64,000 bases of DNA from Psychrobacter sp. TAE2020 (GCF_018919485.1 NZ_JAHLMU010000001.1:286655-350654); one strand, 5' to 3'. Numbered from the stretch's first letter, positions 1 through 64,000 are shown. The notes: generated by a model not told the origin, from the letters alone. Numbers and translations: made by a program.

Positions 1-485
1 TTTATCTGCGCATATTTGGTCTGTAAGGCCTGATAAGCTTGGTTCTGGGCGTAGTCAGCTGTTTGACTGATGCAGATATCAGTGACTTGTTGCGCTTCAA
101 TCAACTGGCATAGCTGACTAAAACTATCTGGCTCTGGCTCTGAGTTTAAATGACGATTTTTTAGATATAACAATCTATTATCAAGGCGCTGTAACGACTG
201 ATCTAGATCCGCTAAACTCTCGAGCAAAAACTGCTGGCGGGCCCCGCCCATGTCATCAAAATAATAGGCTTGACTCCAGTTGTTTTGATTGCGGGTATTT
301 AACAACTCCTGCGCATAAACTAATATCAAGCGCCCATCAGTAGAGCTCGCTAACTGCGCAGCCCTTTGCAGAGTAGCATTGTCATTTAGGCGTAGATCAT
401 TATGAAATAATACTAGGACCACCTTTTGTCCTAAGCCGTCAGCAGCTAAAGTATTCAACAGGGTATCGACAGGCTGATTTAACAT
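1..485 (-). CDS. Photolyase/cryptochrome (DASH-like), N-terminal part, runs off left edge
   Basis: Reading leftward from the ATG at 485 there is an open frame of about 161 codons to the window edge with no stop. Residues about 23-40 read VVLVLFHNDLRLNDNATL, the N-terminal signature of the DNA photolyase/cryptochrome family (usual form W/F-RNDLRLHDN). A Rossmann-like alternation with LILVYA follows. Photolyases repair UV-induced pyrimidine dimers using FAD and an antenna pigment; DASH members act mainly on single-stranded DNA. Only the antenna-domain side is visible, so the subclass rests on the F-x-NDLRL spelling and is tentative. The FAD-binding domain lies outside the window. Confidence 0.8.
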   Translation of the reverse strand, partial: MLNQPVDTLLNTLAADGLGQKVVLVLFHNDLRLNDNATLQRAAQLASSTDGRLILVYAQELLNTRNQNNWSQAYYFDDMGGARQQFLLESLADLDQSLQRLDNRLLYLKNRHLNSEPEPDSFSQLCQLIEAQQVTDICISQTADYAQNQAYQALQTKYAQI

Positions 486-677
486 ATTTTAAGTTCCTAA
501 AGGCTCAAACGCTGTTAATAAAACAGCTGATTTAAATTATAATATTTAAAAATCTAGCTAGCGCATAAAGCTTGTTAATCCTTCTATCGATTCTAGCCTT
601 TATTGGCAGGATACTGTGTATAAACATTGACTATATTTACACTGACTGCTTAAATGGTCTACACCTAGGAGATTGCC

Positions 678-908
678 ATGACTGAAGTAAACGCTGCTGT
701 TCAAAAACGTAAAATTATCGATAGGTTTTTGATGAAACTTACGCAAGAAGAACCACAAATGTATTATGCCTCGACATCTGATATCGCCCGCAGTCTTTAT
801 ACCATGATAAAAGAGCATACCAACCGCTTATCAGTAGAAGATCAGGCGCTTGTTAGGCATATGACTATCGAGGAAATACAGGGCTTGTTAGGTTTCCATG
901 CTAAGTAA
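678..908 (+). CDS. Small conserved-looking protein of unknown function (76 aa)
   Basis: A 76-residue ORF starts with ATG after an AGGAG-type ribosome site (ctaggaga about 8 bases upstream). The protein is charged and predicted mostly helical, with no membrane segment, signal peptide or cysteine. I do not recognise a domain. It is monocistronic: the divergent photolyase gene lies upstream and a bidirectional hairpin terminator follows at 984-1014. The good ribosome site, own terminator and plausible composition support it as a real gene. Confidence 0.65.
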   Translation: MTEVNAAVQKRKIIDRFLMKLTQEEPQMYYASTSDIARSLYTMIKEHTNRLSVEDQALVRHMTIEEIQGLLGFHAK

Positions 909-983
909 TGTTATGAGTAATGACATAGCAAGTTCAGAATAGAATAGCGTTATTTTTGATAAGGGGCTACTGACAAATTTTGT

Positions 984-1014
984 AAAAAAAGACTACCCAA
1001 AGGCAGTCTTTTTT
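984..1014. terminator. Bidirectional rho-independent terminator
   Basis: A-run, then GACTACC / GGCAGTC with a CAAA loop (one mismatch), then a T-run. It lies between the convergent small ORF (ends 908) and the aldehyde dehydrogenase (ends 1039), so it can serve both. Confidence 0.8.
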
Positions 1015-1038
1015 ATACTAAAAACTTAATCAAAGTAT

Positions 1039-2523
1039 TTAGAACGGATAATCACGAGGCGTATGTTGCACCGAAATCCAATGCAAAGTAGTGAACTCTT
1101 CTAGTACCCATTCACCATTAAAACGGCCAATACCGGAGTTCTTTTCTCCGCCAAAGGGCGCATTACTTTCATCATTAACAGTGATGTCATTAATATGGGT
1201 CATGCCCGCCTTGATACCACGAGCAAAGCGTAAGCCTTTTTGCATATCTTCGGTGAATACGGCGCTTGATAAGCCATACTCCGTATCATTAGCGATGACT
1301 AAAGCTTCCTGTTCATCTTTGGCACGAATAATTCCGACTAAGGGACCAAAGATTTCATTGCAAGACAAGTCCATATCAGCTGTTACTTCAGTAAAGATAT
1401 GTGGGGGCACCAGTTGCCCTTTGATTTCACCGCCCATGATCATGTTTGCACCCGCCTCTTTAGCTTTGGCAATTTTATCTTTTAGCGATTCCAACTGTTT
1501 TTTATTAATGATCGGACCAATCGCCGTATCTTGCTCATTAGGGTCACCTACTTTTAGCGTCTTAACATGAGCATGAAAACGCGCTACGAAATCGTCGTAA
1601 ATCTCATCTTCAACGATAATGCGATTGATAGCGATACAGATTTGACCTTGGTGTAAGAACTTACCGAACACCGCCGCCTTGACAGCGTTGTCAATATTGG
1701 CATCTTTTAATACCACGAACGGATTATTGCCGCCTAATTCCAATGCTAACTTCTTAATATAATTGCCGCTATTAGCCAGCTCACCAATATGTTTCCCCAC
1801 TGCCGTTGAGCCAGTAAACGAGACTAAACTTGGCGTATCGTGAGTAACGATGGCATCCCCAATCTCACTACCTGCGCCAACGATGACACTAAGCAAACCT
1901 TTAGGGAGACCTGCTTCTTCAAATATTTTGGCTAATAACAAACCGCCAGTAACTGGGGTATCGCTAGCAGGCTTGAGCACTACCGCATTACCAAGCGCTA
2001 AGGCTGGAGCAATAGAACGCTGAGTCAGATGGAATGGGAAATTCCATGGACTAATAACAGCAATTACTCCGATAGGCTCACGATAAATAAAATTCTCTTT
2101 ACCTGGAATCTTTGAAGCGCGAATCTCGCCATGGACACGATTGGGATAACTAGCTGCTTCTACGGTAATCGCTCGAGCACTACTGAACTCTACCATTGCT
2201 TTAATACGTGTACTGCCCGACTCTTTTACTAGCCAATCGATAATCTCATCTTGACGTTGATCCAAAATGTCGACCACTTTGTGCATTAAGCTTGCACGCT
2301 CCGCAGGCGTTACTTGTGCCCATTGCACTTGAGCCGTCACGGCAGCTTTATAAGCCTGATCGAGCTGTTGTTTATTGGCTTGTTTAATTTCTACTAAAGT
2401 TTCACCATTGAACGGGTTAGTGTCAGTATTGATACCTTCGTCCTTACCTTGCTGCCATTCACCAGCAATATACTGTAGCTGAAAATCGCTATAAAGGTCA
2501 GTGTTAGGCTTATTGTTTGACAT
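1039..2523 (-). CDS. Aldehyde dehydrogenase family protein (NAD(P)-dependent)
   Basis: A 494-residue protein of normal length for the ALDH superfamily, which oxidises aldehydes to acids. Visible motifs are the SPWNFP cofactor-loop motif at about 159-164, FTGST at 236-240, the general-base segment LELGGNNPF with Glu262, and the catalytic Cys296 in [10 protein letters not shown]. The C-terminal [14 protein letters not shown] motif is intact. The sequence resembles the benzaldehyde/vanillin-type (YfmT-like) branch more than betaine-aldehyde enzymes, but the substrate cannot be fixed. It is transcribed divergently from the TetR regulator, with the palindrome at 2728-2742 in the shared upstream region, so it is probably part of the same electrophile-response regulon. 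Confidence 0.9.
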
Positions 2524-2952
2524 AATGGTTCCTATTTTTATTCAAATTAAATTTATTAGGTAGATATTAATAGTCAGCAAGTATTAACAGTAAGTAGAGG
2601 CTATTTGCTTTAGTCATAAACGCTAATGCTTAAGGTGAGAATATTTAGTCCAAAACTCAAAACAAAATATGACAGCGTTTACCATAGCACAGCGCTTACC
2701 ATAGCAGGATAACTAAATCTAACTTGCTAGACGACTGGTCTAATGCTACCATATACGCTATAAAAACAAGACAGCATTCATACTATTGTTTGTTGAATAA
2801 ACGTAACTTGTTTACTAATAACACTCAAAGTTTAAAATTTTCAAAGTCTCAAAGTCTCAAAGTGATTTCTTGTTGCAGACAACTACTGTTGCTTATAATT
2901 AAAACAATCACTATCTGCTTTAACTATACAAAATAAGGAGGACATAACCTTT
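2524..2952. other. Divergent promoter region between aldehyde dehydrogenase and TetR gene
   Basis: 429 bases, AT-rich. It holds the palindromic operator at 2728-2742 and a short tandem stretch near 2838-2862 where caaagtct is repeated. No convincing gene: a 70-codon open frame from 2724 begins inside the operator and has unnatural composition. Confidence 0.6.
2728..2742. promoter_or_regulatory. Putative NemR/TetR operator 1
   Basis: TAGACGACTGGTCTA is an interrupted palindrome (TAGAC-N5-GTCTA). It matches the layout of the known NemR box (TAGACC-N4-GGTCTA) and is nearly identical to the site at 3744-3758. It lies between the divergent aldehyde dehydrogenase and the TetR gene, consistent with autoregulation. 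Confidence 0.75.
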
Positions 2953-3579
2953 ATGTCTACTACTAGCATATTACCAGACTCTTTTGCCTCAGATACTAGC
3001 CTGTCAAACACTAAAATGCATCTATTGACTACAGGCTACCAGTTGATATCTCAAAAAGGGTTTACAGCTGTCGGCATCAAGCAAATATTAGATACTGCTG
3101 GGGTACCTAAAGGCTCCTTCTATCATTACTTTGCCTCCAAAGAAGCCTTTGGTGAAGCCATAATTAGTTACTATTTCACTCGTTATAAGAGACGCCTAGA
3201 GATCATCGATGAGCAAGACAGCAGCGCTCAACAGAAACTCTATGACTACTTCCAAAACTGGTATGACACCCAGCAGAATGGCTGTGATCATGAGAAGTGC
3301 TTAGTGGTGAAGCTCAGCGCCGAAGTTGCTGATATGTCAGAGCCAATGCGTAAAGTATTGCATCAAGGCTATCAGCAAACCATAAACTGGTTGGCCACCC
3401 AAATTAAAGCCGGTTGGCTAGATCACTCCGTGCCTCACCCTGCCAACCGCTCTGCTGAGAGTATAGCGAAGCGTTGGTACTTCGCTTGGTTGGGTGCTAG
3501 TTTGATCGCCAAAATCAGTCAGACTGATACACCATTAGCAGAAGTCTGGCAAATGGTTACCGCTGAAATAGGGCGCTAG
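2953..3579 (+). CDS. TetR/AcrR family repressor, NemR-like
   Basis: 208 residues with an N-terminal TetR helix-turn-helix at about 23-70 (GFTAVGIKQIL then GVPKGSFYHYFASKEA). The ligand domain contains EKCLVVKLSAEV at about 115-126. That segment corresponds to the region around the redox-sensing Cys106 of E. coli NemR, so Cys116 is the likely electrophile sensor; Cys111 is nearby. NemR-type repressors release DNA when modified by reactive chlorine, quinones or methylglyoxal. Two matching palindromes flank the gene (2728 and 3744), and the neighbours encode aldehyde- and electrophile-detoxifying enzymes. The ribosome site is AAGGAG. The NemR assignment is by motif and context, and orthology is not proven. 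The first about 20 residues are longer than usual. Confidence 0.85.
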   Translation: MSTTSILPDSFASDTSLSNTKMHLLTTGYQLISQKGFTAVGIKQILDTAGVPKGSFYHYFASKEAFGEAIISYYFTRYKRRLEIIDEQDSSAQQKLYDYFQNWYDTQQNGCDHEKCLVVKLSAEVADMSEPMRKVLHQGYQQTINWLATQIKAGWLDHSVPHPANRSAESIAKRWYFAWLGASLIAKISQTDTPLAEVWQMVTAEIGR

Positions 3580-3743
3580 TAGCGCTTTATTTGCTTAGCT
3601 ATTTACTCAACCCTTTCATAGTTAGTCCTGTTAGCATTCAATTAGATTTTCTTAACCTAGAGTATCGCTCATATACCCCTACTTAACACTGATTTTTGTT
3701 AGGCGTCTATAAGATAGTTTTGTAACTATTAATAAATGACTAC

Positions 3744-3758
3744 TAGACGACCGGTCTA
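3744..3758. promoter_or_regulatory. Putative NemR/TetR operator 2
   Basis: TAGACGACCGGTCTA, a palindrome that differs from the site at 2728 by one base. It lies about 105 bases upstream of the yqhD-like start, where a repressor would control the whole detoxification run. Confidence 0.8.
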
Positions 3759-3862
3759 ATTAATGTACAATGCGGGCAGATGCAAACAATATGCATAACC
3801 TCCATTGAGGATTACCACCCTCATTTAATACTTAACATACTCTTATACCCATTAGGAATCTT

Positions 3863-5074
3863 ATGAATAATTTCCAATATTACAATCCAGTACGCATCGT
3901 CTTTGGCGAGAACCAAATCAAACAATTATCAGAATTAGTTCCGACTAATGCTCGCGTACTTATTACTTATGGTGGCGGTTCAGCGCAACGTACTGGCACC
4001 TTAGATGAAGTAAAAAACGCTCTATCTGCAAATGGTGAACGTCAAGTATTTGAGTTTGGCGGTATTGAGGCCAACCCAGAATTTACTACTTTGCTAAAAG
4101 CGGCTGATATGGTCAATGAGCATAATATTGACTTCTTATTAGCGGTCGGTGGTGGTTCAGTGATTGATGGCAGTAAATTTGTGGCGCTAGTGTCATCACT
4201 TACTGAAGAAGATGGCACAGTATCACGTGAACAAGCTTGGGATGCCCTTACTAGTTATTGTAGAAATCTTGATTCTGCTATCGACTTAGGAGCCGTGTTA
4301 ACTATTCCAGCGACTGGCTCTGAGATGAATTCAGGCGGAGTGATCAACTATAGTGAACGCCAAGCAAAACTACCGTTTGGTAACCCGCTTACCTTCCCTA
4401 AATTCTCTATTTTAGACCCTACTAAAACTTTCACCTTACCTGAACGTCAAGTGATGAACGGTGTTGCTGATGCGTTTGTGCATGTGATAGAGCAGTATCT
4501 GACTTACCCAGTCAATGCAAAAGTGCAAGATGGCTTCGCTGAGAGCTTGCTAAAAATTCTGATTGAAGAAGGCGCTGCGGTTAAAGCGGATCCAGAAAAT
4601 TTAGAGACACGTAAAAACCTAATGTGGACCGCAACCATGGCGCTTAATGGCCTGATTGGTACTGGTGTACCACAGGATTGGACAACGCATATGATTGGTC
4701 ATGAGTTGACCTCATTGCATGCAATCGACCATGCTCGTACTCTAACGATTGTCTTACCATCCGTCATGCGTGAATTGAAGGACAGCAAAAAAGATAAGTT
4801 GCTGCAATACGCACGTAATGTCTGGAATATCACTTCTGATGCATCGCAGGATGACGAGGCGACTATTGAGGCGGCTATCGTCCACACCGAAAACTTCTTC
4901 CGTGAGCTTGGGCTACCAGTCAGCCTAGCGGACGCTGACTTAGATCAGTCGGCTATTGATCCTATCATCAAGCAGTTAGAGGTGCATAAAATGGTCAAGC
5001 TGGGTGAGCATGGTAACAATGACTTAGCAGTGTCACGCCGTATTCTAGAGCGGGCGTTAACTAGTCCTGCTTAA
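3863..5074 (+). CDS. yqhD: NADPH-dependent aldehyde reductase / iron-type alcohol dehydrogenase, YqhD-like
   Basis: 403 residues, slightly longer than E. coli YqhD (387). It begins MNNFQYYNPVRIVFGENQI, closely following YqhD. The cofactor segment ITYGGGS is at 34-40 and AVGGGSVIDG at 94-103. The metal ligands align as Asp203, His207, His276 and His290 (DAFVH and HMIGHE...HAIDH). YqhD reduces short-chain, glyoxal-type and lipid-peroxidation aldehydes with NADPH. It is the first gene after operator 2, and CurA-, DJ-1- and GST-like genes follow in the same direction, so it probably heads an electrophile-inducible group. The spacers of about 100 bases mean it may not be one tight operon. Confidence 0.92.
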   Translation: MNNFQYYNPVRIVFGENQIKQLSELVPTNARVLITYGGGSAQRTGTLDEVKNALSANGERQVFEFGGIEANPEFTTLLKAADMVNEHNIDFLLAVGGGSVIDGSKFVALVSSLTEEDGTVSREQAWDALTSYCRNLDSAIDLGAVLTIPATGSEMNSGGVINYSERQAKLPFGNPLTFPKFSILDPTKTFTLPERQVMNGVADAFVHVIEQYLTYPVNAKVQDGFAESLLKILIEEGAAVKADPENLETRKNLMWTATMALNGLIGTGVPQDWTTHMIGHELTSLHAIDHARTLTIVLPSVMRELKDSKKDKLLQYARNVWNITSDASQDDEATIEAAIVHTENFFRELGLPVSLADADLDQSAIDPIIKQLEVHKMVKLGEHGNNDLAVSRRILERALTSPA

Positions 5075-5191
5075 CACTAAAGCCTGAAACTATGCGTTTA
5101 AAAAGCACTAAATAGTAGCTGCTCACTGGCCAGCAGCTACTAATATTAAATAAACATCACCAGCCATTATAAATAAAATAAGGAGCTTACC

Positions 5192-6253
5192 ATGAGCTTT
5201 GATACTCAATTTGAACAACAACAAACCGTCAAATCAAACCGTCAAATCAAACTGGCTAGTCGCCCACATGGCGCACCGACTGCCGATAACTTTGAATTGG
5301 CTGTTGGTAGTATTCCTACCCCAAATGAAAGTCAGATGTTATTGCGCACTATATACTTATCGCTTGACCCTTATATGCGCGGACGTATGAGTGATGCTGC
5401 CAGCTATGCCGACCCGTTACAGGTAGGGGATGTAATGCTGGGTGGAACTGTGGCGCAGGTAGTCGAGTCTAACTTGGCTAATTTCTCCGTCGGTGACTTA
5501 GTAGTATCGAATTCAGGCTGGCAGGACTATAGCGTCAGCGAGGGCGAGGGCGTACTAAAACTCGATAAAGATATGGCCAACCCTTCGTACGGCTTAGGGG
5601 TGTTGGGTATGCCCGGCTTTACGGGCTATATGGGTCTGACCGATATTGGTAAGCCGCAAAAAGGCGAAACCTTAGTAGTAGCAGCAGCTACTGGTCCTGT
5701 TGGCGCAACCGTCGGTCAAGTCGGTAAGCAGTTAGGTTTACATACTGTAGGCGTGGCTGGCGGGGCAGAAAAATGTGCTTATGCTGTTAATGAATTAGGC
5801 TTTGATACTTGTATTGATCATCACGCTGATGACTTTGCCGAGCAGCTAAAAGCTGCCTGCCCACAAGGTATCGATATCTATTATGAAAATGTCGGTGGCA
5901 AAGTACTTGATGCGGTATTGCCCTTATTGAATGCTCATGCCCGTATTCCAGTATGTGGCTTAGTATCACAATATAACGCCACTGAGTTGCCAGAAGGTAA
6001 AGACCGTTTAGGTTTGCTGATGGGTAATATTCTCAGTAAACGCTTAACGATCAAAGGCTTTATTATCTTTGAAGAATATGGTGACCATTTCCCAGAGTTT
6101 CTAAAAACTATGAGTGCTTGGGTCGAGTCTGGCACCGTAAAAACTAAAGAACATCAAGTCGAAGGTTTATCTCAAACGCCACAAGCGTTCTTTGACATGC
6201 TAGAGGGTAACAATTTTGGCAAAACAGTAATAAAAGTTGCTGAAGTTAACTAA
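5192..6253 (+). CDS. curA: NADP-dependent oxidoreductase of the CurA/leukotriene B4 dehydrogenase type (MDR superfamily)
   Basis: 353 residues. The start is chosen at the ATG after AAGGAG. Family features visible are LSLDPYMRGRMSD at about 54-66, the nucleotide-binding GATVGQVGKQLG near 170, YYENVGG and the C-terminal NNFGKTVIKV. No structural zinc-site cysteines are seen, as expected for medium-chain reductases of the CurA/YncB/PTGR group. These reduce the C=C bond of alpha,beta-unsaturated carbonyls. The location between yqhD-like and DJ-1-like genes supports a role in detoxifying reactive enals or enones. The exact substrate is unknown. Confidence 0.88.
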   Translation: MSFDTQFEQQQTVKSNRQIKLASRPHGAPTADNFELAVGSIPTPNESQMLLRTIYLSLDPYMRGRMSDAASYADPLQVGDVMLGGTVAQVVESNLANFSVGDLVVSNSGWQDYSVSEGEGVLKLDKDMANPSYGLGVLGMPGFTGYMGLTDIGKPQKGETLVVAAATGPVGATVGQVGKQLGLHTVGVAGGAEKCAYAVNELGFDTCIDHHADDFAEQLKAACPQGIDIYYENVGGKVLDAVLPLLNAHARIPVCGLVSQYNATELPEGKDRLGLLMGNILSKRLTIKGFIIFEEYGDHFPEFLKTMSAWVESGTVKTKEHQVEGLSQTPQAFFDMLEGNNFGKTVIKVAEVN

Positions 6254-6384
6254 TTTTTAACATTATTCATCAGTAATCACAGTAAAAAACAGCTACGGTT
6301 AGTAGTCAGCTTTTATTTATTTTTACAAATACTGCTTACTAACCCTAAAGGTAAATGAATAAAAACTAATAAATAAGGATAAAC

Positions 6385-7062
6385 ATGAATATTCTAATGG
6401 TACTTACTTCCCATGATCGTCTAGGTGATACTGGTAAAACAACGGGCTTTTGGCTAGAAGAATTTGCCGCCCCTTACTACGCTTTTCTTGACGCTGGAGC
6501 AAAGGTTACTATTGCCTCTCCTGCTGGCGGTCAACCGCCACTTGATCCTAGTAGCGATACGCCAGATACGCAAACCAAAGATACCACACGTTTTAAAGAC
6601 GACACTGATGCTCAACAGCATCTTGCCAATACTAAAAAACTGGCTGATATGAAAGCTGAAGATTTTGATTCAGTATTTTATCCTGGTGGTCACGGTCCAC
6701 TATGGGACTTAGCAGTTGATAAAGACTCTATCAATTTGATTGAGACTTTTGTTAAGCAAGACAAGCCTGTTGCTTTTGTTTGTCACTCGCCTGCTGCTTT
6801 AAAGAATGTCAAAATTGACGGTGAATACTTAGTTAAAGGCAAGACAGTTACTGGCTTTACTAACTCAGAAGAAGAGGCAGTTGGTCTGACTGATGTCGTG
6901 CCATTCTTAGTAGAAGATGCGCTAAAAGCTAATGGTGGTAACTATCAAAAGGTCGCTGATTGGCAGTCTTATGTGGTTGAAGATGGTTTATTAATCACCG
7001 GACAAAATCCAGCATCATCAGAAGAAGCTGCCAAGCGCTTACTCGCAAGGCTGCAACGTTAA
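6385..7062 (+). CDS. DJ-1/PfpI family protein, Hsp31-like (glyoxalase III/deglycase type)
   Basis: 225 residues with the Hsp31-class layout: FWLEE with Glu25, YPGGHGPLWDL at about 99-109, and the nucleophile elbow FVCHSPAAL with Cys133 and adjacent His134. Members of this class convert methylglyoxal to lactate without a cofactor and have been linked to protein deglycation and holdase activity. The ribosome site AAGGAT precedes the ATG. It follows the CurA-like gene by 131 bases and precedes a GST by 32 bases, so it belongs to the same stress group. Confidence 0.9.
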   Translation: MNILMVLTSHDRLGDTGKTTGFWLEEFAAPYYAFLDAGAKVTIASPAGGQPPLDPSSDTPDTQTKDTTRFKDDTDAQQHLANTKKLADMKAEDFDSVFYPGGHGPLWDLAVDKDSINLIETFVKQDKPVAFVCHSPAALKNVKIDGEYLVKGKTVTGFTNSEEEAVGLTDVVPFLVEDALKANGGNYQKVADWQSYVVEDGLLITGQNPASSEEAAKRLLARLQR

Positions 7063-7094
7063 TAAAAAGCATTACTGCAACCAAGGCTACTATC

Positions 7095-7727
7095 ATGATC
7101 AGACTGCATCATCTTAACCAATCTCGCTCACTGCGTACTTTATGGCTGTTAGAAGAATTGGGCCAACCTTATGAGATTATTAGTCATCAGCGTAATGCGC
7201 AGACTAATTTAGCACCCGATAGTTTAAAAGCGGTGCATCCACTAGGTAAATCACCAGTCATCGAGATGGATGGTGAGTTATATTCAGAGTCAGGTGCCAT
7301 CACTCAGTTATTGATTGAACGCTTTGCACCAGAGCGTTTGCGACCGGCCTCTACAAGCACTGACTATGGCCACTATTTACAATGGATTGATTTTGCTGAA
7401 AGTTCGCTAATGGTGCCTTTATTGCTTGAGCTATTCACCAAAAAATCAGGGATAGTCGATAATGCTTTTCTAGATAGTTATATTAGTGAAGAAAAAAATA
7501 GACTGCTGAGTTATTTGAACACAGTAGTTAAGGGTAAGTCCTTTATTGTCGGCAATAAGCTTAGTGGTGCTGATTTTATGTTGTCTTTTGATCTAATTAT
7601 GCTCGCTAAACGCAAGCAATTGGATAATTACCCCCATATCAAACAGTATGCGCTGCAGCTTGCCAGTCTCGATAGCTATCAACGGGCAATGCGTCTAGAA
7701 GCTAATCACGATGAAACTCGAGAGTAG
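7095..7727 (+). CDS. Glutathione S-transferase family protein
   Basis: 210 residues. The N-terminal thioredoxin-like domain starts IRLHHLNQSRSLRTLWLLEEL, with Ser or Tyr-region residues near position 10 as in bacterial GSTs. GKSPVIEMDGELYSESGAI at about 52-70 contains the gamma-glutamyl-binding Glu-Ser. An all-helical C-terminal domain follows, with GADFMLSFDL near 155. It conjugates glutathione to electrophiles or acts as a glutathione-dependent reductase. It lies 32 bases behind the DJ-1-like gene and is followed by a hairpin terminator at 7784-7816, so it closes the detoxification group. Confidence 0.88.
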   Translation: MIRLHHLNQSRSLRTLWLLEELGQPYEIISHQRNAQTNLAPDSLKAVHPLGKSPVIEMDGELYSESGAITQLLIERFAPERLRPASTSTDYGHYLQWIDFAESSLMVPLLLELFTKKSGIVDNAFLDSYISEEKNRLLSYLNTVVKGKSFIVGNKLSGADFMLSFDLIMLAKRKQLDNYPHIKQYALQLASLDSYQRAMRLEANHDETRE

Positions 7728-7783
7728 AGTTTAAACCTGAACTAGCCACTGTAAGCAAATAAACGCCTAACTAAAAATATGAT

Positions 7784-7816
7784 AAAATAGCTCAAGCGAC
7801 TCTTGGGCTATTTTTT
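7784..7816 (+). terminator. Rho-independent terminator after GST gene
   Basis: Stem AAATAGCTCAAG / CTTGGGCTATTT around a CGACT loop (one G-T pair), ending in a T-run. It closes the transcription unit that ends with the GST gene. Confidence 0.85.
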
Positions 7817-8109
7817 GTATGGTAGTCGAAAGTTTGTTAAATATTAGACTTTTGCACTGATAGGCTTTCGTTAGCTACTGCTTTATAAGCGAATTTATGC
7901 CGTTTTTTTAAAATATAGTGTTTTTAAAGTAGCAGTAAAACGGTCTAATAGAATCATTGTAAGCGCATAGTTTAAGGAACTTGTGGCAACAAATAGCCCT
8001 GTCTTTATTCTTTTAAATGGGTCTTAGCTTTACTTTGATAGTATTTTTGCTGATTTTAAAGACTGGCTAAGTCCTTACCTCTTTTCTCTACATAGAATTC
8101 TGTACCCTC
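7817..8109. other. Intergenic region upstream of efflux transporter
   Basis: About 290 bases with no gene seen. It presumably holds the promoter of the MFS/HlyD pair. No NemR-type palindrome was found here, so the pump is probably not under the same repressor. Confidence 0.5.
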
Positions 8110-9801
8110 ATGAGTAACGAATATCAGTTTAAGCCGCATGAACAGCCGTTTATGGTGGGCTCGCCTGCTACCCCCGATCATCCTGTGCCCCGCAAGGTAC
8201 TCTATCTGCTCATCGGTATCTTTATTGGTTTGACCGCCAGCTTTCAAAACGGTCTGTTAGTAGCCAATCTAACTCAAATTCAAGGTGAAATGGGTCTGAC
8301 CCCAGTCGAAGGTGGCTGGATATCGGTCGCTTATAATATGACTAATGCTTGTATTACCGTCCTGCTATACAAGATACGTCAGCAGTTTGGTATGTCACTA
8401 TTTAGCAAAATTACTTTATTCTTTTTATTAACCGCCACTAGCATGCAGTGGCTAGTCAGTAGTGGCCTATTAACGACTACTACGGGCATCCAAATTGACT
8501 CTTATTATTTAGAAATTGTGGCGAGGGGCTTTAGTGGTGTGGTCGCTAGTGCTATGACTGTGCTATCGATATTTTATTGTCTGCAAGGAATGCCAGCAGC
8601 TAAGCGTATTAGTGGCTTAATTTTGGGCTTTGGCTTAGTACAGCTAGGTATTCCGTTATCACGTATTATCTCCCCTTACCTTGCGGTCGACGGTCAGCTA
8701 GAGAATCTATTTCTATTTGAGGTAGGCTTAGCGCTGATTTGCTTTGGCTTAATTAATATTCTCGAGCTGCCAGCAGGCATTACCGAAAAGGTATTTGAGA
8801 AACTCGATATTTTGAGCTTTGCCTTTTTTGCTAGTGGTTTAGCCGCATTATGCGTATTCTTCGTACAAGGTAGGATTCAATGGTGGAGCACGCCTTGGCT
8901 GAGTTATCCCCTTATTATCGCAGTGATTACTATTAGTATTGCGCTATGGATCGAAACTCATCGCAAAAATCCTATGCTACAAGTACGTTGGATGCGTAGC
9001 CGCAACATTATTGCTTTTATGATTACTGGTGCAACCATGCGAATTTTGCTGTCTGAGCAGAGCGTGGGCGCAGCAGGATTATTAGCCAACTTAGGCTACG
9101 GCAACGATCAATTGATTGCTTTTTATATAGTGGTACTGGCAGCCAGTGTACTAGCTTTAGCGATTAGTGTTTTTCGTACTAATGCGATGGAATTACGCCG
9201 ACCGGTTATCTTTGCGGTAGCATTGATTGCTTTAGGCGCTTGGATAGACACCGGCGTATCAGTGAACTCAGCGCCTTATATGTTTTATGCCAGTCAGTTT
9301 ATGATTGCCTTTGCCGCCATTTATTTTATGGGGCCGATGGTGTTTGAGGGTATGTTTCGTGCGCTGGCTAATGGCCCAGCCTACATCATTAGCTTTTCGG
9401 TGATCTTTGGTATCTCACAAACTATTGGTGGCCTTGCTGGTGCTGCTGCTATTCAGGCTTTCACTACCATTCGCACTAAGGTACATTATGCCGATATGGT
9501 TGGCACTGTAAATTTAGGCGATCCTGCGCTAGCGGGACAAGTGGCAGGGATACGTGGTGGCTTATTGAGCCAAACTACGGATTCAGCACAAGCAAGCGTT
9601 GCCGCAGTAGCACGAGTATTACAAGGCGTTCAGCAGCAAGCGACGGTCGCAGCTTATGATGATTTATTCTTTTTGATGGGTAGTATAGCGACTATTACTG
9701 TCATTATTCTATTGGTTAATTACTTATATTATCGCTATCATAAAATTAATCCATTGGCTAAAGAGCTGGCTGCCATTGCTAAAATGCGTGAACCAAAATA
9801 A
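8110..9801 (+). CDS. MFS multidrug efflux transporter, EmrB-like (DHA2 type)
   Basis: 563 residues, about 14 hydrophobic segments, with a cytoplasmic N-terminal tail of about 30 residues. The segment GGWISVAYNMTNAC near 65-78 matches motif regions of 14-TM drug:H+ antiporters. It sits 124 bases before an EmrA-like periplasmic adaptor, so the two should form a tripartite pump with an outer-membrane channel encoded elsewhere. The chosen ATG at 8110 lacks a strong ribosome site, so a slightly later start is possible. The substrate is unknown. Confidence 0.85.
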   Translation: MSNEYQFKPHEQPFMVGSPATPDHPVPRKVLYLLIGIFIGLTASFQNGLLVANLTQIQGEMGLTPVEGGWISVAYNMTNACITVLLYKIRQQFGMSLFSKITLFFLLTATSMQWLVSSGLLTTTTGIQIDSYYLEIVARGFSGVVASAMTVLSIFYCLQGMPAAKRISGLILGFGLVQLGIPLSRIISPYLAVDGQLENLFLFEVGLALICFGLINILELPAGITEKVFEKLDILSFAFFASGLAALCVFFVQGRIQWWSTPWLSYPLIIAVITISIALWIETHRKNPMLQVRWMRSRNIIAFMITGATMRILLSEQSVGAAGLLANLGYGNDQLIAFYIVVLAASVLALAISVFRTNAMELRRPVIFAVALIALGAWIDTGVSVNSAPYMFYASQFMIAFAAIYFMGPMVFEGMFRALANGPAYIISFSVIFGISQTIGGLAGAAAIQAFTTIRTKVHYADMVGTVNLGDPALAGQVAGIRGGLLSQTTDSAQASVAAVARVLQGVQQQATVAAYDDLFFLMGSIATITVIILLVNYLYYRYHKINPLAKELAAIAKMREPK

Positions 9802-9925
9802 CGCTAATCACTGTTGGTATACTTTGCCTTACTAGCTATCAATAGTGACTATTGGTTAATGTTTAATAGACCCTATTACTATAGAAGTTACTTTTTATGT
9901 TTATTCAAATTTTTAGGAGCGCCTC

Positions 9926-11266
9926 GTGAGCCCAGATAAAACCAATGGCACTGACAACAAGGGCCAACAAGCTCAGATGCCAACTGACGCTACAGCGCCA
10001 AAAGCCCCAATAGAGCCTAGTACTAGTTTAAGCAAAACGGTCATCACACCTACGCAAGACGATAACCTAACAGCAGAATCTAATGAGGTTTCGCCAGCTG
10101 CTGTTTCATCAACCACAGAGCCAGTGACCGCTGAAGCTGATCAGCCACCAATGCCACCTAAAGAACCTATCCCTAGTGCTGAAGGCTGGTCTCCTAAAAA
10201 GAAGTCTTATCTTAATTTAGGCTTGTTGATTGCGCTGATTATCATTGGGGTAGCACTGATACTCTATGCTTGGAAACTACCGCCTTTCACCCCGACTGTT
10301 CAGCAGACTAATAATGCCTTTGTCAAAGGTCAGACTACGGTCATTAGCTCGCAAGTATCAGGCTATGTCACTGAGGTCAATGTGGAAGACTTCGCCAATG
10401 TAAAAACTGGTGATCTGCTAATCAAGATAGACGATCGCACTTTTCAGCAGCAGCTAGAACAGGCTCAGGCCAATATTGAAGTAGCAGTCTCTAACCGCTC
10501 TAGCAACGAGCAAGATACTGGTACTAGTCAGGCGCAAATCGAGGCGCGCGAGGCTGACTTGTATAGTGCTAAGGTGAGTGTTGATAGCGCTCGAGAAGAT
10601 GTCAATCGCTATCAAGGCTTGGATTCTATCGGTGCTGTGTCAAAGGCAGAAGTGGCTCATACTAGAGCGCAACTGGCTAAAGCTCAAGCCGCCGTCCAGC
10701 AAGCCCAAGCTAATCTACAAGCCGCCAAACAAGCCAGCAAGAAGACCAGCGGTAATCGCTCATCACTAGATGCCAATATTAAAAATGCTGAAGCGGCAGC
10801 TAAGCAAGCACAGATTAATTTAGATAATGCTATTATTAGCGCTCCTGAAGCTGGACAGCTCAGTCAAGTCAGTGTGCAAGTAGGACAGTTCGTTAATGCT
10901 GGTACTCAGCTGATGTATATTGTGCCAAAAGGCGTATGGATTATTGCCAACTTTAAAGAAACCCAAGTAGCTAATATGAAGATAGGTGAAGGGGCTACGG
11001 TTCACGTCGATGCTCTAGGCGGGGTGAAGTTCAGTGGTCGTGTTAGTAATATTTCACCGGCTACTGGCAGCGAGTTCAGTGCTGGCGCTGCTAACCCAGC
11101 TACAGGCAACTATATTAAAATAGCTCAGCGTATCCCAGTACGTATTGACTTAGATCAAGGCCAAGCAGGTCTAGCACAGTTGCGTCCTGGTATGTCAGTC
11201 TCAGTGGATGTTGATACTAATGCTGGTAATGGTTCTAGTACTGAGGCTGGTACTGCTAACCGCTAA
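9926..11266 (+). CDS. HlyD/EmrA-family periplasmic adaptor (membrane fusion protein)
   Basis: 446 residues beginning at a GTG with AGGAG seven bases upstream. The first about 90 residues are a low-complexity Pro/Thr/Ala-rich cytoplasmic region, unusually long for EmrA. One membrane helix follows at about 97-117. A biotinyl-lipoyl half-motif (SGYVTEVNVEDFANVKTGDLL) is near 145-165, then a long Ala/Gln-rich coiled-coil hairpin at about 170-290, the second lipoyl half (APEAGQLSQVSVQVGQFV) and a beta-barrel. It pairs with the MFS gene upstream and is followed by a strong terminator. Confidence 0.88.
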   Translation: MSPDKTNGTDNKGQQAQMPTDATAPKAPIEPSTSLSKTVITPTQDDNLTAESNEVSPAAVSSTTEPVTAEADQPPMPPKEPIPSAEGWSPKKKSYLNLGLLIALIIIGVALILYAWKLPPFTPTVQQTNNAFVKGQTTVISSQVSGYVTEVNVEDFANVKTGDLLIKIDDRTFQQQLEQAQANIEVAVSNRSSNEQDTGTSQAQIEAREADLYSAKVSVDSAREDVNRYQGLDSIGAVSKAEVAHTRAQLAKAQAAVQQAQANLQAAKQASKKTSGNRSSLDANIKNAEAAAKQAQINLDNAIISAPEAGQLSQVSVQVGQFVNAGTQLMYIVPKGVWIIANFKETQVANMKIGEGATVHVDALGGVKFSGRVSNISPATGSEFSAGAANPATGNYIKIAQRIPVRIDLDQGQAGLAQLRPGMSVSVDVDTNAGNGSSTEAGTANR

Positions 11267-11315
11267 AAGTAGAAAAAATATTGATTATAATTAGCTGTTG
11301 GTAAAACTGATTAAT

Positions 11316-11366
11316 AAAAAGCCACTCGATAAGCCTTATTAAAATATGGCTTGAGAGTGGCTTTTT
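11316..11366. terminator. Bidirectional rho-independent terminator
   Basis: AAAAAGCCACTC pairs with GAGTGGCTTTTT, with an inner AAGCC/GGCTT stem. It lies between the convergent emrA-like gene and pdxH. Confidence 0.88.
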
Positions 11367-11475
11367 ACTGCTAAAAAAATCATTAAAAGTATAGCTTTTA
11401 AAGCAAATCATTAGAAACACATCGTTCAAAACAAAGTGTTAAAAATATGCTATTAGCTAACTAGCGCTTGAATGT

Positions 11476-12129
11476 TTATGGCAATAGACGCTTAGTAGTC
11501 CAGTCGGTACTATCCGCATCATGGCTATAGACAATACGGTCGTGTACCCGATTGGCGCGACCTTGCCAAAATTCAATCTCATTAATAGTAATCTCATAGC
11601 CACCCCAAAAAGCTGGAGTCGGCACCTTTTCGCCTTGTGGATATTCATTTTGTAGCTGTTCGAACTTATCTTCCATTAGCGCACGGCTAGCAACTACACC
11701 ACTTTGTGGTTGACTAACCCACGCACCGACTTGGCTGTCATGCGGACGCTTTTGGAAGTATTCAGCTGACTTATCAGCATCAATCTTAGCGACGTGACCA
11801 CTGATACGAATTTGACGTTCAAGCTCATGCCAGAAGAACAGTACTTCAGCGTTAGGATTTTCGGCGATATCTTGCCCTTTAGCGCTATCATAATTGGTAT
11901 AAAACACTACGCCCTTGTCGGTAATCTCGCGCATCAGCACAATACGTACGCTTGGCTTTTGGTCAGCACCGCAAGTGGCTAAGCTCATCGCATAAGGTTC
12001 TTTTACTTGCTGGTCAGTTGCTTCGTTAACCCAGCTTCTTAGCAGCTCAAATGGAGAGGCTGGCACTGACTGTTGATCGAGAGTACCTTTCTCGTATGAC
12101 AAACGCTGATCGGTGAAATCCATGCTCAT
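11476..12129 (-). CDS. pdxH: Pyridoxamine 5'-phosphate oxidase
   Basis: 217 residues, the normal length. It makes pyridoxal 5'-phosphate from PNP or PMP using FMN and O2, the last step of vitamin B6 synthesis and salvage. Family motifs are SVRIVLMREITDKGVVFYTNYDSAKG at about 58-83 (quoted only for location; key residues are the FMN-binding Arg and Lys), EVLFFWHELERQIRISG near 93-109, and the C-terminal WQGRANRVHDRI followed by the WTTKRLLP ending with the conserved R-L-x-P. It is followed by the shared terminator and is upstream-adjacent to glmM on the same strand, with a 96-base gap. Confidence 0.95.
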   Translation of the reverse strand: MSMDFTDQRLSYEKGTLDQQSVPASPFELLRSWVNEATDQQVKEPYAMSLATCGADQKPSVRIVLMREITDKGVVFYTNYDSAKGQDIAENPNAEVLFFWHELERQIRISGHVAKIDADKSAEYFQKRPHDSQVGAWVSQPQSGVVASRALMEDKFEQLQNEYPQGEKVPTPAFWGGYEITINEIEFWQGRANRVHDRIVYSHDADSTDWTTKRLLP

Positions 12130-12225
12130 AACTTATCCTTAGTCGGTTATTGATATTATTATTACTAGGTATAAAATACAGCTTGTTCATTATAGCTTAT
12201 ATCATGCAGCTAGTATGATCAGCTG

Positions 12226-13596
12226 TTAACTTAGCACTGCTTTGATATGATCAGCTAAGCCGTTGGCCATAACATCACACTCTATCTCATCGTCTGATTC
12301 AACCATTACTCGGATCATCGGCTCAGTACCTGACTGGCGAATAAGTAGACGGCCACGACCTTTTAAAGTCGCTGTTGCTTTATCAAAAGCGCTCACTAAT
12401 TCTGCATGAGCAAAAGGGTCTTGCATTTTTGCTAGACGTATATTGACTAGCTTTTGCGGCAATACTTCAAAACCTTCGGTAAGGGCACTCAAAGCCTTAT
12501 CTTGCTCTTGCATCACGGCTAGTACTTGTAAACCGGCGATAATAGCATCACCAGTACGGCTCTTATCTAAGCACAATATATGTCCTGAGGGCTCGCCACC
12601 TAGTATCCAGCCGTTAGCGTCTAGCTCTTGCATTACATAGCGATCGCCGACTTTAGCACGAGTAAAGCCAATACCGAGCTTTTGTAAGGCTAACTCTAAG
12701 CCCATGTTACTCATCAAAGTGCCCACTACCCCAGCGGCTTGTTGCTTACCTTGCGTCGCTAATAGATAGAGAATACCATCGCCATCGATTAGGTTGCCCA
12801 TTTCATCGACCATGACGATACGATCGCCATCACCATCGAGGCCGATACCGACATCAGCATTATATTCTATCACTGCTTTTTGCAAGCCTTCAGGATGGGT
12901 AGAACCACAATCAGCATTGATATTGAGACCGTCTGGTTTATTATTGATTGCTATTACTGTAGCGCCAAGCTCACGCAATACTCTAGGCGCTACGCTATAA
13001 CCTGCTCCATTAGCGCAATCTATCACTACCGTCAAATGAGCCAAATCATATTGATAAGGGAAGCTGCCTTTACAGAATTCTATATAACGGCCTTTTGCAT
13101 CATCGATACGATGGTTTTTACCTAAGTTTGCCGGATCTACTATGGGCATTAACTCGCTAGCATCTGCGCCATCTGCAGGGCTCATAATGGCCCTTAACTT
13201 GTCATTAATAGCGTTTTGCATCTCATCAGTTAGCTTTTTGCCATCTCCTGAAAACAGCTTAATACCGTTATCAAAATAAGGATTATGAGAGGCGGAGATA
13301 ACTACCCCTGCATCAGCATTAAAACTACGAGTTAAATGAGCGATAGCTGGTGTGGGTAGAGGCCCTAGCATATGTACATCGACCCCAGCAGCATTAAAAC
13401 CTGCTTGCAGTGCACCTTCAATCACGTAACCTGATAGTCTAGTATCTTTACCAATCACTACGCTAGGTCTACGGCTACTGTTGCTGTTTTCTATAAGCAC
13501 TTGTCCAGTGACGTAGCCTAGCTTTAAAATAAAATCAGGGGTGATAGGCAACTCACCGAACTTTCCACGAATACCATCAGTACCAAAGTAACTCAT
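12226..13596 (-). CDS. glmM: Phosphoglucosamine mutase
   Basis: 456 residues. It converts glucosamine-6-phosphate to glucosamine-1-phosphate for peptidoglycan and LPS synthesis. It begins with YFGTDGIRG. The active-site phosphoserine motif [15 protein letters not shown] has Ser103, the metal loop DGDGDR is near 242-247, and the sugar-phosphate loop [14 protein letters not shown] is near 427-440. All catalytic features are intact. It precedes pdxH on the same strand. Confidence 0.96.
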
Positions 13597-13819
13597 TATA
13601 TTTATATCCTTTTGCTAACTCATAAAAACGCTAAGACCTTGAGCATCAACATACTAAGACCTCTCTTATTAAACTATTTTCTAAATCTACTAGCTTATTA
13701 ATATTGTTTAAAGCGCTATAGTAGTAATCTGAGTTTAGAATTTTTAAAAAAACCATCATAACCTAAACCGCCAAAAACAACCTCTGTTATTGCTAAAGCT
13801 TACTTATTTTACAAAAAAA

Positions 13820-13855
13820 ACAGTCAACAATGTATAAGCATCGTTGACTGTCTGT
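13820..13855 (-). terminator. Rho-independent terminator of guaB
   Basis: Read on the minus strand, ACAGTCAAC and GTTGACTGT form a perfect 9-bp stem, followed by eight T. It lies just beyond the guaB stop. Confidence 0.88.
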
Positions 13856-13874
13856 ATCTGAGAGCTAATAAGAC

Positions 13875-15776
<1,902 letters not shown>

Positions 15777-17741
15777 CTAATGGCTATTACCTTTAACAAT
15801 AATACGTTCAACAGGTAAATATGAATTTTGCTCTTTATAGAGGTAGCTTAACATTTGCTCACGCACTGCACACTCTAGGGCCCAAGCATTTGCAGGCCCG
15901 TCAGAGGCCAAACTACCCCGCAGCTTGATGGTAGTTTCAGTGACTGATACCGTTAGTAGATCAGGCTCAGTCTCTCCATCCCACAGCTCATTGGCTTTGA
16001 CTAATTCAAAATACTTCTGACGAATAGCATCAATGTCAGCACCGTAGTCCACATATAAATAAACCACGCAAGTCTGATGCACATCAGTATGTGACCAGTT
16101 TTCTATATTTTCAGTGATAAGGTTACGCATCGGTACGATTAAACGGCGTTCATCCCAAGTCTTCAAAATCGCATAGGTATAGCGTAAGTCTTCTATAGTC
16201 GTCCACTCGCCATCCATCATCACTGTATCACCAATGCGTATCGGCTGAGTAATAGCCACTTGTAGTCCGGCAATAATATTACCTAAGCTTGGCTGTGCTG
16301 CAATACCAATAACCACACCAGCGATACCTGCTGAGGTTAGCAATGTAGTGCCTAGGCCGTCCATATTAGCGAACTCACTGAGCCCAATCCAAAAACTACC
16401 AAGAATCATGACAAAGATAAATACTCGTCGAAATACAGAGACATAAGTTCGTCGACTACGTACTTTGTCAAAATCCTCATCACCTAAGTTTTCAATTTGA
16501 AAATCTTGATAACGATTGGCAAAGAAATTAATAATACGAATACCTAGCCATAAAGTACTAAATACTAAGCCCACCCAAATTATAGGCCGAGTTGATGACG
16601 CTACTGCATCCAGATAAGGAAAGCCGCCAGATACTAAAGTAAATAATAAGGACAGGCTGATGGTAAATGTCAGCGGAACGGTTAGCTTATTGACAAAATC
16701 GGTCACTCCATTACGATTGCTATCATGAAAACTTCTACCTTTAGCGTTTAGGTACCAGCTAATAATTTTTCCGGTACCTTTACTAAGTAGCCAACCAAGC
16801 CCCACAGTTAATAAGAAAAACAAGGTTAATGCAAAGAACTCCCACAGGGTAATACTAAAGAACTTTAATTTCATCCATGACGGTAGATAGCGTTCAAACT
16901 TTTCCGGACGATACTGCTCATACAAATTATCGATATTATCAACAGTTTGTGCGGAAAACACCCAAACTGGAGCGCCATCATCTACCCTCACACGTTGTAA
17001 ATAAATAGGCACCCGACGTTCACGATAGTCAATATAGCCAAGCTGAATCGAGCGACGAGGCACACCCAAAACACTACTGTCATTACCTATAGGCGGTTCA
17101 ATCAACCCATCAGGGCGATCAGGTAACTCATCGAACACATAAAGCTTTTTTTCGTTTAACAAAAAGTCTAGACGCTGGCTCAATTCGATAGATCGATTAC
17201 GCTGCAAATCACTATCAATCAAGTTCATATTGAGCGCATAAGCCGCTAAGTCAAATTGCTGCTTCATAATAGCGGATTGAAAAAACTCCAGAGTCGCTAG
17301 CGGCGTTGATAGATTAGCAGGCTTGGCTAACACTGGCAGTCCTGCATTAAGCTCGTTTAATAAGTAGTAGCTTTGGTTATATTCTCCAGAGAGGCCCAAA
17401 TCTCCTTGCAAACTGCCAGCCTGAGGCACAGCGTTTTTTTCTGCTGGATTGAACATCTCGACAGCAATGTCGGAGGCGCTAACTCCTTTACCTTTGACAG
17501 TATCAATTTTTTCTTCGACATACGCAGTGAAGTTATCAGGCTGAGCGCTCAACTTATCAGCTGAGCTGTTTTGAGGATATTGTGTACTATTTGCAGCCTC
17601 ATTGTCTGCATATGCTGGTGCGCAGACTAAGCTCGATAGTAGTAGGCTAAAACTTAGCCACTGTAGCAGATAGCTTAGGCCTTGCCTAAGGTTAGCGTCA
17701 TTGTTATTAATTTCATCGATAGATTTATTAGAGATAGGCAT
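15777..17741 (-). CDS. Mechanosensitive ion channel, MscS family, with large N-terminal periplasmic domain
   Basis: 654 residues, much longer than MscS (286). A hydrophobic signal-like segment lies at about 24-45, followed by a periplasmic region of about 250 residues. Four membrane segments lie at about 295-480. The MscS pore and beta domain read GVVIGIAAQPSLGNIIAGLQ near 478-497, then IRIGDTVMMDGEWTTIEDL and VPMRNLITENIENWS. Such channels release solutes on hypo-osmotic shock. The large extracytoplasmic domain suggests regulation by the envelope, but I do not recognise its fold. An alternative start downstream (M at about residue 96) would lose the signal, so the long form is preferred. Confidence 0.88.
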   Translation of the reverse strand: MPISNKSIDEINNNDANLRQGLSYLLQWLSFSLLLSSLVCAPAYADNEAANSTQYPQNSSADKLSAQPDNFTAYVEEKIDTVKGKGVSASDIAVEMFNPAEKNAVPQAGSLQGDLGLSGEYNQSYYLLNELNAGLPVLAKPANLSTPLATLEFFQSAIMKQQFDLAAYALNMNLIDSDLQRNRSIELSQRLDFLLNEKKLYVFDELPDRPDGLIEPPIGNDSSVLGVPRRSIQLGYIDYRERRVPIYLQRVRVDDGAPVWVFSAQTVDNIDNLYEQYRPEKFERYLPSWMKLKFFSITLWEFFALTLFFLLTVGLGWLLSKGTGKIISWYLNAKGRSFHDSNRNGVTDFVNKLTVPLTFTISLSLLFTLVSGGFPYLDAVASSTRPIIWVGLVFSTLWLGIRIINFFANRYQDFQIENLGDEDFDKVRSRRTYVSVFRRVFIFVMILGSFWIGLSEFANMDGLGTTLLTSAGIAGVVIGIAAQPSLGNIIAGLQVAITQPIRIGDTVMMDGEWTTIEDLRYTYAILKTWDERRLIVPMRNLITENIENWSHTDVHQTCVVYLYVDYGADIDAIRQKYFELVKANELWDGETEPDLLTVSVTETTIKLRGSLASDGPANAWALECAVREQMLSYLYKEQNSYLPVERIIVKGNSH

Positions 17742-17911
17742 GTGCTGAGTATTTTTTTGAAAGGCTTGGATGTAAATTAAAGGAGTACGCCAAAAAAAGC
17801 CAGCATTAAGCTGACCTTATTTGTTAGTTGGCGTCTATCAAAATTCGCAGTAGCTAAGCCGAAGTTTTCACTAAAAGGCAAAGCTAAAGGGTAACTATTA
17901 CCTTGAGCTCA

Positions 17912-19375
17912 TTAAGCACGTCGCCATGTAGTACCGCTACGGCTGTCTTCTAACTCAATACCAGCGTCTTTTAGCTGCACCCGAATCTCATCGGCACGCG
18001 CAAAATCTTTATTACTTTTGGCATTGGTCCGTTCAATGATCAAATCATTGATAACGCCATCAGTGAGACTGTCATCGACCTTATCACCAATCACGGCTTG
18101 CAAAAACTGCTGTACTGGTTGCTGTAATATGTTTAACACTTGGGCTAAAGCTTTAAGCTGCTGCGCGCCCTGCCAAGCATTAACGACATCCTCAGCTTTG
18201 ATAGCTTTATTAATATCACGTGCCAGCCCAAACAGTATGCTAGTAGCCGCCGAGCTATTAAAATCATCATTCATCGCCGCTATAAAGTCTCGTCCAGCTT
18301 TACTAGCATAAGCGCTATTGATAATAGCTTCATCGAGCACCAATGGCTCATTGCGCAGCTGCTCAGCATTTTTTAAGGCTTGATATAATCTACTTAGGCT
18401 ATTATGAGCGTCATCTAAAGCCACATCTGAAAAGTTCACTTGGCTACGATAATGGCTCGATAATAAGAAAAATCTTACTGTTTCAGGTAAATATCTAGCC
18501 ATGACCTCACGAATGGTAAAGAAATTGCCTAGCGACTTGGACATCTTTTCGCCATCAACGTTAATAAAGCCGACGTGCATCCAGTTGCGTGCATACTCAC
18601 AGCCAGTGCTGGCCTCTGATTGAGCAATCTCATTCTCATGATGCGGGAACTGTAAGTCATGACCACCGCCATGAATATCAAAAGTATTACCTAAGCATTT
18701 GATCGACATCGCTGAACACTCAATATGCCAGCCTGGACGTCCTTGCCCCCAAGGGGATGCCCACTGCGGCTCGTTTGGTTTTGCCGCTTTCCATAACACA
18801 AAGTCAAATGGGTTGCGTTTAACGGTTTCAACTTCTACTCGTGAGCCAGCTTGCATCTCATCAAGATTGCGTTTGGAGAGTTTGCCATAATCAGCAAAGC
18901 TATCAACCGCATAATAAACATCACCGTTATCTGCCGCATAAGCATAGTTGCCATTAATCAAAATCTCGATCATCTGCTGCATATTATTGATATGATCAGT
19001 CGCGCGAGGCTCAGCATCCGGTGCTAGGCAACCAAGAGCATCAGCATCCTCATGCATCGCTTCGATAAAGCGTTGAGTCAAGGCCGCAATATCTTCCTTA
19101 TTTTCTAGCGCACGGGCGATAATTTTGTCGTCTATATCAGTAATATTACGTACATAGTTGACCTTATAACCCAATTGCGCCAACCAGCGTACTACCATAT
19201 CGAAAGCGACCATCACTCGGGCATGACCAATATGACAATAATCATAAACCGTCATTCCACACACATACATGCCCACTTTACCGGTGTTAAGCGCTGTGAA
19301 ATTCTGCTTTGCTCCTGTCATCGAATCATAAATAGACAGCTGCGACATGGCATCGGCAAGAGGTGTGGTGATCAT
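17912..19375 (-). CDS. cysS: Cysteinyl-tRNA synthetase
   Basis: 487 residues, class I synthetase. Zinc ligand Cys39 is in [18 protein letters not shown], with the HIGH motif at 48-51. The KMSKS loop [13 protein letters not shown] is near 277-289. A helical DALR-like C-terminal region and a short basic tail complete the family length. The first ATG has AAGG about ten bases upstream, and the alternative Met10 has no ribosome site. It charges tRNA-Cys. It is transcribed alone, divergent from the adenosyltransferase. Confidence 0.96.
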
Positions 19376-19621
19376 AAAATAGCCTTGTAAGTGAAAGTAT
19401 TATTAAGAACAATATTAATGATAATAAAAAGTAAAGTACTAGCAGTTTACTATAAAGTCGTTAACTAGACGCTATTTGCGTGAACTTAAGCGCCTTAAAG
19501 CTGTTACCCTACTTTAATAGCAATGTATCTTAGCGAAAATAGCATTAAAATACTACAATGGTAGTGATAGTGCTAAACATCGACTGATAAATAGCTAATC
19601 ATAAACAAATAAGGAATAATA

Positions 19622-20248
19622 ATGGGCAATCGCTTAAGCAAAATTTATACTCGTACCGGAGATGATGGTACTACTGGCATGGCAGATGGTAGCCGTGTAA
19701 GCAAGGCTGATGACTTATTCAGTGTAATGGGTGATATCGACGAGCTTAACTCACATATCGGCTTAGTACGCGCTCACTTTGGCAATGCTATCGCCAATAG
19801 CTGTTTACCTGAGCGTTTACAACAGCAAGCTGCTACTGATTTTAATCAAGCATTAGTCGTTATCCAGCATTTACTATTCAATATCGGTGGTGAGCTGGCA
19901 ATGCCTGAGTATGAAGGTATTAATGCCACTCACATCGACTGGCTAGAGCAGCAAATCGATGCCATGAATGACCATTTACCGCCGCTAAAAGATTTTATCT
20001 TACCCACAGGCTCGCTGTTAGTCAGCCAACTGCATGTCGCTCGTACGGTTTGCCGCCGTGCTGAACGCCAAGCGGTGGTGTTACAACAGCAGAGTCCACA
20101 AGCCATTCGTAGTACAGCGGTAAGTTTAGTCAACCGCTTATCGGACTGGTTGTTTGTAGCAGCAAGATTCTGTACCGATCCTAAACAAGTCTCTGAGGTA
20201 TTGTGGGATAACCAAGTATTACAGAACTTGCCTAACCAACAAAATTAA
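19622..20248 (+). CDS. Cob(I)alamin adenosyltransferase, PduO type
   Basis: 208 residues. N-terminal KIYTRTGDDGTTGMADGSRV binds ATP, GDIDELNSHIGL is near 36-47, and the C-terminal half has RTVCRRAERQAV near 136-147 and LVNRLSDWLFVAAR near 165-178. All are diagnostic of the PduO/MMAB family, which transfers adenosine from ATP to cob(I)alamin. The ribosome site is AAGGAA. No cobalamin riboswitch-like structure was recognised upstream. A strong terminator follows. Confidence 0.94.
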   Translation: MGNRLSKIYTRTGDDGTTGMADGSRVSKADDLFSVMGDIDELNSHIGLVRAHFGNAIANSCLPERLQQQAATDFNQALVVIQHLLFNIGGELAMPEYEGINATHIDWLEQQIDAMNDHLPPLKDFILPTGSLLVSQLHVARTVCRRAERQAVVLQQQSPQAIRSTAVSLVNRLSDWLFVAARFCTDPKQVSEVLWDNQVLQNLPNQQN

Positions 20249-20302
20249 TTTAAAGCTACTAGCACTGATGGCTTGAATAACTGTATAAGTACTGCATAAG
20301 TA

Positions 20303-20360
20303 TAAGCCATAAAAAATGCTCACAACCTTTATAAGGGTTGCGAGCATTTTTTATGGCTTA
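20303..20360. terminator. Bidirectional rho-independent terminator
   Basis: A long stem, TAAGCCATAAAAAATGCTC pairing with GAGCATTTTTTATGGCTTA plus CAACC/GGTTG, between the convergent adenosyltransferase and lipoprotein genes. Confidence 0.92.
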
Positions 20361-20485
20361 AGATAACTATTAACTTAACGCTTAATTGATACTACCAACA
20401 TAAGCGCTAAGCCATTAACACCGATCATCAAAACCTATTACTAAAACCATCAATCGATAGTGGTTAATCAGCTATTGATAGCTTA

Positions 20486-21469
20486 CTAATAAACCGCACT
20501 TCCATCTTCAATGATTACCATATCGATACTGTCATCTTTAGGTGCAGTAGCTGGAGCCTTAGTACTAGTACTACTGCTGGCGCTAGGAGACGCGGCTGGG
20601 CTACTAGTTTGTGGTTTGCTTGGCGTACTGCTCTGTCCACTGTCTTGATTAATCTTTGGCGGCGTTACTGGCTGAACCGGACGCACAGGCTGTACTGGAC
20701 GCGTAGCTTCAAGCGGTCTTACTACTTGCGGCTTCGGACGTTCAACACGATTGTTGTTTCTTTGCGCGGCGCCTTCACTACGACGTTCGGTCTGCTGTTG
20801 TTGACGCTGAGCTCTTTGGTCTTCAATAACTGACTTCACTGCAGAACCTGCCATGACTTCAGACACTATAGTTACTAGCGTAGACTCTCCAGCGATACGA
20901 GCTTGGATTTGTCCATCTTTAGCAGCTACTACATAAGTAAAGGCATCATCGACCAACATATTATTATTGATACGAATATTGGCTTGAGCCAAACGAGTTT
21001 GTAAGCTTGGTTGATTATTAGCGGCTTGTAACTGACTGGCTTGATACAGGTCTTCGCTAGACAAAGTCATACTAACACTAGCTTGACAAGTAGTCATACC
21101 GTTAGCATTGGGTGCTTGCAGTACTGCTGCATTTTGCACATCGATCAAAATACCATTAACTTTACTAGTGACTGAACTAGGGTCAACACTGACTTCTACC
21201 GCATTAGCATAGCTAGTAGATAAGCTCTGGGCTTGCTGGTTTAGAGTGTTTTTTAATGCACTTCTCAGGCGATCTTGTACCAGCGGATTATCACAGGCGA
21301 TTACAGGAGCTACTGCACCATCATTGACTACTACTGCTTCCTCAGTATTATCAAGCTCTTCTTGATCCACTTTTTCTGAGCGATTGCACCCAGCGACGGC
21401 CAAACTGCATAATAAACCAATACCGGCAACTTGTGACCATTTGATTATGCTATTACTCGCTGTACTCAT
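20486..21469 (-). CDS. Predicted lipoprotein of unknown function
   Basis: A lipoprotein signal is clear: hydrophobic IIKWSQVAGIGLLCSLAVAGC, with the lipobox LAVAGC. The open frame extends upstream to 21526, but Met20 of that frame (21469) puts the signal at the usual distance, so I start there. The mature protein has an acidic linker, a domain with VSMTLSSEDLYQAS, then a Gln/Arg-rich segment and a Pro-rich C-terminus (repeats of V-R-P-V-Q-P-V) followed by a Ser/Thr/Ala-rich tail. The low-complexity C-terminal half looks like an extended envelope-spanning region. The function is unknown. Confidence 0.75.
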   Translation of the reverse strand: MSTASNSIIKWSQVAGIGLLCSLAVAGCNRSEKVDQEELDNTEEAVVVNDGAVAPVIACDNPLVQDRLRSALKNTLNQQAQSLSTSYANAVEVSVDPSSVTSKVNGILIDVQNAAVLQAPNANGMTTCQASVSMTLSSEDLYQASQLQAANNQPSLQTRLAQANIRINNNMLVDDAFTYVVAAKDGQIQARIAGESTLVTIVSEVMAGSAVKSVIEDQRAQRQQQQTERRSEGAAQRNNNRVERPKPQVVRPLEATRPVQPVRPVQPVTPPKINQDSGQSSTPSKPQTSSPAASPSASSSTSTKAPATAPKDDSIDMVIIEDGSAVY

Positions 21470-21526
21470 ACTTATCTTGCTCCTGATTTTACCATTTGCG
21501 CTACTATCGTCAGTGCTTGGTTTCAT

Positions 21527-21889
21527 AGTTGTTGACTAGCTTTATAGTCGTAGATTGATTCATTAGTCATTAGACTAAGTACTGATCTAAGCTTACTAAA
21601 AGTTTTGCACTTATCAAAGCTGCAATGATAGGGCTTAAAATCACGCCATTATACGGTGTTTGACACAGATGTTCATTACCCTAGCTTAAAGATATAGAAA
21701 TAAATACAGTCAATAGTCACAAAACAGACTAATAGTTGCAAAAACATAACAAACTATTGATTAGATTGCCATAATAATTTCATTTATAAACGCTAAACTT
21801 TATTTATGGTTTGATTAAACTCAGTCGCTTTCTACTTTTTAGCAGAGAAATAAAGCGGATATCAAGCGTTAACTATTAGTACTTTATCC
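21527..21889. other. AT-rich divergent intergenic region
   Basis: About 360 bases between the lipoprotein and the glycerophosphodiesterase. Contains the two divergent promoters presumably; no gene or recognisable operator seen. Confidence 0.45.
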
Positions 21890-21940
21890 TTGACGGCTGA
21901 GTGTCAGACCCCCTACTCCTTAACCCCTGACTATACCCTT

Positions 21941-22822
21941 ATGATAGAGCTTGCCAATACCCAACTTCTAGGTCATCGTGGTGCACGCTATGAAGCACTA
22001 GAGAACAGCTTTTCCGGCTTTGAACATGCTAATCGCTTAAAGCGGCATGGCTTAGCAGGTATTGAGTTCGATGTGCAGTTGACCGCTGATGGACACTTAG
22101 TGATCTTCCATGATGATACCCTACAGCGCCTGTGTGGACTACAATCTCGTATTGACCAAATGAGTTTAATGGAGATTCAACGTCACTTGCAGCTAGGTCA
22201 TCAAATCATCACTTTAGACCAGCTGGCACAAGCCTTAGCGATAGCACCTCCAGCAAAAATAACGCATACATTGACATCGACATCCTCGCTGGTAGAGCCA
22301 CAAAAAAAGCGGCTTAATAATTTATTGGAGGTAGCCGACCTTAGTGCTATTAAGACCAGCTCCAACCCTTTAGTCAAAACCATGCAACTGCTAACTCAGT
22401 TCACTCATATTGAGTTGGAAATAAAAACTCATAGCCGAACCAATCATCCAAAATTGGTACATGCCTTATGCCGCTATTTAATTGACAGTCCTTTAGCTCG
22501 CCTACCCATTGTGCTCACTAGCTTCGATGTAGAACTGTTAGCTCAGCTACAACGCAATAAACTATTAGCACCTATGGCACGTGGCTTACTAGTACGTGAC
22601 GCCAAGCTGTTGAACCGTGCACCCCATACCGCTTTACAACTTGGCTGCAGCAGCTTAGGTATCCATTACTTACTACTCAACAAACAAGTGATCGATTACT
22701 GCCACCGTTATGATTTGCGGGTAAGCGCTTGGACTGTCAACGATATTGCATTTGCTAAACAGCTGGTTCACTGGCAAGTCGATGCCATTATTACCGATAT
22801 CCCCAGTCAACTATTAATATAG
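21941..22822 (+). CDS. Glycerophosphodiester phosphodiesterase
   Basis: The family core starts LLGHRGARYEALENSFSGF, with the catalytic His-Arg and Glu-Asn pair, followed by IEFDVQLTADGHLVIFHDD with the metal-binding Glu/Asp and second catalytic His. The C-terminal AWTVND and IITDIPSQ complete the barrel. It hydrolyses glycerophosphodiesters to glycerol-3-phosphate and an alcohol. The frame is open from a TTG at 21890, but the ATG at 21941 matches the family start better. An insertion of about 40 residues (around 95-135 of the ATG form) sits between the HDD strand and the next conserved strand, longer than in typical UgpQ. Confidence 0.88.
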   Translation: MIELANTQLLGHRGARYEALENSFSGFEHANRLKRHGLAGIEFDVQLTADGHLVIFHDDTLQRLCGLQSRIDQMSLMEIQRHLQLGHQIITLDQLAQALAIAPPAKITHTLTSTSSLVEPQKKRLNNLLEVADLSAIKTSSNPLVKTMQLLTQFTHIELEIKTHSRTNHPKLVHALCRYLIDSPLARLPIVLTSFDVELLAQLQRNKLLAPMARGLLVRDAKLLNRAPHTALQLGCSSLGIHYLLLNKQVIDYCHRYDLRVSAWTVNDIAFAKQLVHWQVDAIITDIPSQLLI

Positions 22823-23132
22823 AATGCTGCTGCTTGCTAATGACTTGTTTGACATGCATTATTTAGCTGATAAATAACCGATAACTTTTCTTAAACGGTT
22901 AACCGCTGTCTATAACAGTTTAATAATTATCAGCGTTAATTGGTTAACATATCTGCATAATCGATTACATATTCGCCTAATTGCTGATAGCTAATAAGAT
23001 ACTAGTTATATATATTGCCTTATTCATACAAGCTATTGTTATTTAGCAATATTTTTCTAGTGTATAGGTGTTCACTTTCTATCAATTTTAGAGTAATATA
23101 GAGGCTGAAACTAATACCGTAAGGGATATTAT
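22823..23132. other. Intergenic region before desaturase gene
   Basis: 310 AT-rich bases. No gene or clear terminator; presumably the desaturase promoter. Short GGTTAAC-type repeats occur at about 22896 and 22940, without clear meaning. Confidence 0.4.
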
Positions 23133-24587
23133 ATGATTGCAAAAACAGCAATGGGCTTACCGCTCAAAGGCTTACGTTTGGCTATCAAATCTAGCGACAC
23201 ACTTATTCAGACTGCTGGTACTCAGGCACTACGCCTAAAGACTTGGTTTGAAGAAGGCAAAGCCAATGAAGCTGCTAGCGAGCAGCCTACCGCAACTAGT
23301 AACGTTAATGAGCTGTCTCCCGCTAATGATGACACTAGTATTAATACTAAGACTAGCGCCGGTACTAGCGACAACAATAATGCTCTCTCTACTGAGGAGC
23401 CTATTGATATTCGTGAGCTTGAATTTAAAAGAGCACCGATTAACTGGATTCCAGCCACTATTTTGATAACCACACCAATTGCTGCTGCAGTTATTACTCC
23501 GTGGTATCTATTTACCCATCAAGTTAGTGCGCCTGTTTGGGGCGTATTTGGTGCGTTTATGGTATGGACGGGTATCAGCATTACTGCGGGCTATCACCGT
23601 CTGCTTGCTCACCGCGCCTATAAAGCTCATCCTATAGTAAAAAACTTTTTATTGTTAGGCTCAACCCTAGCAGTGCAAGGTTCAGCATTTGATTGGGTAT
23701 CTGGTCACCGTAGTCATCATCGTCATGTTGATGATCGCATGGATGATCCATATTCAGCGAAGCGTGGATTTTTCTTCAGTCATATTGGTTGGATGTTAAA
23801 GAACTATCCTAGTGGTAAGTTTGATTACAAAAACATTCCAGACTTGACTAAAGATAGAACTTTGCAGATTCAACATAAGTACTATGGTCTCTGGGTACTA
23901 GCGGCTAACGTCGGTTTAGTAGCAGCGATTGGCTGGTTGATAGGTGATGTATGGGGAACTTTAGTACTAGCGGGCTTGTTGCGCTTAGTATTGACTCACC
24001 ACTTCACTTTCTTTATTAACTCGTTATGTCATATGTTTGGCTCACGTCCTTACACTGATACTAACACTGCCCGTGATAACTTCTTCTTAGCTCTGTTTAC
24101 TTGGGGTGAAGGCTATCACAACTATCATCATTTCTTCCAATACGACTATCGTAATGGGGTTAAATGGTGGCAGTATGATCCAACTAAATGGTTGATTGCT
24201 GGATTATCAAAAGTTGGTTTGACTACTGAGTTGCGTACTATTGATGATACAACTATCAAGCATGCTGAAGTACAAATGCAGTTCAAAAAAGCACAGCAAC
24301 AGATCGATACGGTCAATGCTGGTGGCGTAGATGTTCCCCATGCTATGAAGACCTTTCAAGATCGTATCAAGTTTGAATTTGAAGCCTTTACTCAGACCGT
24401 CGAAGAATGGCAAGCGCTAAAAGCAAAAGCTATTGAGATGAAAAAGACTGAGTTTGCTGATCGCTTACATGAAGTCGATGATAAGCTTAAGCATGAGTAT
24501 GCTAATATCGAACAGAAGATCCATGAGCATAATGACAACTTAAAAGTGGCTTTCCGCTCTATCGGTCATAACAGCAAAGCCGCTTAG
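23133..24587 (+). CDS. Fatty acid (delta-9 acyl) desaturase with extra N- and C-terminal regions
   Basis: 484 residues. The three histidine boxes of membrane acyl-CoA/acyl-lipid desaturases are intact: HRLLAH at 155-160, HRSHH at 192-196 and HNYHH at 329-333, with four membrane segments between. It introduces a cis double bond into saturated acyl chains and so raises membrane fluidity, fitting a cold-adapted organism. Residues 1-100 are a Ser/Asn/Thr-rich extension. Residues about 365-484 form a highly charged, predicted coiled-coil tail absent from typical bacterial desaturases. Electron partners are not in the window. Confidence 0.92.
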   Translation: MIAKTAMGLPLKGLRLAIKSSDTLIQTAGTQALRLKTWFEEGKANEAASEQPTATSNVNELSPANDDTSINTKTSAGTSDNNNALSTEEPIDIRELEFKRAPINWIPATILITTPIAAAVITPWYLFTHQVSAPVWGVFGAFMVWTGISITAGYHRLLAHRAYKAHPIVKNFLLLGSTLAVQGSAFDWVSGHRSHHRHVDDRMDDPYSAKRGFFFSHIGWMLKNYPSGKFDYKNIPDLTKDRTLQIQHKYYGLWVLAANVGLVAAIGWLIGDVWGTLVLAGLLRLVLTHHFTFFINSLCHMFGSRPYTDTNTARDNFFLALFTWGEGYHNYHHFFQYDYRNGVKWWQYDPTKWLIAGLSKVGLTTELRTIDDTTIKHAEVQMQFKKAQQQIDTVNAGGVDVPHAMKTFQDRIKFEFEAFTQTVEEWQALKAKAIEMKKTEFADRLHEVDDKLKHEYANIEQKIHEHNDNLKVAFRSIGHNSKAA

Positions 24588-24617
24588 CTCTAATATAAGT
24601 TAAGCTTTGGATATTTT

Positions 24618-24653
24618 AAAAACCTCCTATCTTCAAGAGCTAGGAGGTTTTTT
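24618..24653 (+). terminator. Rho-independent terminator of the desaturase gene
   Basis: AAAAACCTCCTA pairs perfectly with TAGGAGGTTTTT around a 12-base loop. Confidence 0.92.
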
Positions 24654-25003
24654 ATGGCCTATTTTTTATAGTTAGTGTTGTTAACAAGCAGTATTATTAA
24701 TAAGTAGCTTTTTTAAGGAGTCCTTTTATAAGTACGCTGTCAGTCGCTATGTTTACTCAATCTATTGACCTACAACGTCTCACTAAACTATCCATGCTTA
24801 GTCTATTGTCTGTAACAGCGCTTTAATTAACTAAACGCTATCCACAGTGCTTAGATAACAACACATGATTGCTTAGGCTATGTATCATTAATGCTTAGTT
24901 AATTATAAACCAGCAACCAGTTATGCCTGATCAAACATGCCCTAGAAATATGGCTATGTTATAGTAGTTTTATTCACTAATACTTCTATAACGGATTGTT
25001 GCT
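24654..25003. other. Intergenic region before selO
   Basis: About 350 bases; no gene recognised. Presumably holds the selO promoter. Confidence 0.4.
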
Positions 25004-26476
25004 ATGCGCTACCAAAATACTTATGTCAACTTAGACCCGCGCCTTTATAATCGTCAGCCTCCTGTCCCCTTGAATAACCCACGTATAGGTCATTTCAATA
25101 CTCAGGTAGCTGAGCAATTGGGCTGGACAGAAGATAGCGACTTGATGACACGCTGGGTTGATATTCTGGCTGGTCATTACCTACCTGCTGAGTTTGAACC
25201 GCTAGCTATGGCTTATGCCGGTCACCAGTTTGGACAATGGGCAGGACAATTAGGTGATGGTCGTGGCTTGCTGATGGCGCAAGTAATTGATAATAATGAC
25301 AAGCGGCAAGACCTGCATCTAAAAGGTTGTGGTCTGACGCCCTACTCGCGGATGGGTGATGGCCGTGCGGTATTACGCAGTACTATTCGTGAGTACTTAT
25401 GTGGCCATGCGCTCAACCAACTGGATATTCCCTCCTCTAATGCACTAGGCTTCGTGGTAACTGACACACCTGTACGCCGTGAACGTGTCGAGGCTGGTGC
25501 GGCACTGATGCGAGTCGCTGATACTCATATTCGCCTTGGTCATATTGAATGGATTGCTAGCTTCGCCCCTGACCTGCTCAGCGAATTCACCGATTATATG
25601 ATCGACAGCTGTTATCCTGAGTGCCGTGATAGCGAACAACCAGTATTGGCTTTTTTGCAGTCCGTAGTCGAGCGTAATGCACGAATGATTGCTGATTGGC
25701 AACTGATTGGCTTTGCTCATGGAGTGATGAATACCGATAATTTATCAATTACTGGTAGCACTCTAGATTTCGGACCATTTGGCTTTATGGAACGCTTTAA
25801 TCCGGCATGGATCAACAATCACTCCGATCATAGCGGGCGCTATGCTTATCAAAACCAGCCCGCTATTGGACACTGGAATCTTAGCGTTTGGCTGCCACAC
25901 TTTATGCGTCTAACTCACGCTGGCGTTACTCGTGAAAGCTTGGATGACTGTTTATCAGTATATGAGCCAACATTTATGCAGCATTATCAGCAAGGGCTAT
26001 GTCGTAAGCTAGGACTGCCCCACGAGTCTGAGAGCTTGCGTTTGGCATTTGAGTTTTTGACATTGCTGGAGGATAATCTGCTGGATTATACTAATAGCTT
26101 TCGTGCCTTGTTAGCTATAGTCGACGCCGTTAACTATCCCTATGAGCAGCAACTACTGACTACCCTAATAGCAGAGCTTACGGGTGAAGCATTAAGCGTT
26201 TGGCAACAGTGGCATAAGCGTTATCTGCTACAACTACAGCAAGTGGATAACCAGCAAGTGTTAACTGCCCTACAAAAAAATAACCCTGTTTATATACTGC
26301 GTAATAGTATGGCACAGCGTGCTATTGATGCAGCCGAGCAAGGACAGTTTGCTGAAGTTGAGCGTCTGTATCAGTTATTGGCTAACCCTTATCAAGTACA
26401 AGCGATTGCCGTTGACTCTGATAGTACTGCGCCAGCCCCAAATGCTGTACAGCAGCCAATAAGCTGTTCGTCTTAG
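25004..26476 (+). CDS. selO: Protein adenylyltransferase SelO (YdiU family)
   Basis: 490 residues, full length. SelO is a pseudokinase-fold enzyme that transfers AMP from ATP to Ser/Thr/Tyr of target proteins and is linked to redox stress. Motifs are YAGHQFGQWAGQLGDGRG at about 71-88, LHLKGCGLTPYSRMGDGRA with Lys107, and the catalytic segment MNTDNLSITGSTLDFGPFGF with Asp245 and the metal-binding Asp255. The C-terminus ends in CSS, the usual bacterial ending, where some eukaryotic homologues have selenocysteine. No in-frame UGA or SECIS is present. Confidence 0.95.
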   Translation: MRYQNTYVNLDPRLYNRQPPVPLNNPRIGHFNTQVAEQLGWTEDSDLMTRWVDILAGHYLPAEFEPLAMAYAGHQFGQWAGQLGDGRGLLMAQVIDNNDKRQDLHLKGCGLTPYSRMGDGRAVLRSTIREYLCGHALNQLDIPSSNALGFVVTDTPVRRERVEAGAALMRVADTHIRLGHIEWIASFAPDLLSEFTDYMIDSCYPECRDSEQPVLAFLQSVVERNARMIADWQLIGFAHGVMNTDNLSITGSTLDFGPFGFMERFNPAWINNHSDHSGRYAYQNQPAIGHWNLSVWLPHFMRLTHAGVTRESLDDCLSVYEPTFMQHYQQGLCRKLGLPHESESLRLAFEFLTLLEDNLLDYTNSFRALLAIVDAVNYPYEQQLLTTLIAELTGEALSVWQQWHKRYLLQLQQVDNQQVLTALQKNNPVYILRNSMAQRAIDAAEQGQFAEVERLYQLLANPYQVQAIAVDSDSTAPAPNAVQQPISCSS

Positions 26477-26871
26477 TCGTAGTTATTTACACTTAACTTT
26501 AGCTGATAACAACAATATTTGTCAGCTTACTAGATATTATGTTTAACTGATGATACGAACTACTATAACTTTGAGAAGCAGCTTATTATTGTGCAAAGTT
26601 TTAGTGATAAGTTGATCAATATAAGTTGCATCTTATTTTATCGTCGACTAGTCACTGACTTGACAATAATGCTAGACTGATTTGACAATAATGCTAGAAT
26701 AGTTATTTTTTCGGCGTCCTACTTGTTTATGACGCGCTTCTAGTATGTTTTAGCCTCATTATTTCATCATCCGCTCATTGCAGTAATTATTTATAAAGGT
26801 TAGCTCGCTACAACTGTTAACTGACTATGACAGCTAGGCTTACTTCATTTCCACCTTAATTTATTTTAACA
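26477..26871. other. maeB upstream region with direct repeats
   Basis: 395 bases without a gene. It contains a perfect 17-base direct repeat (see the separate entry at 26660-26698). No attenuator-like hairpin recognised. Confidence 0.5.
26660..26698. repeat. Two perfect 17-bp direct repeats, 22-bp period
   Basis: TTGACAATAATGCTAGA occurs at 26660-26676 and again at 26682-26698. The 22-base period is two helical turns, so a dimeric regulator could bind one face of the DNA. Each copy starts with a consensus -35-like TTGACA, so duplicated promoter elements are an alternative. Confidence 0.7.
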
Positions 26872-29190
26872 ATGGCAACTACTATGAATGACGATAATCA
26901 TCTAAATACCGACAAAGAACAATTTGAACAAGCGGCGCTCCATTATCATGAGTTTCCAAGACCGGGTAAAATTTCAGTCACCCCTATCAAGCAATTAGCT
27001 AACCAACGTGATCTAGCCTTGGCTTATTCACCAGGGGTGGCAGTACCTTGTCTAGAGATTGAAAGAGATCCAAAACTAGCCGCTAGATATACCGCTCGTG
27101 CTAACCTAGTTGGTGTTATCACTAACGGTACTGCTGTGCTTGGTCTAGGTAATATTGGACCATTGGCTTCTAAGCCAGTCATGGAAGGTAAAGGCGTATT
27201 ATTCAAAAAGTTCGCTGGTATCGATGTTTTCGATCTAGAAATAGCACAGAATGATCCTGACAAATTTATCGAAGCGGTTGCCGCTCTTGAGCCGACCTTT
27301 GGTGGTATCAACTTAGAAGATATCAAAGCGCCAGAATGTTTTAAAATTGAGCGCGAATTACGTAAGCGCATGAATATTCCAGTATTCCATGATGACCAGC
27401 ATGGTACTTCTATCATTGTTGCTGCGGCTATGCTCAACGCTTTGACTCTTATCGATAAAAAAATCGAAGATATCAAAATCGTTTGTTCTGGTGCCGGTGC
27501 TGCCGCTATCTCTTGCCTAGATATTATTTGTGCCCTTGGGGTCAACAAAGAGAACTTATATGTCTCTGACTCTCGTGGCATCATCACGACTAGTCGTGAA
27601 AACTTAGACGAAACTAAGCAGCGGTACGCTCGTGATACTCAGGCTACTAACATCGATGAGATCATGGACGATGTCGATATGTTCTTAGGTTTATCTATGC
27701 CAGGAACTATTACTGCTGATATGGTTCGCCGCATGGCAAAAGATCCTATCATCTTTGCTCTTGCCAATCCAACACCAGAGATTATGCCAGAAGAAGCACA
27801 TGCCGTTCGTCCTGACGTTATCATGGCTACTGGTCGCTCGGATTATCCTAACCAAGTTAACAATGCATTGTGCTTCCCTTATATTTTCCGTGGTGCGCTA
27901 GATGTCGGTGCAACTACAGTTAACGAAGAGATGAAAATCGCTTGTGTCCTTGCAATCGCTGCTATGGCCCATGTCGAAGCTACGCCAACAGCCAACGTCA
28001 AAAGCCTCGAGACGGTTAAGAGCTTCGGTCGTGAATATCTAATTCCAGGACCTCTAGAGCCAAACTTAATCATCGAGATTGCCTCTGCTGTCGCTCAAGC
28101 CGCTATGGATTCAGGTGTAGCGACGCTACCAATTGAGGACATGCAAGCCTATCGTCAGCGTCTATCTGAGTTTGTCTATAACTCAGCATTCGTCATGAAG
28201 CCTGTTTTTGCTCGCGCTAAATCTGGCCCTAAACGTATTGTGTACTGTGAAGGCGAAGATAATAACGTTCTGCTTGCTGTACAAGTTGTCGTCGATGAAA
28301 AATTGGCACAACCTATTTTAATCGGTCGTCCAGCGATTATCGAAAACAATATCAAGCGTCTAGGTCTGCGTCTAAAAGATGGTGGTAACATTACTATCGT
28401 CAATATCGATGATGATGAGCGCTATAAAGACTACTGGCAGCGTTACTACGAGCAAAATAAGCGTCGTGGTGTCAGTATCGAACTGGCTCGTCGTGATGTG
28501 CGTCGTAAGACTTCTCTTATCGGGGCTTTACTAGTAGAAAATGGCGATGCTGATGGCATGATTTGTGGTACCTTTAGCCATTATCAGCTACATCTACAAT
28601 ATGTTGAAAGCGTTATTGGCAAAAAACAAGGCGTCAAAGACTTTTATGCGATGAACGCCGTATTGATGCAAGACCGTAATATCTTTATTGCTGATACTTA
28701 TATCCATGAAGATCCTACTGCTGAGCAATTGGCTGAAATGACTGTATTGGCTGCCAATCAGCTGCATCGCTTCGGGATTGTCCCACGAGTTGCTTTAGTA
28801 TCACACTCCAGCTATGGTACTTCAAACCGAGCTAGTGCGGTAAAAATGCGCAAAGTATTCCAATTGTTATTAGACATGAAAGTGGACTTTGAGTTTGATG
28901 GCGAAATGCAAGGCGATGCCGCCTTAAATGAGCACATCCGTCTAGAAGATTTCCCATCAACTAGATTTAAGGGTGCGGCAAACTTACTCATCTTGCCAAC
29001 TTTAGATGCAGCAAACATTGCCTTTAACTTACTCAAAACAGCAACCAATAGCACCTCTATTGGCCCTATCCTATTAGGTGCAAACAAGCCGGTGCATATC
29101 TTAACCCCTTCAGCAACCGCTCGCCGTATCGTCAATATGACTGCACTTGCTGTAACGGAAGCTCAAGACTTAGAAAACGAACAGCAATAG
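26872..29190 (+). CDS. maeB: NADP-dependent malic enzyme with phosphotransacetylase-like domain
   Basis: 772 residues, the length of the MaeB hybrid class. The malic enzyme part (about 1-430) has AYSPGVAVPC, NGTAVLGLGNIG, FHDDQHGTS and the nucleotide motif GAGAAAISCLD. The C-terminal part (about 440-765) resembles phosphate acetyltransferase, with a role in allosteric control by acetyl-CoA. It converts malate to pyruvate plus CO2 and NADPH. A second ATG lies four codons in (26884), and either start is possible. A second, unrelated-class malic enzyme (maeA) occurs at 58.4 kb. Confidence 0.95.
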   Translation: MATTMNDDNHLNTDKEQFEQAALHYHEFPRPGKISVTPIKQLANQRDLALAYSPGVAVPCLEIERDPKLAARYTARANLVGVITNGTAVLGLGNIGPLASKPVMEGKGVLFKKFAGIDVFDLEIAQNDPDKFIEAVAALEPTFGGINLEDIKAPECFKIERELRKRMNIPVFHDDQHGTSIIVAAAMLNALTLIDKKIEDIKIVCSGAGAAAISCLDIICALGVNKENLYVSDSRGIITTSRENLDETKQRYARDTQATNIDEIMDDVDMFLGLSMPGTITADMVRRMAKDPIIFALANPTPEIMPEEAHAVRPDVIMATGRSDYPNQVNNALCFPYIFRGALDVGATTVNEEMKIACVLAIAAMAHVEATPTANVKSLETVKSFGREYLIPGPLEPNLIIEIASAVAQAAMDSGVATLPIEDMQAYRQRLSEFVYNSAFVMKPVFARAKSGPKRIVYCEGEDNNVLLAVQVVVDEKLAQPILIGRPAIIENNIKRLGLRLKDGGNITIVNIDDDERYKDYWQRYYEQNKRRGVSIELARRDVRRKTSLIGALLVENGDADGMICGTFSHYQLHLQYVESVIGKKQGVKDFYAMNAVLMQDRNIFIADTYIHEDPTAEQLAEMTVLAANQLHRFGIVPRVALVSHSSYGTSNRASAVKMRKVFQLLLDMKVDFEFDGEMQGDAALNEHIRLEDFPSTRFKGAANLLILPTLDAANIAFNLLKTATNSTSIGPILLGANKPVHILTPSATARRIVNMTALAVTEAQDLENEQQ

Positions 29191-29262
29191 TAGTTGTTAG
29201 ATAGTCATAATTTATAGGCTCAAAAGCAGCTAGCGTTTTAAACCTTAGCTGTCTGTTATAAT

Positions 29263-29311
29263 AAAGCCAGTCAACGTCATTATACTTGATGCCGTTGGTT
29301 GGCTTTTTTTT
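29263..29311 (+). terminator. Rho-independent terminator of maeB
   Basis: AAAGCCAGTCAACG pairs with CGTTGGTTGGCTTT with minor mismatch, followed by a T-run. Confidence 0.8.
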
Positions 29312-29358
29312 GCTTACTATTTGTTATTTATTTTAAAACCCAATGACAAGAGGTTGAG

Positions 29359-30603
29359 ATGCAAGTTTATCTGGTTGGTGGTGCGGTACGTGATCAGCTA
29401 TTAGGACGCCCAATAAAGGACAAAGACTTTGTAGTAGTAGGGACAACAGTAGCCGCAATGTTGACAGCAGGGTTTCAACAAGTCGGTGCTGACTTTCCAG
29501 TATTTTTGCACCCAGTTACTCATGAAGAGTATGCGCTAGCCCGTACTGAGCGTAAACAAGGTCATGGCTATCAGGGTTTTAAGGTGCATGCCAGCAGTGA
29601 AGTTACGCTAAAGGAGGATTTGCAGCGTCGTGATCTGACGGTTAATGCTATGGCCATTGAAGTGACTAGCTTAGCTGACGACACCCCTATCACTGATACA
29701 GTGGTTGATTACTATGGCGGTCTAGAAGATATGGCTACTAAGACTTTACGCCATGTTTCAGAGGCTTTTAGTGAAGATCCGCTACGAGTACTTAGGACAG
29801 CGCGCTTTTATAGCCGCTATTACGACTTAGGCTTTACCATAGCCGATGAAACGCTAGAATTAATGACCCAACTGGTCAGCTCAGGCGAGCTTACGCATTT
29901 AAGCGCAGAGCGAATTTGGCAAGAGTCTAGTCGCGCTACGATGCAAGACTCACCCCAAGTCTACTGGCAACAACTGTTCGATATTGGCGCTTTGGTTGAT
30001 TATTTTGCGCCTTTACAGCAAGCTTGGAGTCACACTCATATCCGCGAAACGGTTCAAACTGCCTTATACTTTGCTGGGCAGATGCAATTGAACTTGTCTC
30101 AGCGTTGGGCACTATTAATGGCGAGTGTTGATCCCTCCTTATTCGCTACCATTAATGACTACAATGCTAAACAAGATAATGACCTTAGCAATAGTGAAAA
30201 TAAGCGTGAAAGTTATGCTGCTACTGCCAAAGCTGTAACTGATATTATCCACACTAGTGATAGTGCTAAAGTACCTAAAGCCCAGACCCAATTCGCTAGT
30301 CTATTCGTGCAACAAGCACACAAACTAGCCATCATTAACCAGCTAAGCGCCGCTGAAAAAATTGATCTGATTCAAGCTTGTAGTGCGCATAAAGACCCTA
30401 ATAAGCTCTCACAATTATTAGTCACTAGCCAACTGCTACAGCTGGCACAGCAACATCGACAAACTATGCTAGCCGTCAATAGCTTTCATGCGATCACTAT
30501 GGACAGTATAGACCCACAGCTTAAGGGCGCTGCTATTGGTGCGGCGTTACGCCAAACCCGTATTGAACACTTACAAGCAGCAAGCAGTCAGACGTCGCTA
30601 TGA
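29359..30603 (+). CDS. cca: CCA tRNA nucleotidyltransferase, with degenerate HD domain
   Basis: 414 residues. The N-terminal class II nucleotidyltransferase is intact: [21 protein letters not shown] with the GG and D-x-D motifs, [10 protein letters not shown], and [12 protein letters not shown] with the RRD motif. [15 protein letters not shown] is the neck. It adds or repairs the 3' CCA of tRNAs. In E. coli Cca the C-terminal HD phosphohydrolase domain carries CHDLGKG; here the aligned stretch reads [12 protein letters not shown], and the other metal histidines are not seen either. The phosphatase/2'-phosphodiesterase function is therefore probably lost. The stop overlaps the next gene's start (ATGA), so the two are translationally coupled. 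Confidence 0.92.
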
Positions 30604-31436
30604 GTCTTATAGAGCCACTAACGCCTTATGACAATGGGGCGGCTCATCGTCAGCCTCCTGTAAACCACGCTGATAATGCAGCAGTGATGCTAGTTACTGG
30701 TAGCGCTAAACGCATTGGTGCATCTATTGTGCAAGCTGCCCACGCTGAAGGCTATCGAGTTATCATTCACTGTAATAGCAGCCGAGCAGCAGCCGACGTC
30801 TTAGCTGGCAAGCTCAATCAGCAGCGTACTGATAGCGCCCTAGTACTAGTTGCCGACTTAGCACTAGTCAATGACTCTGTTAGCTTAAGCGAATTTAGCC
30901 AAACAGTGATTGCAGCTTTTGGACAGTTGGATGTGCTAGTACATAATGCATCACGGTTTTATCCGACCCCTATCGCTACTATCGATGCTCAGCACTGGGA
31001 TGAGCTGTTTTTAACTAATGCCAAAGCGCCTTTATTACTCAGTCAAGCACTACTGCCCTACCTGCAGGCTCAGCAAGGCTGCATTATCAGTCTGTTAGAC
31101 ATTCATGCGCATGACAAGCCCTTTAATGGTTACAGCCTATACAACATGGCTAAGGCGGCTCAACACATGATGGTACAGTCGCTAGCATTAGAACTAGCTC
31201 CTTTGGTCAGAGTCAATGGCGTAGCTCCTGGAGTCAATATCCTACCGGATGCCAATAGTGATCAAGCGCTTGATAAAACTCAGCAACCTCATATCATCGC
31301 CTCTATCCCTCTGCAACGTATCGGTAGCCCAGCAGATATTGCCCAGAGCGTGCTTTTTTTGGCACAAGCCGGCTATATTACTGGGCATATCATTAACGTC
31401 GATGGGGGTCGTAGTTTGACTCTAGCAGGCGGTTAA
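30600..31436 (+). CDS. SDR-family oxidoreductase, pteridine-reductase/FolM-like
   Basis: 278 residues. The NADP-binding motif is TGSAKRIG near 34-41, the TGxxxRxG form typical of pteridine reductases (PTR1/FolM) rather than the usual TGxxxGxG. The catalytic Tyr/Lys lie in YNMAKAA near 180, preceded by [14 protein letters not shown], which also fits the PTR/FolM pattern. The product would reduce dihydropteridines to tetrahydro forms. The start overlaps the cca stop by four bases. About 28 N-terminal residues precede the Rossmann fold; a later start is possible. Confidence 0.82.
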
Positions 31437-31532
31437 GCTAAAAAATCAGTTATTATCTAATAATATTGCCTTAGAGCGTATCTTTTACTTGAAAAGTTGA
31501 AAAAATCAGGTATCATTAGCCGTCTGACGTTA

Positions 31533-31609
31533 GGGCCCATAGCTCAGTTGGTTAGAGCAGAGGACTCATAATCCTTTGGTCGTAGGTTCAAGTCCTACTG
31601 GGCCCACCA
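31533..31609 (+). tRNA. tRNA with CAT anticodon, probably tRNA-Ile2 (lysidine type)
   Basis: A 77-base cloverleaf: acceptor GGGCCCA/TGGGCCC, D-arm GCTC/GAGC, anticodon stem GAGGA/TCCTT with loop CTCATAA, variable loop TGGTC, T-arm GTAGG/CCTAC with loop TTCAAGT, and encoded CCA. The CAT anticodon fits elongator Met or the TilS-modified Ile2. The variable-loop and T-loop sequence resembles E. coli ileX more than metT, so Ile2 is favoured. A hairpin terminator follows at 31621. A decayed integrase begins 134 bases downstream, suggesting that this tRNA was an attachment site. Confidence 0.93.
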
Positions 31610-31620
31610 CATATTGAATC

Positions 31621-31656
31621 AGGCTTGTTCGCAGCGATGCGGCAAGCCTTTTTTTA
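31621..31656 (+). terminator. Rho-independent terminator after the tRNA
   Basis: AGGCTTG pairs with CAAGCCT around a 15-base loop, followed by seven T. Confidence 0.85.
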
Positions 31657-31742
31657 TGGGGTTTCACAAGATTTAAGAATACCTCGGTGTATGGCGAACC
31701 ATATAGAATATTGGTATATTTGTTGGCATAGATTATACCAAC

Positions 31743-32711
31743 ATGCCATTAACTCATACTATTATCAACAAACTAACCCCAAGCGAAAAATGCACCCTCA
31801 GCCACCCTGATAAGCACAGTGATGGCGATGGTCTCCAACTATGGGTAAGACATACAGATAACAAAGTCTGGATCAGCGCTTATCGCTGGCAGGGTAAGCA
31901 GCAGTCGCTCACCTGAGGTAAATACCCCGTAATCACACTGCAGTAAGCACGCCAACGTAACCTAGAAGTAAAGCAACTGATTCACGAAAATATTAACCCA
32001 AAAGATAAGAAGAAAGAAAAAATCGCAGAACAAGATGGGTCAAGACTTTTTGATACCATTGCTCAAGCGTGGTATGCAGATCGTAAAACATTTTTAGCCA
32101 CCAGTACGTTTAGTCGTAACTATTCAGCCTACATGTTTGACGTTAAACCAGTTATCGGCTATAAACTAATCGATGACATTACATCGCCTGATATTTTGAA
32201 GATTGTTAAAAATATTGAGGCCCGTGGTGCTAATGAAATGGCGCGACGCATCATGGCAGAAGTGGGCCAAATATTTAAACACGCTATAAAAACTGGTTTA
32301 GCTACATACAATCCTGCATCTGATCTATTCGCGGCTATTAAACCGCATAAAACTAAAAATCATAGCCGTATTTCTTCAAAAGAACTGCCTAAGCTTTCAA
32401 GTGACATTGATAACTATACTGGCCATATCACAGTCAAATTAGGTCTATGGTTCCTATGCTACACGTTCGTGCGTACCAATGAACTTAGGTTCATGGAATG
32501 GGCAGAAATTGACTGGAACGATAATACTTGACGCATACCCGCGGACAAAATGAAAATGGATAAGCCGCACATTGCGCCTCTTGCACCACAGGTAATAGAT
32601 ATATTACAACAAATTAAAGAGCTGAATTTTTCAGAGCAGTATGTATTCTACAACCCTTCAACTCGCAAACCTTACAGCCAAAATGCTTTTATTAACGTGA
32701 GCTATGCTTAA
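31743..32711 (+). pseudogene. Decayed tyrosine-type site-specific integrase (DUF4102/phage P4-like)
   Basis: One continuous reading frame interrupted by TGA (about 31915), TAA (about 31945), TGA (32529) and a terminal TAA. The N-terminal arm-binding domain is visible (INKLTPSEKCTL, then DGDGLQLWVR and WISAYRWQGK). A core-binding domain follows, then the catalytic-domain start with FVRTNELRFMEWAEIDW, holding the first catalytic Arg. The distal His-x-x-Arg and Tyr are missing. Several stops look like single transitions of Trp or Gln codons (TGG to TGA, CAA to TAA). P4-type integrases insert next to tRNA 3' ends, which matches the tRNA just upstream. Confidence 0.88.
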
Positions 32712-33286
32712 GAAGCCATAAACATTAACTTAGAAGATTGTAATTTTAAAGAATTTTTATTTACTGTTTATTTTTATTAGGGGTTGTTTTTGAAATTAAT
32801 ATCGATAGCGAGGAATGATTTAATGCTAAAGTAGATCAAATATTAATCTAAACTATAACTTGTTGGGTGGTAAACAACCCAATACTATAGTGTCCGGAAG
32901 ATCATTAAGATCTTCATATGCCATGGACTTATTTTACTCTGATGATTCGAAAAGACCCTAAATGCTATTGTTTATATATAGTGGATCCACTTTTAAAAGA
33001 ATACAGTGCTACTGGTGATAATTGTTCTCAGCCCCTGTCTGCGTAGGCACAGCAAACAATAAAAATTAATACCAGTAGCGCCTTATAACGTTTGTATTTC
33101 TTTTATTTAGGACTGACTATAGTGTAGAAGACTGAGGTATGAAATTCACTTTTCTTAGGTTATGTTGTTAATATTAGGATTTGATTTTAATAAAGAACTT
33201 TTATTATTTAACTAATATAATTAAGTTATAGCCGTTTAAAATAATTAAGAACAACTTCCATCAAGTTAATCGATAATACAGGTGTG
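32712..33286. other. AT-rich non-coding stretch with a nested foldback
   Basis: About 575 bases beyond the integrase remnant. No open gene. The one notable structure is the foldback at 33006-33082. The remainder is AT-rich and probably eroded DNA. No clear terminator for the ABC transporter operon (ending at 33287) was found. Confidence 0.5.
33006..33082. repeat. Nested inverted repeat (possible structured element)
   Basis: GCTACTGGT (33008-33016) pairs with ACCAGTAGC (33071-33079). Inside it ATTGTT (33021) pairs with AACAAT (33055), and further in CTGT (33035) pairs with ACAG (33049). The three stems are in register, so a long hairpin of about 75 bases can form on either strand. There is no T-run, so a simple terminator is unlikely. 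It could be a dispersed repeat, MITE end or RNA structure. Confidence 0.55.
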
Positions 33287-34054
33287 CTATAAATACACAC
33301 ACATCGGCGAACCGGCGACAGGGTCGGTAATCATTTTAACTTGCACATCGAATATGTCAGCAAGCATCCCCTCCGTCATCACCTCATGAGGGCTGCCCAT
33401 AATTTGCAGTTCGCCTGATTTCAGTACCACTAACACATCACAATATCTCGCCGCTTGGTTAAGATCATGTAGCACAACGATAATGCTTTTGCCCTTGTCT
33501 TTTAATGCCCGAATGAGCCGCATCAGCTCTATTTGATAGGAGATATCTAGATAAGTGGTAGGTTCATCGAGCATAATAATATCAGTGTCCTGCGCTAAAA
33601 TCATCGCAATCCAAGCGCGCTGCTGTTGTCCGCCTGACAAAGCTTCGAGTGGCGTATCAGCCAAAGAAACAATGGACATCTCGTCCATAACGCTATCTAC
33701 TATCTGGTTATCTATAGCACTCAGCTTACCCCAATGCGAGACATAAGGCGTCCTACCATATTCAACCAACTGTCTGACACTCAAGCCTTCAGGATTGGTC
33801 TGCACTTGTGGTAATACCGATATCTGACGGGCAATTTGCCGATTATTTAACTGTGCCATATTTTGTTTTCTAAGTAAAATACTGCCCGATTGCGGTTGAA
33901 TCAAGCGGCATAAACCTTTTAATAGTGTCGATTTTCCGCAACCATTTGGACCAATGAGTCCAATGACTTTATTTTCTGGCAACTCAAGTGACAGATTTTT
34001 GATAATACGTTGACCATCATGGTAGCCAAGCTGAAGTTCATTCACTGATAGCAT
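33287..34054 (-). CDS. pvuE: Ferric-siderophore ABC transporter ATPase (PvuE/FecE-like)
   Basis: About 255 residues from the ATG that overlaps the upstream permease stop (TGATG). GTG codons slightly upstream keep the frame open, but the ATG is preferred. Walker A is GPNGCGKST at about 35-43, the signature LSGGQQQRAWIAM is near 137, and Walker B IIMLDEPTTYLD is near 157. It energises import of a ferric siderophore across the inner membrane with the two FecCD permeases upstream. It is the last gene of the receptor-SBP-permease-permease-ATPase operon. The pvu name rests on adjacency to pvs-like synthesis genes. Confidence 0.88.
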   Translation of the reverse strand: MLSVNELQLGYHDGQRIIKNLSLELPENKVIGLIGPNGCGKSTLLKGLCRLIQPQSGSILLRKQNMAQLNNRQIARQISVLPQVQTNPEGLSVRQLVEYGRTPYVSHWGKLSAIDNQIVDSVMDEMSIVSLADTPLEALSGGQQQRAWIAMILAQDTDIIMLDEPTTYLDISYQIELMRLIRALKDKGKSIIVVLHDLNQAARYCDVLVVLKSGELQIMGSPHEVMTEGMLADIFDVQVKMITDPVAGSPMCVYL

Positions 34055-35085
34055 CACCACCCCTTATAGCGCGATAGCAAAAAGATAAAATACGGCGCAC
34101 CAATCACCGAGGTTAAAACGCCAGCTGGTAATTCAATAGGCGCAAATAGACTGCGTGCCAATACTTCTGCGGTGACTAAAATGATAGCGCCTATTAGCGC
34201 CGACGCTGGTAGTAAGATGCGGTGCTGATGCCCAAAGAGCAATCGTGCGATATGCGGCGCGAGTAAACCAATAAAACTGACTGTTCCTGCCACCGATACC
34301 GCCAAACTAGCAATAACGACCGCGACTAATAACGTGTTAAATTCTAGGGATTTTACTGATACACCAAGATGATACGCTGTCTCCTCACCAAGCCCTAGCA
34401 CATCCAAATGCCACGCTAAATACATACTGATGACCATCAATACAGCAAATATTATCGTTAACATTGGAATATGTTGCCAGCTGCGTCCCCATAAACTACC
34501 CGTTAACCAAATCATCGCAGTGTTAATTTCAACCGGATAAATCACCAGTAAAAAATTAATCCCGCTGGCTAAAAAGGCACTAATGGCGACGCCAATCAGT
34601 GCCAAGCGTGCTGGCGTAGGCTGAGATATTTGTGCCAATAGAATAATAAAACAAAACGCCAATAAGCCGCCAAGTAAGGCTGCGACAGATATCCACCACG
34701 TTGGGGCGGCAGGAAGCATAACCAATAACAAAGTCGCGCAGAACCCTGCGCCAGCACTGATACCCATTAAGTCAGGTGATGCTAACGGGTTGCGAATGAC
34801 CCCTTGTACTAAAGAGCCTGACAGACCAAGACTTGCGCCCACCAATATGGCCAATAGCGTGCGCGGCAATCGATGCTGCCAGACAATAAAATCTTTGTCA
34901 CCGCTAAATCCTTGCTGTAAATGCTGCCAGATTTGTCCTAGCGTTAATTCACTGGCACCAAAGAATATACTGCTAATACTTAGTATAAATAGCAGCACTA
35001 TAATTAGTCCCACCGCCCTACTTGCTGATTTACGAGCAAATAATGAGTGTAAGAGCGATGCAGAAGCGTTGGTTCTTATTGTCAT
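34054..35085 (-). CDS. pvuD: FecCD-family siderophore permease (PvuD-like)
   Basis: 343 residues with about 9-10 membrane segments. Family hallmarks are GASLGLSGSLVQGVIRNPLASPDLMGISAGA at about 78-108 (key Gly/Asn-Pro-Leu-Ala motif), WLTGSLWGRSW near 190, and the cytoplasmic coupling motif GLLAPHIARLLFGHQHR near 272. It is one of two inner-membrane permeases for the ferric siderophore. It overlaps the ATPase gene and lies 76 bases after the first permease. Confidence 0.87.
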   Translation of the reverse strand: MTIRTNASASLLHSLFARKSASRAVGLIIVLLFILSISSIFFGASELTLGQIWQHLQQGFSGDKDFIVWQHRLPRTLLAILVGASLGLSGSLVQGVIRNPLASPDLMGISAGAGFCATLLLVMLPAAPTWWISVAALLGGLLAFCFIILLAQISQPTPARLALIGVAISAFLASGINFLLVIYPVEINTAMIWLTGSLWGRSWQHIPMLTIIFAVLMVISMYLAWHLDVLGLGEETAYHLGVSVKSLEFNTLLVAVVIASLAVSVAGTVSFIGLLAPHIARLLFGHQHRILLPASALIGAIILVTAEVLARSLFAPIELPAGVLTSVIGAPYFIFLLSRYKGW

Positions 35086-35161
35086 TTGTTGCTTACTTTT
35101 ATTGCTTGATAAAATATTGAATCGCCTTTAGTTAAGATAAGCACAAAATTAGCGGTCTTGA

Positions 35162-36238
35162 TTAACTATCGAGTCGTCGTCTACATGCCAGCGCGATAAA
35201 AACTGGCGTTCCAATCAGTGCTGTTAATAAGCCTACTGGTGTCTCTGCGGGATACGCAACCGCCCGTGATAAGACATCTGCCCATACCATCAATATACTG
35301 CCAAGCAGCATGGATAATGGTAAAAGCTGCTCATAAGCCATATTCGACACTTGTTTTAATAAACGCTTAGCAACATGTGGGACAATCAAACCTACAAACG
35401 CAATGGGACCTGCTACCGCCACACTGACCGCCGTTAATATAGTAATCAATGCCCCGCACGACCATTGCAATGCTCGCAAGTTTATCCCAAGACTGCTCGC
35501 CACCTCATCGCCCAGCACCAAGACATTTAATTTAGGTGATAGCCACCAGCCATAACACAAGGTCAGCAGCGATATAATTGCAAGCATAGGAATAGACTCC
35601 CAGCGCGTATTGGCAATAGAGCCAGCTAGCCAATACAATACCCCATACGCCTGCTCATCCGTGGTAATCAGCGCCGCTCGCGTCAGACCGACAAGCAACG
35701 CATTAATAGCCACGCCCGATAAAATAAGACGGACAGGATGCACCGGACGACCAGAAAAGTAACCTGCCAATCCTGCAACGAGGGCGCAAGAAAGAACTGC
35801 GCCGACCATCGCTTGCAAAAAGGTCGAGGTTAAAAAGGTAAATCCCAAACCAATAGAGGATAAAGCAACCACACACGCTGCCCCTGCATTGATACCCAAT
35901 ACCGCAGGAGACGCCAGTGAATTTCGCGTCATCACCTGCATCAGCAGTCCAGCTACCGCCAAATTAGCACCGACTATAATAGCCACGAGCACGCGCGGCA
36001 GACGGATTTCTATTAATAATTGCGCGGTTAGCGACGCTTGACCATTATGCTGCATCAATAAGGACATTAAATCCGTTAATGACAGTGAAAATTTTGAATA
36101 CGCCGTTAATCCTTGCCAGCAGCCAATCAGTAAAATGACTAATAGCCCGCACCACAATAGCGCCCGTGTTATCGGGCGCTTTACAATAGAAGGTTTAAGT
36201 GAGATAGAAGATGAATGGCTCAGTTTCGTTTCAACCAT
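35162..36238 (-). CDS. pvuC: FecCD-family siderophore permease (PvuC-like)
   Basis: 358 residues, about 10 membrane segments preceded by a charged tail of about 25 residues. The motif GANLAVAGLLMQVMTRNSLASPAVLGINAGA at about 91-121 is recognised by its NxLASPxxLGxxxGA core, YWLAGSIANTRW is near 202, and GLIVPHVAKRLL is near 285. It pairs with the next permease to form the channel of the importer. It follows the binding-protein gene by 42 bases. Confidence 0.87.
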   Translation of the reverse strand: MVETKLSHSSSISLKPSIVKRPITRALLWCGLLVILLIGCWQGLTAYSKFSLSLTDLMSLLMQHNGQASLTAQLLIEIRLPRVLVAIIVGANLAVAGLLMQVMTRNSLASPAVLGINAGAACVVALSSIGLGFTFLTSTFLQAMVGAVLSCALVAGLAGYFSGRPVHPVRLILSGVAINALLVGLTRAALITTDEQAYGVLYWLAGSIANTRWESIPMLAIISLLTLCYGWWLSPKLNVLVLGDEVASSLGINLRALQWSCGALITILTAVSVAVAGPIAFVGLIVPHVAKRLLKQVSNMAYEQLLPLSMLLGSILMVWADVLSRAVAYPAETPVGLLTALIGTPVFIALACRRRLDS

Positions 36239-36280
36239 AAAAGCCGCCCTGCTTTAAAAAGACAGTAGTACGATCACTCA

Positions 36281-37378
36281 TTAATTCGGCTCTTCTACAG
36301 AAGAACTTGAACTTTCTTTTCCTTGGCTCGATGCAATCTTAAGCAGCTCAGCTGTCATGTATTCAGCAGACTGCATGCTGCGATTGAGCGCCCAGTAATT
36401 GGGATCGACTTCAATAACCTGATTCTTTTTGACCGCTGTTAGCTGATTGAATAAAGGTGAAGATTTCCATTCATCGTAAATGGTGTGCTCGTTATAACGC
36501 CCAATTAACAGCCAATCAGGATTAGCCGCTAATAACTGCTCGAGACTGGTCGCGATATACGCCTCGCTTGTTTGCTCAGGTATCGGGCTTTTGATATTCA
36601 GATGAGTAAGTAAACTACCAGCGTACGAGCTTGGGCCATGCAGCCACATGCCTTTATCACTGATAATCGCAAACTGAACGCTGTGGTTAGCAAGTGGGGT
36701 TATTGCTAATTGCGACTTTAAATCTGCCATCTTTTTTAGATGCGTATTAATAACCTGCGACATTTTTTGATCTTGATGTACGATATGCCCGACCAACTGC
36801 GCTGTCTGGATATTATCTACATAACTCTCGCCGCGACTTTTGAGTACAACAGAAGGTGCAATGCGATTAAGCTCATCAGCGATGACTGTATGGCGCTCAT
36901 CATCAGCAATGATAAGATCAGGTTTTAAATCGGCGATGGCTTCAAGGCTTGGCTGATAGCGTGAACCGACAGAGGTGTAATCCGAGAGTTGTTTGCTAAA
37001 TTCGGCAATAATACTGTCAGGTTTATTATCATCGGCAATACCAACTGGCGTAAGACCTAGCGCTAACGCATCCCCTAAAAATGAATATTCCAAAACCACA
37101 ATACGCTTCGGGTCATTCGGATAGTTACTTAGATTGGGCAAACGCACTTTGATTTCTTCATCGGTTAGCAGAAGCACGCCATTATTGTCGCTCATGTCAC
37201 GACTGTCATTTGATTGAGTAACAGCAGATTGTGATGCGCTATTATCAGCATTTAATGATGGCGTTGCTGTAGCATTGTTTTTTTGATTCATAATAAAAAC
37301 AATACCGCCAACCACAATCAATACGATGACCAGCAAGGGTAAAATAAGCGTGAGCTTTGGACGTTGATTCATAAACAA
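36281..37378 (-). CDS. pvuB: Iron-siderophore periplasmic binding protein (PvuB/FecB-like), apparently membrane-anchored
   Basis: 365 residues. A hydrophobic helix of about 22 residues lies at about 8-29, followed by an Asn/Ser/Thr-rich linker and then a class III binding-protein fold: RIVVLEYSFLGDALALGLTPVGI, then VGSRYQPSLEAIADLKPDLIIADDE, and LLAANPDWLLIGRYNE. It delivers ferric siderophore to the permeases. No lipobox cysteine or clear signal-peptidase I site is seen after the hydrophobic segment, so it may remain tethered as a signal anchor. It lies 67 bases after the receptor gene in the same operon. Confidence 0.85.
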   Translation of the reverse strand: MFMNQRPKLTLILPLLVIVLIVVGGIVFIMNQKNNATATPSLNADNSASQSAVTQSNDSRDMSDNNGVLLLTDEEIKVRLPNLSNYPNDPKRIVVLEYSFLGDALALGLTPVGIADDNKPDSIIAEFSKQLSDYTSVGSRYQPSLEAIADLKPDLIIADDERHTVIADELNRIAPSVVLKSRGESYVDNIQTAQLVGHIVHQDQKMSQVINTHLKKMADLKSQLAITPLANHSVQFAIISDKGMWLHGPSSYAGSLLTHLNIKSPIPEQTSEAYIATSLEQLLAANPDWLLIGRYNEHTIYDEWKSSPLFNQLTAVKKNQVIEVDPNYWALNRSMQSAEYMTAELLKIASSQGKESSSSSVEEPN

Positions 37379-37445
37379 CCTGTCTTACTATCATGAAATG
37401 GATCGAGCGCTAGGAACATAAGAGTTTGGCGTTAACACTTGCTCG

Positions 37446-39545
37446 TTAAAACTCATAGTTATACGTTAACAGCCACGTTCTTGGCGCACCAAGCCCAATT
37501 TGATTTTTGCCCGAGATGCCATTAGTAGCCCCTAGCGCATATTCTTTATCTAGAGCGTTATTTAGATTCAACTGCAGGTTATGTTTGCCCATGCTATAGG
37601 CGGTCATTAAATCTACGGTCGTATAACCCGCTAGCTCGACTGCCTCTGCATCTCCGGCATAGCGATCACTGATATAGTTCACACCACCGCCAATACGCCA
37701 TTGATCCGAAGGTTGATAAGCGGTCCATAATGAAAACGTTTGGTTCGGTACATCGTTTGGCGTCAATCCCGTTTTTTTATCTTCTGCATCAATATAGCTA
37801 TAACCTGCAGACACATCCCAGTTATCACGTAGCTTACCTCGTGCCTCAAGCTCTAGCCCTTGATGACGAAACTCATCTTTATCCGTCACTTCGCGATTGT
37901 CATTGGTTTTTGGGTCTTCTTTATCAATGCGATAGAGAGAAGCATTGAGCATAATATCGTCATTATTTAGATAAGTTTTAACCCCAATCTCTTTTAGGTC
38001 AGTCTGATAAAGCGCGCCCAATTTTGGATTGATAAACGTTCCAGAATAAGGCAACTGCCATGAACGCGCTACGGTGGCATAAGCGGAGGTGGCGTCATTA
38101 AACTTATAGACGACGCCTGTGCGGTAGCTGAATTTGTCGTCGTTAAGTTCACTATCCTTACCATTAGCGCTTTGACTCAAGCGCATATTGTCATAGCGGA
38201 CGTTACCCACCAGTGACCAGTCGCCAATATGATAGACATCTTGGGCAAAGACACCAACACTTTGAGTGCTATTTTTACGAAATGCGGGAAAACCTGGGTT
38301 AGGTGTTGCGCCAGCACTTGGGTTGGTTGCGGATGTGGGCGGTACATTTTTGTCGGTCGCAAGGGTTAAATCAATATCGATATCATTGTAATCAGCACCA
38401 AATAGCAGCTCATGATTATCAAGATTCCAAGCCAGCTCGGACTGCAACGTCTTGGTCGTGCGTGGATCATAACCAAAATTATTGACGGTGCGTTCAACCT
38501 TATCATTGACCACATCAGCAGATGATTGACGGGTGCCTTTTTGCTCTAAGTTGATATGGCTGTATGAAGCGCGGTTTGTCCATTTAACATTTTCATTTAT
38601 ATCGAACTCATGATTGACATTGGCATGCCAAGTGTCTGAATCTTGGTAATCATTGGTGCCGCCATAAAAGGTATTAGACGGTACGTCAACCGGCTTACCA
38701 TTTTTGGAAGGGACACCGCGATAAGGCACAAGGTGCTGGCGCATAAAATCAAGGGAGAAGTCGAGCGTTTGCTGGTCAGTCGGTTGCCAGCGCACTGTTG
38801 GTGCGATAAAGATATCGTTTGAATCGACATGATCGACGTATGAGTCACTACGGCGATATTCGGCATTGATACGCGCATTGACAGTATCTGATAATTTATG
38901 CGAGCTATCGATGCGCGCCACCGCTAAGCCATCGCTACCCACTTGTGCTTGCACTTTATCAAAGTCATCGCCTTCCGCTTTTTTAGTAACGAGATTAATA
39001 ATGCCGCCAGCACTGCCGCGACCATATAATGCACCTGCGGGACCTTTGACTACTTCTACGCGCTCGACATTGGCAAGGCTACGATAGGACTGCAATTTGC
39101 CATCATCCCGCATACCATCGCTATACACATCATTTAAACCATTAAATCCGCGCATGACAAACTCATCTCGGCTGCCTTCACCAAGCGTATTGTTCAAACC
39201 AGCCACGCCTTTCATAGCGTCCATCACACGCAACGCCCCCCTGTCCTCTAGCTCTGTCTTGGTGACTACTGATACTGACTGCGGCACATCCAACCACTCG
39301 GTCTGCGTCTTGGTCCCTGACATTGGGGCATAAGCGGCATAACCTTCATATTTTTTGGCTGTGACCACGATGGGTGCAAGCGTTGTTGTTGGCAGTATGA
39401 TTGATGGCTGTATAGCGGTCTCTTGAGCAACAACCTGTTGACTCACCGCCATAATTAGACCAGTTGTTAGCATGGTTAGGAATAATTGGGCACGAACCGC
39501 AGTCACGAGTCGCTTAGGTTGATGGTGAGACATAGTTAGGTCCAT
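37446..39545 (-). CDS. pvuA: TonB-dependent ferric-siderophore receptor (PvuA-like)
   Basis: 699 residues. A signal peptide (hydrophobic to AQE at about 42) is followed by a TonB-box-like LAPIVVTAKK at about 56-65. The plug domain has VPQSVSVVTKTELED and VVKGPAGALYGRGSAGGIINLVTKK. A 22-strand barrel ends with the terminal aromatic Phe in LLTYNYEF. It imports a ferric siderophore across the outer membrane. It heads the operon with the binding protein, permeases and ATPase, and Fur-box-like sequences lie in the 193-base divergent region upstream. The subtype is like FhuE/hydroxamate-citrate receptors, and vibrioferrin specificity is inferred from the neighbours. Confidence 0.88.
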   Translation of the reverse strand: MDLTMSHHQPKRLVTAVRAQLFLTMLTTGLIMAVSQQVVAQETAIQPSIILPTTTLAPIVVTAKKYEGYAAYAPMSGTKTQTEWLDVPQSVSVVTKTELEDRGALRVMDAMKGVAGLNNTLGEGSRDEFVMRGFNGLNDVYSDGMRDDGKLQSYRSLANVERVEVVKGPAGALYGRGSAGGIINLVTKKAEGDDFDKVQAQVGSDGLAVARIDSSHKLSDTVNARINAEYRRSDSYVDHVDSNDIFIAPTVRWQPTDQQTLDFSLDFMRQHLVPYRGVPSKNGKPVDVPSNTFYGGTNDYQDSDTWHANVNHEFDINENVKWTNRASYSHINLEQKGTRQSSADVVNDKVERTVNNFGYDPRTTKTLQSELAWNLDNHELLFGADYNDIDIDLTLATDKNVPPTSATNPSAGATPNPGFPAFRKNSTQSVGVFAQDVYHIGDWSLVGNVRYDNMRLSQSANGKDSELNDDKFSYRTGVVYKFNDATSAYATVARSWQLPYSGTFINPKLGALYQTDLKEIGVKTYLNNDDIMLNASLYRIDKEDPKTNDNREVTDKDEFRHQGLELEARGKLRDNWDVSAGYSYIDAEDKKTGLTPNDVPNQTFSLWTAYQPSDQWRIGGGVNYISDRYAGDAEAVELAGYTTVDLMTAYSMGKHNLQLNLNNALDKEYALGATNGISGKNQIGLGAPRTWLLTYNYEF

Positions 39546-39623
39546 AGAGTTTTTAATTAATAAGCGGGGTTGTTAGCGGTTTAGTATCAATAGTTATTAA
39601 TCGAAATTTATAATAATCTATTC

Positions 39624-39663
39624 ATACGAATGATAATAATTTTGCAAATGATAACCATTAATG
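39624..39663. promoter_or_regulatory. Fur-box-like region between divergent receptor genes
   Basis: CGAATGATAATAATTTTGC followed directly by AAATGATAACCATTAATG contains two overlapping or adjacent matches to the GATAATGATAATCATTATC consensus. It lies between the divergent pvuA-like (39545) and second receptor (39739) starts, so iron-Fur could repress both. Confidence 0.78.
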
Positions 39664-39738
39664 TTTATAATTGCAACGTTTTAGTAACATTATTCATCCT
39701 TACCTGATATAGATACCTGCTAAATAATTGGAATTATT

Positions 39739-41949
39739 ATGGTTATTATTTTTAAACGTTCTGCACTTTGCCTTGCTATGCTTTGTATTTATCAACAAAG
39801 TAGTGCTGAAGTGATGCCTGTTGGCAAAAAAATGAGCATTGAGGCGCGTTCAGATACTGCTACCACAAGCAGTGTCATTAGCTCAGACAATCCCAACGAT
39901 AAAGCAGCAATGCAAGTACCCTCTTTTATCGCAGCGCCAATCGTAGTTACTGCGGACACATTAGGCAATTCTAGTGCTAATGAGGTAAAAGCATTTGCCG
40001 GAAATCGGACGGTGATTGACAACGATTTCATTAAAAAAACCGTGAGTAACTCGATTGATGGTGCATTACAGTTTATCCCAGGTGTCAAAATTGATGACGA
40101 AACAGGTACGGGTGTGTTGCCTAATATTTCCATTCGTGGTTTACATGCCAGCCGCAGTGGACAAGCGCAATTTTTGATGGATGGCATTCCTTTAACCTTG
40201 GCACCTTACGGTCATACTGGTCAGTCTATTTTTCCAGCAACGCTTGATAATCTTGAACGCATTGATATCGTACGCGGCGGTGCTGCTACTCAATACGGTC
40301 CAAATAATGTCGGTGGGGTAATTAACCTGATCACCAAACCTATTGCCAATGACACCCAAACTGAGATTGGCACCAATTTAACTATATTTGAGAAAAATGG
40401 TAAGCCGTTGACCAGTTTATACGCGCGGCACAGTCGCTGGTTAAATGACAAGTTAGGTGTACAGCTAGAAGCCAATAGTATTAAAGGTGATAGCTTTAGA
40501 GATCACTCAGATACTGAAGTCACCAACTTGCAAGCGAAAGCCCTTTGGTATATTGATGACAATCAAGAACTAGAAGGTTTTTTGCAATACTATGATGCTG
40601 ACACAGAAATGCCAGGTGCGCTCTCGCCTTCTGCTTATGACCAAAATATCGAACAGAGCCAGCGCCCATTCGAAGCCTATCAAGGCAAATCAACGCGCTG
40701 GCACGCTAAATACAAAAACTACTTAGATATCGGCGACCAAGCGGTCTTAGACCTGACGACTTTTGGACATCATGCCACTCGTAACTTTGAATGGGGGTTT
40801 AATTCACAAGCTAACCAGCAAGGCGTACATTGGGCAGACCCTGCTATTGCAGCCGACAGCCTGCGTACCTCCCCTCGTGAGTTCAATGTCTATGGCGTAG
40901 AGCCGAAATTTTCTATTAAATTTGGTGATACTAAAAACACTAAACACCACCTAATTAGTGGCGTACGCTACGTCAATGAAGATATCGATTATAAACTGAC
41001 CCAAACCAAGCTTGCGGGTGGTACGACCACCACACCCCGTGACTGGAACCTACAAACGGATGCATGGGCCGCTTATCTTAGCGATGAAATGAGCTTTCTG
41101 GATGAGCGCCTAAAAATCACCCCCGGTATTCGTTATGAAAATGCAAAAATGTCGTTTAATGATGCTGGCAATAACACGCAAACAGACAATACCATTACGG
41201 AATGGCTACCTGGACTCACCACATCTTATGCCTTAAACAAATCGGATGATAATCTATGGCTGATTTATGCCAATGCGCAGAAATCTCTGAGAACACCGCA
41301 AATTGCTGATATTCGCGGTAACGGTGAAGAAGGTAGCGAGCTGGCATGGAACTATGAAGTAGGTACACGCTATACCACCGACAATCTGCAAGCCAACTTG
41401 GGGCTGTATCGCATAGACTTTAAAGACCAATTACAATGGAATAGCCGCGATCAAAGCTTCGATAATGTCGGCCGTACGCTACATCAAGGTTTAGAGACTG
41501 CGATTACTTATAGTCCAAAAACATTCAAAAACCTAGATGTTGGTCTTAGCTACAATTATCTAGACGCCACGCTGCAAGAAGGAAAAGACAAAGGCAATCA
41601 ATTGCCATACAGCTCGCCGCATCAGTTGGGCTGGCATGCCAGTTATAAGTATCAAGATTATAACGCCACCTTATCTGGTGTCTACTACGACAAAGCCTAT
41701 GCCGATAATGCCAATACAGTAGCGGAGAGCAAAGACGGCGGTATTGGGGAGACACCTGCCTATCAAGTTTGGAACTTGAATCTACAAAAAACTTTGCAAG
41801 ACACGAAGAGCGAAAAACTGTCTGTTCAGTTCGGTATTAATAATTTATTTGATGAACAGTATTATTTCCGAGGTATCGATACCAGTCCAGTTGGTCGCTA
41901 TCCTGCGCCCGGACGTTCATACAAGTTAGGGCTCAACTATCAGTTTTAG
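39739..41949 (+). CDS. Second TonB-dependent siderophore receptor (FecA-like; PsuA-type partner)
   Basis: 736 residues. The signal peptide is ALCLAMLCIYQQSSAE, ending near residue 21. A TonB-box-like APIVVTADT is near 71-79. The plug has NISIRGLHASRSGQAQFLMDGIP and DIVRGGAATQYGPNNVGGVINLITKP, and the barrel ends LGLNYQF with terminal Phe. It is closest in style to FecA-type receptors for citrate-based siderophores. No FecA N-terminal signalling domain is seen, so it does not act through FecR. It is single, divergent from the uptake operon, followed by a terminator, and upstream of the biosynthesis operon. Vibrio species also carry two receptors (PsuA and PvuA) for vibrioferrin. Confidence 0.88.
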   Translation: MVIIFKRSALCLAMLCIYQQSSAEVMPVGKKMSIEARSDTATTSSVISSDNPNDKAAMQVPSFIAAPIVVTADTLGNSSANEVKAFAGNRTVIDNDFIKKTVSNSIDGALQFIPGVKIDDETGTGVLPNISIRGLHASRSGQAQFLMDGIPLTLAPYGHTGQSIFPATLDNLERIDIVRGGAATQYGPNNVGGVINLITKPIANDTQTEIGTNLTIFEKNGKPLTSLYARHSRWLNDKLGVQLEANSIKGDSFRDHSDTEVTNLQAKALWYIDDNQELEGFLQYYDADTEMPGALSPSAYDQNIEQSQRPFEAYQGKSTRWHAKYKNYLDIGDQAVLDLTTFGHHATRNFEWGFNSQANQQGVHWADPAIAADSLRTSPREFNVYGVEPKFSIKFGDTKNTKHHLISGVRYVNEDIDYKLTQTKLAGGTTTTPRDWNLQTDAWAAYLSDEMSFLDERLKITPGIRYENAKMSFNDAGNNTQTDNTITEWLPGLTTSYALNKSDDNLWLIYANAQKSLRTPQIADIRGNGEEGSELAWNYEVGTRYTTDNLQANLGLYRIDFKDQLQWNSRDQSFDNVGRTLHQGLETAITYSPKTFKNLDVGLSYNYLDATLQEGKDKGNQLPYSSPHQLGWHASYKYQDYNATLSGVYYDKAYADNANTVAESKDGGIGETPAYQVWNLNLQKTLQDTKSEKLSVQFGINNLFDEQYYFRGIDTSPVGRYPAPGRSYKLGLNYQF

Positions 41950-41986
41950 GGCTTAATAAACTCTAATCCTTAAATGCCTCAAAATG

Positions 41987-42022
41987 ATAAAAGCAAATCT
42001 ATTTCAGATTTGCTTTTATTTT
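41987..42022 (+). terminator. Rho-independent terminator after the second receptor gene
   Basis: ATAAAAGCAAATCT pairs perfectly with AGATTTGCTTTTAT around ATTTC, then TTTT. It separates the receptor from the biosynthesis operon. Confidence 0.92.
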
Positions 42023-42330
42023 AAAAGAACAGTGATACCTACTTAGCGCTTTTATTAGTTTTGTCTTCTTGCCAACTAACTATAAACCATATTACGAAAC
42101 ATATTGCAAAACACATTATGAAATAAAGTCACTCTCTATGTTAGTAATAGAAAGCGGCTGAGCTGCCCGTCATCAAATCCCTTTTCAAAAAACTTGCTAG
42201 ATTTTCGTCACTAATTGCGTAATATTTTCATATTTTACTTGTAAATGATTCTCATTATCAATATGATTACGATCAAGAAAATATTGTCATGCTTATTTTT
42301 ATTGGTAGTTCATTATAAGAGGAAAGCTTT
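42023..42330. other. Promoter region of siderophore biosynthesis operon
   Basis: About 308 bases. Contains the Fur box at 42243-42261 and an AT-rich promoter region with AGAGGAAAG as the ribosome site of the first gene. No gene seen. Confidence 0.6.
42243..42261 (+). promoter_or_regulatory. Fur box of siderophore biosynthesis operon
   Basis: AAATGATTCTCATTATCAA closely matches the Fur consensus (GATAATGATAATCATTATC), with the AATGA-TTCTCATT core. It lies 70-90 bases upstream of the pvsA-like start, where it can repress the operon in iron-replete cells. Confidence 0.82.
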
Positions 42331-43566
42331 ATGTCCTATGCGGCCGTTCTCATCACTCATGTGGTCAACGATGCAGTTATTGAAGGTTTTATCCCCGCCT
42401 TATTAAACTTAAGACACAATCCTGATAGCCCATTGATTATCATAACTGATCACAAAGAGGTGCATATGGATGCGTTAATAGCGACGCCTTTAGGGGCGCA
42501 AATCAGTATCCTTGAATGCGATGTGTTTAACCCTCTAGCGATCATTGACACCTTAAATAGTCATCATATCCTGCCCAATCTGGTTTTTAGCAATAGCGAC
42601 CATCTACAAGCCGCAACCGCTGTCGTCGCTGACTTCTTCTATTTGCCTAGTAAAGACTGGCGTCACTGCTTGGTCTTTAAAGACAAATACTTAATGAGAA
42701 AACAACTGCATTCTACTCACTTATATCAAGCCGACTATCAGCTGCTAAGCACCAAAAATTTATATCTTGATAATCTTGCCGTCAGCTTTCCTATTGTCGC
42801 CAAACCCAAGCAAGGTGTCGCTAGCATGGACGTTCAGCTTTGTATGGATAAAAATGAGCTACTCAGCTATTGCCAAGATTTTTGGCAGTCAAAGACCCTG
42901 CCTATTTTGGTTGAGTCCTATATTGCTGGGAGCTTAATTACGTTAGAGACACTTGGAGATGGCGAGCGCTTGGTGGCTGTGGGCGGCTTTGAGGTGACAT
43001 TGACCGAACCGCCACATTTTGTAGAGCTTGATGCGGTTTGGAATACGCCATTATGTTTACAGTACCGTGAGCGCTGTTTATCGATTCTGCAAGATATCGG
43101 TGTTGGGCTTGGCGTCTGTCACAGTGAGTTTATTATTACCCCTAAAGGCGAGGTGCATTTGGTTGAAATCAATTATCGTAGCATCGGCGATGGTAGAGAG
43201 TTTTTATTACATGGTATGGCGCACTACCCTTGGTTTGATACCATCGTTAGATTGCATCAAGGGGTCAGCATTGCTGAGTTAGAGGCAGTGTTCGGGCAGC
43301 TCGCCATCAGTACGCATGCACGCATTCATTACATTACTGCCCCTCAATCAGGCACTATTTGCGCGGCACCCAGCCCATTTAATAAACAAGAGCAACAAAC
43401 AGTCATCATCCATCAACCTTTAAAAAAGCAGCATCAAACCATTCAAATCACCCACTCTAATAAAGACTATTTGAGCCGATTACTGGCTTATTCTGATTGC
43501 GCCAACACTATGAATAACGTGCTAAATGATGCTATAGCAAATTTGCAGTGGCAGTTTGAATCGTAA
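42331..43566 (+). CDS. pvsA: ATP-grasp ligase of siderophore synthesis (PvsA-like)
   Basis: 411 residues. ATP-grasp features are a lid/ATP-binding Lys in FKDKYLMRKQL at about 115 and FPIVAKPKQGVASMDV near 152-167, ILVESYIAG near 190, and the Mg-binding end HLVEINYRSIGDGREF near 273. Such enzymes form amide bonds through acyl-phosphates. As first gene of an operon continued by two NIS synthetases, an MFS exporter and a PLP decarboxylase, the gene order equals pvsABCDE of Vibrio vibrioferrin synthesis. In that pathway PvsA-type ligases act in assembling the alanine/2-oxoglutarate part; I take this as inference. The ribosome site AGAGGAAAG precedes the ATG. Confidence 0.82.
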   Translation: MSYAAVLITHVVNDAVIEGFIPALLNLRHNPDSPLIIITDHKEVHMDALIATPLGAQISILECDVFNPLAIIDTLNSHHILPNLVFSNSDHLQAATAVVADFFYLPSKDWRHCLVFKDKYLMRKQLHSTHLYQADYQLLSTKNLYLDNLAVSFPIVAKPKQGVASMDVQLCMDKNELLSYCQDFWQSKTLPILVESYIAGSLITLETLGDGERLVAVGGFEVTLTEPPHFVELDAVWNTPLCLQYRERCLSILQDIGVGLGVCHSEFIITPKGEVHLVEINYRSIGDGREFLLHGMAHYPWFDTIVRLHQGVSIAELEAVFGQLAISTHARIHYITAPQSGTICAAPSPFNKQEQQTVIIHQPLKKQHQTIQITHSNKDYLSRLLAYSDCANTMNNVLNDAIANLQWQFES

Positions 43567-43634
43567 GTCGTTGTTACTCACTTTTTACCTATTCAACTTT
43601 TAGCTTCTAACTTGTTATATTTCGAGAGTTTATA

Positions 43635-45440
43635 ATGGATAAGCAGTATATTACCGAACGCTTTATTAACACCTGCATCCGTGAAGATGTCTATGGACTG
43701 CTATCAGATAATGCAGTTATCCAAACAGAATTTGATATTCCTAATCTGCCAGAGACGTTAAAACAGCAAACGTTGTGGTTAGAGATAACCTCACCCAAAC
43801 AAACCAATTGGTTGCCGATTATAGCCAGTGACTATATGCAATATTGGCAACTTGCCAGCCCAGTGTGGCTTCAAAAAAACTCAGACGGTTACATTATCAA
43901 GCATGACTATGAGGATTTTGTCGCAATTCTCAAACAATTGTCAGGTGCCTCTGAGACCGCACTTGACAGCTATCTGCTTGAGCTTGATTGTGCCACCGAA
44001 CACCGAGCGTTAGCACGCCAAGGGTTTGAGTCTCAGCATAGCCAGCTTGTGCGCAATATTAATGAATACCCAAGTTGGTCTGAGCGCTTGCTATACGCCG
44101 ATCAAGTCGCCTCGTATTTAGATCACCCTTACTATCCGACTGCCCGCGCCAAGCTTGGTCTGGACGCAGCGGACATCGCAGCTTACAGTCCAGAATTTGC
44201 GCCAACCTTTAGTCTATATTGGGTTGCTATATCTAAAGCGCTAAGTACCGTCAGCGCCAAGCTGCCTAATATTTGGCCAAGTTTTGCAGATGTCGGTCTC
44301 AATCCTGACCTCCAACAGACGCACCATCTATTTCCCATACATCCGTTAACGCTGCCGCTGCTGCAACAACATGCTCTCAAGGATGATACTGGGCAACTTA
44401 TATTGGCACCCAAGTCTGCGCTAAGCGTACAACCGACCTTATCTGTGCGTACGGTAGTGTGCTGTGCTGACTCAAATATTCATATTAAAGTACCGCTCAT
44501 CGTCCGCACCTTAGGCAATAAAAACGTACGCTTAATTAAGTCCTCAACCATTTATGATGGTTACTGGTTTCAACGCACCTTACAGCTGATTGCAGAAAAG
44601 GATGTCGCGCTGCAAGGGTATTACGCGCATTGCGATGAAAGCCTAGGTGGTCATATGGGCGATGATAAAACCCTCGCCTTTATCGTGAGGCGCTATGATG
44701 ATATCAATTTAACGGATAAAACCCCTGTACCTGTGGCAGCATTTGGCAGTGTCATGCCTGATGATCGTCCTTTTATTAGTCACTTAATCGATATCTTTTA
44801 TGATGGTGATAGTCGGCGTTGGTTAAAAGAGTACATTGCCCTGTTATGCCATGTCCATTTGATCCTATGGATCAAATATGGCATTGCGTTAGAAGCCAAT
44901 CAGCAAAATGCCGTGATTGTATTTGATCAACATAGCTGCACGATGACCTTGCTTATGAAAGACAATGATTCTGCGCGCCTTTATCCGCCACGATTTAACG
45001 CTGCCATGACACAAATTGGTTTAAGCAATGTGATAGATATCAACGCTATTAATAACATCAAAGATATTAAAGACCAACGTATCGTTGTTGAGGATGAGTT
45101 GGCGTTGGCGCAGATGTTTTTGACCATTACGCTCCAGCTAGACATTGTTGCGATTATTGAGATGATGAGCAACCATGACATCATCAACCGTAATGACGCA
45201 TATCAAATCTTAACAGACGGTATTGATGCGACATTACATAGTCTTTCTGTACGAGGTTATGATACCCACCTTGCACAGAAAGTCTTATTAGAAAACCAGC
45301 ATTGGTATATTAAATACTTGTTGTGTGCTGGCAGTCTGTTATCAAAAGAGGAGTCTGGCGCGACAGATATTAATAAGTTTTATGGCAAATCAGCGCCCAA
45401 TACCTTAAAACTTATGCAGCAACTCAATCAGGATTCATAA
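43635..45440 (+). CDS. pvsB: NRPS-independent siderophore synthetase, IucA/IucC family (PvsB-like)
   Basis: 601 residues. IucA/IucC-type motifs are DHPYYPTARAKLGL near 152-165 (the HP-x-x-x-K/R ATP motif) then YSPEFAPTF, FPIHPLTLPLL near 237, LSVRTVVCCADSNIHIKVPL near 270 and the FhuF-like C-terminal EANQQNAVIVFDQ. The enzyme activates a carboxylate (citrate type) as an adenylate and joins it to an amine or alcohol. It lies 68 bases after pvsA-like, and its TAA overlaps the ATG of the exporter (TAATG), so these are coupled. Confidence 0.85.
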   Translation: MDKQYITERFINTCIREDVYGLLSDNAVIQTEFDIPNLPETLKQQTLWLEITSPKQTNWLPIIASDYMQYWQLASPVWLQKNSDGYIIKHDYEDFVAILKQLSGASETALDSYLLELDCATEHRALARQGFESQHSQLVRNINEYPSWSERLLYADQVASYLDHPYYPTARAKLGLDAADIAAYSPEFAPTFSLYWVAISKALSTVSAKLPNIWPSFADVGLNPDLQQTHHLFPIHPLTLPLLQQHALKDDTGQLILAPKSALSVQPTLSVRTVVCCADSNIHIKVPLIVRTLGNKNVRLIKSSTIYDGYWFQRTLQLIAEKDVALQGYYAHCDESLGGHMGDDKTLAFIVRRYDDINLTDKTPVPVAAFGSVMPDDRPFISHLIDIFYDGDSRRWLKEYIALLCHVHLILWIKYGIALEANQQNAVIVFDQHSCTMTLLMKDNDSARLYPPRFNAAMTQIGLSNVIDINAINNIKDIKDQRIVVEDELALAQMFLTITLQLDIVAIIEMMSNHDIINRNDAYQILTDGIDATLHSLSVRGYDTHLAQKVLLENQHWYIKYLLCAGSLLSKEESGATDINKFYGKSAPNTLKLMQQLNQDS

Positions 45441-46711
45441 TGAGCTATCGAATTATGGTGGCAATCGTCCTATGTTGTCACTACATGTCCGCGTTTTCTG
45501 CCTTAGGGATGCCTTTGTTTTTGCCAATCATGCTCCAAGAGCTGGATGCACCATTGCAATCAGGCTGGGTTGGTTTGCTGTTTATACTACCGGCCCTAAT
45601 GACTGCCGTCGCTGCTAGGTATTGGGGACATTTCGCCGATACGTATGGTCGTAAGACATCCCTGTTACGGGCGGAGCTAGGGTTGGCAGTAGGGTTCTTA
45701 ATATGCGGATTTTCTCAGTCTTTATGGCAGCTCATCATAGGGCTAAGTATTCAAGGGCTATTTGGTGGGACGATGGCAGCCTCAAACGCGTATTTAGCAA
45801 CTAGTATTACTGATAAGAACGCCTTAAAACAGGTTTTGAATTTCACTCAATTCTCAGCACGGCTTGCCCTCATTACCGCCCCGATTGGGCTGGGATTTTT
45901 GGTATACCATTACGAGGTGTTAAGTTTATATCGGGTGTTAGCCATACTGCCTTTATTGGCATTATTACTCAGCTGTTGGCTCAAAAAAGACGTCGTCTCA
46001 GCAGACACTATCGTCACAGAATCAAATACTATTGCGTTGCCAAAAGCATCTACAGAAACTAAAAGCAGTGACAAAGCCAAAAGCGATAAGAAAGAGGCGC
46101 ACCAATCAGCGCAAGGCCTAACGGGCGCTACTTTTTTTGCCAATCCTTATCTATTTATATCGGTGCTACAGTTTTTCTTAGCATTCTGTATGGTAGCGAC
46201 TTTCCCATACTTTTTGCCATTTGCCAAAACTTTTGGGCTTAGCACCTCTCAAATAGGACAGTTATATGCTATGCCTCATGTGATGTATCTGATCTGCCAG
46301 CTGCTATATGGACGCATCAGCCATCGCCTGCCAGCAGCATCACTCAACCTTGGTTTTGCGGTATTGGCGGGTGCAGTCTTGCTGCATTTGACGGATTATC
46401 TTCCCTTGATTTGGTTAGCCAGGATGCTATTTGGCGTAGGCATGTTTATGTGCTACCAAAGCCTGCATACAAAAATGGCGGATACCAATCAGTCTAAGCA
46501 TAGCGGCAAAATATTCTCCAGATACGATGCGCTATCAAAATGGGGCGGCGTACTAGCAGGATTGGTGGTCACCTTATTCGTACCGATATTTGGTCTGCTC
46601 TCTCCATTTATTCTCTCAGCAGTGATGGCAGTTATCGCGATAATAACCATCAAAATGTATCAACGCCACGCGACAGACGCTAAAAACCACACTTACTCTA
46701 AAAACATCTAA
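45440..46711 (+). CDS. pvsC: MFS siderophore exporter (PvsC-like)
   Basis: 423 residues with 12 predicted membrane segments and the MFS loop 2-3 motif GHFADTYGRKTSLL at about 66-79. A charged central loop (about 190-230, rich in Lys/Ser/Asp) separates the two halves. By position inside the siderophore operon it is expected to export the finished siderophore. The start overlaps the pvsB-like stop, and the next gene follows after 15 bases. Confidence 0.85.
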   Translation: MSYRIMVAIVLCCHYMSAFSALGMPLFLPIMLQELDAPLQSGWVGLLFILPALMTAVAARYWGHFADTYGRKTSLLRAELGLAVGFLICGFSQSLWQLIIGLSIQGLFGGTMAASNAYLATSITDKNALKQVLNFTQFSARLALITAPIGLGFLVYHYEVLSLYRVLAILPLLALLLSCWLKKDVVSADTIVTESNTIALPKASTETKSSDKAKSDKKEAHQSAQGLTGATFFANPYLFISVLQFFLAFCMVATFPYFLPFAKTFGLSTSQIGQLYAMPHVMYLICQLLYGRISHRLPAASLNLGFAVLAGAVLLHLTDYLPLIWLARMLFGVGMFMCYQSLHTKMADTNQSKHSGKIFSRYDALSKWGGVLAGLVVTLFVPIFGLLSPFILSAVMAVIAIITIKMYQRHATDAKNHTYSKNI

Positions 46712-46726
46712 AAAAAGACATCACTT

Positions 46727-48784
46727 ATGAAACCAGACAATTCACTATCAAATAACTCGATACCAAGTTGCTTAATGCCTAGTAAATCAGTAGCAAATAA
46801 TCCAGTGCCAAGCCTGTTTTCGCAATACTATCAGTATAAGTCTGAGCAGCATGCACTGATGAATATCATCAATTGTTATCTTCGTGAGTTTGCCATCCCC
46901 AATCAAGACCTGCGCATTGATGAGTCTTCTGACGATTTGCCACTGTGCTTACGTGATAACCGCGTCTGCCCGAGCGAGCGACTACTGACGATTCGATTTC
47001 CTTTGGCTAACGATGTCTCTTCTTCTGCAAAAATTGTATTGCCAGCGACATATTTTAGTCGCTTGGGGAAATGCCAACCGAGCGGAGCACCTTGGCTAAA
47101 AGCAGACAATCAGTCGTGGGGGTGCCTCAACATTCATCAATTGATAGATTATCTACACAGCTATATTGCTACGCGTTATCAAATTGACCTCAACCAAGAG
47201 CTAAAGCATCAGATTGATAATAGTATCAGCGTGACTACCGCTTTTTTGCAGACTTCTGCCAAACACGTCACTAGTTACCATCACGATGTACAGGAAGATA
47301 AATCTACCGTTAATGGCTATATAGATAGTGAACAGGCATTACTTTGGGGTCATGCGTATCACCCATCGCCGAAAAGCCGGCAAGGGGTCGATATGACATC
47401 TTTATTGGCGCACTCGCCCGAAACTCAAAGTCAGTTCGCCTTATTTTGGTTTAAAGTTGATTCCTCCCTCGTCAGCTATATTGGCAAAGACACCAAAACC
47501 GTACTGCACAATATCGCTCGCACGTTACTTGCTGATTCTGGCGACTTACTAGAGTCTGTTCATTCAGACACTGATAGTTTCAGTACTGATAGCGACACCG
47601 ATTGGGTTTACTACCCTTGTCATCCTTGGGAAGCTGATGGCATCTTGGCAAATCCGACCATTAAGCGGGCAATCGCATCAGGATATATGATACCACTTGG
47701 TCTGACTGGTAAGGCGGTGTCTCCAACCTCATCGGTGCGCACCTTATATCATGACCAGCTGTCACATTTCATAAAATGCTCTATTCATGTTCGTCTGACC
47801 AATTGCATCCGCAAAAACGCTTGGTATGAGCTACACAGCGCCGTGTATCTAAATGATATTTTAGAAAAAATTGATTATAGTAAGCGCTTGACCGCGCCAG
47901 CTTTTAAACTGATGTTAGAGCCGGGTGCCGCAACCCTTGATATGACCACCAAGTTCCCAGATGATGATGCCAAATCAACTCAGTTTATTACTGAAGCCTT
48001 TGGCATGTTGTTTCGAGAGTCTTTTACTACTGATGACATTAAATACCTTACGCCGCAAGTTGCTGCCGCCTTATTTACGGAAGATAGGTTTGGAGACAGC
48101 GTCATCGAGCGCCAGCTACAACAACATTGTATCCACACTGGTCAAAGTAATCATGATAAACCAGCTTATGACACTCTAGCCTGTTTATGGTTCAATCGTT
48201 ATGCCAATACTTTAATTGACGGCACGTTTGATTACTTCTTCAATCATGGCGTTGTGTTCGAGCCGCATTTACAAAACACAGTAATTGGCTTTCATCAAGG
48301 TCTGCCTACATGCGTTTGGATTCGAGATCTTGAAGGCACCAAATTGGTTGATACGATGTGGGCACTTGATAAGGCGACCGGTTTATCTGAGCGTTGCAAA
48401 CAGTCCATCCGCTACTCTAAAGTGGCAGGATGGTCACGTATTGCTTATTGCATTTTTGTTAACAATCTTAGTGAGGCCATCTTTTATTTATGCCGAGGCG
48501 CGCAATCAGCGGAGACTCTAGAGGGGCTACTTTGGCAGCATGTCAAAGATATATTAATGAATTGGCAGCTGGTATATGGCACTCAACCTGAAATTCAGGC
48601 GTTATTAGCGGGTGGCAGCTTGCCAAGTAAGACCAATTATAAAACTCGATTATTCATGCTTGCAGATAAACATTCCGACTACGTTATACTTCCTTGCCCA
48701 TGGCAGCCCTCTGCGCTCAATGATAATAACAGCCATAACTCTAATAAAAAAACTCAGCTGAATCAAACTCAAAGGTATGCCTAA
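46727..48784 (+). CDS. pvsD: NRPS-independent siderophore synthetase, IucA/IucC family (PvsD-like)
   Basis: 685 residues. The ATP-binding motif is GHAYHPSPKSRQGV near 206-219, YYPCHPWEADGIL is near 298, and SPTSSVRTLYHDQLSHFIKCSI near 330 and VVFEPHLQNTVIGF near 512 complete a full IucA/IucC fold with FhuF-like C-terminus. In the vibrioferrin pathway the PvsD enzyme esterifies citrate with L-serine, and the neighbouring decarboxylase then makes the ethanolamine unit. It overlaps the next gene by eight bases if the first ATG of that gene is used. Confidence 0.86.
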   Translation: MKPDNSLSNNSIPSCLMPSKSVANNPVPSLFSQYYQYKSEQHALMNIINCYLREFAIPNQDLRIDESSDDLPLCLRDNRVCPSERLLTIRFPLANDVSSSAKIVLPATYFSRLGKCQPSGAPWLKADNQSWGCLNIHQLIDYLHSYIATRYQIDLNQELKHQIDNSISVTTAFLQTSAKHVTSYHHDVQEDKSTVNGYIDSEQALLWGHAYHPSPKSRQGVDMTSLLAHSPETQSQFALFWFKVDSSLVSYIGKDTKTVLHNIARTLLADSGDLLESVHSDTDSFSTDSDTDWVYYPCHPWEADGILANPTIKRAIASGYMIPLGLTGKAVSPTSSVRTLYHDQLSHFIKCSIHVRLTNCIRKNAWYELHSAVYLNDILEKIDYSKRLTAPAFKLMLEPGAATLDMTTKFPDDDAKSTQFITEAFGMLFRESFTTDDIKYLTPQVAAALFTEDRFGDSVIERQLQQHCIHTGQSNHDKPAYDTLACLWFNRYANTLIDGTFDYFFNHGVVFEPHLQNTVIGFHQGLPTCVWIRDLEGTKLVDTMWALDKATGLSERCKQSIRYSKVAGWSRIAYCIFVNNLSEAIFYLCRGAQSAETLEGLLWQHVKDILMNWQLVYGTQPEIQALLAGGSLPSKTNYKTRLFMLADKHSDYVILPCPWQPSALNDNNSHNSNKKTQLNQTQRYA

Positions 48785-50063
48785 AATGACAATAAACGCG
48801 ATGACAGACGGCACAACAACATACTCAATCGAGACATCAGATAAACACCTACTTCCTCCAAAAATAATTGACTGTGTTCACAATTATGGTGCGCAGCCGT
48901 CACCGCTCTGTGCGTATATTTATGACTTGGAAGCTCTAGAAGAACGTATAACGTCTATGAAGCGCTGCTTGCCTGATAATACGCAGCTGTTTTATGCCAT
49001 CAAAGCCAACGCTGAGCCTGAGATATTATCAACATTGGCAGACCATGTGGATGGTTTTGAGGCAGCATCTGCAGGTGAGCTCAATTGGCTGCAGGCCCAC
49101 CAACCAAACCATCCTATTATTTTTGGTGGACCGGGGAAGCTTACCTCAGACTTGCAACAAGCTATACAACAGCAAATCGATACCATTCATGTAGAAAGTC
49201 TGGTTGAGCTAACTAGAATCCAAACCTTAAGTCAATCCTTGAAGCTTCCCGTCCGTATATTCTTAAGGATGAATATTGATATTGGTGATATCGGTAGCAG
49301 TAAGCTAGTGATGGGCGGCAAGCCTACACCCTTTGGATTGGATGAAACCCATCTCAAGCAGGCGTTAAGCATCATAGACTCAAGCCCTTTTATTGAGTTC
49401 TGTGGGTTTCATTTTCATTTAATGTCGCATCAATTATCAGTCGAGCGCCATCTGCTGTTAATGCAGCGCTATATAGATATGGTCAAGAAATGGCAGCACA
49501 ATTATCAGTCGTTGCCCTCATCACTGACCATCAATGTGGGCGGCGGCATCGGTATTCACTATGACCAGCATCCGCAGCATTTTGATTGGGAAGTATTCTG
49601 TCAACAGCTTGCGAGTACCTTAACATCAAATCCTCAGTTTACTTTAAGGTTTGAGATTGGACGTTTTATCACCGCGCTCTGTGGTTATTATGTCATGGAG
49701 GTATTGGATATTAAAAAAAATCTTGGCGAGACATTTGTGATTGGTCATGGCGGCACGCATCACTTTAGAACGCCCGCCGCGCAGCAGCACAATCATCCTT
49801 TTTTCATCGTGCCGCGCCCCGTTAGCAAAGCAATGGAAAACAAGTTGCAAGAAGATCTGATAGAGCAAGCCGCTATCACTAACACTAGGGCAACCATTGT
49901 CGGTCAGCTTTGTACTCCCAAAGACATACTGGCAAAAGACCAATGGATTAAAGCGTTGAATATCGGCGATTACCTAGCTTTTATATTAGCAGGCGCTTAT
50001 GCTTGGAATATCTCTCACCAAAATTTTCTAATGCATCAGCCACCCAAAATGATTTTTTTATAA
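48777..50063 (+). CDS. pvsE: PLP-dependent decarboxylase of siderophore synthesis (PvsE-like; group IV fold)
   Basis: 428 residues of the alanine-racemase-fold ornithine/diaminopimelate decarboxylase family. The PLP lysine is Lys76 in FYAIKANAEP, with GFHFHLMSH near 218, the phosphate-binding NVGGGIGI near 251, RFEIGRF near 285 and the second-subunit Cys in GQLCTPKD, then a terminal GAYAWN. As last gene of the operon it would decarboxylate the citryl-serine intermediate. An ATG three codons downstream (48786) has better spacing from AAAGG and may be the true start. It is not lysA, judging by the operon context. Confidence 0.86.
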   Translation: MPKMTINAMTDGTTTYSIETSDKHLLPPKIIDCVHNYGAQPSPLCAYIYDLEALEERITSMKRCLPDNTQLFYAIKANAEPEILSTLADHVDGFEAASAGELNWLQAHQPNHPIIFGGPGKLTSDLQQAIQQQIDTIHVESLVELTRIQTLSQSLKLPVRIFLRMNIDIGDIGSSKLVMGGKPTPFGLDETHLKQALSIIDSSPFIEFCGFHFHLMSHQLSVERHLLLMQRYIDMVKKWQHNYQSLPSSLTINVGGGIGIHYDQHPQHFDWEVFCQQLASTLTSNPQFTLRFEIGRFITALCGYYVMEVLDIKKNLGETFVIGHGGTHHFRTPAAQQHNHPFFIVPRPVSKAMENKLQEDLIEQAAITNTRATIVGQLCTPKDILAKDQWIKALNIGDYLAFILAGAYAWNISHQNFLMHQPPKMIFL

Positions 50064-50214
50064 AAGGGTAAGGCCAATTTAATCTATAAAGGAAAATGGG
50101 CGTCTTTGCTATGCGCAGTTAATAATTAGGAAAGAATAAAGCCGGTTTAAGTGGGACAGTCCGGCGGGTAAGCTTATGGCAAAAATAGAATCTCAAAGTC
50201 GTTGAATAAAAAAT
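50064..50214. other. Short spacer between siderophore operon and IS remnant
   Basis: About 150 bases. No terminator hairpin with T-run was found for the biosynthesis operon; nothing else recognised. Confidence 0.4.
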
Positions 50215-50640
50215 TATAAATATAAGAAAGCTAATGATGCGCATAAGACCCGTGAAAACCTATTAAACCGTAATTTTAGCCCATCTGCGCCTAAACAAGT
50301 ATAGACAGGTGATGTCACCCATATTCGCATCAAAGGCGGCTAGTGGTATCTAGCCATTTTTAGGTTTGTATGCCCGTCGAGCGATAGGCTTTGCCGTGTA
50401 AGACTCACTTGGTAGTATGCTGACCGCTGAAGACTCTTTAGGAGCTTTAAGACTAAGTAGATGTCAAAGGGTGGTTATGAGAATATCGCTGAGGCTAAAA
50501 GCGCCATGATCGATTATATCTAGGGATATTATCAAACCGTGAGACCACACCGTTTTAATGATTATTTGCCACAAGCAGAAAAAGAGAGACGTTACTTTAA
50601 CAAAAACCTCTTATCAACCGTCCTAAATTAGTTGGCCACT
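50215..50640 (+). mobile_element. Degenerate IS3-family transposase (orfB) remnant, copy 1
   Basis: Translation in shifting frames gives TGDVTHIRIKGG, a W-to-stop change, then LYARRAIGFAV and MLTA, the first part of an IS3-type DDE transposase. It then jumps to a C-terminal piece (SLGALRLSRCQR..., ISLRLKAP in another frame). The DNA aligns with the element at the right edge (63.46-64.0 kb) in the same orientation, but about 240 bases of the middle are missing. Several in-frame stops make it inactive. Confidence 0.82.
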
Positions 50641-50938
50641 ACAACTCTTGTATTACGTCGCTGCAAAATTAAGCGCTCCCATCCTAGTAGCACTCACTAT
50701 ATTTAAGACTGTCCATGATTTATAGAGGCTGAAATATCGGTTGATCTTAGGCTTTAAAGCGGGTTGCCTTATTTAGTTGTATGACCTAGACTCTACTAGC
50801 CATGACTTTTAGTAAAGTTATTACTATTAAGGATAGTTATATCAATAAAATTTAAAAATATTTGAATAATTAAGTAGTTAGATAAAAATCGCCCAGTATT
50901 ATTAAGGGTAATCATAATAAATTAAGGAAGAATAAAAA
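50641..50938. other. Upstream region of hydroxyacid dehydrogenase
   Basis: About 300 AT-rich bases after the IS remnant. It ends with an AAGGAAG ribosome site for the next gene; no gene seen. Confidence 0.45.
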
Positions 50939-51892
50939 ATGAAAATAGTAATCTTAGAATCTCTAGGAATTAGTGATGAAGAGTTAAATATAATAACAAA
51001 ACCTTTAACCGATAGTGGTCATGAGTTAGTTGTGTATGACGACGGAAAATTAGATGATGAGACTATCAAGGTAAGAATTAAAGATGCAGAGATTTTAGTA
51101 CTAGCTAATACGCCACTGAGTAGCGATGTGATCGATGCTGCCGAAAAACTAACTTATATTTCAATCGCTTTCACTGGTTATAATCATATCGATTTAGCAA
51201 AATGTAAAGAAAAAGGCATTAAAGTCTCAAATGCTGCAGGTTACAGCACAAACTCTGTAGCAGAGCTCACTTTTGGCCTAATAACCGCTCTATTACGCAA
51301 TATTATCCCTTTAGATGCAGTCACTAGAGAGGGCGGTACAAAGACTGGCTACAAACAGACTGATTTAAACGGTAAAACTTTGGGCATATTAGGGACTGGC
51401 GATATCGGTAGCGCAGTAGCTAAATTAGGTTTGGCTTACGGCTGCCAAGTCATTGCTTATAACAGAAGCGTAAATGCAGAACTGATAGAGAAAGGGGTAG
51501 AATACAAGGCATTAGATGATGTGTTAAAAACAAGTGATATTGTCACCCTTCATATCCCCCTAACCAATGACACCACGAGCTTGATTGATACAGACAAGCT
51601 GGCATTGATGAAAACCAGTTCATTGTTAATCAACACTGCTGTTGGGCCAATCGTTGATAATGATGCATTAGCAGCAGCACTGCACGCTGGCACAATCGCT
51701 GGTGCTGGCTTAGATAGAGTAGATATGGAGCCACCAGTTCCCACAGACTATCCTATCCTAAACGCTCCGAATACGGTTCTTGTCCCGCATATCGGCTATG
51801 CAACAGAGGAAGCTATGATCAGAAGAGCCAGAATTACCTTTAACAATATTAGCAAATGGGAAAAAGGCCAACAAGAAAACATAGTGCTCTAA
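50939..51892 (+). CDS. D-2-hydroxyacid dehydrogenase family protein
   Basis: 317 residues. NAD-binding motif GKTLGILGTGDIGSAVAKLG is near 143-162, preceded by SVAELTFGLI near 101-110. The catalytic Arg/Glu/His triad is suggested by INTAVGPIVD (the Arg of the usual NT-x-R-G is replaced by V-G-P), AGLDRVDMEPP and VPHIGYAT. The family reduces 2-keto acids to D-2-hydroxy acids, or the reverse. The GP-for-RG change affects the loop near the active-site arginine and deserves a check. It is followed by its own terminator. Its position before the oxamate-type genes suggests a role with a 2-oxo acid or glyoxylate, but this is inference. Confidence 0.85.
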   Translation: MKIVILESLGISDEELNIITKPLTDSGHELVVYDDGKLDDETIKVRIKDAEILVLANTPLSSDVIDAAEKLTYISIAFTGYNHIDLAKCKEKGIKVSNAAGYSTNSVAELTFGLITALLRNIIPLDAVTREGGTKTGYKQTDLNGKTLGILGTGDIGSAVAKLGLAYGCQVIAYNRSVNAELIEKGVEYKALDDVLKTSDIVTLHIPLTNDTTSLIDTDKLALMKTSSLLINTAVGPIVDNDALAAALHAGTIAGAGLDRVDMEPPVPTDYPILNAPNTVLVPHIGYATEEAMIRRARITFNNISKWEKGQQENIVL

Positions 51893-51900
51893 AACAGCTC

Positions 51901-51935
51901 AAAACAAACCTATCGTCACGGTAGGTTTGTTTTAT
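51901..51935 (+). terminator. Rho-independent terminator of the hydroxyacid dehydrogenase
   Basis: AAAACAAACCTA pairs perfectly with TAGGTTTGTTTT around a 9-base loop. Confidence 0.92.
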
Positions 51936-52353
51936 TGAGTATAATAAACAGAGGTTATAGGAAGGAAGTTTTCCACATAAAATAAGCGCATCATTCAATA
52001 ATAAATAACCCGCTGAGCGAGCCATAAAGCTATTAATGGACTACGCCGCCTATCCCGACATTACGCAATGTTAGCCAATACTATCAACTATAGTGCCATC
52101 ACTGTAAATGCGCATACCACTATCCATCATCACTTTGCTTTTATCTAAACCTTTAATATCATTAGCAATAAATTTATCTGCAATCCCCTTAGCTATAACT
52201 CTAGTTTCCGTTTCTATAAACTCGTAGTATAGGCTTTTTTATAACGGGTATTAAGGGTATGCACGCCTACTTGATGATCTTTTCACACTGCTATATGCTC
52301 CTAAGTTTTAAGCTATAGTCCTATGATAACCATAATTAAAAAAGGATATAAAG
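51936..52353. other. Intergenic region before fdrA-like gene with a possible decayed ORF on the minus strand
   Basis: About 420 bases. On the minus strand, 52238 to 52071 gives an open stretch of about 55 codons (EFIETETRVIAKGIADKF, later MDSGMRIYSDG) ending in TAA, with no good start. It may be the C-terminal scrap of a lost gene. I do not recognise it. The promoter of the fdrA-like gene should lie in the last 100 bases. Confidence 0.35.
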
Positions 52354-53889
52354 ATGCCCGTACAAGCAAAAATACTAGCAGGAGTCTACTCCGACTCAAT
52401 GACTCTAATGACCCTCTCAACTCAGGTTAACAAGCTACCGGGTGTGCAAAAAGCCATGATTGGCATGGGTACTGCGATGAATAAAGCCGTTATCAGCGAT
52501 GTTGGCCTGATGACTCCTGAAGTTGAAGCAGCATCAACTGGTGACATGATTTACACTGTAGAATGCGCCACTAAAGAGATATGCGCTGAAGTATTAATAA
52601 AGATAGATGAGTTACGCACGGCTACCATATCTGGTCAAGCACAACAAACCTCTTACCGCTCGCTTGATAAAGCTGTCAAAGACACTGACTCTAGCTTAGT
52701 TATTATCTCAGTACCTGGTGAATACGCTGCTGCCGAGGCTCAAAAGGCGTTAGATAAAGATAAAAACGTTATGATATTCAGTGACAATATCACTGTTGAA
52801 GATGAGTTAGCACTTAAACAGTTTGCCCATAAAAAAGGGTTGCTGGTCATGGGACCAGACTGTGGCACGGCTATTATCAATAATGTTGGCTTGTGTTTTG
52901 CAAACGCGGTTAACAGTGGTCTAATCGGTGTGGTCGCAGCTTCTGGCACAGGAGCTCAAGAACTCAGCGTACAAGTTGATACTTTAGGCGGTGGTATCAG
53001 CCAACTCATCGGGGTTGGTGGACGTGATTTATCGGAAGATATTGGTGGCATCATGATGATTGATGGGCTAAATATGCTAGCTCAGGATCATCAAACTAAA
53101 GTCATCGTCCTAGTCTCAAAACCACCAGCAGCGTCAATTGCTAATAAAGTACTGGAAGTCGCTAAAAATATTGATAAGCCTGTAGTGATTTGCTTTATTG
53201 GTAATGACGAAACAGAAAATGACACTAATCTGCACTTCGCCAATAACACCTTAGAAGCTGCAAAAAAAGCGGTTCAAGCAGCTGGTATAGCTGTTGATAA
53301 TGATAGTAAAAGCTACGACTTCGACTATGAAAACATCAGATCATCCTTTAGCAAAAGTCAAAAATTTATTCGCGGTGTATTCTGTGGTGGCACTATCTGC
53401 GATGAAGTGTTTTATGTATTAAAAAATTCGACTGAGCATCTTACTGGTAAAGCTGTCAGTAATGTTGCAAAAAAAGCCAAGGAACAATTAGCTATTGGGG
53501 CAACTAGCTACGATAACGCACTACTTGATATGGGTTCTGATGAATTCACTAGTGGCAGACCCCATCCAATGATTGATCCAACTGCTCGTAATGCTCGACT
53601 TATCAAAGAAGCACGAGATTCCCAAACAGCCGTTTTACTACTCGACTTCGTATTGGGATATGGCGCAAGCGATGACCCAGTTGGCGCTGCGGCTGACTCA
53701 ATCAAGCAAGCCTATTCACAGGCGAAAAAAGATCAGCGCTCGCTACAAATCATCGCCTACGTACTCGGCACCAACCGAGACCCACAAGATAAGCGAAGCC
53801 AGATTAAGCAACTAACAGATTTAGGGGTTCATGTGGTCGATTCGGTGGTCGATATGGGTAATATTGCCTTAAAAATGCTACCTAGATAA
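52354..53889 (+). CDS. fdrA: FdrA/AllF-like subunit of oxamate carbamoyltransferase
   Basis: 511 residues (E. coli FdrA is about 555). Acyl-CoA-synthetase/succinyl-CoA-ligase-like motifs are VMGPDCGTAIINN near 163-175, GVVAASGTGAQELS near 190-203 and IGVGGRDLSEDIGG near 218-231. The C-terminal ligase-like half has LLDFVLGYGASDDP. In E. coli this gene, with ylbE and ylbF, was shown to encode oxamic transcarbamylase (AllFGH), which converts carbamoyl-oxamate (oxalurate) plus phosphate to oxamate and carbamoyl phosphate. It is followed by DUF1116 and DUF2877 genes in the same order. Ribosome site AAAGGA. Confidence 0.9.
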   Translation: MPVQAKILAGVYSDSMTLMTLSTQVNKLPGVQKAMIGMGTAMNKAVISDVGLMTPEVEAASTGDMIYTVECATKEICAEVLIKIDELRTATISGQAQQTSYRSLDKAVKDTDSSLVIISVPGEYAAAEAQKALDKDKNVMIFSDNITVEDELALKQFAHKKGLLVMGPDCGTAIINNVGLCFANAVNSGLIGVVAASGTGAQELSVQVDTLGGGISQLIGVGGRDLSEDIGGIMMIDGLNMLAQDHQTKVIVLVSKPPAASIANKVLEVAKNIDKPVVICFIGNDETENDTNLHFANNTLEAAKKAVQAAGIAVDNDSKSYDFDYENIRSSFSKSQKFIRGVFCGGTICDEVFYVLKNSTEHLTGKAVSNVAKKAKEQLAIGATSYDNALLDMGSDEFTSGRPHPMIDPTARNARLIKEARDSQTAVLLLDFVLGYGASDDPVGAAADSIKQAYSQAKKDQRSLQIIAYVLGTNRDPQDKRSQIKQLTDLGVHVVDSVVDMGNIALKMLPR

Positions 53890-53941
53890 TAATTAAAACC
53901 TAATAATGTAGTAACCAATACCAAAGAAAAGGAAGAAAAAC

Positions 53942-55363
53942 ATGTCATTATTTGGTAAAAAAGCTAGAGATATGGCGATTATAAACGTTGGTCTTATCTC
54001 ATTCGCCAGCGATATTGAGAAACAAGGGGCAAGCGCTCTTCAAGTTAATTGGACACCGCCGCGTAAGTATTCTCAGGAAGTGCAAGATGCGCTAAAAAAA
54101 CTTCAGCAGCCAGACATAGCCGCTAAAATAAAGGCTGCTAATCAACAAGTAGTTGAAAAAATCACTCAGTCACATCAAGTACTGACAGGTTACGAGCAAG
54201 CCATTAATGTGGTGCCCGGCATGACCAAGACTATGGTTCTACACGCAGGACCTCCCATTGAATGGGAAGCTATGTGCGGAGCCATGCGCGGTGCTGTTAC
54301 TGGTGCCATCGTCTTTGAAGGCCTAGCAAAAACTGTTGAAGAGGCTGAAGAAGTTGCCGCTTCAGGGGGTGTCCAGTTCTCGCCCTGCCACGAGCATGAC
54401 TGTGTTGGCTCAATGGCTGGTGTAACTTCAGCATCCATGTACATGCATGTGGTTAACAACAAGACTTATGGTAATGTCTCTTATACTAACTTATCTGAAC
54501 AACTTGCAAAAATTCTGCGCATGGGCGCTAATGATCAATCAGTTATTGACCGACTAAACTGGATGCGTGATGTCCACGGTCCAATACTATCAGCCGCTAT
54601 GAAACTCGCTGGTGAAATTGATCTGCGCCTTCTACTATCTCAAGCAATCCATATGGGCGACGAAGATCACAACCGTAACTTTGCTGGTTCATTGCTACTC
54701 ATGCAAGAACTTGCCCCTTACATTATTCAGACTGATTTTACAGATGAGCAGAAAAAGGAGGTGTTTGAGTTTGTAAAATCAAGCGACTATTTCTCCGGTC
54801 CAACTTGGATGGCCGTGTGTAAAAACGCCATGGACGCCGCTCATGGTGTAGAGAACAGCACTATCGTCACTACTATGTGCCGCAACGGTACTGAGTTTGG
54901 TATTCGCGTCTCGCATATGGAAGGATTCCAGTGGATTACTGGACCCGCTCAGCAAGTCATGGGTCCCATGTTTGCCGGCTACAAGCCAGAAGACTCAGGT
55001 CTTGATATTGGTGATAGCTCAATTACTGAAACTTTTGGTATTGGTGGGTTCGCCATGGCGGCTGCTCCGGCAATTATTCCTTTGGTCGGTGGTACTGTCG
55101 AAGACGCCCTAAATTACTCTAAAGATATGATGGAGATTACCACTGGGACTAACCCTAATATTACGATTCCCATTCTCAACTTTCGTGGTCTTGCAACAGG
55201 TATTGATGTCATCAAAATCATTGAAACTGGCATATCGCCTATTATTAACACCGCCATCGCTCATAAAGACGCTGGTATTGGTATGATTGGCGCTGGTCTG
55301 GTTAACCCACCGTTTGAAGTGTTTGAAAAAGCAATCGTTAAGTTGGCAGCTTCAATTAACTAA
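53942..55363 (+). CDS. allG: DUF1116 protein, AllG/YlbE-like subunit of oxamate carbamoyltransferase
   Basis: 473 residues. Family features are NVGLISFASDIEKQGA near 15-30, HAGPPIEWEAMCGAMRGA near 102-119, FSPCHEHDCVGSMAGVTSASM near 150-170, and a His/Asp-rich MGDEDHNRN near 232. It belongs to the YlbE/AllG family, which acts with FdrA and DUF2877. It lies 52 bases behind fdrA-like and 69 bases before the DUF2877 gene. No break or missing piece seen; family length is normal. Confidence 0.88.
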   Translation: MSLFGKKARDMAIINVGLISFASDIEKQGASALQVNWTPPRKYSQEVQDALKKLQQPDIAAKIKAANQQVVEKITQSHQVLTGYEQAINVVPGMTKTMVLHAGPPIEWEAMCGAMRGAVTGAIVFEGLAKTVEEAEEVAASGGVQFSPCHEHDCVGSMAGVTSASMYMHVVNNKTYGNVSYTNLSEQLAKILRMGANDQSVIDRLNWMRDVHGPILSAAMKLAGEIDLRLLLSQAIHMGDEDHNRNFAGSLLLMQELAPYIIQTDFTDEQKKEVFEFVKSSDYFSGPTWMAVCKNAMDAAHGVENSTIVTTMCRNGTEFGIRVSHMEGFQWITGPAQQVMGPMFAGYKPEDSGLDIGDSSITETFGIGGFAMAAAPAIIPLVGGTVEDALNYSKDMMEITTGTNPNITIPILNFRGLATGIDVIKIIETGISPIINTAIAHKDAGIGMIGAGLVNPPFEVFEKAIVKLAASIN

Positions 55364-55432
55364 GTAATTAATCGGTGTAACTGGCTTTGACTTCATTAAT
55401 AGTAAACTCACCAACAGGCCTGTTTATATAAA

Positions 55433-56305
55433 ATGCGATTTATTGCCATCACAGCCGATAGTGCTTGGCGCACAGCGCTTCAGACCTCAAAAACGGCTAC
55501 GGTTAACAGTGTTTTTCATGGCGCTGTTAATTTGCAAATTGCTAGTGGTGAGCTGCTAAGCATTTTTCCAGCCAATAGCCCAAACGCACCAAGTGGTTTG
55601 ATAGCTTCACATAGCCCTGGTCAAAAATTAGGCGCTGTTGGTGAAACCGTTCACCTTTCCCCAACCGCTATTACTTTTAACAGCGTCATTCTGGTACTAG
55701 ATAGCTGCCAATTTGTGACAAACCGTTTAGATCACTGTCAATTGCCCTTACCAAGGCAACATTATCTAGAACAATTTGCACAACACCTACAAGCTCAGGC
55801 GAAAAAAGGCAGCTTTTATGGTGCTATGCCCGGCGACGTGTTTAATAGTGCTCAAGTCGCTAGACTTGAAAGAGGACGTGCGCAACTAAAGCAAGCTTGG
55901 GTCCAATCAGCATCTAAAGATATTGCTTACGCAACTAAGCAATTGATTGGCCTTGGCATTGGGCTAACTCCTTCAGGTGATGACTATCTACTAGGGCTGC
56001 TGTTGGTTCTAAATCATTCAGTAGCTTGTAATAGTATCAATTTAGCCACTATAAAGCAGGCGGTTGTAGACAATATCAAAACAACAACTGAGGTTAGTCA
56101 AGCCTGTTTATATGCTGGTCTTGACTGCCGCTACAGCGCACCACTGCGCGAGCTATTTATTGCCATTACTAGTCAAAATAATGCGTTTGAGCAGGCATTA
56201 CAAACGGTACTGGCGCACGGTGCTACCTCAGGTCAAGATACTTGCGTTGGTATGCTTGATGCTTGGATATTACTACAGAACATTGCTGCAAAGGACGATG
56301 GCTAG
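55433..56305 (+). CDS. allH: DUF2877 protein, AllH/YlbF-like subunit of oxamate carbamoyltransferase
   Basis: 290 residues. A characteristic LIGLGIGLTPSGDDYLLGLLL motif is near 178-198, and VSQACLYAGLDCRYSAP and VLAHGATSGQDTCVGMLDAW are near the C-terminus; these define DUF2877. It is the third subunit in the order FdrA-DUF1116-DUF2877. The ribosome site is weak. After the stop, about 250 bases lead to a hairpin between convergent genes. Confidence 0.87.
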   Translation: MRFIAITADSAWRTALQTSKTATVNSVFHGAVNLQIASGELLSIFPANSPNAPSGLIASHSPGQKLGAVGETVHLSPTAITFNSVILVLDSCQFVTNRLDHCQLPLPRQHYLEQFAQHLQAQAKKGSFYGAMPGDVFNSAQVARLERGRAQLKQAWVQSASKDIAYATKQLIGLGIGLTPSGDDYLLGLLLVLNHSVACNSINLATIKQAVVDNIKTTTEVSQACLYAGLDCRYSAPLRELFIAITSQNNAFEQALQTVLAHGATSGQDTCVGMLDAWILLQNIAAKDDG

Positions 56306-56603
56306 AAGTGGCTATATCAATAAAAAAATGATACCGACGTAAATAAGTGGTAAGGAAAATATCTTAAGGACCATAAACTAGTCTACATGATCGGCACGGC
56401 AGCTCACTTTGCAACAGGTATGGGTTTTATCAGGATTTTTGATGATCGTTATTAGTGCCCTATTCGACTATTCAGGATCGGTTCTGCATAGCCAATGATT
56501 GGAGGCGCTAATATAAGATAGGCGCAGTGTTGTATTACCTGCTTGGCAAAATGAGTACTAAAAAATAAGTACTCATCATAAAAAAATAGCAGAAATTAGA
56601 AAG
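56306..56603. other. Convergent intergenic region, possible gene scrap
   Basis: About 300 bases between allH-like and carbamate kinase. A short open piece near 56386-56445 reads MIGTAAHFATGMGFI, which could be a fragment of a lost membrane protein. It ends with the hairpin at 56551-56576. Confidence 0.35.
56551..56576. terminator. Hairpin between convergent genes, weak terminator
   Basis: ATGAGTACT pairs perfectly with AGTACTCAT, 8-base loop. Read on the minus strand a short TTTT follows; no T-run on the plus side. It may end carbamate kinase transcription. Confidence 0.5.
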
Positions 56604-57545
56604 CTAAGGAGTAATTATTGTTCCAGCGTGTTCGGCTATAATAGCTTCAATTTCATTTAGCTCTCCAATCATGGCATTATTACCTGAATGCTTTACGAAC
56701 TGCTGGGCGGCCTTAACTTTTGGTAGCATACTGCCAGCTCCAAACTGACCATCGTCTATATAGCGTGTGATGTCATCACTGCTAACCCTGTTTAAGGCAG
56801 TCTCTTTAGGGGTACCAAATCCCAGCATAACAGTCGACACTGTCGTCAATATAATAAATTGGTCAGCCCCTAAAAGTTCAGCTATCAAAGCTGCTGAAGA
56901 ATCTTTATCAATCACCGCTTCTATACCTTGCAAGCTATTATCAGCTTGCTTGATGACTGGTATTCCACCACCCCCTGCGACAATGGGTATTATTCCTGCG
57001 TTTATTAAAGCTCTGATTGCGTTGGTCTCAACTATTGTAACCGGTGCTGGTGAAGGCACAACACGTCGCCAGCCACGGCCAGAATCTTCATGGAAAGTAT
57101 AACCTTGTCCATCAGCAGCATTTATTGCTTCATCTTTAGAGTTATAAAATGGACCTATTGGCTTATCTGGACTAAGAAACTTTGGATCATCTTTATTAAC
57201 AACCATCTGGGTAGTTATAGAAACAGCCTGTTTATTAAGATTATTTTTTTGAAACTCATTATTTAATGCTTGCTGCAACCAATAACCAATTGAACCTTGC
57301 GTCATCGCGACACAAGTATCTAGTGGCAAGGCAGGTATCTCTTTAGAGTCAATGGCGTGCTGTGCAAGTAGTATATTACCAACCTGCGGTCCATTACCGT
57401 GGACTATGATCAGCTGATGACCTTGGCTAACGATTGCAGCTAGCTTTACTGCAGTCTCGCAAGCTACTGCCTTTTGAGCAGTGGCTGATGCCTCGCCTTT
57501 GCGCTGCAATGCATTTCCACCTAATGCTACGACAATTATTGCCAT
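56604..57545 (-). CDS. Carbamate kinase (ArcC/AllK-like)
   Basis: About 313 residues. The amino-acid-kinase core is intact: IIVVALGGNALQRKGEA near 3-19, VHGNGPQVGNILLAQ near 49-63, IVAGGGGIPVI near 195-205 and GSMLPKVKAAQQF near 270-282. It transfers phosphate from carbamoyl phosphate to ADP, making ATP plus NH3 and CO2. The frame can begin at TTG 57548, but the next codon is ATG (57545), with GGAGG five bases upstream, so I use the ATG. It faces the oxamate-type genes, whose product carbamoyl phosphate it would consume; in E. coli a paralogue (YbcF/AllK) does this. Confidence 0.92.
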   Translation of the reverse strand: MAIIVVALGGNALQRKGEASATAQKAVACETAVKLAAIVSQGHQLIIVHGNGPQVGNILLAQHAIDSKEIPALPLDTCVAMTQGSIGYWLQQALNNEFQKNNLNKQAVSITTQMVVNKDDPKFLSPDKPIGPFYNSKDEAINAADGQGYTFHEDSGRGWRRVVPSPAPVTIVETNAIRALINAGIIPIVAGGGGIPVIKQADNSLQGIEAVIDKDSSAALIAELLGADQFIILTTVSTVMLGFGTPKETALNRVSSDDITRYIDDGQFGAGSMLPKVKAAQQFVKHSGNNAMIGELNEIEAIIAEHAGTIITP

Positions 57546-58025
57546 CAATGCCTCCGTTTCTTTTTAATATTTAGGGTTTTTATACTTTACTTCCGGTCTG
57601 TGTTCAAAATTATCTATGATTATTTTCAGTACTAAAAACTTTATATAAAAGCTACTTTACAGGCGAGCTTGTGATGTCTTATATTTTCATTGCCTTGTTA
57701 GTACTGCGATACAAATAGTGAGTTTGTGAATACAGGTCAGTATTGAAATCATCCTAATACTTACTCCATCGCTTTAATAATGCTAAAGTTTGAAATAAAC
57801 AAAGTTCAAGCGTGGAGGTAATAAACCGCCCAAACTTAACCATAGCCACTCATAATTTTCATGGAGTCTATAGCTCTCAATTCGACTAGTCAACCCAGTA
57901 TTTATTTAAATAAACTGTTGATATATTGGTGGGTATAAAGAACTCATTAATAACTAGCACTCTTTAACATTAGTTGGTTAAATAATACGTTCGAGCCCTA
58001 CTACAAGCCGCATATTAGCAATAGC

Positions 58026-58061
58026 AAAAAAGGCTTATATAACTATGTAAGCCCTTTTTTT
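58026..58061 (+). terminator. Rho-independent terminator downstream of a tRNA-like scrap
   Basis: AAAAAAGGCTTA pairs with TAAGCCCTTTTTT with one mismatch, loop of about 10 bases. No intact gene precedes it on the plus strand. Its form and following TATGGG resemble the terminator behind the tRNA at 31.6 kb. Confidence 0.7.
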
Positions 58062-58379
58062 ATGGGTGTTTATGAGGATTGTAAGCGGTGTAAATATATA
58101 GCGGAACTTATCCTAAAATGCCTTTAACTCGTATTGACATTAATAAGCGCAGCTTTATTATAGTAGGTGATTAATTTAGTATAGCTAATAATAGGTTGTA
58201 GTAAATATAGAGCGTTTATAACCTAACTATCAATGATTTAGATACTTACGATGTTGTCTAAATACTTAAGATGTTGTTCATAAAAATCGATAGTAAAAAA
58301 CTATAATTTTATTATTTCAAATCCAGTAATCATTATATTAATAAAAATTAAAGTTAAGATTAAAGCAAAAATAAAAATA

Positions 58380-58414
58380 AAAAAAACCGAATGCTATTTA
58401 ACAATAACATTCGG
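58380..58414 (-). terminator. Rho-independent terminator of maeA
   Basis: Minus strand: CCGAATGTTATT pairs with AATAGCATTCGG (one mismatch) around a short loop, followed by a long T-rich run. It lies just past the maeA stop. Confidence 0.82.
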
Positions 58415-58438
58415 GTGTTTTATGGGTGTTTTATAGAG

Positions 58439-60121
58439 TTAGAAAGAAGTACGGCGATAGGTGCGATATTTAGGTAACCAGAAATTAGCTTTTAATCGAC
58501 GTTCAAAATTTTCTGCCGTTATAGGCAAAGCCAATTTATCTTCGATCGCTTGTAGAGCAACGGCATAGGCTACTTTTTCACTGATCTCTCTGATATATTT
58601 AATTGGCGGTAATATTGCACCAGGTGCTTTGTCATACTCGATTGAGATATCTGCAAGTGCTTGGCTAGCAGCCGTTAGCATATTATCACTGATACCCGTC
58701 GCACGTGAGGCTAAAACACCTAAGCCAATACCTGGGAAGATATAGCTGTTGTTACACTGAGAAACCTCAAAAGATTGACCTTCAAAAGTCGTATTAGGGA
58801 AAGGACTACCCGTTGCAACAATAGCTTTACCACGACTCCAGTTAGTCACTTCTTGCGGAGTAGCTTCAATACGAGACGTTGGATTTGAAAGTGGTAACAC
58901 AATTGGATTTTCAGTATTAGCACATAAGGCTTCGACTATCTCTTGTGTAAATAAACCTTTTTGTCCGCTTACGCCGAATAATACCGTTATTTTCGCTTGT
59001 TTAACCACTTGCTCTAAGCCAAGTTTCTGACTCTTATCCCAACTTACGATATCTGATTCTTTTTGCACTAACGGTGCTTGGAATTTTTGCAGCTCTGTCA
59101 TGCTATCGGTTAGTAAGCCATAGCGGTCAACCATAAACACTTGTTTACGTGCCTGCTCTTCAGTTAAACCTTCACGCTGCATTTGGCGAATGATATGCTC
59201 GGCGATACCACAACCTGCTGAACCTGCACCTAAGAATGCTATTCTTTGCTCACTAAGTTTTTGACCTTTATTTAAACACGCTGCAATCAAGGTACCAACT
59301 GAAACCGCAGCAGTGCCTTGGATATCATCATTGAAGCAACATAGTTGATCACGATATCTGTTCAATAACGGGGTAGCGTTTTCTTGAGCGAAATCTTCAA
59401 ATTGTAATAATACTTCTGGCCAACGACGTTTAACAGCTTGAATAAACAAGTCTACAAACTCATTATACTCATCGCCAGAAATACGTGGGTTTCTCCAACC
59501 CATATATAAAGGATCGTCGATTAACTGTTGGTTATTAGTACCTACATCTAATAAGATTGGCAAGCAATAGGCAGGACTGATACCACCACAAGCCGTATAT
59601 AGAGATAACTTACCAATTGGAATTCCCATTCCTCCAATGCCTTGGTCTCCTAAGCCTAAGATACGCTCACCGTCAGTAACCACGATCACTTTTACTTTTT
59701 GTTTAGTGGCGTTTTGTAGCATATCATCGATTTTATGGCGCTCAGGGTAAGAGATGAATAAGCCACGTTTACGGCGATAAATTTGAGAGAATTTCTCACA
59801 AGCTTGGCCTACCGTTGGTGTATATATCAACGGCATAACTTCCTCGATATGCTGCTCAATCAAATGATGAAATAACGTCTCATTTGTATCTTGGATATTA
59901 CGCAAATAGATATGCTTATCCATATCACTAGTAAATGAGGAAAGCTGATGGTAAGCGCGTAATGATTGCTCTTCGATAGTCTCAATAGTATGAGGTAGTA
60001 AACCAGTTAAATTAAAGCTATCACGTTCTTCTGACGAAAAAGCGCTACCTTTGTTTAATAAAGAGGTTTCTAATAATGCTGGCCCAGCAAAGGGAATATA
60101 TAACGGACGTTTGTTTGACAT
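58439..60121 (-). CDS. maeA: NAD-dependent malic enzyme
   Basis: 560 residues (E. coli MaeA 565). N-terminal [14 protein letters not shown] is family-typical. [25 protein letters not shown] is near 150-174 (recognised by its [11 protein letters not shown] core), [12 protein letters not shown] is near 239, [12 protein letters not shown] near 263, and the nucleotide motif [15 protein letters not shown] near 294-308. It makes pyruvate, CO2 and NADH from malate. It is a simple malic enzyme without the phosphotransacetylase-like tail of MaeB. It is monocistronic, and its promoter lies in the long upstream spacer. Confidence 0.96.
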
Positions 60122-61072
60122 AATAAAATCTTCTTAGTGAGGCTTATAGTGGTGGTTAGAGTAAGGGTTTAAATATTTTTATCAATGGTCTAAATAATAG
60201 AAATTATTTAAATTTATATTTTTCTTTAGCATTTTTAAAATAATTTAAACCAACACGTTCAAGGGCTGATACCAATAAAAATTTAAATTTTCTTTATTAT
60301 TAGGGTGTGCTGAATACCTGCAAATAGGCACTACTGATAGCTATTTATTAAAGCTGTAATCTAGTCTGAGTAAAAAACGCAGATAATGCAGATGCACAGG
60401 CTAGCTGCTTTTATATAAACCGTACGGCGAATAGACTAATTTCAGCATCAGCCCCTTCTTAAATGCAACTGAGGCTAGACCTGTTTTTACGGCTACTTTG
60501 CTAAAACCACCTGCTTAAACGACTAAACTAGATATTCTTAACTTACTAATATTAATAAAGCAGCGCCTAAAAAATGATCTGTGTTAGTGCCGTGTTCGAA
60601 GGATCAAGCAGACTCTAATGATGTACTTAATTTAGGTATGATTTATTTGCTGTGCACATATACAGATCAAACTTAACCATATCATTAAGATTTTGGAATT
60701 TTTGCGTGGTCATATTTCTATTGGACTAGTTTGAGTGAAGAAAGGCTGGGCGGGTGTGAAAGCCAAGCTTTTGATTGCAAGCGACCTAATACCAATTTGT
60801 ATGCCAATTCTAATTGAGCAGCAGTGTTGGCCGAATAACTTGGCTAACCTAAAGTATTATATTCTAATTTATGATGAAGGCAACTGGTAATCCCGCTAAA
60901 AACAACAACGCTTAGCAGTAGAGATTTATTTCCAGACTACCAGCAAGTGAACACTATAAAAACATTACGCTTTACTGATAACCAAATCGTCAATATTTTA
61001 AACCAGCATAACGGGATATGCTTATGACTTTGCTGTGAACTTATCATAGGGAAAATCAGATTTTAGTTGCTA
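60122..61072. other. Gene-free stretch with an IS orfA scrap
   Basis: About 950 bases upstream of maeA. AT-rich near maeA. The right end holds a scrap at 60944-61046 resembling an IS3-group (IS407-like) OrfA start. Nothing else recognised; probably erosion of mobile DNA. Confidence 0.5.
60944..61046 (+). mobile_element. Scrap of an IS3-group OrfA (IS407-like)
   Basis: One frame reads TLRFTDNQIVNILNQHNGI, then a stop and LCCEL. This matches the start of IS407-group OrfA proteins (K-R-F-T/S-x-x-Q-I-x-x-I-L-K then a G-hinge and L-C-R-E). Only about 100 bases remain. Confidence 0.5.
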
Positions 61073-61456
61073 TTATTCATCAGCTTTATCAAATAGTTTA
61101 TCAATAGGTTTGCTATGAATAGTGGAGCTATTAAACATAGACTTATTGCCAGTATCGTCTTCTGTCCAAAAGTTAATATTGAACTGAGCATCCTCACTTA
61201 ACACTACCCTATGCCAATATTCAGGTGGACTGACGGCAAATTGTCCGGCTTCAATCACTATGGTTTGCTCAGGTTCAGTAGCCGCTTCATCAGCAAACCC
61301 ATAAAAAGTAACTGTACCTTGCATCACGCAAATTTGACCAAACACCCCTTTAGCTGTGTTGTGATGATTTAATAAAGCTTTAGGAACTTTATTTTTAGTA
61401 AAAAAGTGCGTAGAACGCTTGATTTTCCAGTGACTTGGGATGATTTGACGGCTCAT
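61073..61456 (-). CDS. DUF1971 cupin-like protein (YeaR/TehB N-terminal type)
   Basis: 127 residues (E. coli YeaR is 119). VPKALLNHHNTAKGVFGQICVMQG at about 24-47 is recognised by its LxxHNTKxGxxG-like core; TFYGFADEA and FAVSPPEYWHRV follow, the latter with the family's P-x-x-W-H. The protein is a small beta-barrel of unclear activity, historically annotated as tellurite resistance. In E. coli yeaR responds to nitrate and nitric oxide. Here a hemerythrin protein lies just upstream on the same strand, 181 bases away, which also fits NO or oxygen response. Confidence 0.82.
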   Translation of the reverse strand: MSRQIIPSHWKIKRSTHFFTKNKVPKALLNHHNTAKGVFGQICVMQGTVTFYGFADEAATEPEQTIVIEAGQFAVSPPEYWHRVVLSEDAQFNINFWTEDDTGNKSMFNSSTIHSKPIDKLFDKADE

Positions 61457-61637
61457 GGTAAATCCTTGGTTGCTAATGTCCAGTTATAGCATTTTGGTTA
61501 TTAAGGGCTGGTTATTAGCGGTTAGTTATTGGGTTATTATGATTCGGTGGTGTTGATTAAGGTAGTATTCAATGACTAACAGCGATCACCATTATCTGGC
61601 TACGTCGATAATACTATAACCGATTCGAAAGGTTTAA

Positions 61638-62117
61638 TTAACGCCGCTCCTCTAAATGCTTAATATCATCTGGACTTGCCTCATAGACAGCATCAAGTTC
61701 AGCCTCAGTAAGATACTTTTCGCTAATAGGAAACAGTTCACGCTCTTCAAAACGCAGATGATCATATAGTAGATTAGCAAGCTGTCGAACCTGAGCAACC
61801 GTAGGCAAACTTGCCTTACTCTGTAAAGAGGCTTCAATATCCGTTATTAATTTACCTAGTGCCTTATGCTGTGTAGCTAGCTCGTCAAGTACAGAGGCGA
61901 CTTCTGGTTGGGTGTTACGATAAGGATGCAAGCCCTTAACAATCAAATCATCTTCTAGTTTAAAGTGGTCATGCATCTCACCCATATAACAGCACAGTGC
62001 TTGCCAGTGCTCAGCAATCTGCTGCGGATTGTCAGCACACTCTTTGCCGTGACGCCCCAGATTTAAACCAAGATGATGCTGACGCGATAAAGGCTGTAAT
62101 TGATTGGCACGTTTCAT
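61638..62117 (-). CDS. Hemerythrin-like (HHE) domain protein
   Basis: 159 residues forming a predicted four-helix bundle. Diiron ligands visible: His14/15 in SRQHHLGL, His51 and Glu55 in MHDHFKLEDD, His84 in ATQHKAL, His120 and Glu124 in LLYDHLRFEERELFP. The family binds O2, NO or iron, and members of this size act in NO protection or iron handling. The ribosome site is AGGAG (read on minus, ctaggagttaa). It is followed on the same strand by the DUF1971 gene. Confidence 0.88.
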   Translation of the reverse strand: MKRANQLQPLSRQHHLGLNLGRHGKECADNPQQIAEHWQALCCYMGEMHDHFKLEDDLIVKGLHPYRNTQPEVASVLDELATQHKALGKLITDIEASLQSKASLPTVAQVRQLANLLYDHLRFEERELFPISEKYLTEAELDAVYEASPDDIKHLEERR

Positions 62118-62643
62118 AAATTAACTCCTAGAAGGCTTTATTGATGTCACAATGTAGTGATAGGCATCATCTTACTGTTGACTTGGTTTGGAAAATCATT
62201 CCCTATCAAACGCTCTATCTGCTATTGCCACCATTAGGCAAACTCTTACCTATAGGCTACTACACTTGGACTGTATATTACCCTCACCCTAGAATCGAGT
62301 GGTTGATTATCATCTAGTTATTCAGTCATCTAGTTATTTAGCCCTCTAGATTAGTGAATATGCGCTGATACTCTTAGATCATAGACTAGTAGACCTATCA
62401 ACTTAGCCTTAGTATACCTTAATAACACTTAAACGATAAGGTCAGGAAAAGCTCTTTAGTAGTGTTGATTCAGAAGCAGTATTTTATGAGTCTGAAGTAT
62501 TTTTAGGGGATCCAATAGCCAGTTTTTCGGCAATCGCCAGCAAGCCTTCTATTGTTTTACAACTCTCCTCAGCAAGACTTATGTTGCCGAATATCATAGT
62601 CATCGATAGTGTTAGATTATAGTGACAAGTAACTTTTAATAGC
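62118..62643. other. Gene-free stretch with a minor ORF
   Basis: About 525 bases. A minus-strand 39-codon ORF (62603-62484) reads MTMIFGNISLAEESCKTI..., with no ribosome site; unlikely a gene. Short repeats of the tctagttatt type lie near 62315-62345. Nothing further seen. Confidence 0.4.
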
Positions 62644-62698
62644 AGCAAAAAGGGTTGTTTACATTAAGCGCAATATAGTGTGAACAACTCTTTTGCTG
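62644..62698. terminator. Bidirectional hairpin terminator
   Basis: AGCAAAAAGGGTTGTTTACA pairs with TGTGAACAACTCTTTTGCT (one bulge, one mismatch). It lies beyond the 3' end of the acyl-CoA synthetase remnant and probably once ended it. Confidence 0.7.
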
Positions 62699-62804
62699 TT
62701 TAGCATTGCATGGTTTAGCACCGTACTGTTTAGCACTTTAGTGTTTAACGTCATAATTACTATGCTTTACTCAATAAAGTCGTTTGATAACTTATTAACT
62801 GCTA

Positions 62805-63049
62805 TCAGACCAGCTCATTACGCAAAGCCGTTTTAAGAACTTTGCCAATGGCGTTACAAGGAAGCGACTCTACTATCTCTAAGCGTTCAACTTGTTTGAA
62901 ATCTGCTATGCCTTTTCATCACGAAGGTAAGTACTGATAGATTCAAGATCAAGCTGTTGATCAGTTTTAACGACTACAAAAGCACAAACACGCTCACCAA
63001 GAATATCATCAGGAGCACCTACGATCGCCACATCGGCAATAGGCGGATG
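62805..63049 (-). pseudogene. C-terminal fragment of an AMP-binding acyl-CoA synthetase, frameshifted
   Basis: Minus strand: PPIADVAIVGAPDDILGER, then VCAFVVVKTDQQLDLE and YLRDEKA. After a one-base shift it continues ADFKQVERLEIVESLP, with the NAIGKVLKTALR motif (the A10 Lys motif of adenylate-forming enzymes), ending LRNELV. The N-terminal 4/5 of the enzyme is missing: homology stops at the junction with the IS3 remnant at about 63049. It is a dead gene. Confidence 0.85.
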
Positions 63050-63165
63050 AGCAGCGTGAGCTTCAAGAGCTGCGTAAAGAGAATAAGCGTTTAAGGATGG
63101 AGCGCGATATTCTAAAAAAGGCTTCTGCTCTGCTGGCCTTGGACAGCCTGAACGGCTATCGCTAA
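63046..63165 (+). mobile_element. IS3-family OrfA C-terminal fragment, copy 2
   Basis: Reads DEQRELQELRKENKR, then LRMERDILKKASALLALDS, ending at TAA 63163. This is the leucine-zipper end of IS3-type OrfA (E-N-x-x-L-x-x-E-x-x-I-L-K-K-A). The N-terminal helix-turn-helix part is missing at the junction with the acyl-CoA synthetase remnant. Confidence 0.85.
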
Positions 63166-64000
63166 TCAGTCAGCTGGTAGAGCAAGACAAACGGATCAGT
63201 AAAAGTCTTCTGTATAAGCTATTTGGCGTGATGAAAAGCAGTTACTACTATAGCATACAGCCCAAGTCCATCAGTCTTGAAACCGTCAAGCACAAGGCAT
63301 TAATTCGTAAATATTTAACGACTCAAAGTAATCGGCTGGCGCTCGCACTATTATCGCTATTCTGTGGAATGAGCACAGTATTATGCCAACGCGTTACTTA
63401 GCAAGCAATCTTATGAAAAGTATAAAACTCAGAAGCTGTCAGCCTAAGACGCACAAGTATAAGCATGCTAATCAAGAACATAGAACCCATGCCAATATTT
63501 TAGACCGCAACTTTAGCCCAATTGCGCGCAATTAAGTCTGGACGGGCGATGTCACCTATATTCGTATCAAAGGCGGCTGGTGGTTTTAGATTTTTATGCC
63601 AGACGTATAGTGGGCTTTGCCGTCTCAGATTCCCCTGATAGTATACTTACCCGTAAAGCACTACAGATGGCGTATTACACGAGACTCAAACCCAGCAATG
63701 TACTATTTCACTCAGATCAGGGGGCGCATTACACCAGCAAGACATTCGCTGAATCCGTGGCGAGTTGTGACGGTATGATACCAAGCATGAGTCGTCGTGG
63801 TAATCCACTACCGGCATAGCTCTCCGTCTTGCACTCGGACAAGGCAGTGCTTTGCTAATCCTCGCTCATAGGACAACGCACTAACTGAGCGCTTCTTTAG
63901 AAGCTTTAAGACTGAATGGATGCCAAAGGGTGGTTACGAAGATATCGCTGAAGCCAAACAAGCTATTTGTGATTATATATGGGGCTATTATCAAACCGTG
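63162..64000 (+). mobile_element. IS3-family OrfB transposase, decayed, copy 2, runs off right edge
   Basis: OrfB begins LISQLVEQDKRISKSLLYKLFGV and continues in shifting frames. WTGDVTYIRIKGGWW carries the first catalytic Asp. The 63580-63819 frame has LDFYARRIVGFAVSD and VLFHSDQGAHYTSKTF with the second catalytic Asp. NALTERFFRSFKTEWMPKGG near 63877-63935 carries the catalytic Glu. Stops, frameshifts and an insertion of about 61 bases in the GN-x-x-DNA motif (63805-63871) make it inactive. It aligns with the 50.2-50.6 kb remnant. Confidence 0.88.
63805..63871 (+). repeat. Short insertion inside the transposase remnant
   Basis: IS3 OrfB normally reads GN-x-x-DNA, with six bases between AAT and GAC. 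Here 67 bases lie between them, an excess of 61 bases not divisible by three. The insert can form a small hairpin (GCACT/AGTGC). Origin unknown. Confidence 0.5.

Follow-up and report, generated by a model that had tools for sequence, protein, structure and literature searches.

The window analysed here, a stretch of 64,000 nucleotides from a Psychrobacter genome of 3.29 Mb (G000 below), carries a YahEFG/YahI-type module, a real and ordinary to moderately interesting case of a gene set that is known but uncharacterised, and the family labels of its genes (oxamate carbamoyltransferase) misname it. The genes for FdrA, DUF1116, DUF2877 and carbamate kinase reported in an earlier note on this DNA are indeed present, all of them over curated Pfam or NCBIfam cut-offs (Table 1). 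On balance, the module probably encodes a Yah-type catabolic carbamoyltransferase that works with a carbamate kinase on oxalurate, the likeliest substrate, or on a close ureido acid, supplied by a source other than allantoin and AllD. By homology to E. coli AllFGH, the AllF, AllG and AllH homologues would form one enzyme, converting a ureido acid (R-NH-CO-NH2) and phosphate to R-NH2 and carbamoyl phosphate, and the kinase would phosphorylate ADP with it, yielding ATP along with ammonia and CO2. The substrate could be taken up directly, or could come from an unlinked YahJ-type amidohydrolase opening a cyclic ureide, e.g. parabanate. The module appears to have entered the genus horizontally; it is under purifying selection and is partly degraded in this lineage, the losses concerning a membrane partner and an HbpS-like gene here, and the enzyme genes themselves in a sister strain.

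Table 1. Features of the module and its surroundings, numbered from the first nucleotide of the window.
Feature	Position	Strand	Family match or remark
IS3-type transposase remnant (left; type presumed from sequence reading)	50180..50650	+	resembles second remnant at 63401-64000
D-2-hydroxyacid dehydrogenase homologue, 317 aa	50939..51892	+	2-Hacid_dh over Pfam/NCBIfam cut-off
HbpS/GlcG-like (PF03928) remnant, stop and frameshift	52074..52294	-	
allF/yahF homologue, FdrA family, 511 aa	52354..53889	+	NF004760 over cut-off
allG/yahG homologue, DUF1116, 473 aa	53942..55363	+	PF06545 over cut-off
allH/yahE homologue, DUF2877, 290 aa	55433..56305	+	PF11392 over cut-off
DUF1097 membrane-protein gene remnant (YahC family)	56330..56510, limits approximate	+	
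carbamate kinase, allK/yahI homologue, 314 aa, TTG start	56604..57548	-	TIGR00746 over cut-off

Subfamily and neighbourhood of the module

The three subunits (FdrA family, DUF1116 and DUF2877) are homologous to those of AllFGH, and both AllG and AllF point to the Yah subfamily. The AllG protein of the window shares 68% of its residues with YahG and 45% with AllG (YlbE) of E. coli; for its AllF protein the figures are 47% with YahF and 38% with FdrA. In an AllG tree of 95 rows, a quick tree whose long branches outside the Yah clade are unsure, the window falls within a Yah clade of 83 rows (SH-aLRT 100), together with YahG of enterobacteria, Neobacillus, Vibrio and others. E. coli AllG pairs in a separate clade with a Photobacterium AllG (L177) that is linked to AllC, AllD and AllE. 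The window AllG does not group with these allD-linked proteins, and orthology of the module to allFGH is rejected on the strength of the tree. Among the positions that are invariant in Yah AllG proteins, 138 have the same residue in both allD-linked AllGs and 56 have a different one, fixed in the two, a comparison made with only two such sequences (E. coli and Photobacterium); when E. coli AllG was used as query within the class, too few genomes matched to sample its clade. In the tree the window sits closest to actinobacteria and Neisseriaceae rather than to enterobacteria, a placement that points to horizontal acquisition. The neighbourhoods of the closest actinobacterial relatives have no enzyme in common.

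The nearest described arrangement is yahEFG-yahI of E. coli, which comes with yahC, yahD and yahJ. Besides the shared AllG clade and the nearer YahF, the likeness extends to a kinase gene nearby, to a DUF1097 neighbour in sister genomes and to a YahJ homologue in the genome. However, the gene order is F-G-H here and E (the H homologue)-F-G in E. coli, the kinase is here on the opposite strand, convergent with allFGH, there is no ankyrin gene among the listed adjoining ORFs, and YahJ is unlinked. The DUF1097 (YahC) neighbour is common, though not universal, in E. coli and its kin. In the window we found a remnant of it between allH and the kinase, missed in the earlier note (DNA similarity at 56394-56509, with a broken frame, at ~56.3-56.6 kb), and in the sister loci L009, L010 and L011 the gene sits intact at this place. 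For a model of a DUF1097 protein (L036 12435-12926), the best matches are the membrane parts of ALMT organic-anion channels from plants, at Z ~8 over 146-157 aligned residues and an rmsd of 4-5 Å; with a Foldseek E of 0.08, and with helical bundles scoring high by chance, this weak likeness is a hint only.

Two other systems can be compared. E. coli allFGHK, the oxamic transcarbamylase with its carbamate kinase, has a homologous three-subunit set and kinase, but it belongs to a different clade at the identities given above, and allE, allC and allD are not linked to the module here. An orphan module without allantoin genes is already reported in nitrifiers, where allFGHK of ammonia oxidisers without upstream purine genes has been proposed to serve for oxalurate (PMC12625717); our module is likewise an orphan without allantoin genes, whereas theirs often lie beside biuH, codB and purE.

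We also sampled 80 Yah loci whose genomes belong to different species. Homologues of AllA, AllB, AllD and AllE were found within 10 kb of none of the 80, so that missing allantoin genes are normal for the Yah clade; an AllC-like amidase (~33%) occurs near Yah loci in seven Firmicutes. The recurring neighbours are the YahJ amidohydrolase (~50), a 516-aa permease (47) and a nucleoside deaminase (17), and ankyrin proteins and LysR- or PucR-like regulators are also repeated. The model of the permease (pLDDT 73) resembles UraA/SLC26 folds, which supports the fold class only, and a search run without a positive control found no homologue of it in the genus Psychrobacter. Enterobacteria and bacilli commonly carry the Yah gene set, as do ColV-type plasmids of E. 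coli, and we found no published function for it in the literature.

Candidate substrates and the YahJ amidohydrolase

What could the substrate be? E. coli AllFGH is an oxamic transcarbamylase that works with the carbamate kinase AllK, turning oxalurate into oxamate and carbamoyl phosphate, and Kim & Kim observed that single allF, allG or allH mutants give zero oxamate (PMC11326118). Since E. coli K-12 MG1655 carries yahEFG and all these mutants nevertheless make none, yahEFG is either unexpressed or not doing the oxamate reaction in E. coli. On the other side, PDB 3clq, an E. faecalis protein (PMC10647573), falls in the Yah clade of our tree. OXTCase activity is known from extracts of S. faecalis ATCC 11700, and a Yah-clade AllG in a species with measured OXTCase favours oxalurate, the match being at species level only. 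To go by the title of a reference in PMC6022934, parabanic acid acts as inducer of the OXTCase in a streptococcus. Parabanate, which singlet oxygen forms from urate, is converted to oxalurate by hydrolysis at neutral pH (PMC5703782). The earlier proposal that the module uses another carbamoylated acid or imported oxalurate, yielding carbamoyl phosphate and ATP, gains support from the Yah clade, from the loci devoid of AllA, AllB, AllD and AllE and from the 56 AllG differences. Against our main reading count these same differences, the lack of YahJ in Psychrobacter sp. GP33, which has the module, and the yah permease search in the genus.

The YahJ-subfamily amidohydrolase of G000 (NF005312 over cut-off) is encoded ~175 kb from the module. 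Adjacency of YahJ is common but not universal in the clade: like the window, Vibrio and several further Yah loci have none close by. Five of 105 genomes have YahJ, and four of these five are among the five module carriers (G101, which has remnants, being counted; Fisher 5e-6, uncorrected for kinship). On a MaeB tree the genomes with both YahJ and the module fall into two clades apart from each other, so that the effective number of co-occurrence events is small. YahJ, unlinked but co-occurring, is a better candidate partner than the dehydrogenase proposed in the earlier note.

Related clades of AllFGH bear on the chemistry too. One adjoins a ring-opening amidohydrolase and an NCS2 permease, another a cysteine hydrolase and CodB-type genes (cf. 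PMC12928451); this varied company of ring-opening or ureide enzymes supports the view that the family splits ureido acids in general. The same enzyme class might then act on something other than oxalurate, i.e., on a ureido acid from a pyrimidine-, creatinine- or hydantoin-like ring opened by YahJ and/or the nucleoside deaminase. The variety of ring enzymes beside the other clades, the 56 fixed differences in AllG and the resemblance of YahJ to AtzC and cytosine deaminase all lend weight to such a substrate, but the Yah-clade AllG of E. faecalis, a species with measured OXTCase, speaks against it, and we regard it as possible though unlikely. A more speculative possibility is that the Yah clade represents a distinct catabolic carbamoyltransferase route, in which YahJ would open parabanate or a similar cyclic ureide, as an oxidised purine ring, to a ureido acid, YahEFG would produce carbamoyl phosphate from this acid and YahI ATP, amounting to a salvage of oxidised urate or guanine independent of allantoin. 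The Yah genes form a separate clade, never allD-linked in our sample, and YahJ accompanies them even at unlinked positions, which defines a class of substrates that can be tested; if borne out, carbamoyl phosphate would here serve as an energy source by a route other than those of arginine, agmatine and allantoin.

Other arrangements were seen during this survey. In another Psychrobacter (G073, L012 6886-14301), an AllFGHK set of a different type (AllG at 45%) is accompanied by a permease resembling CodB and by a hydrolase of the isochorismatase family. An Aeromonas plasmid (L179 1567-9210) carries a ring-opening amidohydrolase, an NCS2 symporter and fdrA/DUF1116/DUF2877/arcC, which suggests that rings of the barbiturate or cyanurate type are used there, with carbamoyl phosphate as the end product. 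Plasmids of several enterobacteria have similar DUF1116 matches.

Mobility, selection and decay

The module occupies different chromosomal places in its carriers. When G000 is compared with GP33, synonymous differences reach a proportion of 0.32-0.55 in F, G, H and K and of 0.49 in the dehydrogenase gene, compared with 0.69 in MaeB and 0.58 in PuuE, values consistent with an exchange of the module within the genus. The earlier note had placed it between two IS3 remnants and proposed that it may have moved as a unit. Two remnants do exist (~50.2-50.65 and 63.4-64.0 kb), of what we take, from reading the sequence, to be the IS3 type; the fragment, once patched, had no match in Pfam. The right one lies ~6 kb beyond the kinase, so the module is not closely bracketed, and an IS3-bounded transposon is rejected. 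Movement as a unit is plausible from the varied contexts and from a synonymous divergence below that of MaeB, but the remnants are no evidence for it.

Is the module a decaying, non-functional relic? The DUF1097 gene and the HbpS-like gene, the latter a 136-aa ORF in the sister loci L009 and L011, are both broken in the window. In the sister strain G101 (L013 7475-10649) allF is deleted and allG and allH are fragments, with the kinase and dehydrogenase ORFs still open; at one deletion junction ACGCC is shared by both ends. In the window, however, F, G, H and K are open, the near-invariant residues are kept and dN/dS is low (0.03-0.25, pairwise values that average over long branches), which makes a relic improbable.

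The dehydrogenase and the unlinked purine pathway

About 2.5 Mb from the module, G000 encodes a PuuE allantoinase, a bifunctional allantoicase/ureidoglycine aminohydrolase, UraH and UraD, all over NCBIfam cut-offs, with AllA over its Pfam cut-off and a protein that we presume, from its sequence, to be PuuD-like. This cluster is a predicted pathway from urate to glyoxylate and urea, unlinked to the module. Ldh_2/AllD (PF02615) is absent from the 20 genomes searched, in a search backed by positive controls, AllC is likewise missing from G000, and the AllB search gave sub-threshold matches only, of a kind also seen in every control genome. The upstream allantoin steps, which the earlier note held to be absent, are so locally, where no AllB, AllC or AllD adjoins the module, and AllC and AllD are missing genome-wide, but an allantoinase and further steps are encoded at a distance. 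That note would have counted a complete allantoin pathway elsewhere under the same control as refuting its reading, and this holds in part: the genome does have such a pathway, but without AllD. Beside PuuE, an NCS1 (cytosine/purine/allantoin-type) permease gene is broken in G000 (L129 14108-15606) and intact in GP33 (L134 11142-12641).

The dehydrogenase had been proposed as the metabolic partner of the module. Co-occurrence is real, ten of the 105 genomes having an orthologue, the five carriers among them (Fisher 3e-6), but in two of four sister genomes, those of P. frigidicola and P. urativorans, the gene is unlinked from the module, it was never found in 77 non-Psychrobacter Yah loci, and in other genomes sits elsewhere among other genes. 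In the window the minus-strand HbpS/GlcG-like remnant intervenes before allF, and the dehydrogenase is thus not operonic. The protein has its domains and GxGxxG motif, and the His and Glu of the catalytic motif are kept, but the catalytic Arg of N-[TS]-x-R-G is replaced by Val235, an Arg that 1wwk, 5tx7, 3kb6 and 2cuk all have. Val or Ile stands there in 10/10 orthologues (window; L009, L013, L029-L035), a Psychrobacter subfamily under purifying selection. Given the low dN/dS the protein presumably does something, but the standard 2-hydroxyacid reaction is doubtful. Context and the lost Arg make it a poor partner, and the dehydrogenase is probably a neighbour rather than a functional part of the module.

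In one genome (G011, L034 9034-11508) the dehydrogenase adjoins a gene that we take to be AllE-like (ureidoglycine aminohydrolase), after its G000 homologue, away from the AllA of that genome. Such adjacency, the co-occurrence just described and the expectation that ureidoglycolate arises in G000, where the AllD family is absent, would fit a dehydrogenase that replaces AllD and makes oxalurate from ureidoglycolate for AllFGH as a branch of the purine pathway, but this is very improbable, with the catalytic Arg replaced in every orthologue, the gene unlinked in two carriers and, in four genomes, adjoining a diaminopimelate-dehydrogenase-like gene (named by sequence reading only), and two genomes (G012 and G017) having it without AllA.

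Upstream of the left transposase remnant, four ORFs (43635-50063) resemble an NIS siderophore cluster, with two IucA/IucC-like proteins, an MFS transporter and a PLP decarboxylase, the decarboxylase being the one checked against Pfam.
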